A DNA stretch of 64,000 nucleotides from Brachionus manjavacas (taxonomy: Eukaryota > Rotifera > Eurotatoria > Ploima > Brachionidae), in the NCBI GenBank assembly GCA_019054805.1, contig JAHQIY010000007.1:3477501-3541500 (forward strand), in the 5' to 3' direction. Position 1 is the stretch's first letter. Every line of letters starts with the position of its first letter. The notes beneath the pieces were generated by a model. The model had not been told where the DNA came from and made no database searches. It saw only the letters and a list, made by a program, of their open reading frames with translations. Positions 1 through 64,000 of this stretch are shown one piece after another. Made by a program: the position numbers and the translations under genes.

Positions 1-2
1 CG

Positions 3-230
3 ACCATCACAACGCATCGAGGGCTGTATCGTTACAAGCGCCTGCACATGGGCATTTCGTGCGCATCCGAGGTGTTCATGGAGGGCCTTCTCAACATCCT
101 GCTCGGATGGGAAGGTCAGGTGAACATTACCGAAGACATTCTGGCCTACGGGAAGTACCAGGCCGAGCATGACCGGAACCTTATGCGAGTGCTCAGGCGG
201 CTTCAGGAGGCTGGACTCAAGGCTCATTAA
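3..230 (+). mobile_element. Ty3/Gypsy reverse-transcriptase fragment (broken)
   Basis: An open frame entering from the window edge and ending at a TAA encodes part of a Gypsy-type reverse transcriptase. It runs from the motif GLYRYKRLHMGISCASEVF (normally RLPFGI..AP..F), through the active-site strand NITEDILAYGK, to EHDRNLMRVLRRLQEAGLK. Many invertebrate Gypsy elements have NISDD or NIADD at the active site; here the first aspartate is glutamate, so the enzyme is probably dead. The piece is far richer in G+C than the DNA that follows, and no RNase H, integrase or LTR follows it. The 5' part lies outside the window. Confidence 0.8.
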
Positions 231-1000
231 AAAATTTAATTAAAATAAAAACAAAATAAATATATAACAAACTAATGTAATTAAAACAAAGGAATTTTTG
301 ATTTATTTTAAATTAATTATTAGTTTTAATAAGAAAAATTAAATAAACTTAACATTTTGAAACTAAAGAAAAGAATGGAAAAATGTATTTGACGCATAAA
401 AAAAGAAGATTAAATTATAAAAAAAAAAATTTTAGCGCATAATAATAAAAGTTAAGCAAAGGACTAATTTTAAAATTAAACATAAACAATATTAATTTAT
501 TCCAAACTTAATTAATAAATACAAAAAAATATAAGGAAGATATGATATATTAAATTGTTTTAATTTTTATTTTCTTTGAATTTTAAAATTTATCTATTGC
601 TTAAATCACATTGAAAAAGTGCAATGTTTCAAATATTCTTTTCAATCTGAAATAAAAAATTAATTTTAAGTTAATATCACAAGCATATTAATGCTTGAAA
701 TTAAACTTTATAGTGAAATAGGACTTTTATTTGCTAAAAATCTAATTAACTCTAATCAGTAATTATCAACTTTTAATAAGATCAATTTCTCAAATTATAT
801 TTTGATGACAAACGTCATAAGCAATGATTTTTATGTTATAATTTGCATAATTCTTATAACTTTTTTGATAAAAAAAAATTATCTATCAGTAGCCTTTTTT
901 AAGCAAATGGAAATTTCAAAATTAGCTCAACTCTTTTGGATGTAAGCTAATTTTTCAAAATTGATTTTCTTTTTAAAATAATCTTATCTTTTTTTTTCTC
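231..1000. other. AT-rich DNA without recognised gene
   Basis: Homopolymer-rich AT sequence. I see no coding frame, RNA gene or clear repeat structure in it. Confidence 0.5.
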
Positions 1001-1002
1001 TT

Positions 1003-1047
1003 ACTTAACATCGCCTTCAAGGCTCTCAATGAAATAAATAAATAAAA
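1003..1047 (+). mobile_element. 3' tail of a LINE copy
   Basis: The segment has a short imperfect hairpin (CGCCTTCAAGGC) followed by CTCAATGAAATAAATAAATAAA. It matches the 3' end of the plus-strand LINE at 53.5-55.7 kb, which ends CGCCTACAAGGCG, TTCATTGAATAAATAAAT. I could not recognise the body of the element upstream, so this is a severely 5'-truncated or decayed copy. Confidence 0.45.
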
Positions 1048-1732
1048 ATAAAACAACTAGAATCAAAAATGAGTTCTGCTTATTCAAAGTAATTATAAAA
1101 TGTAAAAAAAATTGAAAAAAAGAAAAAAATTTTTATTGAAAAATAAAAATATGAATCAATATAATTCTAAACTATTAAAAAGTAAAATAGATGATAACGA
1201 AGAGTAATAGGAAAATCATTTCGTTTTTTTTTATCTTGAAAAAATTATTTCTAGAATAAGACCTTGGAATAATTCCAGTTCTAAATGAGTGTCGTGATAA
1301 TATTTTGAATGAATGATCAATCGAACGTTCTCCATTTCTTATTTTAACAGATCCAGTTATTTATTTATTTATTTTAAAAAAAAGTTTAGGCAAAGCCTTG
1401 GCCGGTTGGAATGGAGGCTTAGTCCTTCCTTTCAGCCACTTGATAAAACTTTTAAAATAATTCTTTTTTTTTTTTTTTAATTAGAATTTTTGATGTATAG
1501 TGGATTCGATTGCTGATTGGAAGTAATCGAATGGAGGGATAGATTTTTTTTGATTGATTGGATTGTAGTTGGACAAGTCTTCTTGGATTTGCTGGTGAGT
1601 GAGTCGACTTAAAACGAATTTGTTAAATAATTTTGAGAATCTTTTTTCTAGCATTTCGATCTCGAGGTTTTTGTGTATATCGGTTATTCTAGTCCTTATT
1701 GGAAAGAATTTAATTGTGCGAAGAATACGATT

Positions 1733-3720
1733 TTAAAGTTTTTGGCAATCGGGCAGAACCCTTTGAGCGGTGTTTTTGATCGCGACAAACATAAAGTCAA
1801 ATTGAGACCTGATAAAACTTTTGAAGACAAGCAATGAAAGTGAGATTTTGTTTTTAATTTTTAAACTTTTGATTTTTCTAATTAAATTTGTTTTACTAAT
1901 AATTTTTTTTGAGATCGAATCGAAGTGTTTTTTGAAGCTTTTGAGTTTCGATAAGATGGCGTAGTGGTTTACTTCATCAAAAGCTTTTTCTAGGTCGAAG
2001 AAGACTGCAGCTGTTTTCTCTTGTTTGTTGAAGCCGTGGATGATTGAGTGGGAGAGTCTTAGGAAATGGCCGTGAGTACTCATTTTTTTTCTAAAGCCGG
2101 ATTGACAAGGAGGAAGAAAATTTTTTGATTCGAGCCAGGATGTTAGTTTGAGTTTGACAATTTTTTAAAGCCATTTGCCATACACGAGATCAGTGAAATC
2201 GGACGATACTAGCCAATATTATCAGGAGGTTTGTCCTTTTGGGATCATAATGATCTTGGAAATTTTCCATTTGCTGGGTACATAACCAAACTTGAGCGAC
2301 GTGTTGAAAAGATTGAAAATACGTAATAAGAATGCATCTGGACAATTTTTAAAAACTTTGTTTCTTATTTGGTCGACACCTGGAGATGCTTTCGAATTGA
2401 GCATTTTAAGAGAGCTGAAAAATCCTTCTTTTGAATTTGAAAGAGCATTGGTGACTGGGAGAGGGTTTTCAAGGTTGTCTTGAAATGTAATTTGATGAGG
2501 TTCCGGTTGGAAAATGTTGAACAAGCTTTTGCTGAACATATTTGCTATCTCATTAGTATCACTTGTTGTTAAATTATTAAATTTTTTGATTTCGATTGAT
2601 TGATTTTTTTCATTTGAGATAATGAATTTTCGAATTTTCTTAAAAGTTTCCAATATTTCGATTCGGATTGATTGAATTTTTCGAGTTCTGAATATTCTTC
2701 TTTTAGTTTGATTGCTTTGAAGGCTCTTATTTCTTTTTTTTACTTTGCTGCACAGCATGTTATAGACTTTAGTAGTAAACTCGTTTTTTATTTTTTTAAC
2801 TATTCGTTAAAATTTTCTTTCAGCTTTATCAAATTGACAAGGTGGCTTTGGATGACAATCGGGTTTATGGCTTGGCAGAAGAATGTTTTGTGTAGCGTTG
2901 CTTTTTTTAAGGTGTCTACAATGTCTTCGATTATGTTATTCGTTTCGAGTTCTAAATTTTCGATCGAGATTAATTCAATTTCCGGAAATTTTTTGACGAT
3001 TTCTGATTTAAAAATGTTCCAATTTATTTTATTCGAAGTAAATGTTTTAAGCTTTGGACTCATGTCTAAAAATTCCGTTATTTTAGGTTGGTGTTCGCTA
3101 ATTGAATTGTCCAGGACTTTATGTGATTTAAAAAATTTTAGTAGTGAATTTGAACAGATTGACAGGTAGAGTACGTTTTTACTTCTTGAGTAAGTAGATC
3201 TGTTACAACTTAGAATATGACAGTTTTTCTTGTTTAAGAAATCTTCAATTAGATTTCCACTTAAATTTTCTTTGTAACAAAACCAAATTTTATTTTTTGC
3301 ATTTAAGTCTCCTATTTAGATAAAGTTGTTTTGTGGTCGGCGATATGGTATAATACTTTTTCGTTGATAGTTTTGTTAGATGGGCTAGATTAGATTGAAA
3401 AAATGGCTAGTTTGTAATTGTGGTCAATTGTTAGTTCGCAGCCGATTGCGTTGTCCGGATTGGAGATGTGATTCAATGATATTTCAGATGAGATTAAGTT
3501 TTCTCTGACACAAATAGCGGCGCCACGACCCCTTCTATCCAATCTGTCGCTTCTAAAGATAATTAATCCAGGTATTTTGAAAATTTTGTCCGGTTTTAAA
3601 TAGGTTTCATTAAGACTAATTATATCTATTTTATATATTTTAGTAAGTCGAGTGAGTTCAAGAATTTTTGATTAAGAGTCTACGGAACGAATGTTGAGAT
3701 GAAGGAAGCGAAGGTTATTA
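1733..3720 (-). pseudogene. LINE ORF2 (AP-endonuclease and reverse transcriptase), multiply broken
   Basis: From 3720 downward the minus strand shows an APE-type endonuclease: LRFLHLNIRS, then LNETYL, then RRGRGAAICVREN. Several in-frame stops follow. The reverse transcriptase begins at about 2758, with SSLKMLNSKASPGVDQI and a stretch ending WKISKIIMIPKG. It resumes in another frame at 2083-1733 with TAAVFFDLEKAFDEVNH, which contains the catalytic aspartate motif. The YADD block and much of the thumb region are missing or displaced, since the last frame jumps to KTNLIRKIKSLK. The element is dead; it is related to the copy at 33-34.2 kb. Confidence 0.82.
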
Positions 3721-3748
3721 TTCATGTTGTGATTGAGAAGATTCAGAA

Positions 3749-4893
3749 CTAACGTCCATAATGTTTTGATGCGCTTCGACTAGATTTGAGTGGTTTAAAT
3801 AGCTTTTGATGTAGTTGCCAAAGACTGGCCCAAAGAATTGGTTCACAATTTTTAAAATACCGGAGTTGTTTTCGTAGATTGATATTTTTTATTATGGCGA
3901 TGACAAAAAGAATGATGTTCAACGCTGGGGTTTGTTGATTTGGATGAGATGAGTCGGTTGGTATGGATTGGGACAGACTAGGAGCCGAAGTTGCTGATTC
4001 AACTCTGGTAAATTTCTGGTTGTAATTGTCAAGTTTTTTTTTTGCTTCTTCTTCTTTTTTTTTTAAGAAAATTATTGATTGATGGACATTGCTTACTGAC
4101 TGCCGGGTGATTGCCCCCACAGTTGGCACATTTAAAGAGTGTTGGATCAACGACTCTACAGTTTTTGTGTTCATGTTCACCGTTGCATCTTAGACAAGCT
4201 GGTTTGTTGTTTATGTATGGACATGAGTGTATGTTGTGACCAAGCTTTTGGCAATGAAGACATTGAATTAGTTGTTGACCAAATTTCCAGCGAGAGATCC
4301 TAACGTATGAGTTTAACCGACATTTTGTTTTCTTCATCTTCGACGTCGAACAGCGAGGCTGGGACATTGTGAAGAGCAATATATAATTTTGGTGATGGGT
4401 CAATATCTGTTATTCCATGATGGAAAGCATCGGTTGGCCATGGTTCGTAGATGTAGTTGTTGTCTTCTATTGTTGGGGTTTTGATGATCAATTCATTTTT
4501 TTTGTTAACATAAGCATTGAGAATGTTAGCGTTTGGTTTGCAGCGTTTGATTTCACGTTGTAGTTTGAGGAAGCCTTTTTTTTCTTCTGGGAATGAAAGG
4601 TTGCTGACAAATTTAGCGATTAACGATTTCGAAGTTTCATCTCTAGGTGGGTGAATTGGTTGAAGCAGAGGGGTATTTTTTGAGTTTATGATACGGTTAG
4701 GGTTTGATTGATTAGTTTGGTTCGATGGTTGGTTCGTGACAGCTTGCGAGTAAAGATTTTGATTATTAGAGAGTTGATTCATGTGTTGAAAGAACGCTGA
4801 TGGGTTTATCAAGATTGGATTGTTGGGTAGATTTTGAGATTGCAGTCCCTGTGGAGGGGGGTCCGCATCGTATGGTAGTGCATTTGCACTCAT
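3749..4893 (-). pseudogene. LINE ORF1 (gag-like, CCHC zinc knuckles), frameshifted
   Basis: ORF1 begins with ATG at 4893 (MSANALPYDADPPPQ) and has an Asn/Gln/Pro-rich N-terminal part. The nucleic-acid-binding part has successive CCHC-type knuckles: CLHCQKLGHNIHSC, CLRCNGEHEHKNC and CANCGGNHPAVSKQC, the three-knuckle arrangement of Jockey-type ORF1 proteins. The first frame runs out near 4300, and the zinc-knuckle part is in another frame (about 4403-4029). A second frame change near the A-rich tract at about 4060 is needed to reach the Ser/Thr-rich C-terminal part ending at 3749. At least two frameshifts therefore separate it from a working protein. Confidence 0.8.
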
Positions 4894-4993
4894 TTCCAAA
4901 GAAGAAGGCAACTAGGATGATGGATTAAATCGTATGGAAGTATTATAATTTATTAGCAAAAATTCAAAATGAGTGGAGTGATAAAACAAAATG

Positions 4994-6158
4994 TAAAACA
5001 GATTTAGTTACAAATAATGTAAAAACTGTCGAAAATTTAAACCAAAAAATATGGTTGTCCCATTATAACTAAATCAGACTTAATTGAAGCTTACAAGTGG
5101 AATTAACTCAAGAATTAATCTTATTTTACAAGTAAGACAATTGCTACTACTTATAAGCTGTTGAAAAAAAGGAAATTACAAAAGAAGAGTGTAAAAGTCG
5201 GTATGAATATCCCAATTCAATAAAATGGAAAAAAAGCAACAATTGGTCCACTTCAATTTCAGGCTTCAAACATAATTCCAAAAGATTTTTTTTAAGTTTT
5301 TTTTTTATTAAATATGTATTTTTTATTAATTTGGTTCTTATTAGAATAGTAATTTCTCTTTTTTGCGCATAAAATAAAATTTTAGGAAAAACTTAAAAAT
5401 TTGGGGTATTTTATTCAATAACTGGGGTATCACAACTAAATACGCCTAAACCAAAATAAACGGAATTATTCCTGAAAAAATTTTCCCTTTGAAAATTATC
5501 CAGTTTCCTTTTATTACCGAAAAAAATAATATCATCCCGTTTTTTTTCCAAAATATAAAATAAGAAATAATTAAGTATATTTTAATTTGTAAAAATAAAA
5601 ATGAATTCGTAAATAAAAATAAAAATTTTAATTCATTGGGAAAAATTACTACTCCCAATTGTTAGGATTACTTGAATATCTGTCCAAAAAGAAAATGCGA
5701 CAATACGGTTTCAATCACTTTAAACAATTTGTACAACTCCACATGGATCTATCCTTTACGCGTGATTGATTTTCTTCCGCTAGCTCGTTTTATTTAGATT
5801 AAAAATTAATATTTTTAGAGCTCTGGCAATTTTACAAATGAAATAGAGTTATTTCATTCATCCTAATTATTATCGAATTCAACTTCCTAAGAATCGAGAT
5901 GCTTACGATGATAAAAATCAAAAAAGAAATCAAAAAATGATTTTAATTAATTATTTATTGATTTTCAAAATTGAAAATAAACAGCTTTTTGGTTGAAAAA
6001 AAAAATTATTTCTGTTTCAAAATTTAAGTCTCATTTAAATGGAAATTTAAAAAAAAATCAAAGTATTGACTCGATTATATCAATCACCTTTTAAATATTT
6101 TACAACTTTCAACATTAAATTACATATACTTGATGTATTCAGGAATGAATTTTTTAAC
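4994..6158. other. Intergenic AT-rich DNA
   Basis: The stretch lies between the LINE and the end of ASZ1. No convincing coding frame or repeat is visible; short open frames here are low-complexity Phe/Ile/Lys strings. Confidence 0.5.
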
Positions 6159-8141
6159 TTAGCTAAAAAATTTTGTTTTAATAACGAAAATGCCCGAGAT
6201 AGCTATAGTTGCTATTGCTGTTATTTTTAGTGGATCTCTTGACCATTTCTTCTGTTTTTTTGGTTTCACTAGATCAATTGGTTCAGCGTCCAAATTCTTT
6301 ATTTCCTTAAAAGTTAAAAAATGTTCAATTAAGTCGCTCAAATTAATTTATTTAAGTACTTTTTTGATATTTTTATATAAGTCGTCGAAACTGTCCATTA
6401 AATAGCTGCAATTCCAAAGTGCATTTTTTGTTTCTTTGTAAAATCTTGCACTCAAATATTCATCCTTCAAGTAAAATAAATAGACAACCAGTTATAGTAA
6501 AGATTTAAAAGTACTTCATAAAACTCTTTGTTTTCATAACTCTCTCTTATCAAATATCTTATATTTTGGTTAACAAAATCAACATGTCTTGAAATGTTTG
6601 AGATTATAGAAACTGCGTCATTACAACTTTTCAAAACAGAATCAAAATTATAAAAATTCTTTTAAATTTTTTACCTAAGAGTTGAATCATATTTGACTGG
6701 GATTAAACCCGAAGAAAGCCAATTTTTACGATGGAATTTTTTGGTTTCATACATTATCAGCTGTCTGGCGTAATCATCAAAAACACCGATCTTAATTTCA
6801 CAAAATTAAAAAGTCACCATTTATTTCATCCAACTATTTACGTTTTTCAAATCTTTTTCATCAAAATTCAGCAGTTTAGAAATGGTAACATCATTTTGCT
6901 GAAATTTTTGAATCAAATTAGGCATCTTCAGAGCTCCTAGAAAAATTTCAACTTCATCTTTTGATTTTCTTTAGCAATAAAAATTAATTATCTACTAATT
7001 TTATTAGCTTAAATAGTACTGTGGCAAGAAACTGGTTTCATCACTTTCAAAAATATCATTTAATTTATTATTAGCTTTCAGAGTTTCAATTTTTTTAGCA
7101 CGTAAATAATTTTGAATCAATTCTTTGATCTTTTTTAGAGAAAAAAATGAATTATCAAATACGATGTCCTATTCTATCTACACTTACATCATTGAAACCA
7201 TAATTTTGAGCAATATCATGAGGATACAAATAGTCAATTGAGCAAATCAATGGATCGGCTCCCAATCTCAGCAATTTGTGAACACATTTATAATTTCCCT
7301 TGCAACTGGCATGAGTCAAACTCTTAATTTGAATTTGAAAAAATTAATTATCTAAAAATTTTACTAATTACCGTCCAGTCATTATCGTCTTTTGCATTCA
7401 AATCAATGTCATACTTAATTAAACAATCGATCAAAGTTGTGTTTCCTGCACGACAAACATACATCAATGGAGTTTGATAATATCTAATAAAGATTTCTTT
7501 TTGAATTTTGTTTCAAAATTTCAAAATTACTTGTCACTTTGATTAATATCAGCGCCTTTGCTGACCAGCAAATCAATTATTTTAGCAAGATTTATCTCAC
7601 TTGCAGAAGGATCAACACAGCCACATGCACACATTAGTAAATTGTAGCTATCTATCATGGGTTTTGATTTTTTTAAATATGAACATGTTTGTCAATTTTG
7701 CTTACCTTCATCAAAATTAACATCAGCACCAAGTTCAACAAAATATTCAGTGAGCTCATAACTTCCGCATGAAACAGCATACATTACCGGTGTCCAATTT
7801 GATTTTAGACCACAATTCACATCTAATTCGTACTTATCCATTATTTCTCTAACAAGATTCAGATTTTGGTTCAATATGGCATCTTTTAAATCATCTAATG
7901 CAAATTCCGCTTCATCACAATAAAAATTATTGTTAACTTCATAAACTAGACTGGTTGATTCATTCTCATTTTTCGGCTTGTTAAATTCAATTGGTTTTGT
8001 ATCTTCACTTTTACCAAAATCAAATTGAAAGCCTTCTTCATCATCATATTCATCGTCATCATAGTCAAATTCTTCATCTGGTCGATAGTGAAAACTTTTA
8101 GGTTCCATGCCAGCGGGCATCATTTTTAAATATTCTATCAT
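6159..8141 (-). CDS. ASZ1: GASZ/ASZ1-like protein (ankyrin repeats, SAM, C-terminal membrane anchor)
   Basis: The model has ten exons: 8141-7706, 7651-7531, 7483-7372, 7322-7188, 7129-7020, 6968-6842, 6790-6675, 6626-6515, 6464-6360 and 6305-6159. It keeps phase and gives 506 aa. The N-terminus is acidic (YDDDEYDDEEG). Four ankyrin repeats follow (WTPVMYAVSCGSYELTEYF; NLLMCACG...LLVSKGADINQ; TPLMYVCRAGN; SLTHASCKGNYKCVHKLL). Next comes a SAM-like domain (DEVEIFLGALKMPNLIQKF), and a hydrophobic C-terminal tail (ITAIATIAISGIFVI). That order is characteristic of ASZ1/GASZ, which anchors piRNA-pathway factors on mitochondria in germ cells. Vertebrate ASZ1 is of similar length (about 475 aa). The seventh and eighth exon junctions are the least certain. 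It lies 118 bp downstream of MRPS28 on the same strand. Confidence 0.88.
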
Positions 8142-8259
8142 TAAAAAATTTTAAAAATAAGATTTAAAATATTTTTATTATCTGTAGTTTAAATTACAGA
8201 ATAGTTTTCGTATTTTTTACCAAAATTATTATCAAAAGTTTATTTCAACAAAATCAATA

Positions 8260-8819
8260 TTAATTTAAATGAGAAGGTTCAGAGTTTAATTCCTCGATTT
8301 CCTTTTGTAAAAGTAAAGATCTCTCGTCGGATTCATCCTCTTTTCTCAAAAGTCCAACTAATTCAGCATCTGATTCCAATAGAGTTATGTGCCTGGCTGC
8401 GTTTAAAAAATATGAGGCCATTTCAAAAGACACTAGTTTTATTTTTACATTTTTATTTCTTTTGTAATAACTTTAAAGAAATATTTTAAATCTTTAATTA
8501 ACAAAAAAATTAAATACCTGGTTCCTTTTTCCGGTCTCTTTACTACACAGTTGAATTTTCCTCCGTAATCAATGTACAAATCGTCTCCAACAATATCCAC
8601 TATTTTTCCAATTAAATATTTGTTTTCCAAATCACCCAGCGCTACAAAATTTGATTCCTTGAACATGTGAGCAAAGCTTTTGGCAGCTTTTGGTTCTTCT
8701 GCTATATTAGGTGATTGATTGACCACATTCTCGACTTGATTTGAATATTTAGCCGACTGATTCAAGAAACGTAAAATTCCACCTCTAGAGTATTTTATTA
8801 AACCCAAATACTTTATCAT
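8260..8819 (-). CDS. MRPS28: Mitochondrial small-subunit ribosomal protein MRPS28 (bS1m)
   Basis: Two exons, 8819-8518 and 8458-8260, give 166 aa. The N-terminal 40 residues are basic and poor in acidic residues (MIKYLGLIKYSRGGILRFL), as expected for mitochondrial import. The core SFAHMFKESNFVALGDLENK, IGKIVDIVGDDLYIDYGGKF and VVKRPEKGTR matches the S28 family signature closely. After the intron it continues VKIKLVSFEMASYFLNA and a charged C-terminus. The acceptor at 8459 was chosen because it alone keeps the conserved KGTR...V.L..FE block in frame. The start codon lies 449 bp from the oppositely oriented PFDN2 start, so the two may share a promoter region. Confidence 0.9.
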
Positions 8820-9268
8820 TTTTGCATTAATTTTTCAAAATAGAAAAAAAAATAGAAATTCAAAAATAATTCTAATGCAACATTTTATTTTGTTGGAAAA
8901 ATAAATTCACTTTTTATTTGATTTTAATCATTTTTTTCTCTTACAATTAAGCAGGTTTTGATATGTTATTTCAAAATGTTAAAAAATTTAATTTATTTTA
9001 TTAATTCGGTTGGATTAATTTAATTTTTTGATTTATGGGCATTGTCTAAATAAAAGCCTACGTTAATGTTCAGTTAATAAAGAATAAAATTTTTTTCAAG
9101 TCTAAATTTTATTAACCATGTTAACGCATGTAAAATATTTAAAAATGTGTTTTTCATATTATTTTTAGCTATTAACTGTTTCTAAGCGAATCGTTCTGAA
9201 TTTTTTCACTATCCGAGCATTAAAATTTTTACTCAGTCCATTGTTAATACACATTTTAACTTAGAACT

Positions 9269-9765
9269 ATGTCTGCGTCGACGTCCAAAAAATCCAAAGA
9301 AAAGGAACAGCAAGAAATAGTTGCCACTTTTCAAAAATTGAGAGAAGATCAAAAAGTCATTGCGAGCAAATCGGCAGAGCTTCAAATCGAGCAAAAAAGC
9401 CATGAGTAATTTGTCTCCATAAATAATGGATAACTTCCTTCACTAAATTTTAATTTCATAGATTAGTTATTGAGACATTGAAAGAAGTCGAAAAGGAAAG
9501 GAAATGTTTTCGAATGATCGGTGGTGTTTTGGTTGAGCGCACAGTTGGTGAAGTTTTACCAGCGCTGGAGCAAAACAAAGACCAAATAACAAGATTAATT
9601 GATAATTTACAAAGTCAAATAGTGGCCAAAGGAAAAGAGATAAATGATTTCAGAGAAAAACACAATATTCGATTTCAAGGTGAAAATGAAAATTCCCAAA
9701 AAACTGCGACGGAACAATCGACTCAAGCAAAATCAAGCGGTGTTCTAGTCGAAAAATCAGCCTGA
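9269..9765 (+). CDS. PFDN2: Prefoldin subunit 2
   Basis: Two exons, 9269-9405 and 9462-9765, are joined by a 56-nt GT-AG intron and give 146 aa (human protein about 154). Prefoldin 2 is a beta-type subunit of the hexameric chaperone that passes unfolded actin and tubulin to the cytosolic chaperonin. The pattern is helix-hairpin-helix. An N-terminal coiled coil (EIVATFQKLREDQKVIASK) leads to the conserved hairpin core CFRMIGGVLVERTVGEVLPAL. A second coiled coil (NLQSQIVAKGKEINDFREKH) is followed by a polar tail. The ATG at 9269 is the first in frame and is followed by a Ser/Lys-rich leader. The divergent neighbour is MRPS28. Confidence 0.92.
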
Positions 9766-12700
9766 TTATATTTTTTTTGCTCTTTTATAATATGTTTCTT
9801 TTAAATTAGCAAGTTATTTTGGATGATTTAAATTTGAACTTCCTGATGCCGATTTTTTAATTATTAGTTTTATTTGAAATTAATAAATTTATCTGAAAAA
9901 TTAGAAATCAAAAATGCAACGTTATTTTAAGAAAAAAAAATTAAAAAATAATCAATAATAGTCATTGAGAATTTAATGTCACTAAACGTGGTGTTATATT
10001 TACTTAAAATTTTATTATATATTCGTAAGATAAATTTAATTTAGATCTTGAAATATTTGACGCAAAAAATTCAATGGATAAAATTAATTAATTTCTATTT
10101 GTATTTGGAAACAGTAGATTTTTATTATTTTTCAATATTTGGGTAGTTATTTTTTTACAAGGCTAATTTAAAATTGCTGAAATTTAATACTCTTTTGCAT
10201 TAAGATTAATAATTATAAATAATTTTGGCTGCATTCCGCTTTTTTTTTTCCATAAAATTGATTAATTTAGAATCAGCTGTGTTGAGAAGATTAGTCACCA
10301 TCAGTTTTATCTTTATACATTCCAAAAAATAATAAAGCCTATTTTCAATTTGCTTTAGTCAAAATTGTCATGATCGAATAAAAGCAATCGATTCAATTTA
10401 TTGAATTTTATGGCTTTTTGCAATTTTATTTCATCTAGAACTAATGACAATATTGAATTCCAAGTTTTTTTTTTTTAATTTATTTTGGTTTAATTTGACA
10501 AATAAGACTCGAAATCAATTAAATGACGCGAAAAAAAAATTTCAATAAAAAAAATATTTTTATCAAAGAAAATTTATCTTCTTTCAAAGTTATTTTTCTA
10601 TTTACATTTAAAATCAATACTAATAAGATTTCAAAATTCGGCTGACTTGGCAAAAAGATTAATCGAATTTTGGCTTAGTAAATTTGTTTAGATGATCTTG
10701 GTACACGATCTTTTATTTGATTAAAAAAATTATTTTGGAAATTATTTGAGCTTAAAAGTTTTTATTTATAACTAGATCGATTTGTTATGGACATGTGAGA
10801 AAGATTTTTACTGTTTAAAAAAAAAACTCTCCTGATATCTTCTCATTAATAATAATTGACTTAACCTAAATCCTAAATCGAAAGAATCTTCTATCTAGAT
10901 TTTATCTGTAAACAATAATTTAAAAATATTTAATTAGGTTTATCCAATTTTGTCACGAAAATTGCTTGACATAAAATAAAATTTTATGTAATAATACTTC
11001 TATTATTTATAATTAAAGTTGTTGATTTGAAAATTAAATTTTACTAAGATATTATCATTTTTTTAGATTTCGATAAAAATAAATAAACAACAATTCAAAA
11101 TTGATTGCTAAGTAAGCAATTTTTTTTTAAAGTGTTTTGGAAATTCTATTATTTATCCAAATGTTATTTTTTTAATTTCGAATTATCTAAACATGAAATA
11201 TATACAGGAACTAAAGCTAAATTTTCTGGTAATTGCTTCAAGCAAATTTTAGAATTCTTCTTTTCGAAAATCATGAATCAATTTTATCTCATTTTTTTTA
11301 AACAGATATTCATGTTTAAAAAACCACTTAAAACTTAAATTTTTTCATTTCCTTGCGAAGAAATTCAAAGTCTTCAGAAAATTTTTGTCAGACTTTTCCA
11401 GGATTTAACTTTCGAAAAATTTGATTCAACTTGTGTTTAGATTTATTTACTCTATTTGATACATTCAAAAATTTAAAAAATCAGTAAGATTTCTTCTCAA
11501 ATATCATATCGAAAATTAAAATATAAATTTTTTATAATCTTATACAAAAAAAGATAATTAGAATTCAGTCAGATTAATTAAACTTTTTAAATAAAGAACT
11601 TTGAACAGTATCAAATAGTTACTGAAAAGCTAATTTCAAATTTTTTATTTTTATTATTGAAACTTTCGAATAATTTTTATTTAATTTTTTATAACGCCTT
11701 AAAAAAATTAGCAAAAATAATACTAAGCAATAAATCATCTTAATAATAAAAGGCACTTTTTATGCCCTGACGACTCTAATAATCAAGACATCCAATAATT
11801 AAAATTAATTTATTTATTTTAAAAAAATTTAGTGTTTAAAAAATATTTAGGTAACTTATAATATTTAGGTTACCCTAGAATTTGATGATTTTCAAGCTAA
11901 AACATTAAAATACAACATTACACTTAAACAAAAATTTTAGGTTAAATTAAATTCTTGAACAAAGAAATATTAATTATCTTTTTTTTCCTGTATCTTTAGA
12001 GGGGTAAAAGGTTAGCAAAAAATATCAAAAAGGAAGAAATATATTCTGGGAAAAGACAAAATTAAATTCCAAATATCAAAATCTATTAGTTAGTGACAAA
12101 ATTTATTTTTAATTTTTTTTTAAGTTGAGTAAAAACTTTGATTTTAGATTTTTTTTAATTTATTGGTTTCTTTTTCTAATAGAAATTGATTGATTTCTAC
12201 TAAAATTCAATTAATTTTCGATAATTTTTTTTTGAATTACTTATTTTTTTCAAAGTTCTTGTCTCTAATGAAACCTAAATTTCAAATTTTAAAGTCAAAG
12301 TCAGACTTTGACTTTTGGTCAATTCTAATTTTAAGCGTTTTCATTTTAAACAATTCACCCGCGTTACTGTCTATTAAAATTTAATTCAGAAAATAGAATA
12401 TAAATAAAAAAAGCCGATTGCTTTTTAAAGGTTTATATTTCTAGTATCATTTTTAGAAAAGCTGTCAATTGAAGTTACAAACTTTTATTTTTGTGAAATA
12501 GTGTATACAAAGAATAGAACAAAATTTTAAATTTTATAACTTTTTCTTAAAAAATGCTTAAAAAACTCCTCAAATCTAATTAAATTAATGCGATATCTAT
12601 TGCTGCGCCTTGTTGCGTTCACAAAACTGATTTTTTCTTTTGAATTGTATTTCAAAAGACCATTAAAGTCAAAAAAATTAAATTTTCTTTCAGATAAGAT

Positions 12701-14390
12701 TAATTTTTACCAAGAAGCTCCGAGACAATTTTAATTTTCCATCAATTTTTATTCCACCTCATACAGCCGCCAACGACAACGCAAATTTTTTTTTGAAATT
12801 TAAATCTTAAAGGTAAAAAAATCGAACTTTGAATCAAATCTGTTAGATAGACATTTTTGGTTTTAAATAAATTGGCATATTAACTCTAAATAGTTTTCTG
12901 TGTCACATCAACATTCGAAATTAATTTAGATAGTTTAATGAATTAACTTTAATATGTATAAAAGATATGTATTTTTAATTTGTTTTTTTAATTTGTGTTA
13001 ATCTTTACAATTAAGTACGTAGTTAAGAAAAAATTAAATATATCGGTAAGAACAAATTTAGTCGCTAGTTGGTATTTGTTTCGAATATTACTCAATAATG
13101 ATCAATGAAAAATATTTTTTTATTTCTAGGATTTTTTTAAAAATTTCAGATTCATTAGCTGCGAAGTCAAAATTTATCTACCCTCAGATAAATGTTTTTT
13201 GAAAAAATTTTAGATCATTAATACAATCTAATCTAAAATAATCATCTATTCATTAGGATTTTAACTAATAAAATTAAACAAATTCTAATGAAAAAAGGCT
13301 TTATGAAGAAAATTAAGTCTTTGTTTGCATATTTTGTTATTTATTATTTACTCTTTAAAGTTTATTAACTTAATAAAATTGTTTATCCATTATTAAGTTG
13401 TTGAAATCATTCATTAGATTTAACTAATTCGTGGTAAGAATGACAAATGTGTTTAGATTGATATTTAAATTCATTTTTATTCGTAAGGCAATATCATGAT
13501 TTATAGTATTTTTAACTCAGCCAAGAATTGAAATGATTATGTTTATAATCAACTAAATTTATCTTTTGTTTAAAAAGATAAATTCAAATAAGCTAAACGG
13601 AAAAGAAAATAACCAAATATTTGTATAATTTCTAAGTAATGTTAGTTTATCATTTCTTAAAAAGTGTAATGATGTATTACGAATCTTCCAGAGTATTTCG
13701 TTCTAATTTAGTAAAAAAATAATTCATGAAGTCAAAAAATTATTTATAAATCATTTCAATCTTTTCTAAAATTTTGAAAATTTTTCCATTTAATTGATTG
13801 ATATTAATTCAAATTTGATCGATTGTTAATTCCGATAAGGTATTTCCAATAAGAAAAAACAATCTAAAAAAAGTTTTATTTTTATTTAGAGGATTATTTA
13901 CTAAAATAAAACCGGCAGTAAGTTTGTAGCAGTCCTCAGCTGATATCATGTGATATCAGATTATATCAGCTGACAGGAAAAGATATCATCTTATAGAATT
14001 TTTTCACAGCTGTCACAACTGTTTTAAAATGATACATTTTTATATTCTAAAATTTTTGCGAGTTATTTTTTTGTTTATTTGTTCTAGCTTTCTAATTTGA
14101 CTCTTATTTTTTGTTTTTGTTTTAATTTATAAAAATGAAAAATCGTACCTTTTCTTTTTGAAATCCAATTTAAAATAAAAAAAAAATGTAAAAGGAAATA
14201 AAAGGAAGCGTGCCAAAGATTCTTTTGAACCCTTTCCTTTAAATTTATACAATAAAATTGAAGTTTAAATTTTAATACCTATTAATTTATCAGAATAAGA
14301 CAAATAAGACCAGTCTTTATTATTTTTAATAAATACATTATTGTCAATGAAATTATATTGTTAGACTTTGGTAGAAAGTGATATTTTCTC
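9766..14390. other. Long AT-rich intergenic region
   Basis: About 4.6 kb of AT-rich sequence. Open frames here (for example 11105-11338 and 12190-12384) are Phe/Lys/Ile-rich with no recognisable motif and look like chance frames. A short dyad (AAAGTCAAAGTCAGACTTTG) lies at 12293-12315. A cluster of GATATCA repeats lies at about 13940-13985. No gene is supported. Confidence 0.55.
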
Positions 14391-14393
14391 TCA

Positions 14394-14700
14394 ATTTGGG
14401 ATTTTGGCATCCTTTGGATTCAAAACTCGACTCCTGATACGATTCTTGTACTTCATGTTCGTGGCTCTGAACTCATTGAAAATCACCTCTTCGCACCGAG
14501 CAGCTATCAAATTAACATCACACAAGGCAGCACCATTCTCAATAGTCTCTGTTATTTCAAGAGCCTGGAATTGATTTTGTAGATGTTATTAGTTTTTTTA
14601 GCTATTTTAAAAAATATACGAAAATTGACATTTTTACAGTATTTTTAAACTCACCAAGATAATGTTTTAAACAGGCAGCTGTCATTGCCTCAAACAATTT
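14394..14700 (-). pseudogene. TFIIS (TCEA-like) central-domain fragment
   Basis: On the minus strand from about 14580 the sequence reads AARCEEVIFNEFRATNMKYK then NRIRSRVLNPKDAKIPN. This matches the RNA-polymerase-II-binding central domain of elongation factor TFIIS (typical [34 protein letters not shown]). A TGA follows immediately. Removing the effect of one missing base would restore the expected Asn-Leu-Arg continuation, so I read this as a one-base deletion. An upstream piece at about 14700-14650 (FEAMTAACLKHYLG), followed by a GT donor, may be the preceding exon. The N-terminal domain and the catalytic zinc ribbon are not found. It could instead belong to another TFIIS-domain protein. 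Confidence 0.7.
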
Positions 14701-15784
14701 AAACACAAATAAAATTTTACTTTTTTGACTAATTTTTTACCGTAAAAAAGGTGTGAATTTAGGTAAATTTGCGTATTTATTTTATAGAAAAAGGGGTTTT
14801 AGAGTTTAATTTAAACAAAATTACATTTTTTATCTGTATGTTGTTAGAATTTTCATTTTTATAATTCAGACAATTTTTTCATAAATAAGAATAGATTATT
14901 AATGAAGTTATTTGCTGGTTTGCAAGGTTAAAATTAAAGCATAAATTATTTTCAGAATTTTTCCTCGAGGTATGAATTCAAAATTCATTTTAATTAATTA
15001 ATTGAGATAAAAACTTTAGACATTCTCAAGAAAATGTAGTTTAAACTTAAAAAATCTTTCCATAAACTTATCAATTAAAATTTATTTTACTAAACTATTT
15101 GATGACATAAATAAAATCTTTTAAATAGTTGAAAAATATGTCAACATTTGATAAAATTCCTAATTCACTTGACAAATAGTAATTAGTTAATTTCTACTAA
15201 TCTGAAAAAATTTCCAACAATCGGATTACTATTTTGACTGAAATATTTTTTTTTATTTTTCAATTTTCTGAACAATTTTTAAATACGTATTTTGGTTTGA
15301 AGTAAGTTTTTACTTCTTGTTTTATTTGTCATTGGGAAAAAATGATCATTAAACCAAAATTAATACTCCAATTTCTTTAGTAAACAAGTTATCTAAAAAT
15401 TTAATCAAGACATGTTTAGTTTAGCTTACTGGGTAATAAGCTCAGATTGTTGAATTTTCCACAAAAATAGATCTAAATAAATATATGCTCCAAAAATTTT
15501 TTTTTTTCATTCTATTGAAATTAGAATCTAAGTATTTTGATAAATTTTTAATTTGTTTTTCTGAAGACATTGCTCTAACAATAAAATCTGGCTTGATTTC
15601 CTTATCAGCATTAAAATCTTGCATAATCATTATCTAATAATTGATATCTCCACTTCTACTTTAAGGCCCCAAAGGTTTATTAAATAATACCAAATAAAGT
15701 GTTTGAAAACAAAATTTATTCAAGTGTATTCTATTTTTTAATGATATTTCTAAGTTTAATTTAAATTTTTTTCCAATTTAGATA

Positions 15785-18700
15785 ATGGACTTGCTTGATC
15801 AAATTGATGATTTGACATTTTTTACAATCCTGTGGCCAATTATTTCAATAATTGGTATTCTGGCAAATTTATCAGTCATATTCGTTTTACCAACCAAAAA
15901 ACAAACGCCTACTGAATATTTTTGCCTAAATTTAGCGCTATCAGATTTATTATTTTTAATTGTGTGTCCTACAATGCTGCTAATAAATCAACATGAACTC
16001 ATCATTTACGACGATTTGCCTTTAATTTTGTCAAACGTAATTTGCAAATCAAATTTCTTTTTGACTTATGTAATAATTTTTTATGATTTTTTTCTACTCA
16101 TGGCTTGAATTTGATTATTATTTATAAAAAGTTGATCAGTTTGTATTAGTGAAAATCTTATTTTATATTAATAGAATCGTTTTAAGGTTTAAAATTTGTT
16201 CTGTAAATGAAAGAAACTTATAGAGTCCGATTAAATTTCCTAATTGTAGAAAATAAATTTATAACATAGTTTGACGGTTCACTATTTTTTTGTTTTAAGG
16301 AATACGAGTGTATACGAGTAAACAAGGTACTTTTGAAATGTAAATGGTCATTAAATGGCCTCATTGCTTTACTTTACGGATTGTTTTAAAATAAATTGAA
16401 TTAGTATCTTTTCCTTAAGTAAAGTTCATGAGGTAAACTAAAAGAGATAGTAAATTGAAGCTTATAAACAAATTTAAATAATCATCATCACAATTTATTA
16501 ATTAAAAAAATTCATATATTGAAGATCAAGTTAAGCATTGAATGCTGAATATACCAACATGATGCAGCATTAAATTTTTGTAATTAAAAATTATTTAAAA
16601 AAAGTTTTAAATATTCCTTGAATTTGTATAATTTATTTAAAAATTCTGCTGTAGTAAAAAAAAAAACTTAATTTCTAAGCATCAGTTTTGGCAAACGGGA
16701 TGGCATTTGCATTGGAGATGTCATCTTCAAAGTTCTTTTAAATAAAACTTATTTATTAAACATGTTTTTTTTAAAGATTTTTTTCTTACTGTGAAGTATA
16801 GTAAATAAAATAAAATGAGCAGAATTTAACAAAATATTTTGAAATCAAATCTACAAATAAATTTTTTTTGTTGAAAGTATTTATTTATGCCATGAGTACA
16901 TCTTAAAAATGTTTTTCTTGTTCCATCTTTGCGTCATCATAATGTAAAACAACAATTTTGTGCGCGCTTTTTTTTTTTATAAATTAACTCATTGGAACCT
17001 TTTAATTTAAATTTTGATCTCTTTTTAACTTAATCAAAAATATCTCAAAAAAAATTAAAAAGTATTAAATTAGTTGACATAATAATTGCTGAGATTAAAA
17101 AAATATTTTTTTTAAATAAGAATAAATAATTATATGCAATTCAATTTTTTAAACGTATTTGGTATATCTGCCATTCCTGCTCGATCAAAGAATCAAAGTC
17201 ATTTATTTGGTGTATTTATGATTTAATAGTTTAGATAGAATAAAATTTAGAAGATTGAAGTTAAGAGTGATTGAGAAGAACAGAAGAGAAATCTTAGCAG
17301 AGGCATTATAAAATTTGCTCTGAAGGTCTCGACAATAATCTAAAAGTTAAATCTAAAACTTTTAAAAGCCTTCAAAGTCATTTATAGAACTTTCAGAAAG
17401 CTTACTTTAATGTTTTCATTAATATTGATTATGTCCCAGTACTTCATTCACACATAACAAAATTCACTTGGTTTAAATATTTTATCAAAAATTTTTAATC
17501 AAATGTTTTCGTTTTAGCTCAGTGTGTTTATTACATGCTTGACTTTAATGACAATGACTTTTGGTAAGATAAATTAAAATTCTTAAATTTTTTAATTAAA
17601 ATTACTAACTATTTAACTGTAAAATATAGATCGATTTTATGTAATCGTATTTCCACTTAATTCAATGGCCCACAGAAGTAAAAATAAAGCTATAATTATT
17701 AATGTACTCATTTGGATAAGTAAGTGATAATGATATTTTTAAACCTATTAAATTTTATAAAATTGTATTTGTTGATTTATTTTTAGATATCTATGCAAAC
17801 ATAGAACTTTATAAAAGTAATATAGTGAAGACGATAGAATAAAGAATTTATTTTTATAAGATTTAAAAATGTTAAGCTATTTTTCTTTGATTTTGTTAGG
17901 GGGTAAAGACCACCATTTTAAGTTAGTATCTCTTTAAATTCTTCGGTTAAAATTTCGGAATAACTACACCTACATTCTACATTTATTTAAATAAAGTCTT
18001 AGCAAACGTAGAAAAGTTAGTGTGATACAGTGACATCATTGTCGATATCACTGGAAAGTTGATTAACTTAATCATGAGCGTTTAAGTTAACAAAGAGAAA
18101 AAACAGCTTCTCCAATACGTCTTACGAGAAGATCGGATAGACGGGTCAAAGGGTTGTAATGTAAATATTACAGTTAGGTTCTATGAAATTAAGTACAAAT
18201 TGAAGAAAAATATTTCCTTCTTTTAGTAATTTTATCTTAAACATATTCTATTACAAGCTATTTTAGGTAATTTAAAATTTGATAATTAAATTTCATAAGA
18301 ACCAAAGACCGTAGCACCACTGTACCTTTATCTAGCTAAATTATCTTCAATTCCAAAGCTAACTTAATAAAGCTACTTTTTTAACACTAGCAGCACCAAA
18401 AAAGTCATTTAACTCGTTATAAAAAATTTCAAAGTTATATTATTAATTTTACAATTATTTTTAGCTTTATTATTTTATTTTTTTTTCAAAAAACACACGA
18501 AAAAATGCTTAAGGATTTTAGTGTTAATATTTTTCTAATTTTATTTGAATTTCGAGGTTCTTGGATCAAAGAGTTGGTCGGCTAGAATGGAGCCGACCTT
18601 GTCTTTTCTTTCAGCCATATAAAGTTTTCATAAAAAAAGTTTTTATGAAAAAATTTTAAACTAATATTGAGCTAAAAATAAATCATTAGGTGCAAACGAG

Positions 18701-19856
18701 GGTAATCTCTAAACTCTTAAAATGCAACGATATATTTTTTATTCTCTTTTATTTCAATATTATAATTTTTCAAAATCTCGAATAGATATAGGCCTAAAAA
18801 AATTTACCTATTTTTACTAAAAAATTTCAAATTTTTGAACCGATTCAATTAGAATTAGAATTAAAAATTTAAAAAAATATTTAAATAGCTTTTAAAATAA
18901 TTTTTCAATCTTAATTTTTCAATCTTTATCCCTGTCTTTAAATCTAAATTCCAATTTTAAGTTTTGTTTCGCTTTTCATATAATCTTAGTTCTTTAACCC
19001 GATTTTTTGGTTTTTTGGTACGGAGATAATTTTACACATTTGATTTTTGAATAATAATTTAAAAGATCAATGATGAATCACAGCTAGCATAGATTTAAAA
19101 AAATGAATTGATAAAATAAACCTCAATTAATTCAATTTTTTTTAGTTTCAATCATATTGAGTGTTCCCCAAGGCTTTCTTAGGGTCTTAGCTCGTACAAA
19201 TGATACAAACATAACATTTTGCTCATCCGCTTTATTTACCAAACAAACAGTAGACTTTTATTTTTTAAAGCTTGACTTTGGTCAACTTGATATACTTTTC
19301 ATTGTATTGATTTCTTATGTGGTACCTTTAGTCACTATTATTTTTTGCTATCTGATAATGATAATCAAGCTTTATGGAAGAAAGAAAAATGTAAGAGTAT
19401 AAAACATTTGATTGTTCAATTTGAAATTAAATTTTAATTTTATAGGTTAAGTCGGAGAATAACTTACCGAATAGAGTTAATAAATGCCTTATTATGATTG
19501 CATCGGTCACTATTCTTTTTGGTGTCTCCTGGCTGCCAATTCATTCAATTTATTTAACTATTAAATTTTGGAAAGATTTTCCATTTGAAAGCAATTTAAT
19601 GTTTTTGATAAAGAACATAGCACATACTCTAACTTATCTGAATAGTATGCTCAATCCATTTTTTTATACAATTATGAGTAACAGCTTCAGAATAAAATTC
19701 AACTTTAAGATGTCTAGATATTCTACAAGTAACAAATTGAGTAGCAACAACTTTAATCGAAATAGTATGCTAACGAAGCGTTCATCACCGAATTGTTCAA
19801 TGCGACAAAAGAATACTGGTGCTTACAGGTACAGATGCATGATTCAGCGTTGTTGA
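15785..19856 (+). CDS. Rhodopsin-class GPCR, probably a neuropeptide receptor
   Basis: Five exons, 15785-16069, 17518-17563, 17630-17719, 19146-19390 and 19446-19856, keep phase and give about 358 aa. TM1 has the ILANLSV motif (conserved Asn), and TM2 has LNLALSDLLFLIVCP. The disulfide Cys of TM3 is in VICKSNF, with its partner in FCSSAL. The TM3 end is DRFYVIVFP, a DRF variant of DRY. TM6 is GVSWLPIHSIYLTIKFW, and TM7 ends LNSMLNPFFYTIMSNSFR. The CWLP-like and NPFFY motifs resemble allatostatin-A/galanin-type receptors, but I cannot name the ligand. The C-terminal tail is Ser/Asn-rich. Introns 1 and 3 are long (1.45 and 1.43 kb); intron 3 holds a retroelement copy. Confidence 0.85.
18341..18622 (-). 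mobile_element. Retroelement 3' end in GPCR intron 3
   Basis: In minus-strand sense this runs from TGGCTGAAAGAAAAGACAAG, through an inverted repeat (GTCGGCT...AGCCGAC), to the terminus GGAATTGAAGATAAT. The terminal 235 bp recur almost unchanged, with two differences seen, inside an intron of the minus-strand KIF28 copy at 23395-23620. The shared 3' end with different 5' lengths fits target-primed retrotransposition. The GGCTGAAA....CCATTC block also occurs in the 3' UTRs of the LINEs at 1.4 kb and 33.0 kb. Confidence 0.6.
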
Positions 19857-19998
19857 TCAAAAAATCAACGAATTTTTTTTGTTTTTTTATTGACCGGTTA
19901 AAGTTTTAAATTTTGTTTTATTAAATATTAAATTTAAATAAAATTTTTTAAAAAGGTGAGTCAGAGTTTTAAAAATTCAAAATCCTTTGAATCATGTT

Positions 19999-22900
19999 TT
20001 ATAGTATACTACAAGCTGAGCTCTTGGTACGAGTTCCTCTATAGTTGCTTCCAAGTGATGAAATACTGCTTCCACTAGTTGGTCTTCCGTCACCTTCTAG
20101 TCAATTAGAAAATTTTTTTAAATCTAAATTTAAGCTTTTATTATTAAATTACTCTTATTGCTTTTAAATTGTGTCAATAAAGCCCTAACTTCATTTTCAT
20201 TTTTAGCATTGATAACGCTGTTTAATGTCTGACTGCTTATCGGCGAGGTCCCGGCTGCATGCATTAATCTGTAAATGTTTCTCTATTTAATTTTAAAATT
20301 TGAATATTTATGATGGATTATTGTGAGCAATAATTACAATTATTGTTTCATTTTTTTGATTATTTATCAATGCAATGTGCAGATCATTTCTAAGTTTTTG
20401 TTTTTCAGGGTCCATTAACTAAAAATTGAATGTTAATTTTTTCTATTTATCGATATTAACGATTGATTACATGATTGATGACAACTTTTCCTGATACAGA
20501 ATTATTGTTCAATTCTTTTTCTCTGTGGAAGTATTCTTTAGTGGAGATTTTAGATGCTTTTGGATCTGGCTTGGCATGTTTTTGTTCTGACCAAATTTGA
20601 ATATATAAGCATTTATTCAGGATAAAATCCAAAAACTTTTAAAAGTAAATTATTTTTGAACAAGATTCTAAAGCTCGATAATTATTACTTGCTCAGTGGC
20701 GGTAAATGTAAATTGCTTTGAATATTTAAAATTATTATCTTTTCCACCTTTAATGGAGTTTGTTTTATAAATTGTTTGATCGCCAGGTAATTCGAATTGA
20801 CAATAAATGTCCTAAACATTTTGATAATAAAATAATTTAATTCTTAACAAAAACTTAATTTTAATAAATACTTCGTATCTTGAACCCAAATTCTTTAGTT
20901 CAGCAATATTTATTAAGAAAGTAACAGTTTTATTGACTAATTCGGCCTTTGGGTCATTTATCTGAATTGGATCACTCAATGGCTTACCCTGACCATTGCA
21001 TGGTACAATTTCAACATTTAGTGAACCTGCTTGCTTGCTTTTCAAACTTATGATTTTGTAGTCATCTTTATTTTTAAGCATGTAAGCAAACGCCTTCGGA
21101 AATACCATTGCTGATCCGATCAAATTAGGTGTATCCGGCGATTCGTGGAATGGATCATAGGCCTCGAATAAAAAATCAGATTTTGTGGAAACAGATAAAA
21201 ATTTTATCTAAAATTACTTTAAATTTGTCCTGATTTATTATTCCATCGTCTTTAAAATCATTGTAAATTTCTATTATATCAGATTTTCTGTCCATAAATT
21301 TTTCCTTTGTCCAAATCCATTCTAAGCCTAAAGCGAAATTTTTGACCGAAACAAAAACTTTGAATTTGCCATCATAAGCACCTCTTGCATCAGCCGATAC
21401 TGGTAAAGCTGTGAATATAACTTTTTTGTCTAAAGCAATTGAAACAGCGTTTGCTTCCTCAATATGTGGAATTAAGTCAATTAATTCAGATTGGCACTGA
21501 ATTTCTTCTCGTGTCATGTTACTATTTTCTTTGGAAATCAAACCAGAAGCATTTGCTATTTCATCTTGCATTGTCTCAAAAGTAACTTGGGGATCGTTGG
21601 AGCTAGCTTTAGATGGATCTACGAAAACATAATATTGAGATGATCCAAACAATAGCCTATCCATGTGCGTTAATTCAGTTGGTGCAACAACAGGTTTACC
21701 ATTTAACAGTGTCTTAGAGTCATTCAATCGTTCTATAGTAAAAGTTCCTGCAGTATTGGATAAAGACGCATGATGGTCATTAATACAAATTCCTTTGATT
21801 AAAATATCAGAATCAGCTGCCAAACCAATTTTTTTAATTCCTTCTCCTTCAATCAAATGAAAAATTGTTCCTGAAAGAGTAGGATCCATGTTGACATTTC
21901 GTAAATGAGGAGTAGTTTTAGCTTTTTCATGTTGTTTATTTGAACCAAAATTTCCGGTCTTTTTATTATTAGTTCAATGAAACATGAAGAAAATTATAAA
22001 ATAGGAAATTACCAAAGCTTTAGCTTCGGCCAATTTCTGCTCATAAGATTTTTGCATTTCTTCCATATTTTTATCGTTTTCTTCCAACTGTTTTCTTAGT
22101 GCTTCCTCATCAGCTATTAAAATTATAAATTTTAGAATTTAAAGACTAAAACAAAGTGCCAGTAAAAATAAACCGTCATCATCATCTCCGTCGCCTTTGA
22201 GCAAAGAAGGGTCAATATTTCCACCTTCAAGAAGCTTTTTAAGTTTAGCATTCTCTTCTTTCAAGTCACGAATCAATTTTTCTGTAGGATCTTCATTCAC
22301 TATGGCTTTGGTTTTAATTTGTTTGGCTCTGTCAGCTATTAATAAAGAAAAAAATGGTTTAATTTAAAAAAAAAAATCTTCTAAAAAAAATTCAACAAAA
22401 AATTACCATATCTCAGAGTGGAGACAGATTCAGCATAATTTATGTCCGCTGGACTAATAGCGGCAATCTAAACATTAAAAAAAGATTAATTCTAAAGATA
22501 GAATTGAACTTTAAAAATGAAAACTTAAAATATTTTAAATTAAGGAAACAAACAGTTTTGTTAAGAAGGTTTAAAAGTAAAAAAAAATAATTTGGAGATT
22601 TTTTTAGAAAAATTTAAAATTCAAGAAAAATTAATCCTGATTAATGAAATATTAGTATTCTCATATAAATTCTAAGAAAATTGAAATAGATTAAAAAAAA
22701 TCATTTTACATAAAATTAAGTAATTAAGTATTAAATTAAGTATTTAGTTAAAAATTAAAGAAAAAAGCTCACCATAATAGTTTTAGAGTTACCACCCAAA
22801 GCATTCATCAAAAGTTTGGTCAAAACTGAATCTCTATATGGAACTAACAAAAACATAAAGTTACAAAAAACCAATTTTGTTCTAATTAAGAGTATACCTC

Positions 22901-24427
22901 TGACATTTTTACCAGCTGAATTGTCTGCCAAAGCACTGATTACATTTCCAAGCGATGTCAATGACAAGTTGATTGCAGCTCCTTCTTTCAATCTATCACC
23001 AGTAGCTCCGGTTGCATCAGCTCTCTCGCTGCCAGCCAAATCGACTAGATTTATCAGAGACGATTTGGCCATTTCGGCACCAGCATCATTTTTATATTTT
23101 TGAATCAAATTTATTGTCACAATCGTATGGGCTCTGCTGCTTGTTGCATTCATGTTGGTAGCAGCTATTGTTCTATTAGCTGTTCCTTCATCCTTTTAAA
23201 GATTTACTCTACTAATCAGTTTTTTAGATAAAATCAATGTTTTACCATTAGTTTTACAATGTCGTCATAGCTGTCAACAAGAACTTTTTTCTGGCCCTGT
23301 GCTTTAAATGGAAGAAATTTTATGAATTAATATTTTTTTAAATAGATAATATATTTGTTATTGAATTGATAATATATAATATAATTATCTTCAATTCCAA
23401 AGCTAACTTAATAAAGCTACTTTTTTAACACTAGCAGCACCAAAAAAGTCATTTAACTCGTTATAAAAAATTTCAAAGTTATATTATTAATTTTACAATT
23501 ATTTTTAACTTTATTATTTTATTTTTTTTTCAAAAAACACACGAAAAAATGCTTAAGGATTTTAGTGTTAACATTTTTCTAATTTTATTTGAATTTCGAG
23601 GTTCTTGGATCAAAGAGTTGATAAAATATAATATAATTGAATTAAAAGGCAAAATTTTTTTGTTCCTAAATTCAAAAAATAATCAATTACCATAAAAACC
23701 ATTTTTAGGATCCTGTCTAACTGGCAAACCAGATCTTCGATTAGCACTCGGAGCTAGCAGATCTCGAACAACTTCACTGTAAATCTCAAGCATACTAAAA
23801 GTTACCTTAAAAAATACAGAAAAAAACAATTTAGAATCATTTTTTATTTTCCTTATTGAAAATTGCTACTTCAATGTTCTTGCCGGATGCTTTCAGAGGT
23901 TCAGATTTTTTGAATATCTCTTCACAAGTAATGGGTACAATTCCCTTATTAGCTCCGTAACCAACAACAGAATAACTTTTCCCCGAACCAGTCTGACCAT
24001 AAGCGAAAAGTGTGGCATTGTAACCTTCCCAAGCATTGTTTAGAATTCCTTCGCCCAAATCACTGAATACTTTTTTCTAAATAAATCACTTATTTAAGAT
24101 ACAATCAATAAAAATTTTCTTGAGGTTTATCACTTGGTCGGCATAATTAGGCTTCGTTGCAGTCAAATATCCATTAGCATCTTCTTTGTATCCATCATGG
24201 CTCCTTGATTGAAAATTTTTTTATATATTTCAGAATTTTTTAAAGCCTTATTTATTTTATTACCAGTATGAAAAGTCGTAGGCATATTTTTTTTCTTCAT
24301 TTGTATCTGGTTCGCGGATGATTGTTTGATTTCCTGCCATTTCCACGATAAGCTTGGAGTTTGCATTTTTTTCACGACTATTAAATGGCCTTACCCTAAC
24401 AGCTACTTTAAGATTTTCTTCAGTCAT
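19999..24427 (-). CDS. KIF28/KLP-6-like kinesin-3 motor, copy A
   Basis: The ATG at 24427 ([15 protein letters not shown]) opens a kinesin-3 gene. First exon 24427-24264. The motor has the P-loop [10 protein letters not shown], switch I NATSSRAH and switch [12 protein letters not shown]. It is followed by a neck coiled coil, an FHA domain, and the KIF28-type region ending in a [14 protein letters not shown] block. The FHA-to-middle region is one exon (21958-21218), where copy B has six exons. In the motor, [12 protein letters not shown] replaces the usual [12 protein letters not shown]. The C-terminus is SSACSIL, a CaaX-like motif. An intron contains a 230-bp retroelement insertion. I found no frameshift. 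It is head to head with copy B across 914 bp. KLP-6/KIF28 kinesins are known from ciliated neurons and mitochondria. Confidence 0.88.
22013..24297 (-). repeat. Near-identical inverted arm (motor block of KIF28 copy A)
   Basis: This block, introns included, is nearly identical to 25469-27515 in inverted orientation, apart from a retroelement insertion of about 230 bp. Similarity drops sharply at both ends: within exon 1 (just before the codons for EEKKYAYDF) and in the intron after the last neck exon. The exons beyond both edges are clearly diverged. Confidence 0.8.
23395..23622 (-). mobile_element. 5'-truncated retroelement inserted in KIF28 copy A intron
   Basis: The insertion is absent from the matching intron of copy B. 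It matches 18341-18577 with two differences seen and ends at the same 3' terminus. It is flanked by near-duplicate AT-rich 15-16-mers (ATATAATATAATT core), which look like a target-site duplication. In the sense of the element it lies on the minus strand, in the same direction as its host gene. Confidence 0.7.
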
Positions 24428-25341
24428 TCCAATATCACTTTTCCTTTTTTTTCCAAGTTAATTACCAATATTTTAATTTAATCCTTTGGGATTTATTTAG
24501 TTTTATTTTTTGATTTATTTTGAATTTTTTGTATTTAAACTTTCATATTTTTTAAGCTTAAAAACAAATCTATTCTTTTAAAAGTTTCTAAGGTAACTTG
24601 CAAACTATCAGACTAACGCAACAAATTTATTATTTAAAATTTTAATTTTATTTACTTATTAAATTCGAAATTGTTGCGAGATTTTATTTTTTAGGGGTAA
24701 ATTCAGAAAGATTGACTAAAATATTATTCAGTTTATTTTTTATAATTTGATATATATTATTTTTATGAAGTTTCATCGCAACAGAATTATTTTTTTTTTT
24801 TTGTAACTTGGTTACATTTTTCCAATGACGTCATTAGCCAACTTTTTTTCAATCAAACCCCAAAAATAATCTTTGATATTACCACACTCCTTACATGACC
24901 CTTGCTGAAATTTTAGTCGGTTTTACATTTAGAAAATTTTTGCTTAACATAATAAAATCACTTTTAATCGATTTTATAAGCTGAAACTTTAGAAATTTCA
25001 AAAATTTGATTTTGAGCATGCTTAGACAAGTCAATGTAACTTTAAAAAAAAACACTAGAACAATAATTTATTAAACATTCTTTACGTCAGCTTCAGCTCA
25101 TAAATAGATGGTAAAATCAGTCAAAACACTACCGATTATTTTCAAAATTTTATTAAAAATTATAAAGTAATATCTTGAAGATATTATATAAAACTTTTGC
25201 CAAAAAGAAACGCTGATATTTAGGAAAATGTTTTAAAGGAAAATATAGAAAATTAAATGAGATAAGAAATAAATAGCAACAAATAACAAAAATATTAAAT
25301 ATAAAAATAATTTTAGATTAAAGAAAAAAATATTCATTAAA
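24428..25341. promoter_or_regulatory. Shared divergent upstream region of the two KIF28 genes
   Basis: 914 bp separate the two ATG codons, so both promoters must lie here or in untranslated leaders. The only conspicuous site is a perfect CRE palindrome TGACGTCA at 24826-24833, directly preceded by CCAA. Whether it is used is unknown. The region is otherwise AT-rich. Confidence 0.45.
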
Positions 25342-28300
25342 ATGTCAGAAGAAAACTTAAAAGTAGCAGTGAGAGTTAGACCGTTCAATGGTCGTGAAAA
25401 AGATGCAAAATCCAAGTTAATAGTTTCCATGACTGGAAATCAAACAATAATAATTGATCCAGAAACAGATGAAGAAAAAAAATATGCCTACGACTTTTCA
25501 TACTGGTAATAAAATAAATAAGGCTTTAAAAAATTCTGAAATATATAAAAAAATTTTCAATCAAGGAGCCATGATGGATACAAAGAAGATGCTAATGGAT
25601 ATTTGACTGCAACGAAGCCTAATTATGCCGACCAAGTGATAAACCTCAAGAAAATTTTTATTGATTGTATCTTAAATAAGTGATTTATTTAGAAAAAAGT
25701 ATTCAGTGATTTGGGCGAAGGAATTCTAAACAATGCTTGGGAAGGTTACAATGCCACACTTTTCGCTTATGGTCAGACTGGTTCGGGGAAAAGTTATTCT
25801 GTTGTTGGTTACGGAGCTAATAAGGGAATTGTTCCCATTACTTGTGAAGAGATATTCAAAAAATCTGAACCTCTGAAAGCATCCGGCAAGAACATTGAAG
25901 TAGCAATTTTCAATAAGGAAAATAAAAAATGATTCTAAATTGTTTTTTTCTGTATTTTTTAAGGTAACTTTTAGTATGCTTGAGATTTACAGTGAAGTTG
26001 TTCGAGATCTGCTAGCTCCGAGTGCTAATCGAAGATCTGGTTTGCCAGTTAGACAGGATCCTAAAAATGGTTTTTATGGTAATTGATTTTTTTTTTGAAT
26101 TTAGGAACAAAAAAATTTTGCCTTTTAATTCAATTATATTATATATTGTCAATTCAATAACAAATATATTGTCTAATTGAAAAAAATATTAATTCATAAA
26201 ATTTCTTCCATTTAAAGCACAGGGCCAGAAAAAAGTTCTTGTTGACAGCTATGACGACATTGTAAAACTAATGGTAAAACATTGATTTTATCTAAAAAAA
26301 ACTGATTAGTAGAGTAAATCTTTAAAAGGATGAAGGAACAGCTAATAGAACAATAGCTGCTACCAACATGAATGCAACAAGCAGCAGAGCCCATACGATT
26401 GTGACAATAAATTTGATTCAAAAATATAAAAATGATGCTGGTGCCGAAATGGCCAAATCGTCTCTGATAAATCTAGTCGATTTGGCTGGCAGCGAGAGAG
26501 CTGATGCAACCGGAGCTACTGGTGATAGATTGAAAGAAGGAGCTGCAATCAACTTGTCATTGACATCGCTTGGAAATGTAATCAGTGCTTTGGCAGACAA
26601 TTCAGCTGGTAAAAATGTCAGAGGTATACTCTTAATTAGAACAAAATTGGTTTTTTGTAACTTTATGTTTTTGTTAGTTCCATATAGAGATTCAGTTTTG
26701 ACCAAACTTTTGAAGAATGCTTTGGGTGGTAACTCTAAAACTATTATGGTGAGCTTTTTTCTTTAATTTTTAACTAAATACTTAATTTAATACTTAATTA
26801 CTTAATTTTATGTTAAATGATTTTTTTAATCTATTTCAATTTTCTTAGAATTTATATGAGAATACTAATATTTCATTAATCAGGATTAATTTTTCTTGAA
26901 TTTTAAATTTTTCTAAAAAAATCTCCAAATTATTTTTTTTACTTTTAAACCTTCTTAACAAAACTGTTTGTTTCCTTAATTTAAAATATTTTAAGTTTTC
27001 ATTTTTAAAGTATTCTATCTTTAGAATTAATCTTTTTTTAATGTTTAGATTGCCGCTATTAGTCCAGCGGACATAAATTATGCTGAATCTGTCTCCACTC
27101 TGAGATATGGTAATTTTTTATAGAATTTTTTTTAGAAGATTTTTTTTTTAAATTAAACCATTTTTTTCTTTATTAATAGCTGACAGAGCCAAACAAATTA
27201 AAACCAAAGCCATAGTGAATGAAGATCCTACAGAAAAATTAATTCGTGACTTGAAAGAAGAGAATGCTAAACTTAAAAAGCTTCTTGAAGGTGGAAATAT
27301 TGACCCTGCTTTGCTCAAAGGCGACGGAGATGATGATGACGGTTTATTTTTACTGGAACTTTGTTTTAATCGTCAAATTCTAAATAATTTAATTTTAATA
27401 GCTGATGAGGAAGCACTAAGAAAACAGTTGGAAGAAAACGATAAAAATATGGAAGAAATGCAAAAATCTTATGAGCAGAAATTGGCCGAAGCCAAAGCTT
27501 TGGTAATTTCCAATTTTTTTTTTCTTGTCTAATTTCTTTTGAAGGCTGGAAGTTCTGACAGAATCGCAATTTTTGAAAAGGCAAAAAAAACTCCTCACCT
27601 CTCCAACATCAATATGGATCCGTCTCTTTGCGGAAGTATTAAAATTTTACTTGAAGGAGATGGTCCTAAAAAAATAGGTCTCTCTGATCAGTGCGAAATA
27701 TCTCTAAAAGGAATCGGGTACTTTTGTTTGTTAGCATTTTTATTAAATTATAATTAAATTTTCTTAGGATACTGGATGAACATGGTACAATTTCAAAAAC
27801 TGCAAACAAATTTGTAATTGAGAGACTCAATGATTCCAAAATTCTACGTAATGGTATTTTGTTAAGCTCGCCTTCCGAACTTGCTCATCTAGATAGACTT
27901 GGTATTTTAAAGTTAATTTCTTTTTTAAAACCTTTATCAAATCATTTTTATTTTAGTATTTGGTGCATCACAGTATTATTTATTTGTCGATCCGACCAAA
28001 GCAAGTTCCAAAGATCCAGTATTCACATTCGAAATGGCACAAGACGAAATCGGAAAAGCTTCCGGATTTATTTCAAAGGACAATAATTCACATTTAACAA
28101 AGGGTATTGTTTTGGAACCACTAAAAAACTTGTCGCTAAAATTTTTTTTTCAGATCAATTACAATGCCAAGCTGAATTGATTGATTTGTTGCCTCAAATC
28201 GAAGAAGCAAATGCTATATCCATCGCTTTGGACAAAAAAGTTGTTTTCACAGCCATTCCTGTTTCAGCTAGTGCAAGGTTAGTATTAATAATTTTTAAGG

Positions 28301-30437
28301 TGAGAATTTATAGTAAATAATAACAAATTAAATTGGATAAAAAAAATTTAATTCATGCATAAAAAGAAAAATCTTAATTTAGAATGATGAAAAACGCACA
28401 AACTAATATTTTTGAAATGTGAAAATCACATTAATAAATTTTTAAACCAAAATTAAGTCACTAAAAAGTTATATAAAATAATTTTAATTAAATATTCTTT
28501 TTTTCAATTATTATTAATATAATGAATTGAGTTTTACAACAATGTTAATGTCTGATTACTGAAGTTCTTAATATTTTTTTTCATTTTTATTTTCATTTTC
28601 TAAATTTTTTATTCAAAAAGTATCAAGTTCATAAAAAATTTATTTTTTATTTTTTTTCAATTCTTAACCTTTATTTGTTATATCTTAAATTTTTAATTTA
28701 TTTATTCCTTAGGGGAGAATATGATGGAAAAGTTAAAGTATTTTAGATTAATTGTTAATTTGATTTTCATAGTCTTTATCTTTGTATTTAAGGCATATGT
28801 GTCAGTGAAAAATTTTGCAACTGGTCTAGAATGGCTGTGGAAAAAGGAGAAATTCCTAAACAGAAAAGCAGATATGACTGAACTGTATCTTGATTTTAAA
28901 GACGATGGTGTTATCAATCGTGACAAATTCAAGGTATGTGCAGCAAACTTTTTTTTTCACAAAATTTTTGTTAAAATAATTTTTTCACTTTGAAAAACTA
29001 AGAGCAAAAACAAACAGGTTCTTTCATTTTTTACATTTTTATGTTTCGGGAAATAGCTTGAAATTATATATAGATAATCATTACTTGTAAACATCTGGCA
29101 CAATTTTTTATGTCTTTACATACTATTTCATATTAAAAACTAGCTTGAAAGCTTGAAAAAAGCTTACAATTTTTTTAATTTTTTTTTGAATTCTAGCTTT
29201 ATGATCCATTTTATGAATCACCTGATACTCCTACTCAAATCGGAACAGCTATGATTTTTCCCAAAACTCTACCATACATGCTTCCTAACAAAACCGATGC
29301 AAAGATTCTAGATTTGAGAAGTAACGAAGCTGGTAGCGTTCAAATAGAGATATTACCATGCAATGCTTCTGGAAAGCCATTTACAGAGAAAGAATACGAA
29401 GAAGCTGGTAGTAATCTGATAGCTGATCCGAAAACTGACTTGTTAAATAAGCCCATTAGTTTTTTGATCAAAATTGGAGCCGCAAATATTGACAATCCAA
29501 TATACGAAGTAAAAAAATATAAAATTAAAAAATTAAATTAAATTAATTTATTTAAAATTTTCCAAGGATATTTATTGTTCGTTTCAAGTTTACAAAGAGC
29601 CAACATTGATTAAGACAAACACAATCAAAGGAACTAATAAGCCTGACTTTAAGTTCAGCCAAAATTTTACATTTATTGCAACTGAAGAAGTAAATTTTTG
29701 AAAATAGAAGAATTAAAACTAATTTTTATTTTTAAAGATATTGAATTTTTTATTAAATAAATGTTTTTATATTCAAATATTTGGAGAACAAAAACACCCA
29801 TCTCCGGAACAATATAATAGCAAAATAACAACAAAAGAATATTTTGAGAGAGAGAAATTAAACTCTCAAAATAACATTATTGGCAAAGTTTCAAATAATG
29901 TAAGCTAGAGAGATTAGTTAGTTATTAAAATATTTGTAAAAATAAAACATTTAGATCGATCCAGAATCGGAAAAATTGAGAGATGAATTAAAATTAAGTA
30001 AAACTAAAATAATGCGCTTAGAAAAAACAATCGTATGTCTAAAGAATTTTTAATAAAAACAAATGTCTCCTAAAATTTAAAATTCAAATAAAGGGGTCAT
30101 TTAATATTCAAAATAATTATTTAAAAAAAAAATTGTTTAGGTAAATTTGAACAAAATTTTGGAAATTTCTGGCGGATTACCGATCGGTGCGAATCATTTG
30201 CAAAGAATTTTGTATTGTTCTAATGATCAAGAAGCTAGTAAAATTTTCAATGATTACAGCAAGTCAAAAGGTTTAAAATAGCAAAAATAAAATATAAAAT
30301 TTTATCCAATTTTTTTTTAAGAAAAATTTTCGCAATATAGTGATAATAAAGATGGAGTTGTTGTGAGCATTAATGGTCAAGAATTTGATTTTGGAAATGG
30401 AAAAGATGGAAAAACTGCTGTTTGTTCTATATTATAA
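25342..30437 (+). CDS. KIF28/KLP-6-like kinesin-3 motor, copy B
   Basis: I could join 22 exons in phase, giving 988 aa: 25342-25505, 25566-25635, 25693-25899, 25964-26078, 26218-26273, 26329-26623, 26678-26748, 27049-27109, 27180-27341, 27402-27502, 27545-27717, 27768-27901, 27957-28103, 28154-28277, 28713-28737, 28793-28933, 29197-29508, 29567-29689, 29738-29899, 29955-30032, 30141-30270 and 30322-30437. The motor domain has [16 protein letters not shown] and [11 protein letters not shown] neck coiled coil ([20 protein letters not shown]), an FHA domain, and the KIF28 middle block ([18 protein letters not shown]) follow. It ends AVCSIL, a CaaX-like motif. Human KIF28P is of similar length. 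The product should be a plus-end microtubule motor; its cargo is unknown. Confidence 0.9.
25469..27515 (+). repeat. Near-identical inverted arm (motor block of KIF28 copy B)
   Basis: Partner of 22013-24297. Exons and introns are almost unchanged between the two, against clear protein divergence in exon 1, the FHA domain and the tail. The two arms face each other around a spacer of about 1.2 kb. Confidence 0.8.
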
Positions 30438-30644
30438 CAAAACTATGATTTAACAAAGTCATATTTTACAGAAAAAACTTATTACTACCATTTGCTTTAA
30501 CCTGATAACTTAAATAAAATTTTAGAATTATTAATCTGGTTTTTTTCTGATCAAAATCTTAGCACTGGTTTAGGGTATCGGGTAAGCAGAAGATTAGGGT
30601 CTTTTTAAATAATTAGTTTTAAATTTAATTTAGTGGTTTATTTC

Positions 30645-31240
30645 AGACTTGTTTTTAAGTTACAGTTTTAAGTCTAAGTCACAAAAATTTAAGTCAAAGT
30701 CATGACTTAAAAATTTTTTTTTTTAGTAAAAGGCTAAGTAAAGCCGGTCAGCTTGACGGTCAAAATTTTGGACCGTTTAAAAAATCGCTAAAAAAAAGCG
30801 TGCAGTCAAAAAAACGGTCAACATTGTGGCGGGCGGTCATTAGCCGTTCAGCTTGGCGGCCAGAGTTTTGGACTGCCGCGCTGAAAAAAATAGGTTAAAA
30901 TATCAAAAAAAATTAAAAAATTAATATAATTAAATATGTTTATTAAATAATAAAAAAAAAACATATTTTAATAAAAAAAAACAAAAAAATACCAACGGCC
31001 AACAATCACCCGCTACCAACAACCCCAAACTACAAACAACTTTCTTCCAACAACCACTAACAACAATACTACTACTACTTTACTATTAATAACTACTAGT
31101 ACTACTACTACTTCTACTTAACTATTATTATAACTACTACTACTACTTTACTTCTATTATAACTACTACTACTAAGTCATGACTTTGACTTTAAAAAAAA
31201 AAAAAATTTTAAGTCATTGACTTGACTTAAAAAATCAAAT
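30645..31240. mobile_element. Short element with AAGTCA-type inverted ends
   Basis: The left end has TTAAGTCAAAGTCATGACTT plus an A/T run. The right end has the inverse, AAGTCATGACTTTGACTT, plus an A/T run. Inside are a G+C-rich block with a diverged internal duplication (GTCAGCTTGACGGTC..TTTTGGAC and TTCAGCTTGGCGGCC..TTTTGGAC) at 30755-30885 and a CAA/ACT-rich simple repeat. No coding frame is seen. It is probably a non-autonomous transposon. Confidence 0.5.
31065..31172. repeat. Imperfect (ACT)n trinucleotide repeat
   Basis: Blocks of ACTACTACTACT alternate with TTACTATTA-type interruptions, preceded by a CAA-rich stretch. This is a simple repeat inside the element above. Confidence 0.8.
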
Positions 31241-31259
31241 ATCAAAAATCAAAAATCTT

Positions 31260-32650
31260 TGAAATAAATTTCAAAAATCTTTTGGTAAGAGGAAGAAAAT
31301 TCCTCATCTTGAATTAATGTTAAATTAGCATTGAGTCATTTATTAGTTTCAAAATTAATCAAAATATATTTTTTGGAGAAATAGCTACACAAGACAAGGT
31401 ATAATTTAACTTGTTGATCTTTGTCCGACCTAAAACACACCAGTCGGCATTATTTAATTGATTATAAAATTTGGAAATAAAAATGTTAATCAATTAACTT
31501 TATTTATTCATTGAAAAGCTTAAAAACATTATTTATAATCGTCATGAACAAATTTCTTCGCAATATTCATTATTTAATTATCTATTAAAAAATGAATCGA
31601 TCAACGTGCTTTTTAATATAGCCCATAAATATTTAATATTTTTATCCACTATAAAAAGTAATTAAATAGATGCATTTAATTAAAAACGATAATTATTGTA
31701 AATGAAACTAAAACAAACAATATTTCAACACAATTAATTTGTATTCAAATGATTAAAAAATCAAATATTCAAAGAAAACAGTAAAATATTTTTTTAAATT
31801 AAACTAAAAAGAGAGAATAATAAGAAAAAAGTCAATTTTTAGCGTAACTAAAAATTATCATTGAATCTAAAAATTTAATTTTTGATTCATTATTCTTTTT
31901 TTAATTAATTTCGCTTAAGTACATTGTTTCATTGACTGTAGAATGTTTATATTCATTTCTTTTTCTGAAGAATTAATGGCTCTGAATTAATCTTTTTTTT
32001 TTGCGATTCTAATTTTTTTTTAGCAATAAATTAAAGTAAACTCAAAAAGTCTCAGACTGTTATTTTTATACTAGACTTACTAATTGGTTATCAAATTCAA
32101 TTTCACCTGAGTCAGTCTAAAATCTAAACTTATTTAAATATAAGATGCAAAATATATTTTAAAGGTTTATTTAAAAAATATTTATTTATAATCTTAACTG
32201 TCATGGAATTCCCGTGTTCAATTTTGTGGCCTCATAAATCAAAACGCAACCTTGGAACCATCTATAGTATGTTAAAATATTAATAACTAACGTTTGGACT
32301 TAACGTAAAAAATGCAATCAATTTAAACCTAATAAATTTAATATTTTCATTAATTTCTTATCAACATCTTCATTACTAAATCACGCATTTTAAAATTTAG
32401 AGATCTTTTTTGTCAGGTTTATTGAAAAACATAAATAAATTAATAACAATAAATGATTAAAAGTGATATTCGATAAATCAATCAAAATTTTTTTTATCCC
32501 ACCTCTTCAAAGATAGAAGAAAACAAAAATTGCTTATCTTTCGACAAAAACCATCTCATGTTCAATAAGGCATAAAGCAAAACACATACTCTCTTCTAGA
32601 AAATGGTACATTAATTTAATTAGTTATTTTTCCTTTTAATAAGTATAATA
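31260..32650. other. Intergenic AT-rich DNA
   Basis: No gene or repeat recognised in this 1.4-kb stretch. Confidence 0.5.
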
Positions 32651-32689
32651 AAAATTTTGCCTTCTAAAAAGGAAGCTCAATCTATATAC

Positions 32690-32948
32690 ACTAGAGCCCG
32701 TATACCCGAATTATTAGCGTGTTAGTCATGTAAGCAGAGGATCAAGAATAAAAAAAAACACTGAGAGTGAAAAAATCTTCAAAAAAAGGGGGACCAGTTT
32801 CGACTGAATAATAATTGCGGTGTAATGATCAACTCCATGCAGTTGCCTCTGTGTCAGATCGAAGCTTTTACTCAAAAGGTCCTTGAAAAGGAGATAAGCA
32901 ACTCATAATTGCGAGGAACGGAGTGACGATGCTAATAACCAGACACAT
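32690..32948. other. Unexplained island of more balanced base composition
   Basis: About 260 bp with distinctly higher G+C than its surroundings (for example AGAGCCCGTATACCCGAATT and GAGGAACGGAGTGACGATGC). It has no open frame of note and abuts the 3' end of the neighbouring LINE. It could be a SINE-like or structured RNA sequence, or part of the target into which the LINE inserted. I could not fold it into a tRNA or 5S rRNA. Confidence 0.35.
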
Positions 32949-34235
32949 TATTTATTTTATTAAAAAAATAATTTAGGAAAAGTTTTTTCCAGGGCAGTTC
33001 CGAATGGCAGAGCCTACTTTTCAGCCCACATGGTTGCAATATGATTAAGATATGTATTAATTATATGTGTATAATTATATAAATTGAATATAAAAGATTA
33101 AATATAAATTGTTAAATTAAATTTTTGCTAAAAGTTTGGCGTGTTAATGATTGAATCAAAGGGTGTTTTGTACTTTAAATTGTTTCTGGAGGAGTTTTGA
33201 AGCAGAAAGTCCTGGATCTCCTGAGCTATTATTTCATGGCTTTGCCTTGTGGTGATAAATTTAGAAAAAAGCTTGTTTGCTCTGTCATCAATCAAGTCGA
33301 TTCTTAGCTTTATGGATTGTTTTGATACTTGTCTTTAGTTTAGTGGAAAATACTTTATGATTCGCAACACTCGATTTTGCATTTTTTGCATTTCGGCTCT
33401 TATGTTCTGAGTGCCTGACTGATGTTTTATAAAACAGAAGTCGAATAATGATCGTATAAGCGACATGTATAAAATTCTGTTGATTTTAAAAGATGATCTC
33501 CATTTAAAACTTTTAATTTTCCTGATTAGGTTTATTTTGGAAATTTGTTTTGAATTGATAAATTTCAAATGTTCTTTGTAGTTGATTTTGGGATCTAGTT
33601 TAATACCAAGGAATGTTGGATTTGGGTTAAGAGGAATATGTGAGTTCCCAATTTTTATTTTCATTCCATATCTTTTCTCATAATTTTTTCGAAGTCCAGC
33701 TTTGGTAAATGTTTTGTAGCAAGTTTTTTTTTCGTCAATTTTAAATCCCCATTTTTTGCAGTACTCAATGATTCTATTCACTGCCTTTTGAAGAATTATT
33801 TGAATTTCTTTTTTACTGGTCCTGGATACCCAGATACAGAGGTCATCTGCGAACAAGGCTATTTTTACATCAGGAGGAATACTATTAGCGATATCGCTAA
33901 AAAACAGAATAAAAATGGTAGGGGATAGGCAACTTCCTTGAGGGACTCCACATTTAATAGACTTATCTTTTGAAGTCTAGCCATTATAGCTGACTCTGAA
34001 AGAGCGGTTTGTGAGAAAGTCTTCAATCCATCGGAGAAATACTCTATGAAGATTGTGTTCTTTTAATTTTGCAATTATACCATTGTGTGATGTTTTATCA
34101 AAGGCTTTCTCAAGATCGAAGAAGATAGCTCCTGTTAGTTGATAACCAGACACATGTGTATTGAAAATTCGATATAGCGGGTTGATTTTGCTGGAGGGTA
34201 TTGCTAACTCTAAGCGATTTGATTGGTTATACAAA
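32949..34235 (-). mobile_element. 5'-truncated Jockey-like LINE (RT half and 3' UTR)
   Basis: The minus strand encodes reverse-transcriptase pieces. 34234-33977 contains TGAIFFDLEKAFDKTSHNGI and the motif FLTNRSFRVSYNG. 33856-33335 contains FADDLCIWVSRTSK (FADD active site), then FLGIKLDPKINYKEHL and a C-terminal end. Between them a TAG at about 33975 and a frame change interrupt the protein. The 3' UTR includes the shared GGCTGAAAA...CCATTC block at about 33030-33000, and the element ends in an AATAAAATAAATAAT-like tail at 32949. It starts inside ORF2, as 5'-truncated LINEs do. Confidence 0.85.
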
Positions 34236-34394
34236 AGAAAATATTTTTTTTTGAATTTAAATAAAATTTGACATTCACATTAATAAAATTCGATGTGATA
34301 TTTTTACTCTTAACTAGATTGCCCAAATAAAAATTAATTTTTGTAAATTCAAAAACTAAGAGTGTTTAATATTTAAGTAACAACTAAAAAATAC

Positions 34395-34688
34395 TTGACC
34401 AGACTAAATTTAACAGACTACGTGGGACCTCAATTTTTTCAAGACGAAGAACGCAATAATTGGATACCAGTAAATCCAAAATGTGCATATTGTAAATTGG
34501 TTAAAGGCACCTGTACACAAATGCCTTTAAGATTAAACTATGCATTAACCATTCATAAATCCCAAGATCAAACCCTTCAACTTGCTGTTATTGACCTTGG
34601 AAAGTCTGAAATGTCTCTTGGTTTAACTTTCGTAGCCTTATCAAGGCTAAAAAATGTAAATGATCTTTTAATAGCACCTTTCCCATAA
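34395..34688 (+). pseudogene. Pif1-like helicase C-terminal fragment (Helitron type)
   Basis: The open frame has the end of a Pif1-family helicase. PLRLNYALTIHKSQDQTLQL is the conserved block normally written LNYALTIHKSQGQT, and it is followed by VIDLGKSEMSLGLTFVALSR and a short tail. A CAYCKLVKGTC zinc-like pair precedes it. Upstream Walker A and B motifs are absent. The Gly-to-Asp change in HKSQGQT hits helicase motif V/VI territory. Such Pif1 ends usually come from Helitrons in invertebrates. A GC-rich hairpin follows 45 bp downstream. Confidence 0.75.
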
Positions 34689-34732
34689 GATAGATTGACA
34701 TGGATAAGAAATTGTAAGTTATAACACCCCTC

Positions 34733-34755
34733 CAGCAGACCCCGGGGCCTTGCTG
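34733..34755 (+). repeat. GC-rich hairpin, possible Helitron 3' end
   Basis: CAGCA and TGCTG arms enclose a CCCCGGGG palindrome, in otherwise AT-rich DNA. Helitrons carry a short GC-rich hairpin just before their 3' terminus. I see no clear CTRR end right after it, so the link to the helicase fragment is only suggestive. Confidence 0.4.
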
Positions 34756-35629
34756 TATTTCTTTAAATATTAATGTTCCTTTTCCTTTTGAAATTTTAAA
34801 AAAAGAAGTTAGAGAAGAGTGAAATAGAGTGAAAACCAGTCGACTAAGAATATAATTTTTAGTCGACTAGTTTTTAGCTAACTAAAATTTAGTTAACTAA
34901 AAATAAATAACCTAAAAACTAGTTGACTAAAAATTAGTTAACTTATTTTATAATATGCAGAAAGTGAGATATCTAAGGAATAGTGAGACAAAAAAATATT
35001 TAAAAACATTGATTTGACATTATATAATTTTTTTTAATTTTTAGTTAATATCTTGAATTTGATTTTGATAATTAATCTATTGAATTTTAATTAAAAGAAA
35101 CATTCCTTTATTTAGACAGTTATACATTTTTTTATGAGAAAATTTTTTAAAAGAGGAAAGGTAACAAAACCAGATGTTATTAATTTAAGTCGTTATTTAA
35201 TGTTATTTATTTATTCTGTTGGTTGCTTTGTTGATTCCATAATTTATAATCAATTAAATTCAAAGGTTTAAAGAATCATTAATTGATAATTTACTCATAT
35301 TTTAATTTATTTGAGTTTCTGCTACAGAAAAATCATGCTAATTGCTTTAGTTATAACTTTTATTTAGTAAAAATTTTCTAAAAAATAAAATATTTTAATA
35401 ATTAAACTTTAGTTAATAATTTTAGTTTAGTCGACTAAAAATAAGTCAACTAAAAATTAGTTAACTAAAAACTAGTCGACTAAATTTTAGTTAACTAAAC
35501 TAAAGAGAAAACTCCCATCACTAATTAAAACAGCAACTAAATTCATAAATGCAAATGGAGAATTAATCTTAAAAACAAAAGATGATTCTAAAATTGACTA
35601 CTTGAGAAAATTTCCATGTAATTCTGTCA

Positions 35630-36178
35630 ATTTCACAATATCTTTATTTGACTACTGTTTTATAATACTTCAATCAGGTACTCAATATAATTTAAACATA
35701 AGGAAGTTTAACATGTCTTTAAGTAATCTGTTTCTATCTCAGTTGAGTTTTTGGCGTTACTTAGTATGTTACAAAAATGTTTCAACGAACGGTGATGTTC
35801 TAAAAACTTTTCTTTCGGAAAAATCAAAAGAAACCATAGCCGAACAATTTCAAATTCTTTTATCTAAAGACTTATTTATTTAAAAAATATACAAAACTTA
35901 AATTAAATCAAATGATTTTGAGACTTTTTTGTGGAAAATAAAACTAAAATTCAAAAAATTAAAACTACAGATTTGTTCTGAATTTTGTCAGTAAGAACGT
36001 GAAGTTTTTAGAACATCACCGTTCGTTGAAACATTTTTGTAACATACTAAGTAACGCCAAAAACTCAACTGAGATAGAAACAGATTACTTAAAGACATGT
36101 TAAACTTCCTTATGTTTAAATTATATTGAGTACCTGATTGAAGTATTATAAAACAGTAGTCAAATAAAGATATTGTGA
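35630..36178. repeat. Inner inverted repeat (about 178-bp arms)
   Basis: 35630-35809 and 35999-36178 are inverted copies of each other separated by 189 bp. In one reading the arm encodes SLFDYCFIILQSGTQ, which resembles SLFDFCFIKHQSGTQ of the nearby LINE at 33.4 kb, so the arm itself is LINE-derived. The same structure recurs at 37829-38377 in unit 2. Confidence 0.8.
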
Positions 36179-36980
36179 GTGACACATATAAATTCTGTTG
36201 ATGATAAAAAAATAATCTGCAATTAAAACTTTAAATATTACTGATTAGGTTAATTTTGGAAATTTGTTCTGAATTGATAATTTTCAAAAATTTTGTGTAA
36301 CTGATAATAAGATCTAATTTAATTCCAAGGAATGTTAGATTTGGGTCAAGAGGAATATGTGAGTTTCCTATCTTTATTTCATTTCAAATATTTTATCATG
36401 ATTTTTCGAAGAATCCCCATCTTTTGCAGGACTCAATGATTCTATTCACTGTCTTTTGAAGAATTATTAGAATTTCTTTTTAATTGGTATTGAATGCCCA
36501 AATAAAAGGTTGGTAGAATTTTTGAGGTTTCTGCTCAATTGTGAATCCTTTGATTTACACTTTTTCCAAGCTATTTGGCTAAGCAACTGAGGAGGGATAT
36601 TGGCCAAGTTTTTGGCAGTTGAAGCATTTGAAGCATTGAATCGAATTTTCACTGACTTCCTCTAATTTGCGTATGTCCGATTATGGAAAATCGATTTTTT
36701 GTAATTTCGCTAAATTTTTCTAGAAGAAAAGTGACTGCTTTGACTATTGATGGCTAGACCTGTTGATTTTTTTGTCATTCCAAGAACATCATCAATATCA
36801 AGGGTTTCTTTGAGAATTTTCTTGCACTCTTCAGTTTCAACATTGAATTTAATTTCTGCATTGTGCAATGCAAGGTATTTTTTGTTCTTTTATTTCTGTT
36901 TTACCTTAATTGACAGAATTACATGGAAATTTTCTCAAGTAGTCAATTTTAGAATCATCTTTTGTTTTTAAGATTAATTC
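36125..36980 (-). pseudogene. LINE fragments captured inside the foldback element
   Basis: 36125-36480 on the minus strand is a diverged copy of the reverse-transcriptase region at 33390-33800 (shared plus-strand words such as AATTCCAAGGAATGTTAGAT and GGAATATGTGAGTTTCC). 36480-36980 reads like an ORF1 piece with a zinc-knuckle-like CFKCFNCQKLGQ. The two parts are joined with most of the LINE missing between them, and stops interrupt both frames. A second copy lies in unit 2 (about 38324-39010). Confidence 0.65.
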
Positions 36981-37670
36981 TCCATTTGCATTTATGAATT
37001 TAGTTGCTGTTTTAATTAGTGATGGGAGTTTTCTCTTTAGTTTAGTTAACTAAAATTTAGTCGACTAGTTTTTAGTTAACTAATTTTTAGTTGACTTATT
37101 TTTAGTCGACTAAACTAAAATTATTAACTAAAGTTTAATTATTAAAATATTTTATTTTTTAGAAAATTTTTACTAAATAAAAGTTATAACTAAAGCAATT
37201 AGCATGATTTTTCTGTAGCAGAAACTCAAATAAATTAAAATATGAGTAAATTATCAATTAATGATTCTTTAAACCTTTGAATTTAATTGATTATAAATTA
37301 TGGAATCAACAAAGCAACCAACAGAATAAATAAATAACATTAAATAACGACTTAAATTAATAACATCTGGTTTTGTTACCTTTCCTCTTTTAAAAAATTT
37401 TCTCATAAAAAAAATGTATAACTGTCTAAATAAAGGAATGTTTCTTTTAATTAAAATTCAATAGATTAATTATCAAAATCAAATTCAAGATATTAACTAA
37501 AAATTAAAAAAAATTATATAATGTCAAATCAATGTTTTTAAATATTTTTTTGTCTCACTATTCCTTAGATATCTCACTTTCTGCATATTATAAAATAAGT
37601 TAACTAATTTTTAGTCAACTAGTTTTTAGGTTATTTATTTTTAGTTAACTAAATTTTAGTTAGCTAAAAA

Positions 37671-39717
37671 CTAGTCGACTAAATTTTAGTTAACTAAACT
37701 AAAGAGAAAACTCCCATCACTAATTAAAACAGCAACTAAATTCATAAATGCAAATGGAGAATTAATCTTAAAAACAAAAGATGATTCTAAAATTGACTAC
37801 TTGAGAAAATTTCCATGTAATTCTGTCAATTTCACAATATCTTTATTTGACTACTGTTTTATAATACTTCAATCAGGTACTCAATATAATTTAAACATAA
37901 GGAAGTTTAACATGTCTTTAAGTAATCTGTTTCTATCTCAGTTGAGTTTTTGGCGTTACTTAGTATGTTACAAAAATGTTTCAACGAACGGTGATGTTCT
38001 AAAAACTTTTCTTTCGGAAAAATCAAAAGAAACCATAGCCGAACAATTTCAAATTCTTTTATCTAAAGACTTATTTATTTAAAAAATATACAAAACTTAA
38101 ATTAAATCAAATGATTTTGAGACTTTTTTGTGGAAAATAAAACTAAAATTCAAAAAATTAAAACTACAGATTTGTTCTGAATTTTGTCAGTAAGAACGTG
38201 AAGTTTTTAGAACATCACCGTTCGTTGAAACATTTTTGTAACATACTAAGTAACGCCAAAAACTCAACTGAGATAGAAACAGATTACTTAAAGACATGTT
38301 AAACTTCCTTATGTTTAAATTATATTGAGTACCTGATTGAAGTATTATAAAACAGTAGTCAAATAAAGATATTGTGAGTGACACATATAAATTCTGTTGA
38401 TGATAAAAAAATAATCTGCAATTAAAACTTTAAATATTACTGATTAGGTTAATTTTGGAAATTTGTTCTGAATTGATAATTTTCAAAAATTTTGTGTAAC
38501 TGATAATAAGATCTAATTTAATTCCAAGGAATGTTAGATTTGGGTCAAGAGGAATATGTGAGTTTCCTATCTTTATTTCATTTCAAATATTTTATCATGA
38601 TTTTTCGAAGAATCCCCATCTTTTGCAGGACTCAATGATTCTATTCACTGTCTTTTGAAGAATTATTAGAATTTCTTTTTAATTGGTATTGAATGCCCAA
38701 ATAAAAGGTTGGTAGAATTTTTGAGGTTTCTGCTCAATTGTGAATCCTTTGATTTACACTTTTTCCAAGCTATTTGGCTAAGCAACTGAGGAGGGATATT
38801 GGCCAAGTTTTTGGCAGTTGAAGCATTTGAAGAATTTCTTTGAGAATTTTCTTGCACTCTTCAGTTTCAACATTGAATTTAATTTCTGCATTGTGCAATG
38901 CAAGGTATTTTTTGTTCTTTTATTTCTGTTTTACCTTAATTGACAGAATTACATGGAAATTTTCTCAAGTAGTCAATTTTAGAATCATCTTTTGTTTTTA
39001 AGATTAATTCTCCATTTGCATTTATGAATTTAGTTGCTGTTTTAATTAGTGATGGGAGTTTTCTCTTTAGTTTAGTTAACTAAAATTTAGTCGACTAGTT
39101 TTTAGTTAACTAATTTTTAGTTGACTTATTTTTAGTCGACTAAACTAAAATTATTAACTAAAGTTTAATTATTAAAATATTTTATTTTTTAGAAAATTTT
39201 TACTAAATAAAAGTTATAACTAAAGCAATTAGCATGATTTTTCTGTAGCAGAAACTCAAATAAATTAAAATATGAGTAAATTATCAATTAATGATTCTTT
39301 AAACCTTTGAATTTAATTGATTATAAATTATGGAATCAACAAAGCAACCAACAGAATAAATAAATAACATTAAATAACGACTTAAATTAATAACATCTGG
39401 TTTTGTTACCTTTCCTCTTTTAAAAAATTTTCTCATAAAAAAAATGTATAACTGTCTAAATAAAGGAATGTTTCTTTTAATTAAAATTCAATAGATTAAT
39501 TATCAAAATCAAATTCAAGATATTAACTAAAAATTAAAAAAATTATATAATGTCAAATCAATGTTTTTAAATATTTTTTTGTCTCACTATTCCTTAGATA
39601 TCTCACTTTCTGCATATTATAAAATAAGTTAACTAATTTTTAGTCAACTAGTTTTTAGGTTATTTATTTTTAGTTAACTAAATTTTAGTTAGCTAAAAAC
39701 TAGTCGACTAAAAATAC
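37671..39717. repeat. Tandem duplication unit 2, with an internal 170-bp deletion
   Basis: A near-identical copy of 35472-37670 that lacks about 170 bp (the part corresponding to about 36634-36803). Both junctions lie at CTAGTCGACTAAA, one of the subterminal repeats, which suggests unequal recombination or template switching at that motif. It ends with a third copy of the roughly 650-bp outer arm (39065-39717). Confidence 0.85.
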
Positions 39718-39734
39718 TTGTACTTTATAACCGT

Positions 39735-39835
39735 ACTTGTTTTGTAACATACTAAGTAACGCCAAAAACTCAACTGAGATAGAAACAGATTACTTAAAGA
39801 CATGTTAAACTGCCTTACGTTTAAATTATATTGAT
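39735..39835. repeat. Partial extra copy of the inner repeat
   Basis: TTTTGTAACATACTAAGTAA through ACATGTTAAACTGCCTTACG matches 36034-36125 with a few changes. It is a further remnant at the right edge of the foldback cluster. Confidence 0.65.
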
Positions 39836-40227
39836 AATTTTGGGTCTGAAAGAACTACAACTTTCGCTTTCTGAAAAAAATTCAATAATGAATGAATTTT
39901 TTTCCTTTTTGTATTTTTTATTTTTTTTAAAGATGCCTTAAAAAGTCGCCGTAAAAATCAGCTCTACCAAAATTTGAAAGAAATTCAATGAGAACGAAAA
40001 AATAGCTTTTTTTTCAATTAATCACCTAAAGCCTAAATAATTCACCTTTAGCTATTTAAAAACAACAATCAAATTCATTATAAATGAAAACACACGAGAC
40101 GAATTTTCCATGGTAATAAATTTAAAAATAGGCAATTTTTTTAAACTATTTTATTTCCAATACAAAATTCAAAAATGTCCATAAATATAAAATAAGATGG
40201 ATAAATGAAAGAATTTTATAGTTCCGA

Positions 40228-41025
40228 TTAGCTTGAAAGAGCTTTGAATGATATTCCTACAACTACACATACAATGACACATGAGCAGAGGCATGACAGT
40301 CCAAGAAGAATCCATGTAGTTGTAATCGACCAAAATGAAAACAAATAGCAAAGTTTGTCACAATAGGTTCCTGGATCGATTAGACTGTCGTATTGTACTT
40401 TATCATATATACTATATACCCAATAATTTCCTTTATTATTTCAAATAATAAAATAAATCAAGATTCTTTATAATTATTTACCTAGTATGAACCAAATAAA
40501 AAGAAATAAACTTAGAATTCCGTTAAAACAAGATAGAATTTTGGGTTCTGAATATTGTGTGTCTTTTCGGCTTCTATTTATTAATTAAATTATCAATTTG
40601 TTTATTTTTTGAAAATAAATATTTACTTGATACAAGTTATCATGCTTCCTAAAAATTTCAATAAAGCTGAAACAATTCCTCCAACTCCAATTACAATCAA
40701 CCATAATGGTATTTTAGGTTGAATTGAGCATTTCTCTTGTGAAATGATTCCAATAATCAGCATTGATACAGGAATAATTGAGGATATTACAAGAATGATC
40801 GAAAAAAAAACTTAAAAAAATCAAAATTATCTAATTATTTTAATTCAAAGAAATTTTTATTTTACATGATCCTGCAAGAATTTTCAGAGTTCGTATTCCA
40901 AGTTCTGCTGGAGATTTTGATTCACTTTTAGCATGCTTAATTTGGCTAATGACATCAAAGTAAGAAGGAGGCTTTTCTTCATTTTCGTCTGTTGAAACTG
41001 GATCGTAAACGGGAGCTTCGGTCAT
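40228..41025 (-). CDS. TMEM272-like four-helix membrane protein, copy 1
   Basis: Four exons, 41025-40866, 40810-40627, 40573-40482 and 40430-40228, keep phase and give 212 aa. A soluble N-terminus has a PPSYFDV motif. It is followed by four hydrophobic helices: IILVISSIIPVSMLIIGII; IPLWLIVIGVGGIVSALLKF; a helix around LSLFLFIWFILGNYWVYS; and ITTTWILLGLSCLCSCVIV. The Cys in KCSIQPKIPLWLIV and the LFLFIWFILGN.WVY and YC.KLCYLFSFW blocks match the TMEM272-like family, which has no firm biochemical function. A paralogue lies 4.3 kb away on the same strand, across transposon remains. Confidence 0.8.
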
Positions 41026-41039
41026 TCTGAAACTACAAC

Positions 41040-42640
41040 TGAATTTTTTTTATGGAAATTAATCAAATTCTAATGTATTTGAAAGAAATGAATTCAGGTA
41101 AAATGAATTTTAAGAGTTCTAAAAAAAATAATAAACGACCAACATAATATTTCAAATCTCTAAATTTAAACCTCTCTAGGTAAATTCAAAGATTATTATA
41201 AGCGAGTTTTGAAATTTTAAGCTCAATTTTTGAGGTATTTTTTTGCTTTAAATCTACCTTTTTAAATAATCATAGAAATAATTTTAATGATTAAATCAAC
41301 ACAACCTAAATTTATTAGGTAATTTCTTTATTTTTTAATTTTTAAAGCAATCTTTTATTTAGACTTTTTAAGTATGCATTTAAACAAACTTATTTTAAAT
41401 TAAAAATAATTAAAAAAGTCTGAAAAATAAATTTGAGTTCATTTTATTTGTTAAATTTTGACTCGTTTGTAAAGACGCAACTTTTTAAAAAAAATGTCTT
41501 GAAAAAATCTGTATAATTTAATAAATTATTGCTTCATATTTTTCAAAAGTTTTTTTTTAAATAAATATTACTGTCAAAATCAAATCAAGTATTCGAAATT
41601 GTTTCTTAGCAAGAACAAAATTTTTGTCAATCTAGTGACGAGGTAGATTTTTTGACTGCTCACATGTGACAACTAAAAGCATAAAATTATTTTAATTGAT
41701 CTTGTTATTTCAACGATGTGACGTTCATTTTCGAGCAAGGAATTAAAATTTTAACTTGATTAAAATTATTTAAATTACAAGTATTAAAGAATTAAACATG
41801 TTTCTACTTTTCACTTTAAGAAATTTGTGTAACTTAACTTCAAATCGAAAATGATCAAAAAAAAATTCAATCCAATTTTTAACCTAATGATAAATTTTCT
41901 TTAAAAATAACTATAGAAAAAAAATCTGATTTTAATAACTTGAAAACGTAAATAAAATACTTTAAATATGCATAAATGACTTTTTTAGAGATTTAATTAC
42001 ATACATTAATTAAAAAACTAGTCGGAAAAACATCTTGATTGCAAATCAAACAATTTCTACTTCTATAATGTTAATTATCAATTTAGATAGGACTTTTCTT
42101 TGCTGCAATTTATTTTTCGTAAATTGTTAGAATTAAAACATAAAATATTTTTGATATATATGGAGAGTTTACTTGAGAATTGGAATTTAAAAAGAAACCT
42201 TTAAAAAATAGGTTATTAAAAAGAAATAATTAATCATTTTGAAATTTTCAGAAAAAAATTAAATCAACAATTTTTTCTGCGTAGAAGCAAATTTACTTTT
42301 TAAAATATCTATTAATAATTCTTATTGTATTAAGCAAAATAAAATTTTTTTATTTAACTAATTAAAAATCTTTAATAAAAGAAAAACGAATGATTATTTT
42401 TTATTCAAAAAAACCGATTCAAAGAGTGATTATTAGCCAAATCTGCCGAGTTATTAAAATAATATGAATCATTTAGGATTTTTTATAAAAATATTATTTA
42501 GTGATTTAGATAATCACATGGCGACGAATACGTCATCATATTTTTTTTTGAATTAAATAGAATTTAGAAAATTTATAGAAAAGAAACTAGTCGGGAGAAA
42601 AAAAAGACAAAATATTATATGGTTAGTAAAATAATGCATA
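41040..42640. other. Intergenic AT-rich DNA
   Basis: No gene or repeat recognised between TMEM272-like copy 1 and the MULE remnant. Confidence 0.5.
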
Positions 42641-43720
42641 TTTAATCAGTAAACATACTTCAGTAAATTAATTAAAAAGAAATATAAAAAAAAATTTTTT
42701 TTTAGTAAATATATTGAATTTTCTCAGCAAAAGTATTTTAATCTGCAGTAAAATATATTCAGTAAAATAATTCAAAAAAAAGTAATAATTTCAAAAAAAT
42801 AATTAAATGTTCAGTTAAAATATTATTAAATCAAAAAATCCATTTCAGTAAATTAATTAAAAATAAATAGCAAAAATATCTATTTATTAGTAAATTTATT
42901 GAATTTTTGTTAACTGACTGGAAATTGATGAGTGCTCTTTTAGCATTTTTCGGACGTCCAGGTCCACGTCTCTGTCCAATCGGGATCTAGCTACCAATGG
43001 AATAACGCAATCAGCCAATTTTATCTGTGCAGAAACGGCAAGAATGTGTTTTCATAGATGTTGCTTGACGAAGGCGAGACAGGAACACTTTCCTCTAAGG
43101 TAATCATCTTCGACTAGCTGGAGACAATGGAAACTAGCTTCTAAGATGTCTTTAGAAAACGCATCAAAATCCCTATACTGGAAATCTTTATGTGCAGCGA
43201 ACCATTGGTTGATGATCGCCTTCGTTATATTTGGATTCGAAGTCGTAACTGAGTTGTCTTGGATTAGAACTTCCGCCATGATAGTATTCTTAAATGCAAA
43301 TAAAAGGGTAAATTCTCACTGACTTTCTTACTCTTTTATATGCATCTTCAGTGGCAAGAAACGAAAACTTTAACAATTATTTTATGTGTTATTGTTGAAT
43401 TTGTCTATTAAATGTTAAAAAATCAAATAGATGATAAAATTGACAAGCACTACGTCAATTTACTGCATTAGTTAAATTAATTTACTGTTTTATTTTTACT
43501 GATTTTATTAATTAATTTGCAGAATAAATTGATGTTTTTATTAGCTAGAAAATAATTTTGCTGACAAAAAAACAAATTGCTGAAGACAATTTTCTGAATA
43601 AAATTTAATGATGGGATAATCAGTTTTACTGAATAAAATATTATATTTACTGATTTATTCTATTATTTTTACTGAAGCGATAATCATTTGCCGAAAAAAA
43701 ATGTTATTTGTAGATCTTTT
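42640..43720 (-). mobile_element. MULE-type transposon remnant with SWIM zinc finger
   Basis: The minus-strand frame 43279-43052 reads MAEVLIQDNSVTTSNPNITK and continues to LRGKCSCLAFVKQHL. A TGA follows, then KHILAVSAQIK, and the frame goes on to about 42905. CxC...(C)xH is the SWIM zinc finger found at the C-terminus of MULE transposases; the third cysteine has become the stop codon. AT-rich flanks on both sides have inverted similarity (AGTAAATTAATTAAAAA on the left, TTTTTACTGATTTTATTAATTAATTT on the right), as expected for long MULE inverted repeats. The catalytic domain is not present. Confidence 0.6.
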
Positions 43721-43849
43721 GAACATTTTTTAGTAAATAGAGTTTGGATATTCTTTTTATTAAATAAATAAAAAATTGAAATAGTTTGAGATTAAAACAA
43801 TATTTTAGTATAATCATTAAAAGGAGATCATCGGCATACATTTAAATAT

Positions 43850-44270
43850 CTATTTTGATTCCATCTATAAACGATTACATCAATGTCCATTATTTCATTA
43901 ATTAGATCTTCTACCTACATCGAAAAAAGTTTTGGTGACATTGGACCGCCTCGTTTAATTCCTACAGTAGTTTTTAAGAATGAATAAATTTTATTCTTGT
44001 TTTGGACGATTGCAATTGATTCGCCATGATAAGTTCTCAGCGCTCTCCAAATTTAAGGATAAGTTTTTCAGTCTTTTAAGCATTATTTCTCTATTTACTT
44101 ATTCGAAAGCTTTACCGTCGTTTGTTGAGCAGATAAAAAGTTTCTCTTTCTTCATTTTAAAATGTTCAATGGTTTCTGTCAGTGTAATGATACCGTATTC
44201 TGAGTTTTTAGATTTAAAGCCAAATAGAGTTTGAGGATCTGGGTGTGTTTCTCTAAGTCAGTAAAGAAAG
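43850..44270 (-). pseudogene. LINE reverse-transcriptase remnant
   Basis: On the minus strand a broken frame reads TLFGFKSKNSEYGIITLTET then GKAFE-stop-VNREIM. This parallels QLGFKRKSSCSHAIFSVKET and SKAFDKVNRKIL of the plus-strand LINE at 54.1 kb. A further piece at about 43960 corresponds to the GIKRGGP..SP motif. Stops and frame changes are frequent; it is the same family but an older copy. Confidence 0.65.
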
Positions 44271-44354
44271 TATTTTCGAAAACATAGGCTATCATATCGG
44301 ATTAAGGTGCACTCATGCTATACTGATTCTAGGAAAATCGCGTTACAGCAAAAG

Positions 44355-45255
44355 AAATTTAAGTCCCAATTTTCTAGAATTTATTATTTTTTTAGGGTGG
44401 AAATCCGAAGATATATTTTAAATTCTCAAAGTTTGTTTATTATATTTAACTTGAAATAAAAATTTTATTGACTTGCTGAAACTAACAAAAATTAATCAAA
44501 GAGAGACCCTTCGAAATCGTGTGTATTAAAATTATGAAAAAATGCGTGCATTTGGCAAAAAATCCATTGTCCACCATAAATGGAAACTATTACTCCGAAA
44601 ACAGGCGGCAAACGCCGGCTTAAGTATGATAAAAAGCGTTAAATATGATAAATATGATAAAAAGGTCGAGTTCGAGCAAAAACTTTCAGTTTGGGTTGCG
44701 GTGTCTGCTAAAGAAAATTCATAACTATATATCGTTGAAAGAGGCGATTCATTTAATCAGATTGTTTACCAATATCAATGTCTGAGCAGAAGATTGCTTC
44801 CCTTCATCAAAAAGTATCATTTAGACAAAAATTATATATTCTGGTCCGACTTAGTAAACTCTCATTACGCAGAAGCGTCATTTGGCTTTTATGATCAAAA
44901 ATTCAACCAAGATAGATGTCGGCAAGATAGATAACCCTGCAAATTTGCCTGAAGCAGGACCTATTAAAGAATTTTGGTCAATATTGAAAGGAAAAGTCTA
45001 CGAGGATGGATGGTAACGAAAAAAACTTGGTCAATTGAGGCTCAGGATATTAAAATGTCTGCTTGAAACAATCAATGCAATACAGGCCTTAATAAAAGAT
45101 ATCAGTCGGAACGGATCGATCGACATAATTCGAAGAAATGATTTAATAGAAAAAAAGTTAAAAATTTAAATTCTCCTTTTAAAGCTTTAAATTCTCTTTT
45201 CTAGTCTTCATCTTTAAAAAGGAAGGAGCTATGACTTTTTCGAAAAGGACTTAAA
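44355..45255 (+). mobile_element. Mariner/Tc1-like transposase remnant
   Basis: From 44542 the frame reads FGKKSIVHHKWKLLLRKQ and EFEQKLSVWVAVSAKENS, then breaks at a stop. Further pieces give SRRLLPFIKKYHLDKNYIFW then SDLVNSHYA (the second catalytic-aspartate region), and finally a block like PIEDFWSILKGKVYE in shifted frame. Stops and shifts make it inactive. Weak candidate ends are AAATTTAAGTCC at about 44357 and its near-inverse GGACTTAAAATT at about 45248. Confidence 0.65.
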
Positions 45256-45335
45256 ATTATTGATGAAATCGAATTCTACTCCTAAAAACAACTTAATAAC
45301 TTTATTGAAATAAAAATAATAGTGTTTAAAAGCAG

Positions 45336-46390
45336 TTATTGACAACATCTGCTAATAACTAAACCAAAAACAAAATAGATAATTATGCTTATAGAAAAAA
45401 TGAATAACAAGCCGACCAATATCCAAAAAAAAATCAACGACCAAAATGCAAAATTGTAGCAAATTATGTGACAATAATTTTGTAAATTTTCATTGGTATG
45501 TTGTATTGTAGGATACTTGGAAAAAACCCAGACATTTCCTTTTTAAAGCAATTAGACATGTAAAAAAGCAAAAGAAAAAATTACCAATAACAAACCAAAC
45601 AGACATAAAAAGGCAAAGCACAAAAAACAAACAAGAGTATATACAAGGCTCTTTGACCACAACATTGCTTCGTTTTCTTAAGATTTAATTTTTAAAAACA
45701 ATTTTTTTTGAGATTTTTAGAAAAATTTTACTTAAGAAAAATATAAAGACTGGTTAAAACTCGTGAAATTCCTGTGATTAAACCGATGATGCCCATAACA
45801 ATTAGCCACAATGGTATTCTGTATTCTATGGGACATTCATCTCTTTGATAAAACCCTTTAAAATAAAAAATGTTCCAAAATTTTTGAATTCACAATTCTA
45901 GAATACCTATTGCAATCATTGCGATCGGAATGCATGTCAATATGATGAACGAAATTGTAAAGCCAACTAAGCGAAAAATTCTTAAATATTACTTACATAA
46001 TTCCAATTCTTTAATTTACAGTATTACTTGAATTAAAAGCCAACTGGTATAAATTTTGGAAAAATTTCACTGGATTTTCTGATTCATCTTTAGCTTTTTT
46101 GATGGTTTTCAAAATTATGTTTAATGAACGTGGTTCTTTTCAGGATAAATTGTTAAATTAAGTTAGATATTCTAGACTTTAATTTAAGCATTAGTTTGCT
46201 GAAGCCAGTGTTAATTTTTTATAAAGCAAATTATTGTAAAATAGGCAGGTAGCCTTAAAGTAAAAATTGAACTAAAAAAAAATCGCATATAAATTATACC
46301 TGGAAATTTAGTATCGTTCAATTCGATATTAGTGAGCTTTGGTTCATGATCTTCAAAATTAAAAGAATTACTTCTTGATTCATGTTCCAT
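45336..46390 (-). CDS. TMEM272-like four-helix membrane protein, copy 2
   Basis: The ATG at 46390 begins MEHESRSNSFNFEDHEPK. Later exons supply NIILKTIKKAKDESENPVKF, the helix GFTISFIILTCIPIAMIAIG, the family block IPLWLIVMGIIGLITGISRV, a third helix CLFFVLCLFMSVWFVIGN with WVFSKYP, and a last helix FAFWSLIFFWILVGLLFIFS ending at the TAA at 45336. I did not fix every splice site, because the two N-terminal exons are short and AT-rich; about five or six exons are needed. It is paralogous to copy 1 (40228-41025), with conserved helix order but clear divergence. Confidence 0.75.
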
Positions 46391-46399
46391 AGCACGAAT

Positions 46400-47890
46400 T
46401 TATTTATCAGCAATTTTCATATATTTCATTCAGCTTTGAATTTATTTAAAATATCTAAAAAATTTTATTTCTAAAGATGAGTAATTTTTATAATTTTTTC
46501 CTATTAAATTAGACTATTAATTGAACAAAATTTTAAAATACGCACAGGTGCTGGTTGAATCTAACTTATGCAATTCATATTTTTTAGTAACTTTAAATTA
46601 CTAAACATAAAAAAAACGAATCTACCAACTTATAAACATGTTGATAGAAATCTGGCATAATTATTTAAACTAATATTTTTATCCTTATATTTTATGGAAA
46701 TATGTGAAATTGGATTTTTTAAATTTAGTACCAAAAAGTTGGTATAAAATATCCTAAAAAATAATTTATTTATTTTATCACGCCATTTATTTAAAAATGG
46801 TTATACAAAATTTTTAGTTGAATTATTAAAATTTATCTTTCAACAATTTTACTCATTTTTTTAAATAACCCAGCCTATTCCATTAAGACTAAATTGTTCT
46901 GACTACTTTAATGTATTATATTTGATTGTAGCTACAAATAGATCGATTTCAAAAATTTTAAATATCAAAAATATTTCTATCAAATAAATTTTAAACAGAT
47001 ATTTGAAAATTAAACAAAAATAAAATGGAAAACTCTTGATGTAAATATTTATTCTAAATTGCTAAATGGTAATTTGATATTGATTTAAAAAGAGAATTCC
47101 TATAAAAGAAAATTCTCAATTAATTAAAATAAATCTAATCAAAATTTAGCTCTAGTTTTATCATGCAAACAAACAAAAACGTTTTATTCTTGATTTCTTT
47201 TCAAAGAATTTTAGATCTTAAACTATAAATTAAAGCCGGATATTGATTTCAGAATGATGAGTGTAAAACAGCCTGTATTAATCATGCTACCGTGTACTAT
47301 CGCATTATCATGCATACAATAAAATCTAAAATTTGAGTTTTAATATGGCATCTAAAGGTGGTAATTAATGCACGTACCATAACCCAAATTTTAAATCTTA
47401 AATGTTTGCAAGATAGTGTAAAGATTTACTGTGACTGGATCTTTAACAATGAAATTTACTGATACAATTTTTTTCGAATCCAATAAAGCCTAGCATAATT
47501 CCAAAAAAAAAACAGACTTGAGATAGACTCATTCTTAGCTGTACACTAATTCAACTGATGATATATTAGAAACTCCGTAAGAAATTTATTTTCCAAATTT
47601 GTCCATCCACAAATACAAACATTTAAAAAATTACCTTAAAAAAATGAGATATAGGAATTGAGAAATGAATTTTATTAAAATTTTAAATTTTTTCTTGTGC
47701 TTAAATGATTGCATTATTTTTCTATTCACATTAAGAGCTTTAATTAAAAAAAATTTAAAAAATAGCATGATAGTTAAATTTAATGATTATTTATCAAAAT
47801 AATTATTGCCTCAAGTAAAATCTTTTCTTTGAAATTTGACTTTAAAAAAAAATTGAAAAGATTGTCTCGAAAAAATGTCCTAGCAAAATT
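46400..47890. other. Intergenic AT-rich DNA
   Basis: No gene found. A 25-bp word, AGCATGATAGTTAAATTTAATGATT, at about 47764 recurs at about 51518 in NHEJ1 intron 1, hinting at an old local duplication. Confidence 0.45.
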
Positions 47891-47899
47891 TAGATTTTA

Positions 47900-50800
47900 T
47901 CATTTAAAAAGCTTTTTCTTTTTATTTATTTTGGGGCCTGATTTGTTTTCATCCTCTAGAACTTTTTCGATTTCATCGCGTTTTTTTTCCTTAGATACAA
48001 AATTACCTAATTTTAATGCTTTATTAATTAAAATTACTCTCGATAAAGTTTCTGATTCATTAGGTCTTTCATCAGTGTTCAAAGGCATTTTTTTCGAATC
48101 ACTTGACTCTAAATCATTAGATAAATCGACAGACTGTGAATCAAAATTCAACCCCAAATACTTTTCAACACAACTCTGATAAACTTTCTGATGCAAACTA
48201 GTACTGAGACATTGAACGGGGTCCTCAATAAGATCAGCGATCTTCGTTTAAAAGTTTTATACCTAAAAAAGTATTTATATTTTTTGTTCATTTAAAATAC
48301 TTGTGGCTTTGACTTGAGAGCATTTTCAAATTTACTGATTTCAAATGGTTCTGTTTCAAGATATTCTAAAATTAAATGTAATTTAAAAAAAAAAAATTTA
48401 TATTAAAATTACTCCTAGTTAATTCAATTCCTTGAGATTTGTAATCGTCAAGTTCTTTATCTTTTGCCTGAATTATTTTTATCAATTCCAGCTCTCGTTG
48501 TTGATATTCGGCACAGTTAAATAAAATTGGAACCACAAAATGATGCTTTAAGTGTGAATTTTTCATTTTATTTAATTTGAATTCCCAATTGAATTTAATT
48601 CCAGATAATTTTGATTGCATTTTAATAAGCAAAATTTCTGAATGAACTGAAATCGAATACTGACTCTTATCATTTTTTTCAATCAGACAAGTTTCCAAAT
48701 GCTGTAAAATTTTTCTAACAGGTGCTTCTAACGACGGATTCAAATCCTGAAATTCAATTTTAGTAAAGCTTTTTTTTAAATATAATTTTAACCCGAAATT
48801 AAAATATTAAATATTAATAATGACAAAATTTAATCTCAATATTTAGAAATCTTAAAAAATTTATGTGGTTTTATTTAATTAAGATTAAAATATTTCGTCT
48901 CATAGCTTTTTTCAGTGAAACCTTAGTACAATTTAAAAAATAACTTAGAAGAAATTGTTATTTTCAAATTTACAATTTAAACTAACAATGTTCAAAAAAA
49001 ATTTAAAGTCATGTTTTTCAATTTAAATTAGGCCTAAATTACTTAAACCTTAAAATGCTTAGTTTATGAAGTGCTCCTTTTTTAATTATTTTTCAATGAA
49101 AATTTGTTTCAATAAACAGATAAAATCGAAAGAAAAAATATGATTACTCTGACTGAACAAAGCAACTTTAAAAAGAACGTAATAAGAGAAAAAGAAATGA
49201 ATATTGCATAACATTTTCAAGTTCTAATTAAAAAAGAAACTAAAAATATTTTCATAATACTTGCATCTTTTTTGCATCTATCTAAAAATTTAAATAAGAA
49301 GATGGTAAGAATGCATTTAAGAGTTTACCAGAATAAAATTTTTTGTTCATAAGCGAAGAGACTTATTATGTTCCGTCAAGCTATTCAGGTAAAAGAAATC
49401 AACTAATGAAGATTGAATTTTGTAATATAATTTAATAAAGTTGAATGATTGAAGAAATTGAAGAAGGCTTTCAAATATTTTTCATCATTTATTTAATTAT
49501 GTTTTTTAGTAATGTCATAGTTTTATTAAATTAAAGTTTTCGATTCGTATTACAATTATTTTAAAATATATCAGTAGAATAACTAAAATATTTTCGAATC
49601 AAGTATTTTGTTGTGATAAATAAAAAAATTTTATTCAAAATAAAAATTTGAATAAACAAAAATTTTTTTTTAAATAACGCAATGAGAAATATTCATGAAA
49701 AGTACCAGTTTGATCAAAACTAAAACAAATTAATTACAAAAAAAAGCATATGAAAAAGTGGAAAAATAAAATATATCCAAAAAATGCGACTTCAATGTGC
49801 ATCAGGCCATTTATGACCTTTTTATTAAGAGACCGTAAACATTTGAATGTTCATTGATTGATTAAACGTTTATTTAAATCAGTTTTCATAATTTGTTGCT
49901 AGTCTTAAAACAGTATTCAAATTAGGAAATTGAAAATAAGCGTAGAATGAAACGATAAAAAATGTATCTAAAATTCTGAGGATTAATTGTAACATTAGAT
50001 AGATGTTAAATGATGCATGAGGAAATTTTTTTTTAATTTATTTTTTTATCTGTACCGATCTGAAGCTCCTTCAGAATTAAAAAAAATTTAAAGAAATACA
50101 ATAAAATAGAGTTAAACAAGATGAAATAAAATAACAAATCAAAAAAAAAAAATAAAAAGAAAAAGAAAATAGGAATAAAAAAGTCTTAATAAAAAAAATT
50201 AAATAAAAACGATATTTTGAAATAGTTATGGGCAAATTAACCTATTTGGTCTATTTATTTGATTAAAATCCTTACAATAGCAATAAATAACTTAATACTT
50301 TAGTTTAAGCTCGCTTATTCATAATTTCAAATCATTTTTATTCAGAAAAAATCTAATAAAGCAAAAAAAAGGTTGAAAATTCAAGTAACTCAGTCTGATT
50401 CATAAAAATTTCAATAAATTTTTTAAAGAAGAAGATAAATGGATACGATAGTTTCTTCACAAAAAATAAATAGCAGAAGATCGAAAATTGAAGCTTATTA
50501 TCAAATTTTAATGATCATGATAAAAATTATTACAAATTATAACATAAGAATTTTAATTAAATTTTTCAATTTAATGCAGGCATTTTTTCACGTTAAGAAA
50601 GTCATGTTTAGCAATAACCAAGTGTTGTGCATTGTTCCGAATAGAAAAAATTTTGCACTGATTTTCCGGTATAAATAAATGTTGAAAAAACAATGAAAAG
50701 TTAACATTAAATTTTATAATTAAATGCACTCAACGGAAACTTTTCAAAGAATAAACAAATATTATTATAAAATAGGCTTTTTTTAATAATATTTTTGGTG

Positions 50801-51972
50801 ATGATTATATGATTTTTATGATTTAACTTCATTTTGTCCTGTAAATTTGTAAATTTTCAGCTTTTAAATTAATCAAAAATTCCAAAATTCCTTATTAGTG
50901 TGAAATGTATTTGGTTTCATGTATTTTATTGGAAAATTTTCAAAATATTTTAGAGAGGTATTTTTCGTTGATCTTAAAAATTTTTTGTGATCAAAATTTT
51001 ATCTGATTCTTAAAATAATGATCACCAATTTGGTAATCATATCAAAATGTTCACCAAACCGACATGATACCATTGATCACATAATTGATATGACTATTTT
51101 TTTTTGAAAAGTATAACATTTTTAACAAACTTTATCACATTTGATTATTCCTCTAAAAAATAAAAAATAAAAGACAAAAGAATTTGAAAATATTTTAGAT
51201 GAAGTTTGCAAATGTAAAAAATTTTGTAGCTTAATGATACGCTTATGACAAATTAAAAGGTGTTTACTTGAATTTAGCTTATTAAAAGAATTTTAATTTC
51301 AAACAATTATATGATAGATAATTTTCTGAGCTGAATTTCAGAATCAGTAATAAGCAGGCTTTTTGCTGATTAATTTTTTTTTGACTAAGATGTATCCTTA
51401 AGAAAAATTTACATCACGTTTTCATCCCTGCATTCGATTCTCACTAACTAAAATAGTAGATGAAATCTAATTTATTTTTCACAATAAAAGTTTTAATTAA
51501 ATTTTATTCAAAAGACAGCATGATAGTTAAATTTAATGATTCTTTTGAAAGCATTCTTTGCATTTTTAGATTTTTTCTTTGATTTTCTATAAAAAAATAT
51601 CATTTTCATATTCATATCAATATCATATCTTTCAATTATAAAACTTTTCTTTTTATATGTGTATATTTTATGAACTTACAATAATTAAATAAATAAATGA
51701 ACAAAAAATTTGATTTTTGATTTACCACAATATCCGATGTGATAAATTTTTGTCATAGATTATAAATAAAATTTTACCTTTAGTTGTTTTTCAATTTCAT
51801 TACTATTTTGAATTAGGTAAAAAAGCTGAAAGTCATCAATATCAAAAAGCATCATTTCGAATAAGTCTAAATTTCCTAAATGAAGCTTGAGCAAGAATTT
51901 TTTTTGACCAACGTGAATCTGGCTCCAGCTAACTTTGATCAAATTATTTGCCAAATCAAAAATTTTACTCAT
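47900..51972 (-). CDS. NHEJ1: XLF/Cernunnos, non-homologous end-joining factor
   Basis: Four exons, 51972-51778, 48746-48413, 48365-48301 and 48241-47900, keep phase and give 311 aa (human 299). XLF pairs with XRCC4 to bridge DNA ends for ligase IV. The N-terminal head has SWSQIHVGQKKFLLKLHLGN and DIDDFQLFYLIQNSNEIEKQ. The head-to-stalk part has MQSKLSGIKFNWEFKLNK, equivalent to the human SELSGLPFYWNF block. The stalk has QRELELIKIIQAKDKELDDY followed by YLETEPFE. The extreme C-terminus is Lys-rich and ends KKKKLFK, like the Ku-binding motif of XLF (basic residues then LF). Intron 1 is about 3.0 kb, unusually long here. The gene follows ATP5MG on the same strand, 244 bp away. Confidence 0.88.
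48780..51777. other. Large first intron of NHEJ1
   Basis: Three kilobases of AT-rich sequence. Open frames such as 50439-50678 have no recognisable motif. No complete transposon was recognised in it, although a short GC-richer piece near 50050-50090 (CCGATCTGAAGCTCCTTCAG) could be a repeat remnant. Confidence 0.5.
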
Positions 51973-52216
51973 TCTTTTTTTAAACAAGATGTATCAGCAT
52001 TTTAAATAAATTTCCAATCTCATCGTAATTTAAACGATGATAATACAGCGGTCTAAAAATAAATCTTAGCATTTTGAATGGCATAGCTAGCATATTTTAT
52101 TCATAACTTGTGATCATTCGAATGAAAAAATTTAATTTTATATAAATATCTTTATCTTTAAATTTTTATTCTAATATCGAAAATCGTTTTTCATGTGGTT
52201 TTATTAAATAAACAAT

Positions 52217-52649
52217 TTAAAATAAAGGAAACTTAGGTTGGACTCGGGATACGTCATATCCGACTAATGTACCACGTCCAATTACTTCACCGATGAAAAA
52301 CCACATCAATAACTCTAATCCGACCATTGTGTTGACAGTTGCTTGCTTGAAAAAAATAGCTTTATTTTTTTTGTTTGCATTTAAAATTTTTTTTATACTT
52401 TTACTGTCAATTGCTTCCATTTTCCAGTTTTGGCCGAGTTTAATAATTCGGTCAATCCTTTGCTAACTTCAGGAATTTCACCCGGAGTTGGCGGTCTTAG
52501 TTCCACTTTAGCATAGCGCCAGAAGGTTCTTAGGCGGGGTTGAGAAAATTCAACAACTCCTAAACAAAGGCATATAAAGCTAAGACTTTAAATCAAAAAT
52601 TTAAGTTACCGTTAGCAATTTTGGGCAATTGACTTACTAATTTGGACAT
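52217..52649 (-). CDS. ATP5MG: ATP synthase subunit g, mitochondrial
   Basis: Three exons, 52649-52610, 52559-52399 and 52345-52217, give 109 aa, close to the usual length of about 103. The start MSKLVSQLPKIANG is followed by the strongly conserved block QPRLRTFWRYAKVELRPPTP then GEIPEVSKGL. TGKWKQLTVK spans up to the second intron. The third exon gives the single membrane helix LELLMWFFIGEVIGRGTLVG with a G-rich dimerisation face, and YDV. The protein is part of the membrane sector of F1Fo ATP synthase and helps dimerise the complex. An ATG inside the second intron (52420) starts a spurious frame that reads through the intron. Confidence 0.93.
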
Positions 52650-52679
52650 AATGATAATCAAAATCTAAATTTAATAAAA

Positions 52680-53515
52680 GCTAAATAATTATTGATAATT
52701 TGTTGCTAAAATCAAAAATTTAAATAATATCAAACATAGTCAGAAAGCTACCAACGCTATTCAAAGAATTGCAAATAAAATGCAAATTATTTTGTTTTTT
52801 CTTGGGAATAATTAAGTTGAATGCACGTACTAATGAGCAATAAAGCAACTCTTGGTGGTTTTATTTTATGTGCTTTGAAATTCAAACGTGTGTAGCTCTA
52901 ATGGCAAAAATATCTTTAAATTTGTAGTTAGATTTTAAATTATTTTATTCTTTTTTTTTTTAATTTTAACAAATAAAATTTTATTTTTCAAATAATCGAG
53001 AAAAAAATAATTAAGAAATAAGAGATAAGAGTTTTAAAAAATAAGAGTTTTAAATTTTATAAGAGTGTAATTTTACGAAATACCATAAAACCTTGCAAAC
53101 TACCACCGGAAAAAGGCTGTAAAAATCATAACCACCCTACCTAAGAATGTACTGAAACCCCTGTTTTTTTGGGATTTTTGTTATATTATCTTTTTAGCCC
53201 CGAGTTTAATTCATAAGAGTCTCATGAGCTTAAAATATATTTTTTCTTAAAATGTTTATACGAACTCTGTTTTTTAAATTCAAACTGCTTTGGACTACCA
53301 CAGTGAAATCAGTTAATTTCCAACAAAATTATCTTCTCATATTTAATTGATAGTGGATCCGAGAGCATAATTGGCCCGAGATTAGACATATAAAAGTCAA
53401 GTCTAGTGACTTTTAAACAACTCTAGACATTACTTGGTTCTGTACAAATGCCCTTAGGAGGCTCCAGACTATCAGACTAATTTCTCACATTTTAATTACT
53501 TGAAAATTTCGAGTG
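52680..53515. other. Intergenic region with possible transposon debris
   Basis: 52680-53090 is AT-rich and empty. 53100-53515 is of more mixed composition (for example GGATCCGAGAGCATAATTGG and CCCTTAGGAGGCTCCAGACT) and lies directly upstream of the LINE. It may be LINE 5' sequence or an older repeat; no frame was recognised. Confidence 0.4.
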
Positions 53516-53521
53516 TGAGAT

Positions 53522-55735
53522 TTGATGCTCCAGTGTGACTTTTCCATTTTAGAGATTTTCTTGAAAGCATCAAAAGGGAAAAATGCTTGGCTTCTTAATC
53601 TGAACTACAAAGACAAAAATAAATTTTGGAAAATTTCAAAAAATCTCAAAAAAAAAACACCACAAATACAGCTTTCATGTCAACTTTTAAAAATGATTTT
53701 TGAAAAACTATTTAATGAAAAAATTGTCAAAAAAGATGACTTACATAAAGAAAATTTAAAAATAATTGAAAATAAGATATCGGACTTCGAGACACAGCTA
53801 ATTGGAAAAAGTGACTATTATAGTATAAGTGAAGATGATGTTAAATATGCGATTGCCAACCTTAAGAATCGGAAAAGTACTGGATTCAGCGATGTTTCGA
53901 ATGAAATGTACAAGTACGGTAACAGTGACGTTTTAGTGAAAATTGTAAAGAAAATTTTTGAGAAAATTATCCAATTGGAGGAGTACCAAGTCTTTTCAAC
54001 ATTGGGAAAATTGTCCCAATTACTAAAGATGAAAAAAAACAATTAATGACACCAGTAATATTCGACCAATTACAATATCTGATGTGATATCGAATATTCG
54101 AAAAAATCATGCTAATTGAAATATTAAAAACAAGCAATGATCCTGACAAACAACTTGGATTTAAGAGAAAAAGCTCATGTTCTCATGCAATTTTTTCTGT
54201 TAAAGAAACAATAAATCATCTTACAAAAAGAAACAGAAACGTATACGGCTGTGCAATAGATGAAAGCAAAGCATTTGACAAGGTGAACAGGAAAATTCTT
54301 TTTGAAAAATTAATCAATAAAACCCACCCTTAAATATGGAGATGTCTAAAAAATTATTATGATGACTCAATGGCCTTAGTGATGAATGGAAAAAATTTTA
54401 GCTCATTATTCAGAACAACCATTGGTGTTAAACAAGGTGGTCCTCTATCACCTAAGCTTTTCTCTATATACGTCGAACACCTTATTAATGAAATAGAATC
54501 AAAAAATCTGGGTACAAAGATACATGGCCTTAACCCAGGAAAAGTCCTTTATGCTGATGATATATTCCTCCTACTGCAAACATCAAAGAACTTCAAGAAG
54601 CATTAAAAATCTTCAAAAAATATGGAATTAGAAATTAAATAAAATTTAATGCAGACAAAACGCAACTCATAATAATCGGGAAAAAAACAAAAAAAATAGA
54701 AAGAAAGCCAAAGATGTACAATGAAGAGATAAATGTTGTTGAAAATATAAAATACCTTGGCGTGTATCTAAACAGGAAAAACAATAACAAAGACCAAATT
54801 GATACTCGTATTAAATCAGCCTTTAAGGCAATGGCATCAATTAAATAGTCCAAACTGAAAATCAACAACTAAATGTGAAAATAAAAATCCATCTTTATAA
54901 AGTATTTGTCAGACCTGTTTTAATATATGGATTAGAAAATTATGCACTTAATAGTATAGAGATAAAAAAATTACAAACAACAGAGAACACAATTATCAAA
55001 AGAATGTTGAACTTAAAGAAAAGCTCGCGTTCTACAAATCTACTTTTAGCTCTTGGTCTTGAAAAAATGAAGCAAAAGTTGATGAAAGAAAAACTAGGGT
55101 TTTTAAAAAGACTTGGTAATAATGAGCTGACAAAACAAATACTTGAAATATTAGAAGAATGCGAAACTGAGATAAAATATTTAAGCAACAAATCTAGCAT
55201 AAAGAAAATAGCTGAGTATTTAAAATGTGATGAACTTGATTATAATGTTTTAATTCCACTACTTAACCTTAAAATGAAAGAATTATCAAAACAAGATAAT
55301 AATAATGGAATAAGAGACTCAATAAGAACATGCCTAGAAAATATCGAAAAGGAAACTTACAGAAAAATGCTAGTAGAATTAACAAAAAGCTACTAACAAA
55401 AAAGGCGATAAGTACATACCATTTACATCCATCGTTGAGTGTAGTGTATTAAAATTGCCTCTCTCCTTACTCGAATTGATTGCCTCCTGGATCGACTCGG
55501 TAAACCGATTTCGAATAAATTTATCTAAAAAAAAGGGAAGATAAAAGAGAAAAGAAAAATAGTAAAAAAAAGAATAATAACTATTGAAATTAAAATAAAG
55601 TAATAAACATTAACTTTTAAAATTAAAATTATCGGATGTTTCAATTCTTTTGTCTTAAGATTATTAATTTTATTTTTATTTATTTTTTTTCTACTTCGCC
55701 TACAAGGCGTTCATTGAATAAATAAATCAACGTCA
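53522..55735 (+). mobile_element. 5'-truncated LINE with reverse transcriptase
   Basis: Frames in order: 53522-54046 (fingers region with LKNRKSTGFSDVSNEMYKYG), 54109-54333 (GFKRKSSCSHAIFSVKET, DESKAFDKVNR), 54370-54606 (IGVKQGGPLSPKLFSIYVE, VLYADDIFLL) and 54875-55396 (thumb and C-terminal part). Frameshifts or stops near 54046, 54333, 54606 and 54848 break the protein. No endonuclease is seen upstream. The 3' end is a CGCCTACAAGGCG hairpin followed by a GAATAAATAAAT tail at about 55695-55735. The family also appears at 43.9-44.3 kb, and a matching tail lies at 1003-1047. Confidence 0.85.
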
Positions 55736-55739
55736 TTTT

Positions 55740-57425
55740 TGACTCTTTTTTCTGCCACTTCGATCTTTGACTCTTTTTTTTCTTAATCAAGAAATCATAG
55801 AAATTTTTTTTGTGAAAAATCTTAAAAACGCAATAACTTATTTGATTTCTATTAATCAACTGGCTCTTACGAAAAGCTTGTTCAAATGCCTAAAATTTAA
55901 TTTTCTGAATAAATTTTTTTGGTTCGAACAGTTTAGGCTTTGGTTTCTGCTATTTATTGCTATTTCTTGTCTAAATTCATGATCATTCTTAATTTCATCA
56001 AACGTAAAACAAATTAAGAGTCATTTTGGAGATATTTTTGTGACTCTAATAAGTTAATAAAGACAAATAATGTTTTGGTCTTTTTATTAAATTACTCTTT
56101 AATTCAGAGGTATATTTTTTTATTTTTAAAAAGCGATGTTTTTTATTTATATTAGCGATGAGGAAAATAATGTGCCGTAAAAAAATATTTGATTTCATAT
56201 TAATTTTTTCATAAATAGCTTCACATTCTTGGACTAAACCACCAATTTTTAGGGCATAAAAATTTTGTGAATTTTTCTATTTTGATTTTGTTTTTTGTAA
56301 AAAATTAAATCGCTATTCAATTTATAAAATTTATATACAACTGATACATTCTCTGATACCATCTTTTAATCGAGGAATCAAATCCTAATTAGGATCCTAT
56401 GAAAGTCACAAAGATTTCATCCTAATTCTTATCAAATCCTAAGAGGTTAAAATTTGTGAAAACAATATCAAGATTTTTTTTAAGAATCGTATTAAGATTC
56501 CTAATAAGATTCTTTAAAAAGAAAAATGAAGATTGATGATTATTGAAAATTCATTCAGGATAATTAAGACTATTTTAGGATTAATTTAAGAATTTAAGAA
56601 TGCTACTTTTTACTTTATTTACTATTACTATTTACATATTTTTTTATATAGACTAAATAAATTTTTAGAATCGATATTAAATCGAAAATATATTAGAAAA
56701 TAGATATAAGAAAATTTTTTTATTTAAAAAGGATGTTTGATCGCTTATGAAAGCAAAATTATGAATTGAATAGTGAGATGTCAATTTTGTCGAACGCTAA
56801 AAATTAAAAAGTATGTTATTTTTGAGAATAAAGACACTCTAATTAAATTAATTAATTAATTCAATCCTCTTAAAATATTATTTTAGACCTAAGATAGGCT
56901 ATCTTAGTCTTCTTCAAAATTAGAACCTGGACTGGGATCATTCTAATGTTTTATATTTCTTCGAAATTAAAATTTTTGAATTTATTATCTTTTTTTTAAA
57001 TCAAATAAAATTATAATTTATATCTTGTTTTAGTTTGAAATTGTACATAGCTAAAGTGAAATAGTAGTTAAATAGAAGTAAATAGCTCCAGCTCTCTAAA
57101 ATCTAATGCAAAAATCGTAATTAAAAGTACTGAAAATAGATGCGTATTTAATAATTAATTTTCTGATTTTGTGAAGACTTTCACTTTATTTTATTTGAAT
57201 TGGTTCTATAAATTACCATATTGCCAAATGTAAAATAAACCGAGCAATATTATTAATAAATTTTAATCAAGGTTAATGGAATGAGTTTTCATAAATTTTA
57301 TTTTCTCTTAATGAATGATCTAAAATTATAAAATTTTGACCGATTAAGGATTATAAAAATCTTAAAAAACAGTTTAATTAATAAAATTAATAAAAAAAAT
57401 ATTTAAAAACAATTATTATTAGTTA
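55740..57425. other. Intergenic AT-rich DNA
   Basis: No gene recognised. 56385-56520 contains several scattered AATCCTAA/TTAGGATC words, including the palindromic ATCCTAATTAGGAT, without a clear unit length. Confidence 0.45.
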
Positions 57426-58437
57426 TAACGTAATTACTCGAGTTTTATGACATGTCATAAATAAAATAGTGACATGTCTTTATATATCGAACAGTGGTTG
57501 AAAATTTCGATTTATGACATGTCATAAAACTCGAAAATACCCCTGAAAATCAATTTTTCCTAAAAAAATAGTAACCGTAATAGTGACATGTCACAAAACA
57601 AGAAAATATAAGGTTTTTACTTTATGTATATTCTTTTAAGACCAATAATAAAAGAAATTATTAAAATTAGATTAGTTTTATATTTAATATTATTTTTTTT
57701 ATCATCTAAAAAAGCTATGTCCGGATAAAAAGATATTTGAACGATTCGTTAAGACTAAACTGTTTACAATTTATTCAATAGAAAGATTGATTAGGTCTCA
57801 AACCCTTTGACCAACAATTATCACAGACCCAATTGTCATAACTTTGACATGATAGCCATGAGTCTTGATATTTACATGATCTAAAAGAAGATTTACATCT
57901 AAAACATTTCTTTGAATTCAAATTAATGACTTCATATGAATATTCGACTGGTTTCGGACTAGTATCATTTTTTTAGAATGTCTTTTAGATGATGATGTCT
58001 GTGCAGATGATCCCTTTTTGGGATCAAACATTCCAAAAATGGATCTGGGATCAATACACATATACACGTCTTTCACACAAATCCGAAATCCGCCTATTTT
58101 CTTCTCGATTAGTCAATAGGATAATATAATTGTTGGTCCTAGATGTTTTATTTTGAATTTTGGAGGTACAGTTTAAAGTTGATTAAAGCTCTCTGAAGAG
58201 ACCAGCTTTGATAACCTGCATCATATGCAATTAATACACTTCAATTGGAGGCTTTTCCTGTTTTGTGATATGTCACTATTACGGTTACCATTTTTTAGTA
58301 AAAATTGATTTTCAGGGGTATTTTCGAGTTTTAAGACATGTCATAAATCGAAATTTTCAACCACTGTTCGTTATATAAAGACATGTCACTATTTTATTTA
58401 TGACATGTCATAGAACTCGAGTAATTATGTTACTTTT
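57426..58437. mobile_element. DNA transposon with about 180-bp inverted repeats
   Basis: 57426-57606 and 58252-58437 are inverted copies with a few differences, both beginning TAATTACTCGAGTT at the outer end. Each arm contains four GACATGTC-type palindromes (most as TGACATGTCA), eight in all, at mirrored positions. The spacer of about 650 bp holds a minus-strand coding remnant with a cysteine-rich end. I could not assign the superfamily; target-site duplication is unclear. Confidence 0.75.
57779..58105 (-). pseudogene. Putative transposase C-terminus with Cys-rich zinc motif
   Basis: On the minus strand the frame IDPRSIFGMFDPKKGSSA, then a Ser/Lys-rich linker, shifts frame near 57975. It continues EYSYEVINLNSKKCFRCK, then a Cys-rich block with CKYQDSWLSCQSYDNWVC and DNCW, and stops at about 57779. 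The spacing CxxC...C...C...CxxC fits a zinc-binding tail such as many transposases carry. No catalytic domain is present, so the identification rests on position between the inverted repeats. Confidence 0.5.
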
Positions 58438-58933
58438 AAAAAAAAAAGCAAAAGTATTGAAATATCCAAAAAGAACTAAAAAGCTTTTGTATCTTGAAAA
58501 ACTTTATTAAATTAAGAATTTTTTGCTCAATTTTAAATTGATCTTTTTAAAAAGACCAAGGCATTTTGGTCTTAAAAAATTTTTTAGTCAAAAATTGAAT
58601 TAAAGAAAGAATATATTGAATAAAGCGATACTTAGCCTAAATAGAGTTTAAGAATCAGTTTTTGGAAAATTTTAAAATAAGTTAATTCATAAAAAAATTG
58701 GTAGATAAATTTGATAAATAATTCAGAATGTATAACACTTTTCAAAGATTATCTTTTGGCTAAAAATCAACTTCTAAATTGAACGATCACGTGAAAGACT
58801 GAATGCAAAGAAAAAATTTTAAAATTATTTCAATAAAAAATTTTATTATAAATTGAGAGAAATTATTTTAGAAAATTTGATTTACTCTAGAATACATAAT
58901 TTTGTAAATAAAAAATTTTAAAATTAGCCTAAA

Positions 58934-61005
58934 ATGGATTTCATGGATTTGATTGAGATGCCTCGTGTAGACAGCGTCAAGTTGTTCCGACAAATACATA
59001 ACTATGAAACGAATCAATTGATAACACAAAAGTTATTAGGCTCTCTTAACCTAACTAGCCACCATCTAATATTCATCACACAAACAAATCCAGAAAAGTC
59101 TAGAGAAGAAATATGGGTATTTGAAAATCAGAGATTCTTCTTTTTTGTAACTTTTTTTTATACGAAAATTACAGATAGTTCATTCATCAATAGATAATTT
59201 GGAAAAAAATGTGACCGAAAACAAATTTCAACTAATGATTAAATGCAAAAACTTCCAAATTTTTTTCATTGATTTTCCAACTGCGTATTGCTGCAATTCT
59301 ATTCACAAATCGCTAGAATCATTGTCTAATTTAAGTAAGTAGCAAATCATTAATCAAAGATAAATTATATATTTTGATCACAATAGCTACTGAAAATATG
59401 AAACTACCATTTTTTTGTCAAATGATATCAAAGATAAAGTCCGAAGATTGGAATTTTTACTCAATTGAAAACGACTTTAAAAGATTTTTTCCCGATCAAG
59501 ATTCTTGTGAATGGAGAATTAGCGATGTAAATAACGATTTCAAGGTAATTTTATGAAAATTTCAAAAAATGTTTAACTAAGATTTTTGTATCAAGATAAG
59601 TCCATCATATCCAAAGAAGGTTATAGTTCCGAAAAATATAGATAATCAAACATTGGTAAAATCAAGTCAATTTAGATCAATGGGAAGATTTCCTGTTTTG
59701 AGCTATTTTCACAAAAAGACAAATGTAAAAATTTTAAATTTACTATACAATTCTAAATAATGCCTAAAAGAAATTAGTCTTTCATATTAAGATCTGGACA
59801 ACCTCTTCTAGGATCCAGCAATAAAAGATGCAAAGAAGATGAAATGATACTTAAATCTGCTCTGCCAAAAGGAAAACAAGGCTACATTTATGATTTAAGA
59901 GATGTGAGTGTACTCAAAGCTGCATTGTCGAAAGGTGGCGGATATGAAACAGAAGCAAATTATCCATTATGGAAACGAATCAACAAAAATATGGATCGAT
60001 TTGATCAACTTCATGTTTCTTTTTCAAAATTGATGGATGCTTGTTTAAACTATTCAAATCAATTCTTTTACAAATTGGATGCATCAACATGGTTTTTTAA
60101 TATAAGGCAGGCTATTTATTTGGCATTTTCAGTAGCTGATGAGATTCATAACAAAAATGGATGTTTTTTACTTCATGGATGGGACGGCCTAGACAATACT
60201 TTGCTGATTTCATCTTTGACGCAAGTTTTACTTGATCCCGATTGTAGAACCTTGGATGGATTTATTAGTTTAATTGAAAGAGAATGGCTTCAGGCTGGTC
60301 ATCCATTTTCTAAACGCTGTTTTAAGTCAGCATTTGGATCCACTTCCCAGAAACAAGAAGGTCCTGTTTTTGTTTTATTTCTGGATTGTGTTCGTCAGGT
60401 CTAAATCAAATTTTTTTTATTGAAAACTAAAATAAAAATTAAATTTTAGATCAGCGAACAGTTTTGTCTTTCATTCGAATATAATGAGGATTTTTTGATA
60501 ATGTTATTTGATAATTTGTACACTTCTGAGTATGGAACTTTCTTAGGAAACAATCAGAACGAAAGGGAACAACTACTGATTTCTAGTAGAACTGTTTCTC
60601 TCTGGTAATTAAAAAATTTTTTTTTAGTAAAAAATTTCTTAATTTTTTTTTAAAAGGACTTATGTAAAATCTGAAGAAAATTTTAAAAAATTTATCAATC
60701 CATTGTATAAAATTAATGAAGATGTTATATGGCCTTCTATTTATACTCAATCCTTATCAATATGGTCCAATTTATACTTAAGGTTTCAAATAAATTCGAA
60801 GCCAAATACCGAAGCTAAAAGCGAAATAGTCAAAATGGTCGATTCAAATATACAAGCCAGATTAAAAGTAGATAAGCTAAGAAAGTAAATTAAAGTTTTT
60901 TTTTTGTCATCGAGAACATAATTAATGGTTTAATTATAAAGTGAATTGTTGGAACTTCAAAAAGAAGCGATTACTAGAGGGTTGTTGAGTTTAGACACGG
61001 TGTGA
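58934..61005 (+). CDS. MTMR9: Myotubularin-related protein 9 (inactive phosphatase)
   Basis: Eight exons, 58934-59116, 59175-59334, 59387-59544, 59596-59724, 59778-60398, 60450-60604, 60657-60884 and 60942-61005, keep phase and give 565 aa (human 549). A PH-GRAM domain starts MDFMDLIEMPRVDSVKLFR. The phosphatase-like domain has GRFPVLSYFHKKTN, LRSGQPLLGS and FIERE-type blocks (SLIEREWLQAGHPFSKRC). The P-loop reads HGWDGLDNT where active myotubularins have HCSDGWDRT, so catalytic Cys and Arg are both absent, exactly as in MTMR9. A C-terminal coiled coil follows. MTMR9 is the dead partner that binds and stimulates active MTMR6/7/8 phosphoinositide 3-phosphatases. GSS begins 226 bp downstream on the same strand. 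Confidence 0.94.
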
Positions 61006-61231
61006 TTTTTTGTTCATTTCTTTTTTGAAAACATTTTTTAATAAATTTTTTACTATTTAAAAAATTTTAGAAAAAAAAATTTTAATCATAATTTTTTCGA
61101 GGTGAGGATTAAAAAGCTAAATTTAGGAAAAGGCTTAATCCCATTTCAAATAAATAAAACTAAAAACTTCATTTTTAATCCTGTGCTAAACAAATTAAAT
61201 TAATATTTAAGTCATCTCTAAAAGTGATATA

Positions 61232-63220
61232 ATGAGTCAAAGAATTGTGAAAAAAATTTTACTAGATGAAAATAAACTCGAGGAATACTTTATCCGTGCT
61301 AGAGATGCTCTTTTCCGAACAGGTATTCCATATTTTACATCAAACACTAAAGAGAATAAAAACTTTTGCCAATGCTCATTTTTTCCATTGACACTAATTC
61401 CATCATCATTTCCTCGAAATGAATTCGAATTAGCAATCAAACTTCAACTAGAATGGAATAATTTGATGATCAAGTTTTCGTCAAACACTGAACTGATCTA
61501 TGATGCTTTAAAAGAGTAATTGAATATTTAAAAATGTAGAAAAAATATTGTAAATCTTACAAGTGTGATTAAAATCGATCAATTTATTCGTAAACATTGG
61601 GAAATCTGTCAAAAAGTTAATCATCAAAAGAAAAAACAAGTAGTTTTTGATAATGAATATTTTTTTAAGATTTTTTTTTTGAAGTCGATTACCTTGAATA
61701 TCATGAGAATCGATTATATGATGGATAATGATAAAATAGAGAAAAATGCTCAAACAGCTTTATCTCAAATTGAAATAAATACTTTTGCGTGTGGAGGATG
61801 TGGAATACCAGAGCAGATAAAAAAATTACACAAGTTTTTTTTTTTTAATTTCTGGGGATTTCAATTAATATACAAAAAATATACAAAAATTTTTCAAAAA
61901 ATATACAAAAATTTTAAAAAATGTATTTTTTAAGATACATACTTCATACAACTGAGAATGATGATATTATTGAAATGATGGACTCAACTAATTTGTTAGA
62001 CAATGTTGTTGAAAGCCTAATAAAAGCACTAGACCTTTATATCAGTCCAAACGCTCATATTCTTCTTGTAATTAGAAATTTAGATTACACCTTAAGTGAC
62101 CATAGACTAATTGAATATGCATTATTTGAAAAAGCACCTAAAATAAAACTTTTCAGAATGACTTTTACTGAAATTAGTCAAAATGCTGTCCTAGATGATC
62201 AAAGAAGACTTTTTATGTGGGTCAAGAGCTATTTTATTTTTATTTTTTTTAATAAAAATAGTCAAGGATGCGAAATAGGTATTGTATACTTCAAATCAGG
62301 TTTTGATCCTTCTGATTATCCAAGTGAAAAAGTATTTTTCTTAAAAAATGTCCTTAATTTTCAACATTTTTGCTGAAGGAATGGGAAGCTAGATATCTTT
62401 TAGAACAATCTATGGCTATCAAATCTCCGAAAATCGAATTCCAATTAATGAATACTAAAAAATTTCAACAGTATTTATTTGAATCCAATGCTCTAGAAAT
62501 GTATATTGATGACAAAGATATTCTTAAATTAATTCGATCAACATTCGTAAAACAATTTGCTTTCAAAAAAGTCTGCTTTGAACTTAAAATATCTTTCAAA
62601 TTTTATGTTGTGTTCAAAGGGGTTCAATAAGATTAATTTTGATCTAATCGAAAACGAATGTGAAAACTTGGTATTAAAAAATCAAAGAGAAGGAGGTGGA
62701 AATAATATTTTTTGCAAGGAAATAAAGTAATAAATTAGATCATCTAATTTTTTTTTTAATTTTTTTCTAGATTACATATTCAAAAATTTGAAGAAAAAGA
62801 CCTTGATCAGTTTATTCTTATGGAAAAAATAAATTCAACAAAAGAAATTAATTATTTGATATATCCTCCTGATAAAATTAAAAAAGCTGAAATAAGCAAT
62901 GAAATTGGTACGTTCGGAATAACTCTAGGGTAATATTAGTATTTAATAAAAATTCAAATTATGATTTAATATTAAATTTAATGATTTATTTAAGTCAAAT
63001 TTTTTTAAACTGTGCTTGAATCTAAAATTTTAATATATTTAAGTGATTCATCTGGTAAAATCTTTTATAATAAATATGCTGGAACACTGACTAAAGCTAA
63101 AAATATCTTATTTGATGAAGGTTTAAAGTTTAATTTTGTATGTTTTTTTAAATTTATATTTTGATTTAAGGAGGAATAATGAGTGGAAATGGAACATTTA
63201 ATTCAATTTATTTAACATAA
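61232..63220 (+). CDS. GSS: Glutathione synthetase
   Basis: Ten exons, 61232-61515, 61564-61615, 61685-61833, 61935-62216, 62262-62331, 62379-62570, 62632-62726, 62771-62929, 63044-63120 and 63171-63220, give 469 aa (human 474). The enzyme joins gamma-glutamylcysteine and glycine using ATP. Recognisable blocks: FFPLTLIPSSFPRNEFELA; MRIDYMM and LSQIEINTF (Mg-binding Glu and Asn); QRRLFIQGCEIGIVYF; EWEARYLLEQSMAIKSPKI; NQREGGGNN (ATP/substrate loop); FILMEKI; EIGTFGITLG. Near the end, AGTLTKAKN replaces the usual VGHLLRTK, and GGIMSG replaces GGVAAG. The second intron is 69 nt with no stop, so its retention would keep the frame. Confidence 0.93.
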
Positions 63221-63365
63221 GATTTAAAAATGAAAACTAAAATTTAAAATTTTTTAAAAATTAAAGAAAATAATTTTTGCAAATTAAATTTTTATTTGAT
63301 TATTCTTTGTGATTATAAAAAAAATAAATATCCACTGACAATAAAATACCCCATTCCTTCGTTCG

Positions 63366-63725
63366 ATTATGCTGCAGCACAAGCTAAGATACGCCTTTGG
63401 ACCATGCACCAAAGTACATCTCGCCCATGCTAAGACACGAAATAAAAAAAACAAAATAATAAAAAATAAGTTTTTCTAATATTATATTTTCTTAATTCTT
63501 GGTGCTGCATCGAATTCAAAATAAAAAAAATTTCTTTTTATTGTTTTTCTAAAACTCGAGTCTTGATGACGCATTAAATTAAGAATTCCAGAGCTTGATG
63601 CGCCCCTAAACTCGTGATGATACTATTAGACCATGGGTCTTTAATCAAAAATGTTTTAGCATGGGCGAGATGTACTTTGGTGCATGGTCCAAAGGCGTAT
63701 CTTAGCTTGTGCTGCAGCATAATCG
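63366..63725. repeat. Inverted repeat with about 68-bp arms (hairpin/MITE-like)
   Basis: 63366-63432 and 63656-63725 are nearly perfect inverted copies (for example CAAGCTAAGATACGCCTTTG and CAAAGGCGTATCTTAGCTTG) around a 220-bp spacer. The arms have higher G+C than their surroundings. The two frames that run through it (for example 63614-63841) look accidental. It lies about 150 bp downstream of GSS. Confidence 0.75.
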
Positions 63726-63929
63726 ATCTTGGTCAACGCATACGTGATATTAAACCACTATTTTTTCAAGTTTGTAAATATTTTATGCACGATTCAAGTA
63801 AGGAAATGTGCATAAAATATTTACAAACTAAGATTTCATAAGATTCAGGATTTCACGATTTTTTTCAAGTCTAAGTAATGATCATGAATAAATTTTAAAA
63901 GTTAATAAAATTCCATTTTATTTGAAAAA

Positions 63930-64000
63930 AGCCGGGTTTTTTTAAAGTCCCAAATTAAAGTCCAAGTCATTGAGAAAACTTGTTCGGATGGACTTGGACT
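63930..64000. repeat. AAGTC-type repeat at window edge
   Basis: AAAGTCCCAAATTAAAGTCC, AAGTCATTGAG and GGACTTGGACT resemble the inverted ends of the element at 30.6-31.2 kb. It is probably the start of a related repeat cut off by the window end. Confidence 0.4.

Follow-up and report, generated by a model that had tools for sequence, protein, structure and literature searches.

Concerted evolution within inverted repeats is familiar from the Hsp70 and Amylase gene pairs of Drosophila and from the palindromes of the primate Y chromosome, where whole genes or whole arms are homogenised. Adjacent inverted paralogues are known substrates of conversion; over 7,829 duplicate pairs of C. elegans the reported tracts average 117 bp, the shortest being 12 bp and the longest 2,958 bp (PMC3966223). 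We analysed a window of 64,000 nucleotides from the rotifer Brachionus manjavacas (GCA_019054805.1, contig JAHQIY010000007.1, positions 3,477,501 to 3,541,500 of the forward strand; all coordinates below are those of the window) that contains two neighboring kinesin genes, A and B. Unlike in the Drosophila and primate cases, the tails of these two genes have escaped homogenisation. With the hsp16 and hsp70 pairs of C. elegans they share the arrangement as inverted neighbours and a near-identical block ending before old flanks; they differ in that a single domain region of a 17- or 22-exon gene makes up the block, introns included and about 2.0 kb long, and in that the old flanks still lie within the genes (PMC3966223). 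In a collection of open-licence papers we found nothing on gene conversion between inverted kinesin paralogues, nor on conversion of the myosin heavy chain motor domain between paralogues. Conversion between inverted neighbours is well known, and the pair A/B is a clear new instance of it.

Both genes are kinesin-3 genes of the KLP-6 type and were modelled by hand as spliced genes with GT-AG introns and no internal stop. Gene A (24427..19999, minus strand; 17 exons, 976 aa) comprises exons 24427-24264, 24203-24134, 24076-23870, 23805-23691, 23301-23246, 23192-22898, 22843-22773, 22467-22407, 22335-22174, 22113-22013, 21958-21218, 21162-20872, 20811-20689, 20635-20471, 20418-20338, 20282-20153 and 20096-19999. 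Gene B (25342..30437, plus strand; 22 exons, 988 aa) comprises exons 25342-25505, 25566-25635, 25693-25899, 25964-26078, 26218-26273, 26329-26623, 26678-26748, 27049-27109, 27180-27341, 27402-27502, 27545-27717, 27768-27901, 27957-28103, 28154-28277, 28713-28737, 28793-28933, 29197-29508, 29567-29689, 29738-29899, 29955-30032, 30141-30270 and 30322-30437. Under these models intron 9 of B reads through in frame, and that of A contains a stop codon. In the assembly sequence the genes are thus arranged head-to-head, as an earlier sequence-only reading of the locus had described them. The spacer between both start codons (24428..25341, 914 bp) shows no clear homology, a forced alignment giving 46-61% identity per bin. 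An open frame adjoining gene A (19446-19856) resembles, by eye, a rhodopsin-type receptor. Rfam at gathering thresholds and ARAGORN gave no match within the window.

In a PDB search the protein of gene B matched best to chain 7wrg, which we take to be KLP-6, over residues 5-859 (E = 1.5e-208), from the motor through the FHA domain and beyond; KIF1A and KIF13B followed. The kinesin motor family PF00225 was matched on a piece of B, and an FHA domain (PF00498) was found after the neck in A with 35 bits (cut-off 20.7). For the tail of A the match to 7wrg reached E = 1.5e-51 and the runner-up, a KIF1B FHA chain, 2.7e-9. Judged by these PDB matches rather than by a tree, the tail of A/B appears nearer to KLP-6 than to KIF1 or KIF13. 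The match over residues 5-859 likens the pair to the kinesin-3 KLP-6/KIF28, from which it differs by several loci of this type on one contig and possibly by its CaaX end (7wrg; PMC12646758). Both proteins end in CSIL followed by the stop codon (19999..20013, minus strand, in A; 30423..30437, plus strand, in B). Read from the sequence, CSIL is a CaaX prenylation signal in both, and prenylation is predicted. According to PMC3206815, CaaX boxes ending in leucine are commonly geranylgeranylated, and the farnesylated KinesinCaaX of T. brucei and CENP-E combine, as A and B do, a C-terminal CaaX box with an N-terminal motor. Unlike A and B, however, CENP-E is a kinesin-7 and KinesinCaaX a kinetoplastid-only kinesin, and the CSIL box differs from these farnesylated examples in its terminal leucine (PMC3206815). 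Judged by their titles, the open-licence papers matched in a search for CaaX prenylation of kinesin-3 did not deal with it. A CaaX-ended kinesin of the KLP-6 type is the less expected part of the finding; if the boxes work, a lipid-anchored kinesin-3 would join the known farnesylated kinesins.

To compare the genes along their length, the reverse complement of 19700-24900 was aligned globally to 24900-30700 and identity was determined in bins of 100 columns. Upstream of the near-identical tract the bins showed 46-73% identity, downstream of it to the stop codons 46-80% (five bins all gap; right-edge bin 56/88). Ungapped bins of the tract itself showed 97-100%, with one at 91%; beside an insertion of 252 bp in A, two partly gapped bins showed 74/75 and 68/71 and two bins were all gap. 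A two-breakpoint maximum-chi-square scan from ATG to stop delimited A 24300-21998 / B 25469-27517 as the tract; the 2,045 columns inside it hold 21 differences and the 2,100 outside it 796. The last flanking differences are located at A 24301/B 25468, the first base of codon 43, and at A 22003/B 27512. Arm A (22004..24300, minus strand) accordingly begins within codon 43 of exon 1, at its second base, and ends at the ninth base of intron 10, and arm B (25469..27511, plus strand) is inverted relative to it. The longest identical run between A and B is 532 columns long; 2,000 shuffles gave at most 72. The sharp edges described in the sequence-only reading are borne out by the bin profile and the scan. 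Over 2.04 kb, introns included, the arms differ in 20 of the 2,036 columns aligned from A 24297 on, as expected from the proposed 2.0 kb of near identity: 5 substitutions in 1,172 exon columns and 15 in 864 intron columns (16/865 with the edge column). Gaps form eight runs, seven of 1-3 bp and, inside the tract in A, the 252-bp insertion, which the sequence-only reading had not described. Equating the tract with the motor block holds for its 2.04 kb up to intron 10, but not for the first 42-43 motor codons, which lie outside. When we searched the own genome at the DNA level, the full-length block was found only at A and B among the 12 matches listed, and the remaining 9 were the source of the insertion and short pieces.

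Synonymous divergence, calculated according to Nei-Gojobori, follows the same step rather than varying smoothly along the pair. It is near saturation in codons 1-44 (pS 0.625, 17.5/28.0 sites) and in the tail (pS 0.708, 245.7/347.0 sites), whereas in codons 45-434, within the tract, pS and dS are both 0.011 (3/267.8 sites). The start of exon 1 and everything from the FHA domain onward are indeed diverged, as had been noted by inspection. The 5' part of exon 1 that was left unconverted (A 24301..24427, minus strand; partner B 25342-25468) carries old divergence, codons 1-44 having a dN of 0.154 and about 76% identical DNA. With pS at 0.60-0.75 in exon 1 and tail, the duplication is older than the divergence of the block. 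Introns of the tract are as alike as its silent sites (15/864, or 7/831 without an island in intron 9 described below, vs 3/267.8 synonymous sites). In the tail dN/dS is about 0.19, with dS near saturation, 158 of 247 FHA residues are kept and both proteins end in CSIL; on these figures the tails evidently evolve under constraint, and to call the cargo-binding parts free to diverge is too strong.

Two further kinesin paralogues, C and D, served for comparison. Residues alike in the FHA block number 158/247 for A-B, 102/237 for A-C and 84/235 for A-D, and in codons 1-43 they number 33/43 for A-B and 30/43 for A-C. Counted in shared residues, A and B are closer to each other outside the tract than either is to C or D, which makes them a true duplication, and an old one. 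The relation to C and D is mixed, which counts against the conversion reading proposed below: over the motor block D (230/326 residues) is closer to A than C is (219/384), and over the FHA block C is the closer one.

We explain these observations by ectopic (interlocus) gene conversion over the 2.04-kb block of an old head-to-head pair of the KLP-6 type, and give this reading a probability of roughly 0.86. Conversion between inverted repeats, as already suggested for this locus, fits the contrast between tract and flanks, the sharp edges, the inclusion of introns and the homologous flanks, and silent and intronic sites are homogenised alike (dS 0.011; introns 15/864). A break in one arm would have been mended by copying the other, which lies about 1.2 kb off, and strand exchange would have stopped at the edges, where divergence between the copies was already too great. 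Further points stand against conversion. Before the event the exons may have shared only about 76% identity, little for strand invasion to work with if conversion was not recurrent; a tract of about 2 kb is long beside the C. elegans mean of 117 bp; and a single clean tract does not explain the island in intron 9 (A 22126..22158, minus strand; partner B 27357-27389). These 33 bp hold 8 of the 20 tract substitutions, a clustering matched in 0 of 5,000 shuffles. Outside the island the other 12 differences show an even spread, with at least this much clustering in 719 of 5,000 shuffles. The last event would have spanned essentially the whole block bar this island.

Because these 12 differences are spread as a single recent event leaves them, one recent overwrite suffices, and the proposal that conversion or selection kept the two engines identical over time is not borne out. 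Given conversion, we nevertheless favour a series of events, the last of them a recent sweep, over a single jump into sequence that had diverged beforehand. Homologous exon sequence bordering the block reaches only some 76% identity, and earlier rounds of conversion therefore probably kept the block able to recombine. Within the conversion reading, a minor share falls to a single replicative template switch that replaced the whole block in diverged genes. The even spread of the non-island differences would suit it, as would a length of about 2 kb, far above the 117-bp mean in the C. elegans data referred to (PMC3966223), but the last full-length sweep in a recurrently converted block also leaves an even spread, and the 8 substitutions packed into the 33-bp island speak for a patchy history.

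Explanations outside conversion fare worse. If part of a gene had been duplicated (exon shuffling), a motor block copied recently and in inverted orientation would have become fused to an older, different kinesin tail, giving a chimera without conversion. Duplication of a motor block seems to be present elsewhere in the genome, where a kinesin with a 646-aa open frame (L030) is accompanied about 30 kb away, in direct orientation, by a locus (L031) with a 298-aa frame that stops soon after the motor, the two being 95% identical over 1,340 columns. Such an event would leave one flank without counterpart, however, and here each flank of A has its homologue in B, in the same order and frame (codons 1-44 with 76% of DNA identical, an alignable tail, CSIL ends), which makes it very unlikely. 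We regard an artefact of assembly or polishing, by which one arm was copied or homogenised in silico, as very unlikely too. Assembling inverted repeats of 2 kb is difficult, short reads mapped to the wrong copy can make similar paralogues falsely uniform, and the arms are read here from the assembly; yet they differ by 20 substitutions, by seven short indels (1-3 bp) and by the insertion of 252 bp, and the genes into which the edges fall are coherent and homologous, with frames open and introns bounded by GT-AG. Purifying selection acting solely on the motor protein is ruled out for practical purposes, since silent sites (3/267.8) and introns match as closely as the protein does and synonymous differences come near saturation over the first 44 codons of this motor, even though the motor is the more conserved part (A vs C 219/384 in the motor block, 102/237 in the FHA block).

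Gene conversion at this locus provides an unusually clean natural case in which one block of a gene was hit, the rest was spared and the edges can be closely placed. Trees of the motor domain would show A and B as very recent duplicates, while the tails show an old duplication. More speculatively, and rather doubtfully, the pair may share one repeatedly overwritten engine on two diverged tails that are lipid-anchored (CaaX, probably geranylgeranylated), so that conversion would keep the engine matched between two membrane-tethered motors under separate regulation.

The insertion in intron 4 of A (23387..23638, 252 bp; 23383-23634 is equally possible) is absent from B and most simply came after the conversion; being probably later, it offers a second time mark. 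It consists of 238 bp matching 18339-18576 at 236/238 positions, 5 bases and a 9-bp direct repeat, ATATAATAT, read by eye. The 238-bp insert has at least five matches in the genome; among those listed, only its own site and 18339-18576 are whole, and the three others are partial, chiefly covering one core. We therefore rejected a freshly moving transposon, and by its sequence the insert looks more like a local copy with an old repeat core.

Intron positions of A and B agree in 9 of 9 cases inside the tract, and downstream 6 of the 11 introns of B are common to A. The FHA block spans exons 11-16 in B (27545..28933, plus strand) vs a single uninterrupted 741-bp exon in A (21958-21218). Comparing exon structures by eye, we did not find block introns 2, 3, 5 and 6 in C and D, and introns of this private kind occur in the tail of B and not in that of A. 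On this ground B would probably have been the donor, with the intron evidence weakly in favour; the introns are few, and private introns also occur in C and in D, one of those in D lying a few codons away from intron 3. At codon 315, A and C have ATG and B has AAG, with lysine in 7wrg.

The spliced models of A and B, the two head-to-head kinesin-3 paralogues of KLP-6 type, were assembled manually on the basis of open frames and GT-AG borders. A (24427-19999, minus strand) is predicted to encode 976 residues and B (25342-30437, plus strand) 988 residues, both without internal stops, and the start codons lie 914 bp apart. Exons 1-10 have equal lengths and phases in the two models; downstream of exon 10 there are 7 exons in A versus 12 in B.

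The sequence-only reading had claimed a near-identical block, introns included, between diverged flanks, and a break-point scan bears this out: the tract comprises A 24300-21998 and B 25469-27517, with 21 of 2,045 columns differing inside compared with 796 of 2,100 outside. Identity is unbroken for up to 532 columns, and shuffles (n=2,000) reach at most 72. The last flanking differences at the two edges are A 24301 and A 22003, so that the strict tract corresponds to A 22004-24300 and B 25469-27511. When the two arms are aligned globally, identity is 97-100% in every ungapped 100-column bin of the tract but one (91%), and two partly gapped bins near an insertion in A are identical at 74/75 and 68/71 positions. 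Upstream of the tract the bins drop to 46-73%; downstream, as far as the stop codons, they show 46-80%, with five bins being wholly gap.

Synonymous and nonsynonymous divergence between A and B was assessed by Nei-Gojobori counts. Synonymous differences amount to 17.5 of 28.0 sites in codons 1-44, 3 of 267.8 in codons 45-434 and 245.7 of 347.0 in the tail downstream of the tract. In the tail (dN 0.41, dS about 2.2) dS is close to saturation and dN/dS is near 0.19, indicating constraint. Within the tract, the exons differ by 5 substitutions over 1,172 columns; two of these are amino-acid changes, at codon 315 (A has M, B has K) and codon 390 (A has S, B has A). The tract introns differ by 15 over 864 columns, or 16 over 865 once edge column 22003 is included. 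Eight gap runs were found in the tract, one of 252 bp and seven of 1-3 bp.

Since the A/B flanks are homologous on both sides, the pair represents a whole-gene duplication, and the silent-site divergence of these flanks indicates that it is old. On the sequence evidence we read the recent block, introns included, inside this old duplication as gene conversion. Among the 12 matches listed in a search of the own genome, the block was found at full length at A and B only. Two more KLP-6-type paralogues, C (locus L019) and D (L020), lie on the same contig, near 0.38 and 2.78 Mb, respectively, with the A/B pair near 3.50 Mb; with the FHA block of A (the part after the neck) as query, all KLP-6-type loci found were on this contig, C7. 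In the FHA block 158/247 residues are alike between A and B, 102/237 between A and C and 84/235 between A and D; for codons 1-43 the values are 33/43 (A-B) versus 30/43 (A-C), a small margin. By these counts, A and B resemble each other outside the tract more closely than they resemble C or D. The likeness of A is mosaic, with the motor block closer to D and the FHA block closer to C. In the motor block A is nearer to D (230/326) than to C (219/384), so C and D may have branched in either order.

Another kinesin locus pair of this genome, L030/L031 on contig C9, is 95% identical over 1,340 columns, about 30 kb apart and in direct orientation. It consists of a kinesin and a copy of its motor region, in which a 298-aa frame stops shortly past the motor; in contrast to this second copy, which has no long frame past the motor, A and B both extend beyond. 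Conversion of adjacent inverted paralogues is an established process (PMC3966223); C. elegans tracts, surveyed there across 7,829 pairs, range from 12 to 2,958 bp (mean 117). The A/B tract is near the top of this range. In the open-licence literature searched we found no report of gene conversion in inverted-repeat kinesin paralogs; the A/B tract would be a further instance of an already known process. A shared engine with diverging cargo ends is a possible functional story.

The substitutions inside the strict tract are unevenly spread. Eight of the 20 in the strict tract fall within a 33-bp island in intron 9 (A 22126-22158, B 27357-27389), a clustering equalled in 0 of 5,000 shuffles. The 12 others show no clustering over 2,003 columns (observed maximum reached in 719 of 5,000 shuffles). 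We read this spread as one recent sweep across the block, with the island either missed or older. Intron 9 itself contains a stop in A (22114-22173) and is open in frame in B (27342-27401), so only B could yield a version retaining it.

The 252-bp insertion in intron 4 of A consists of 238 bases matching 18339-18576 at 236 positions, five more bases and a 9-bp direct repeat recognised by eye; the site is empty in B. Its divergence from the source (2/238, 0.8%) is near that of the tract (20/2,036, 1.0%; 12/2,003, 0.6% without the island), and together with the empty site in B this suggests, most simply, that the insertion arrived in A after conversion. Alternatively, conversion may have left a large loop unrepaired. 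The two copies of the 238-bp stretch (18339-18576 and 23383-23620, 99% identity) are five kb apart. The stretch contains an old repeat core, bounded by eye by short inverted ends TTAACACTA...TAGTGTTAA, and parts of it match three further genomic sites.

Regarding the direction of conversion, we compared intron positions with C and D by eye. Of the nine tract introns, intron 1 is common to D and introns 4, 7 and 8 to C. Introns 2, 3, 5 and 6 have no same-place counterpart in C or D, with a D intron a few codons from intron 3; the position of intron 9, compared with C alone, is uninterrupted in C. All six tail introns of A are matched in B, which has five more (introns 11-15). These split the FHA block of B (27545-28933, plus strand), which is a single exon in A (21218-21958, minus strand). 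Intron 15 is at the same place in C and was probably lost from A; its presence in B and C suggests loss in A. By eye, introns 11-14 have no counterpart in A or C, the alignment of 14 to C and D being loose, and a D intron lies two codons from intron 12. This suggests intron gain in B. The lineage with private introns thus looks like B and not A, which would weakly favour B as donor of the converted block, weakly because C and D also own private introns.

Among the best 60 of 164 PDB matches, B aligns with chain 7wrg over residues 5-859 (E 1.5e-208), above KIF1A and KIF13B. The tail of A alone also finds 7wrg (E 1.5e-51), and it is the top match for the FHA-block frames of D (E 7.6e-21) and C (E 1.9e-12). 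We take 7wrg to be C. elegans KLP-6. According to PMC12646758, the structure of full-length KLP-6 has been solved, this kinesin carries the LOV-1/PKD-2 complex in ciliated neurons specific to males, and KIF28P is regarded as a pseudogene in humans. The C terminus of each gene model is CSIL, a CaaX box whose final residue is leucine (A 19999-20013, minus strand; B 30423-30437, plus strand), and this box is kept although the last 76 aligned codons have a dN of about 1.06. In the partial model of C no CSIL was seen by eye, the last open exon ending in NDKE. Farnesylated kinesins have been described, and leucine or phenylalanine in last place commonly accompanies geranylgeranylation (PMC3206815).

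Elsewhere in the window, the segment 33408-39834 is densely packed with direct and inverted repeats, several of them about 0.8-1.2 kb in length and >99% identical; these probably represent nested or tandemly duplicated transposons. By eye, open frames at 2225-3315 and 33338-33976 (both minus strand) and 53519-55393 (plus strand) look like pieces of non-LTR retrotransposons. An inverted pair of about 180 bp with 95% identity (57426-58432, 1 kb end to end) has the look of a terminal-inverted-repeat element.
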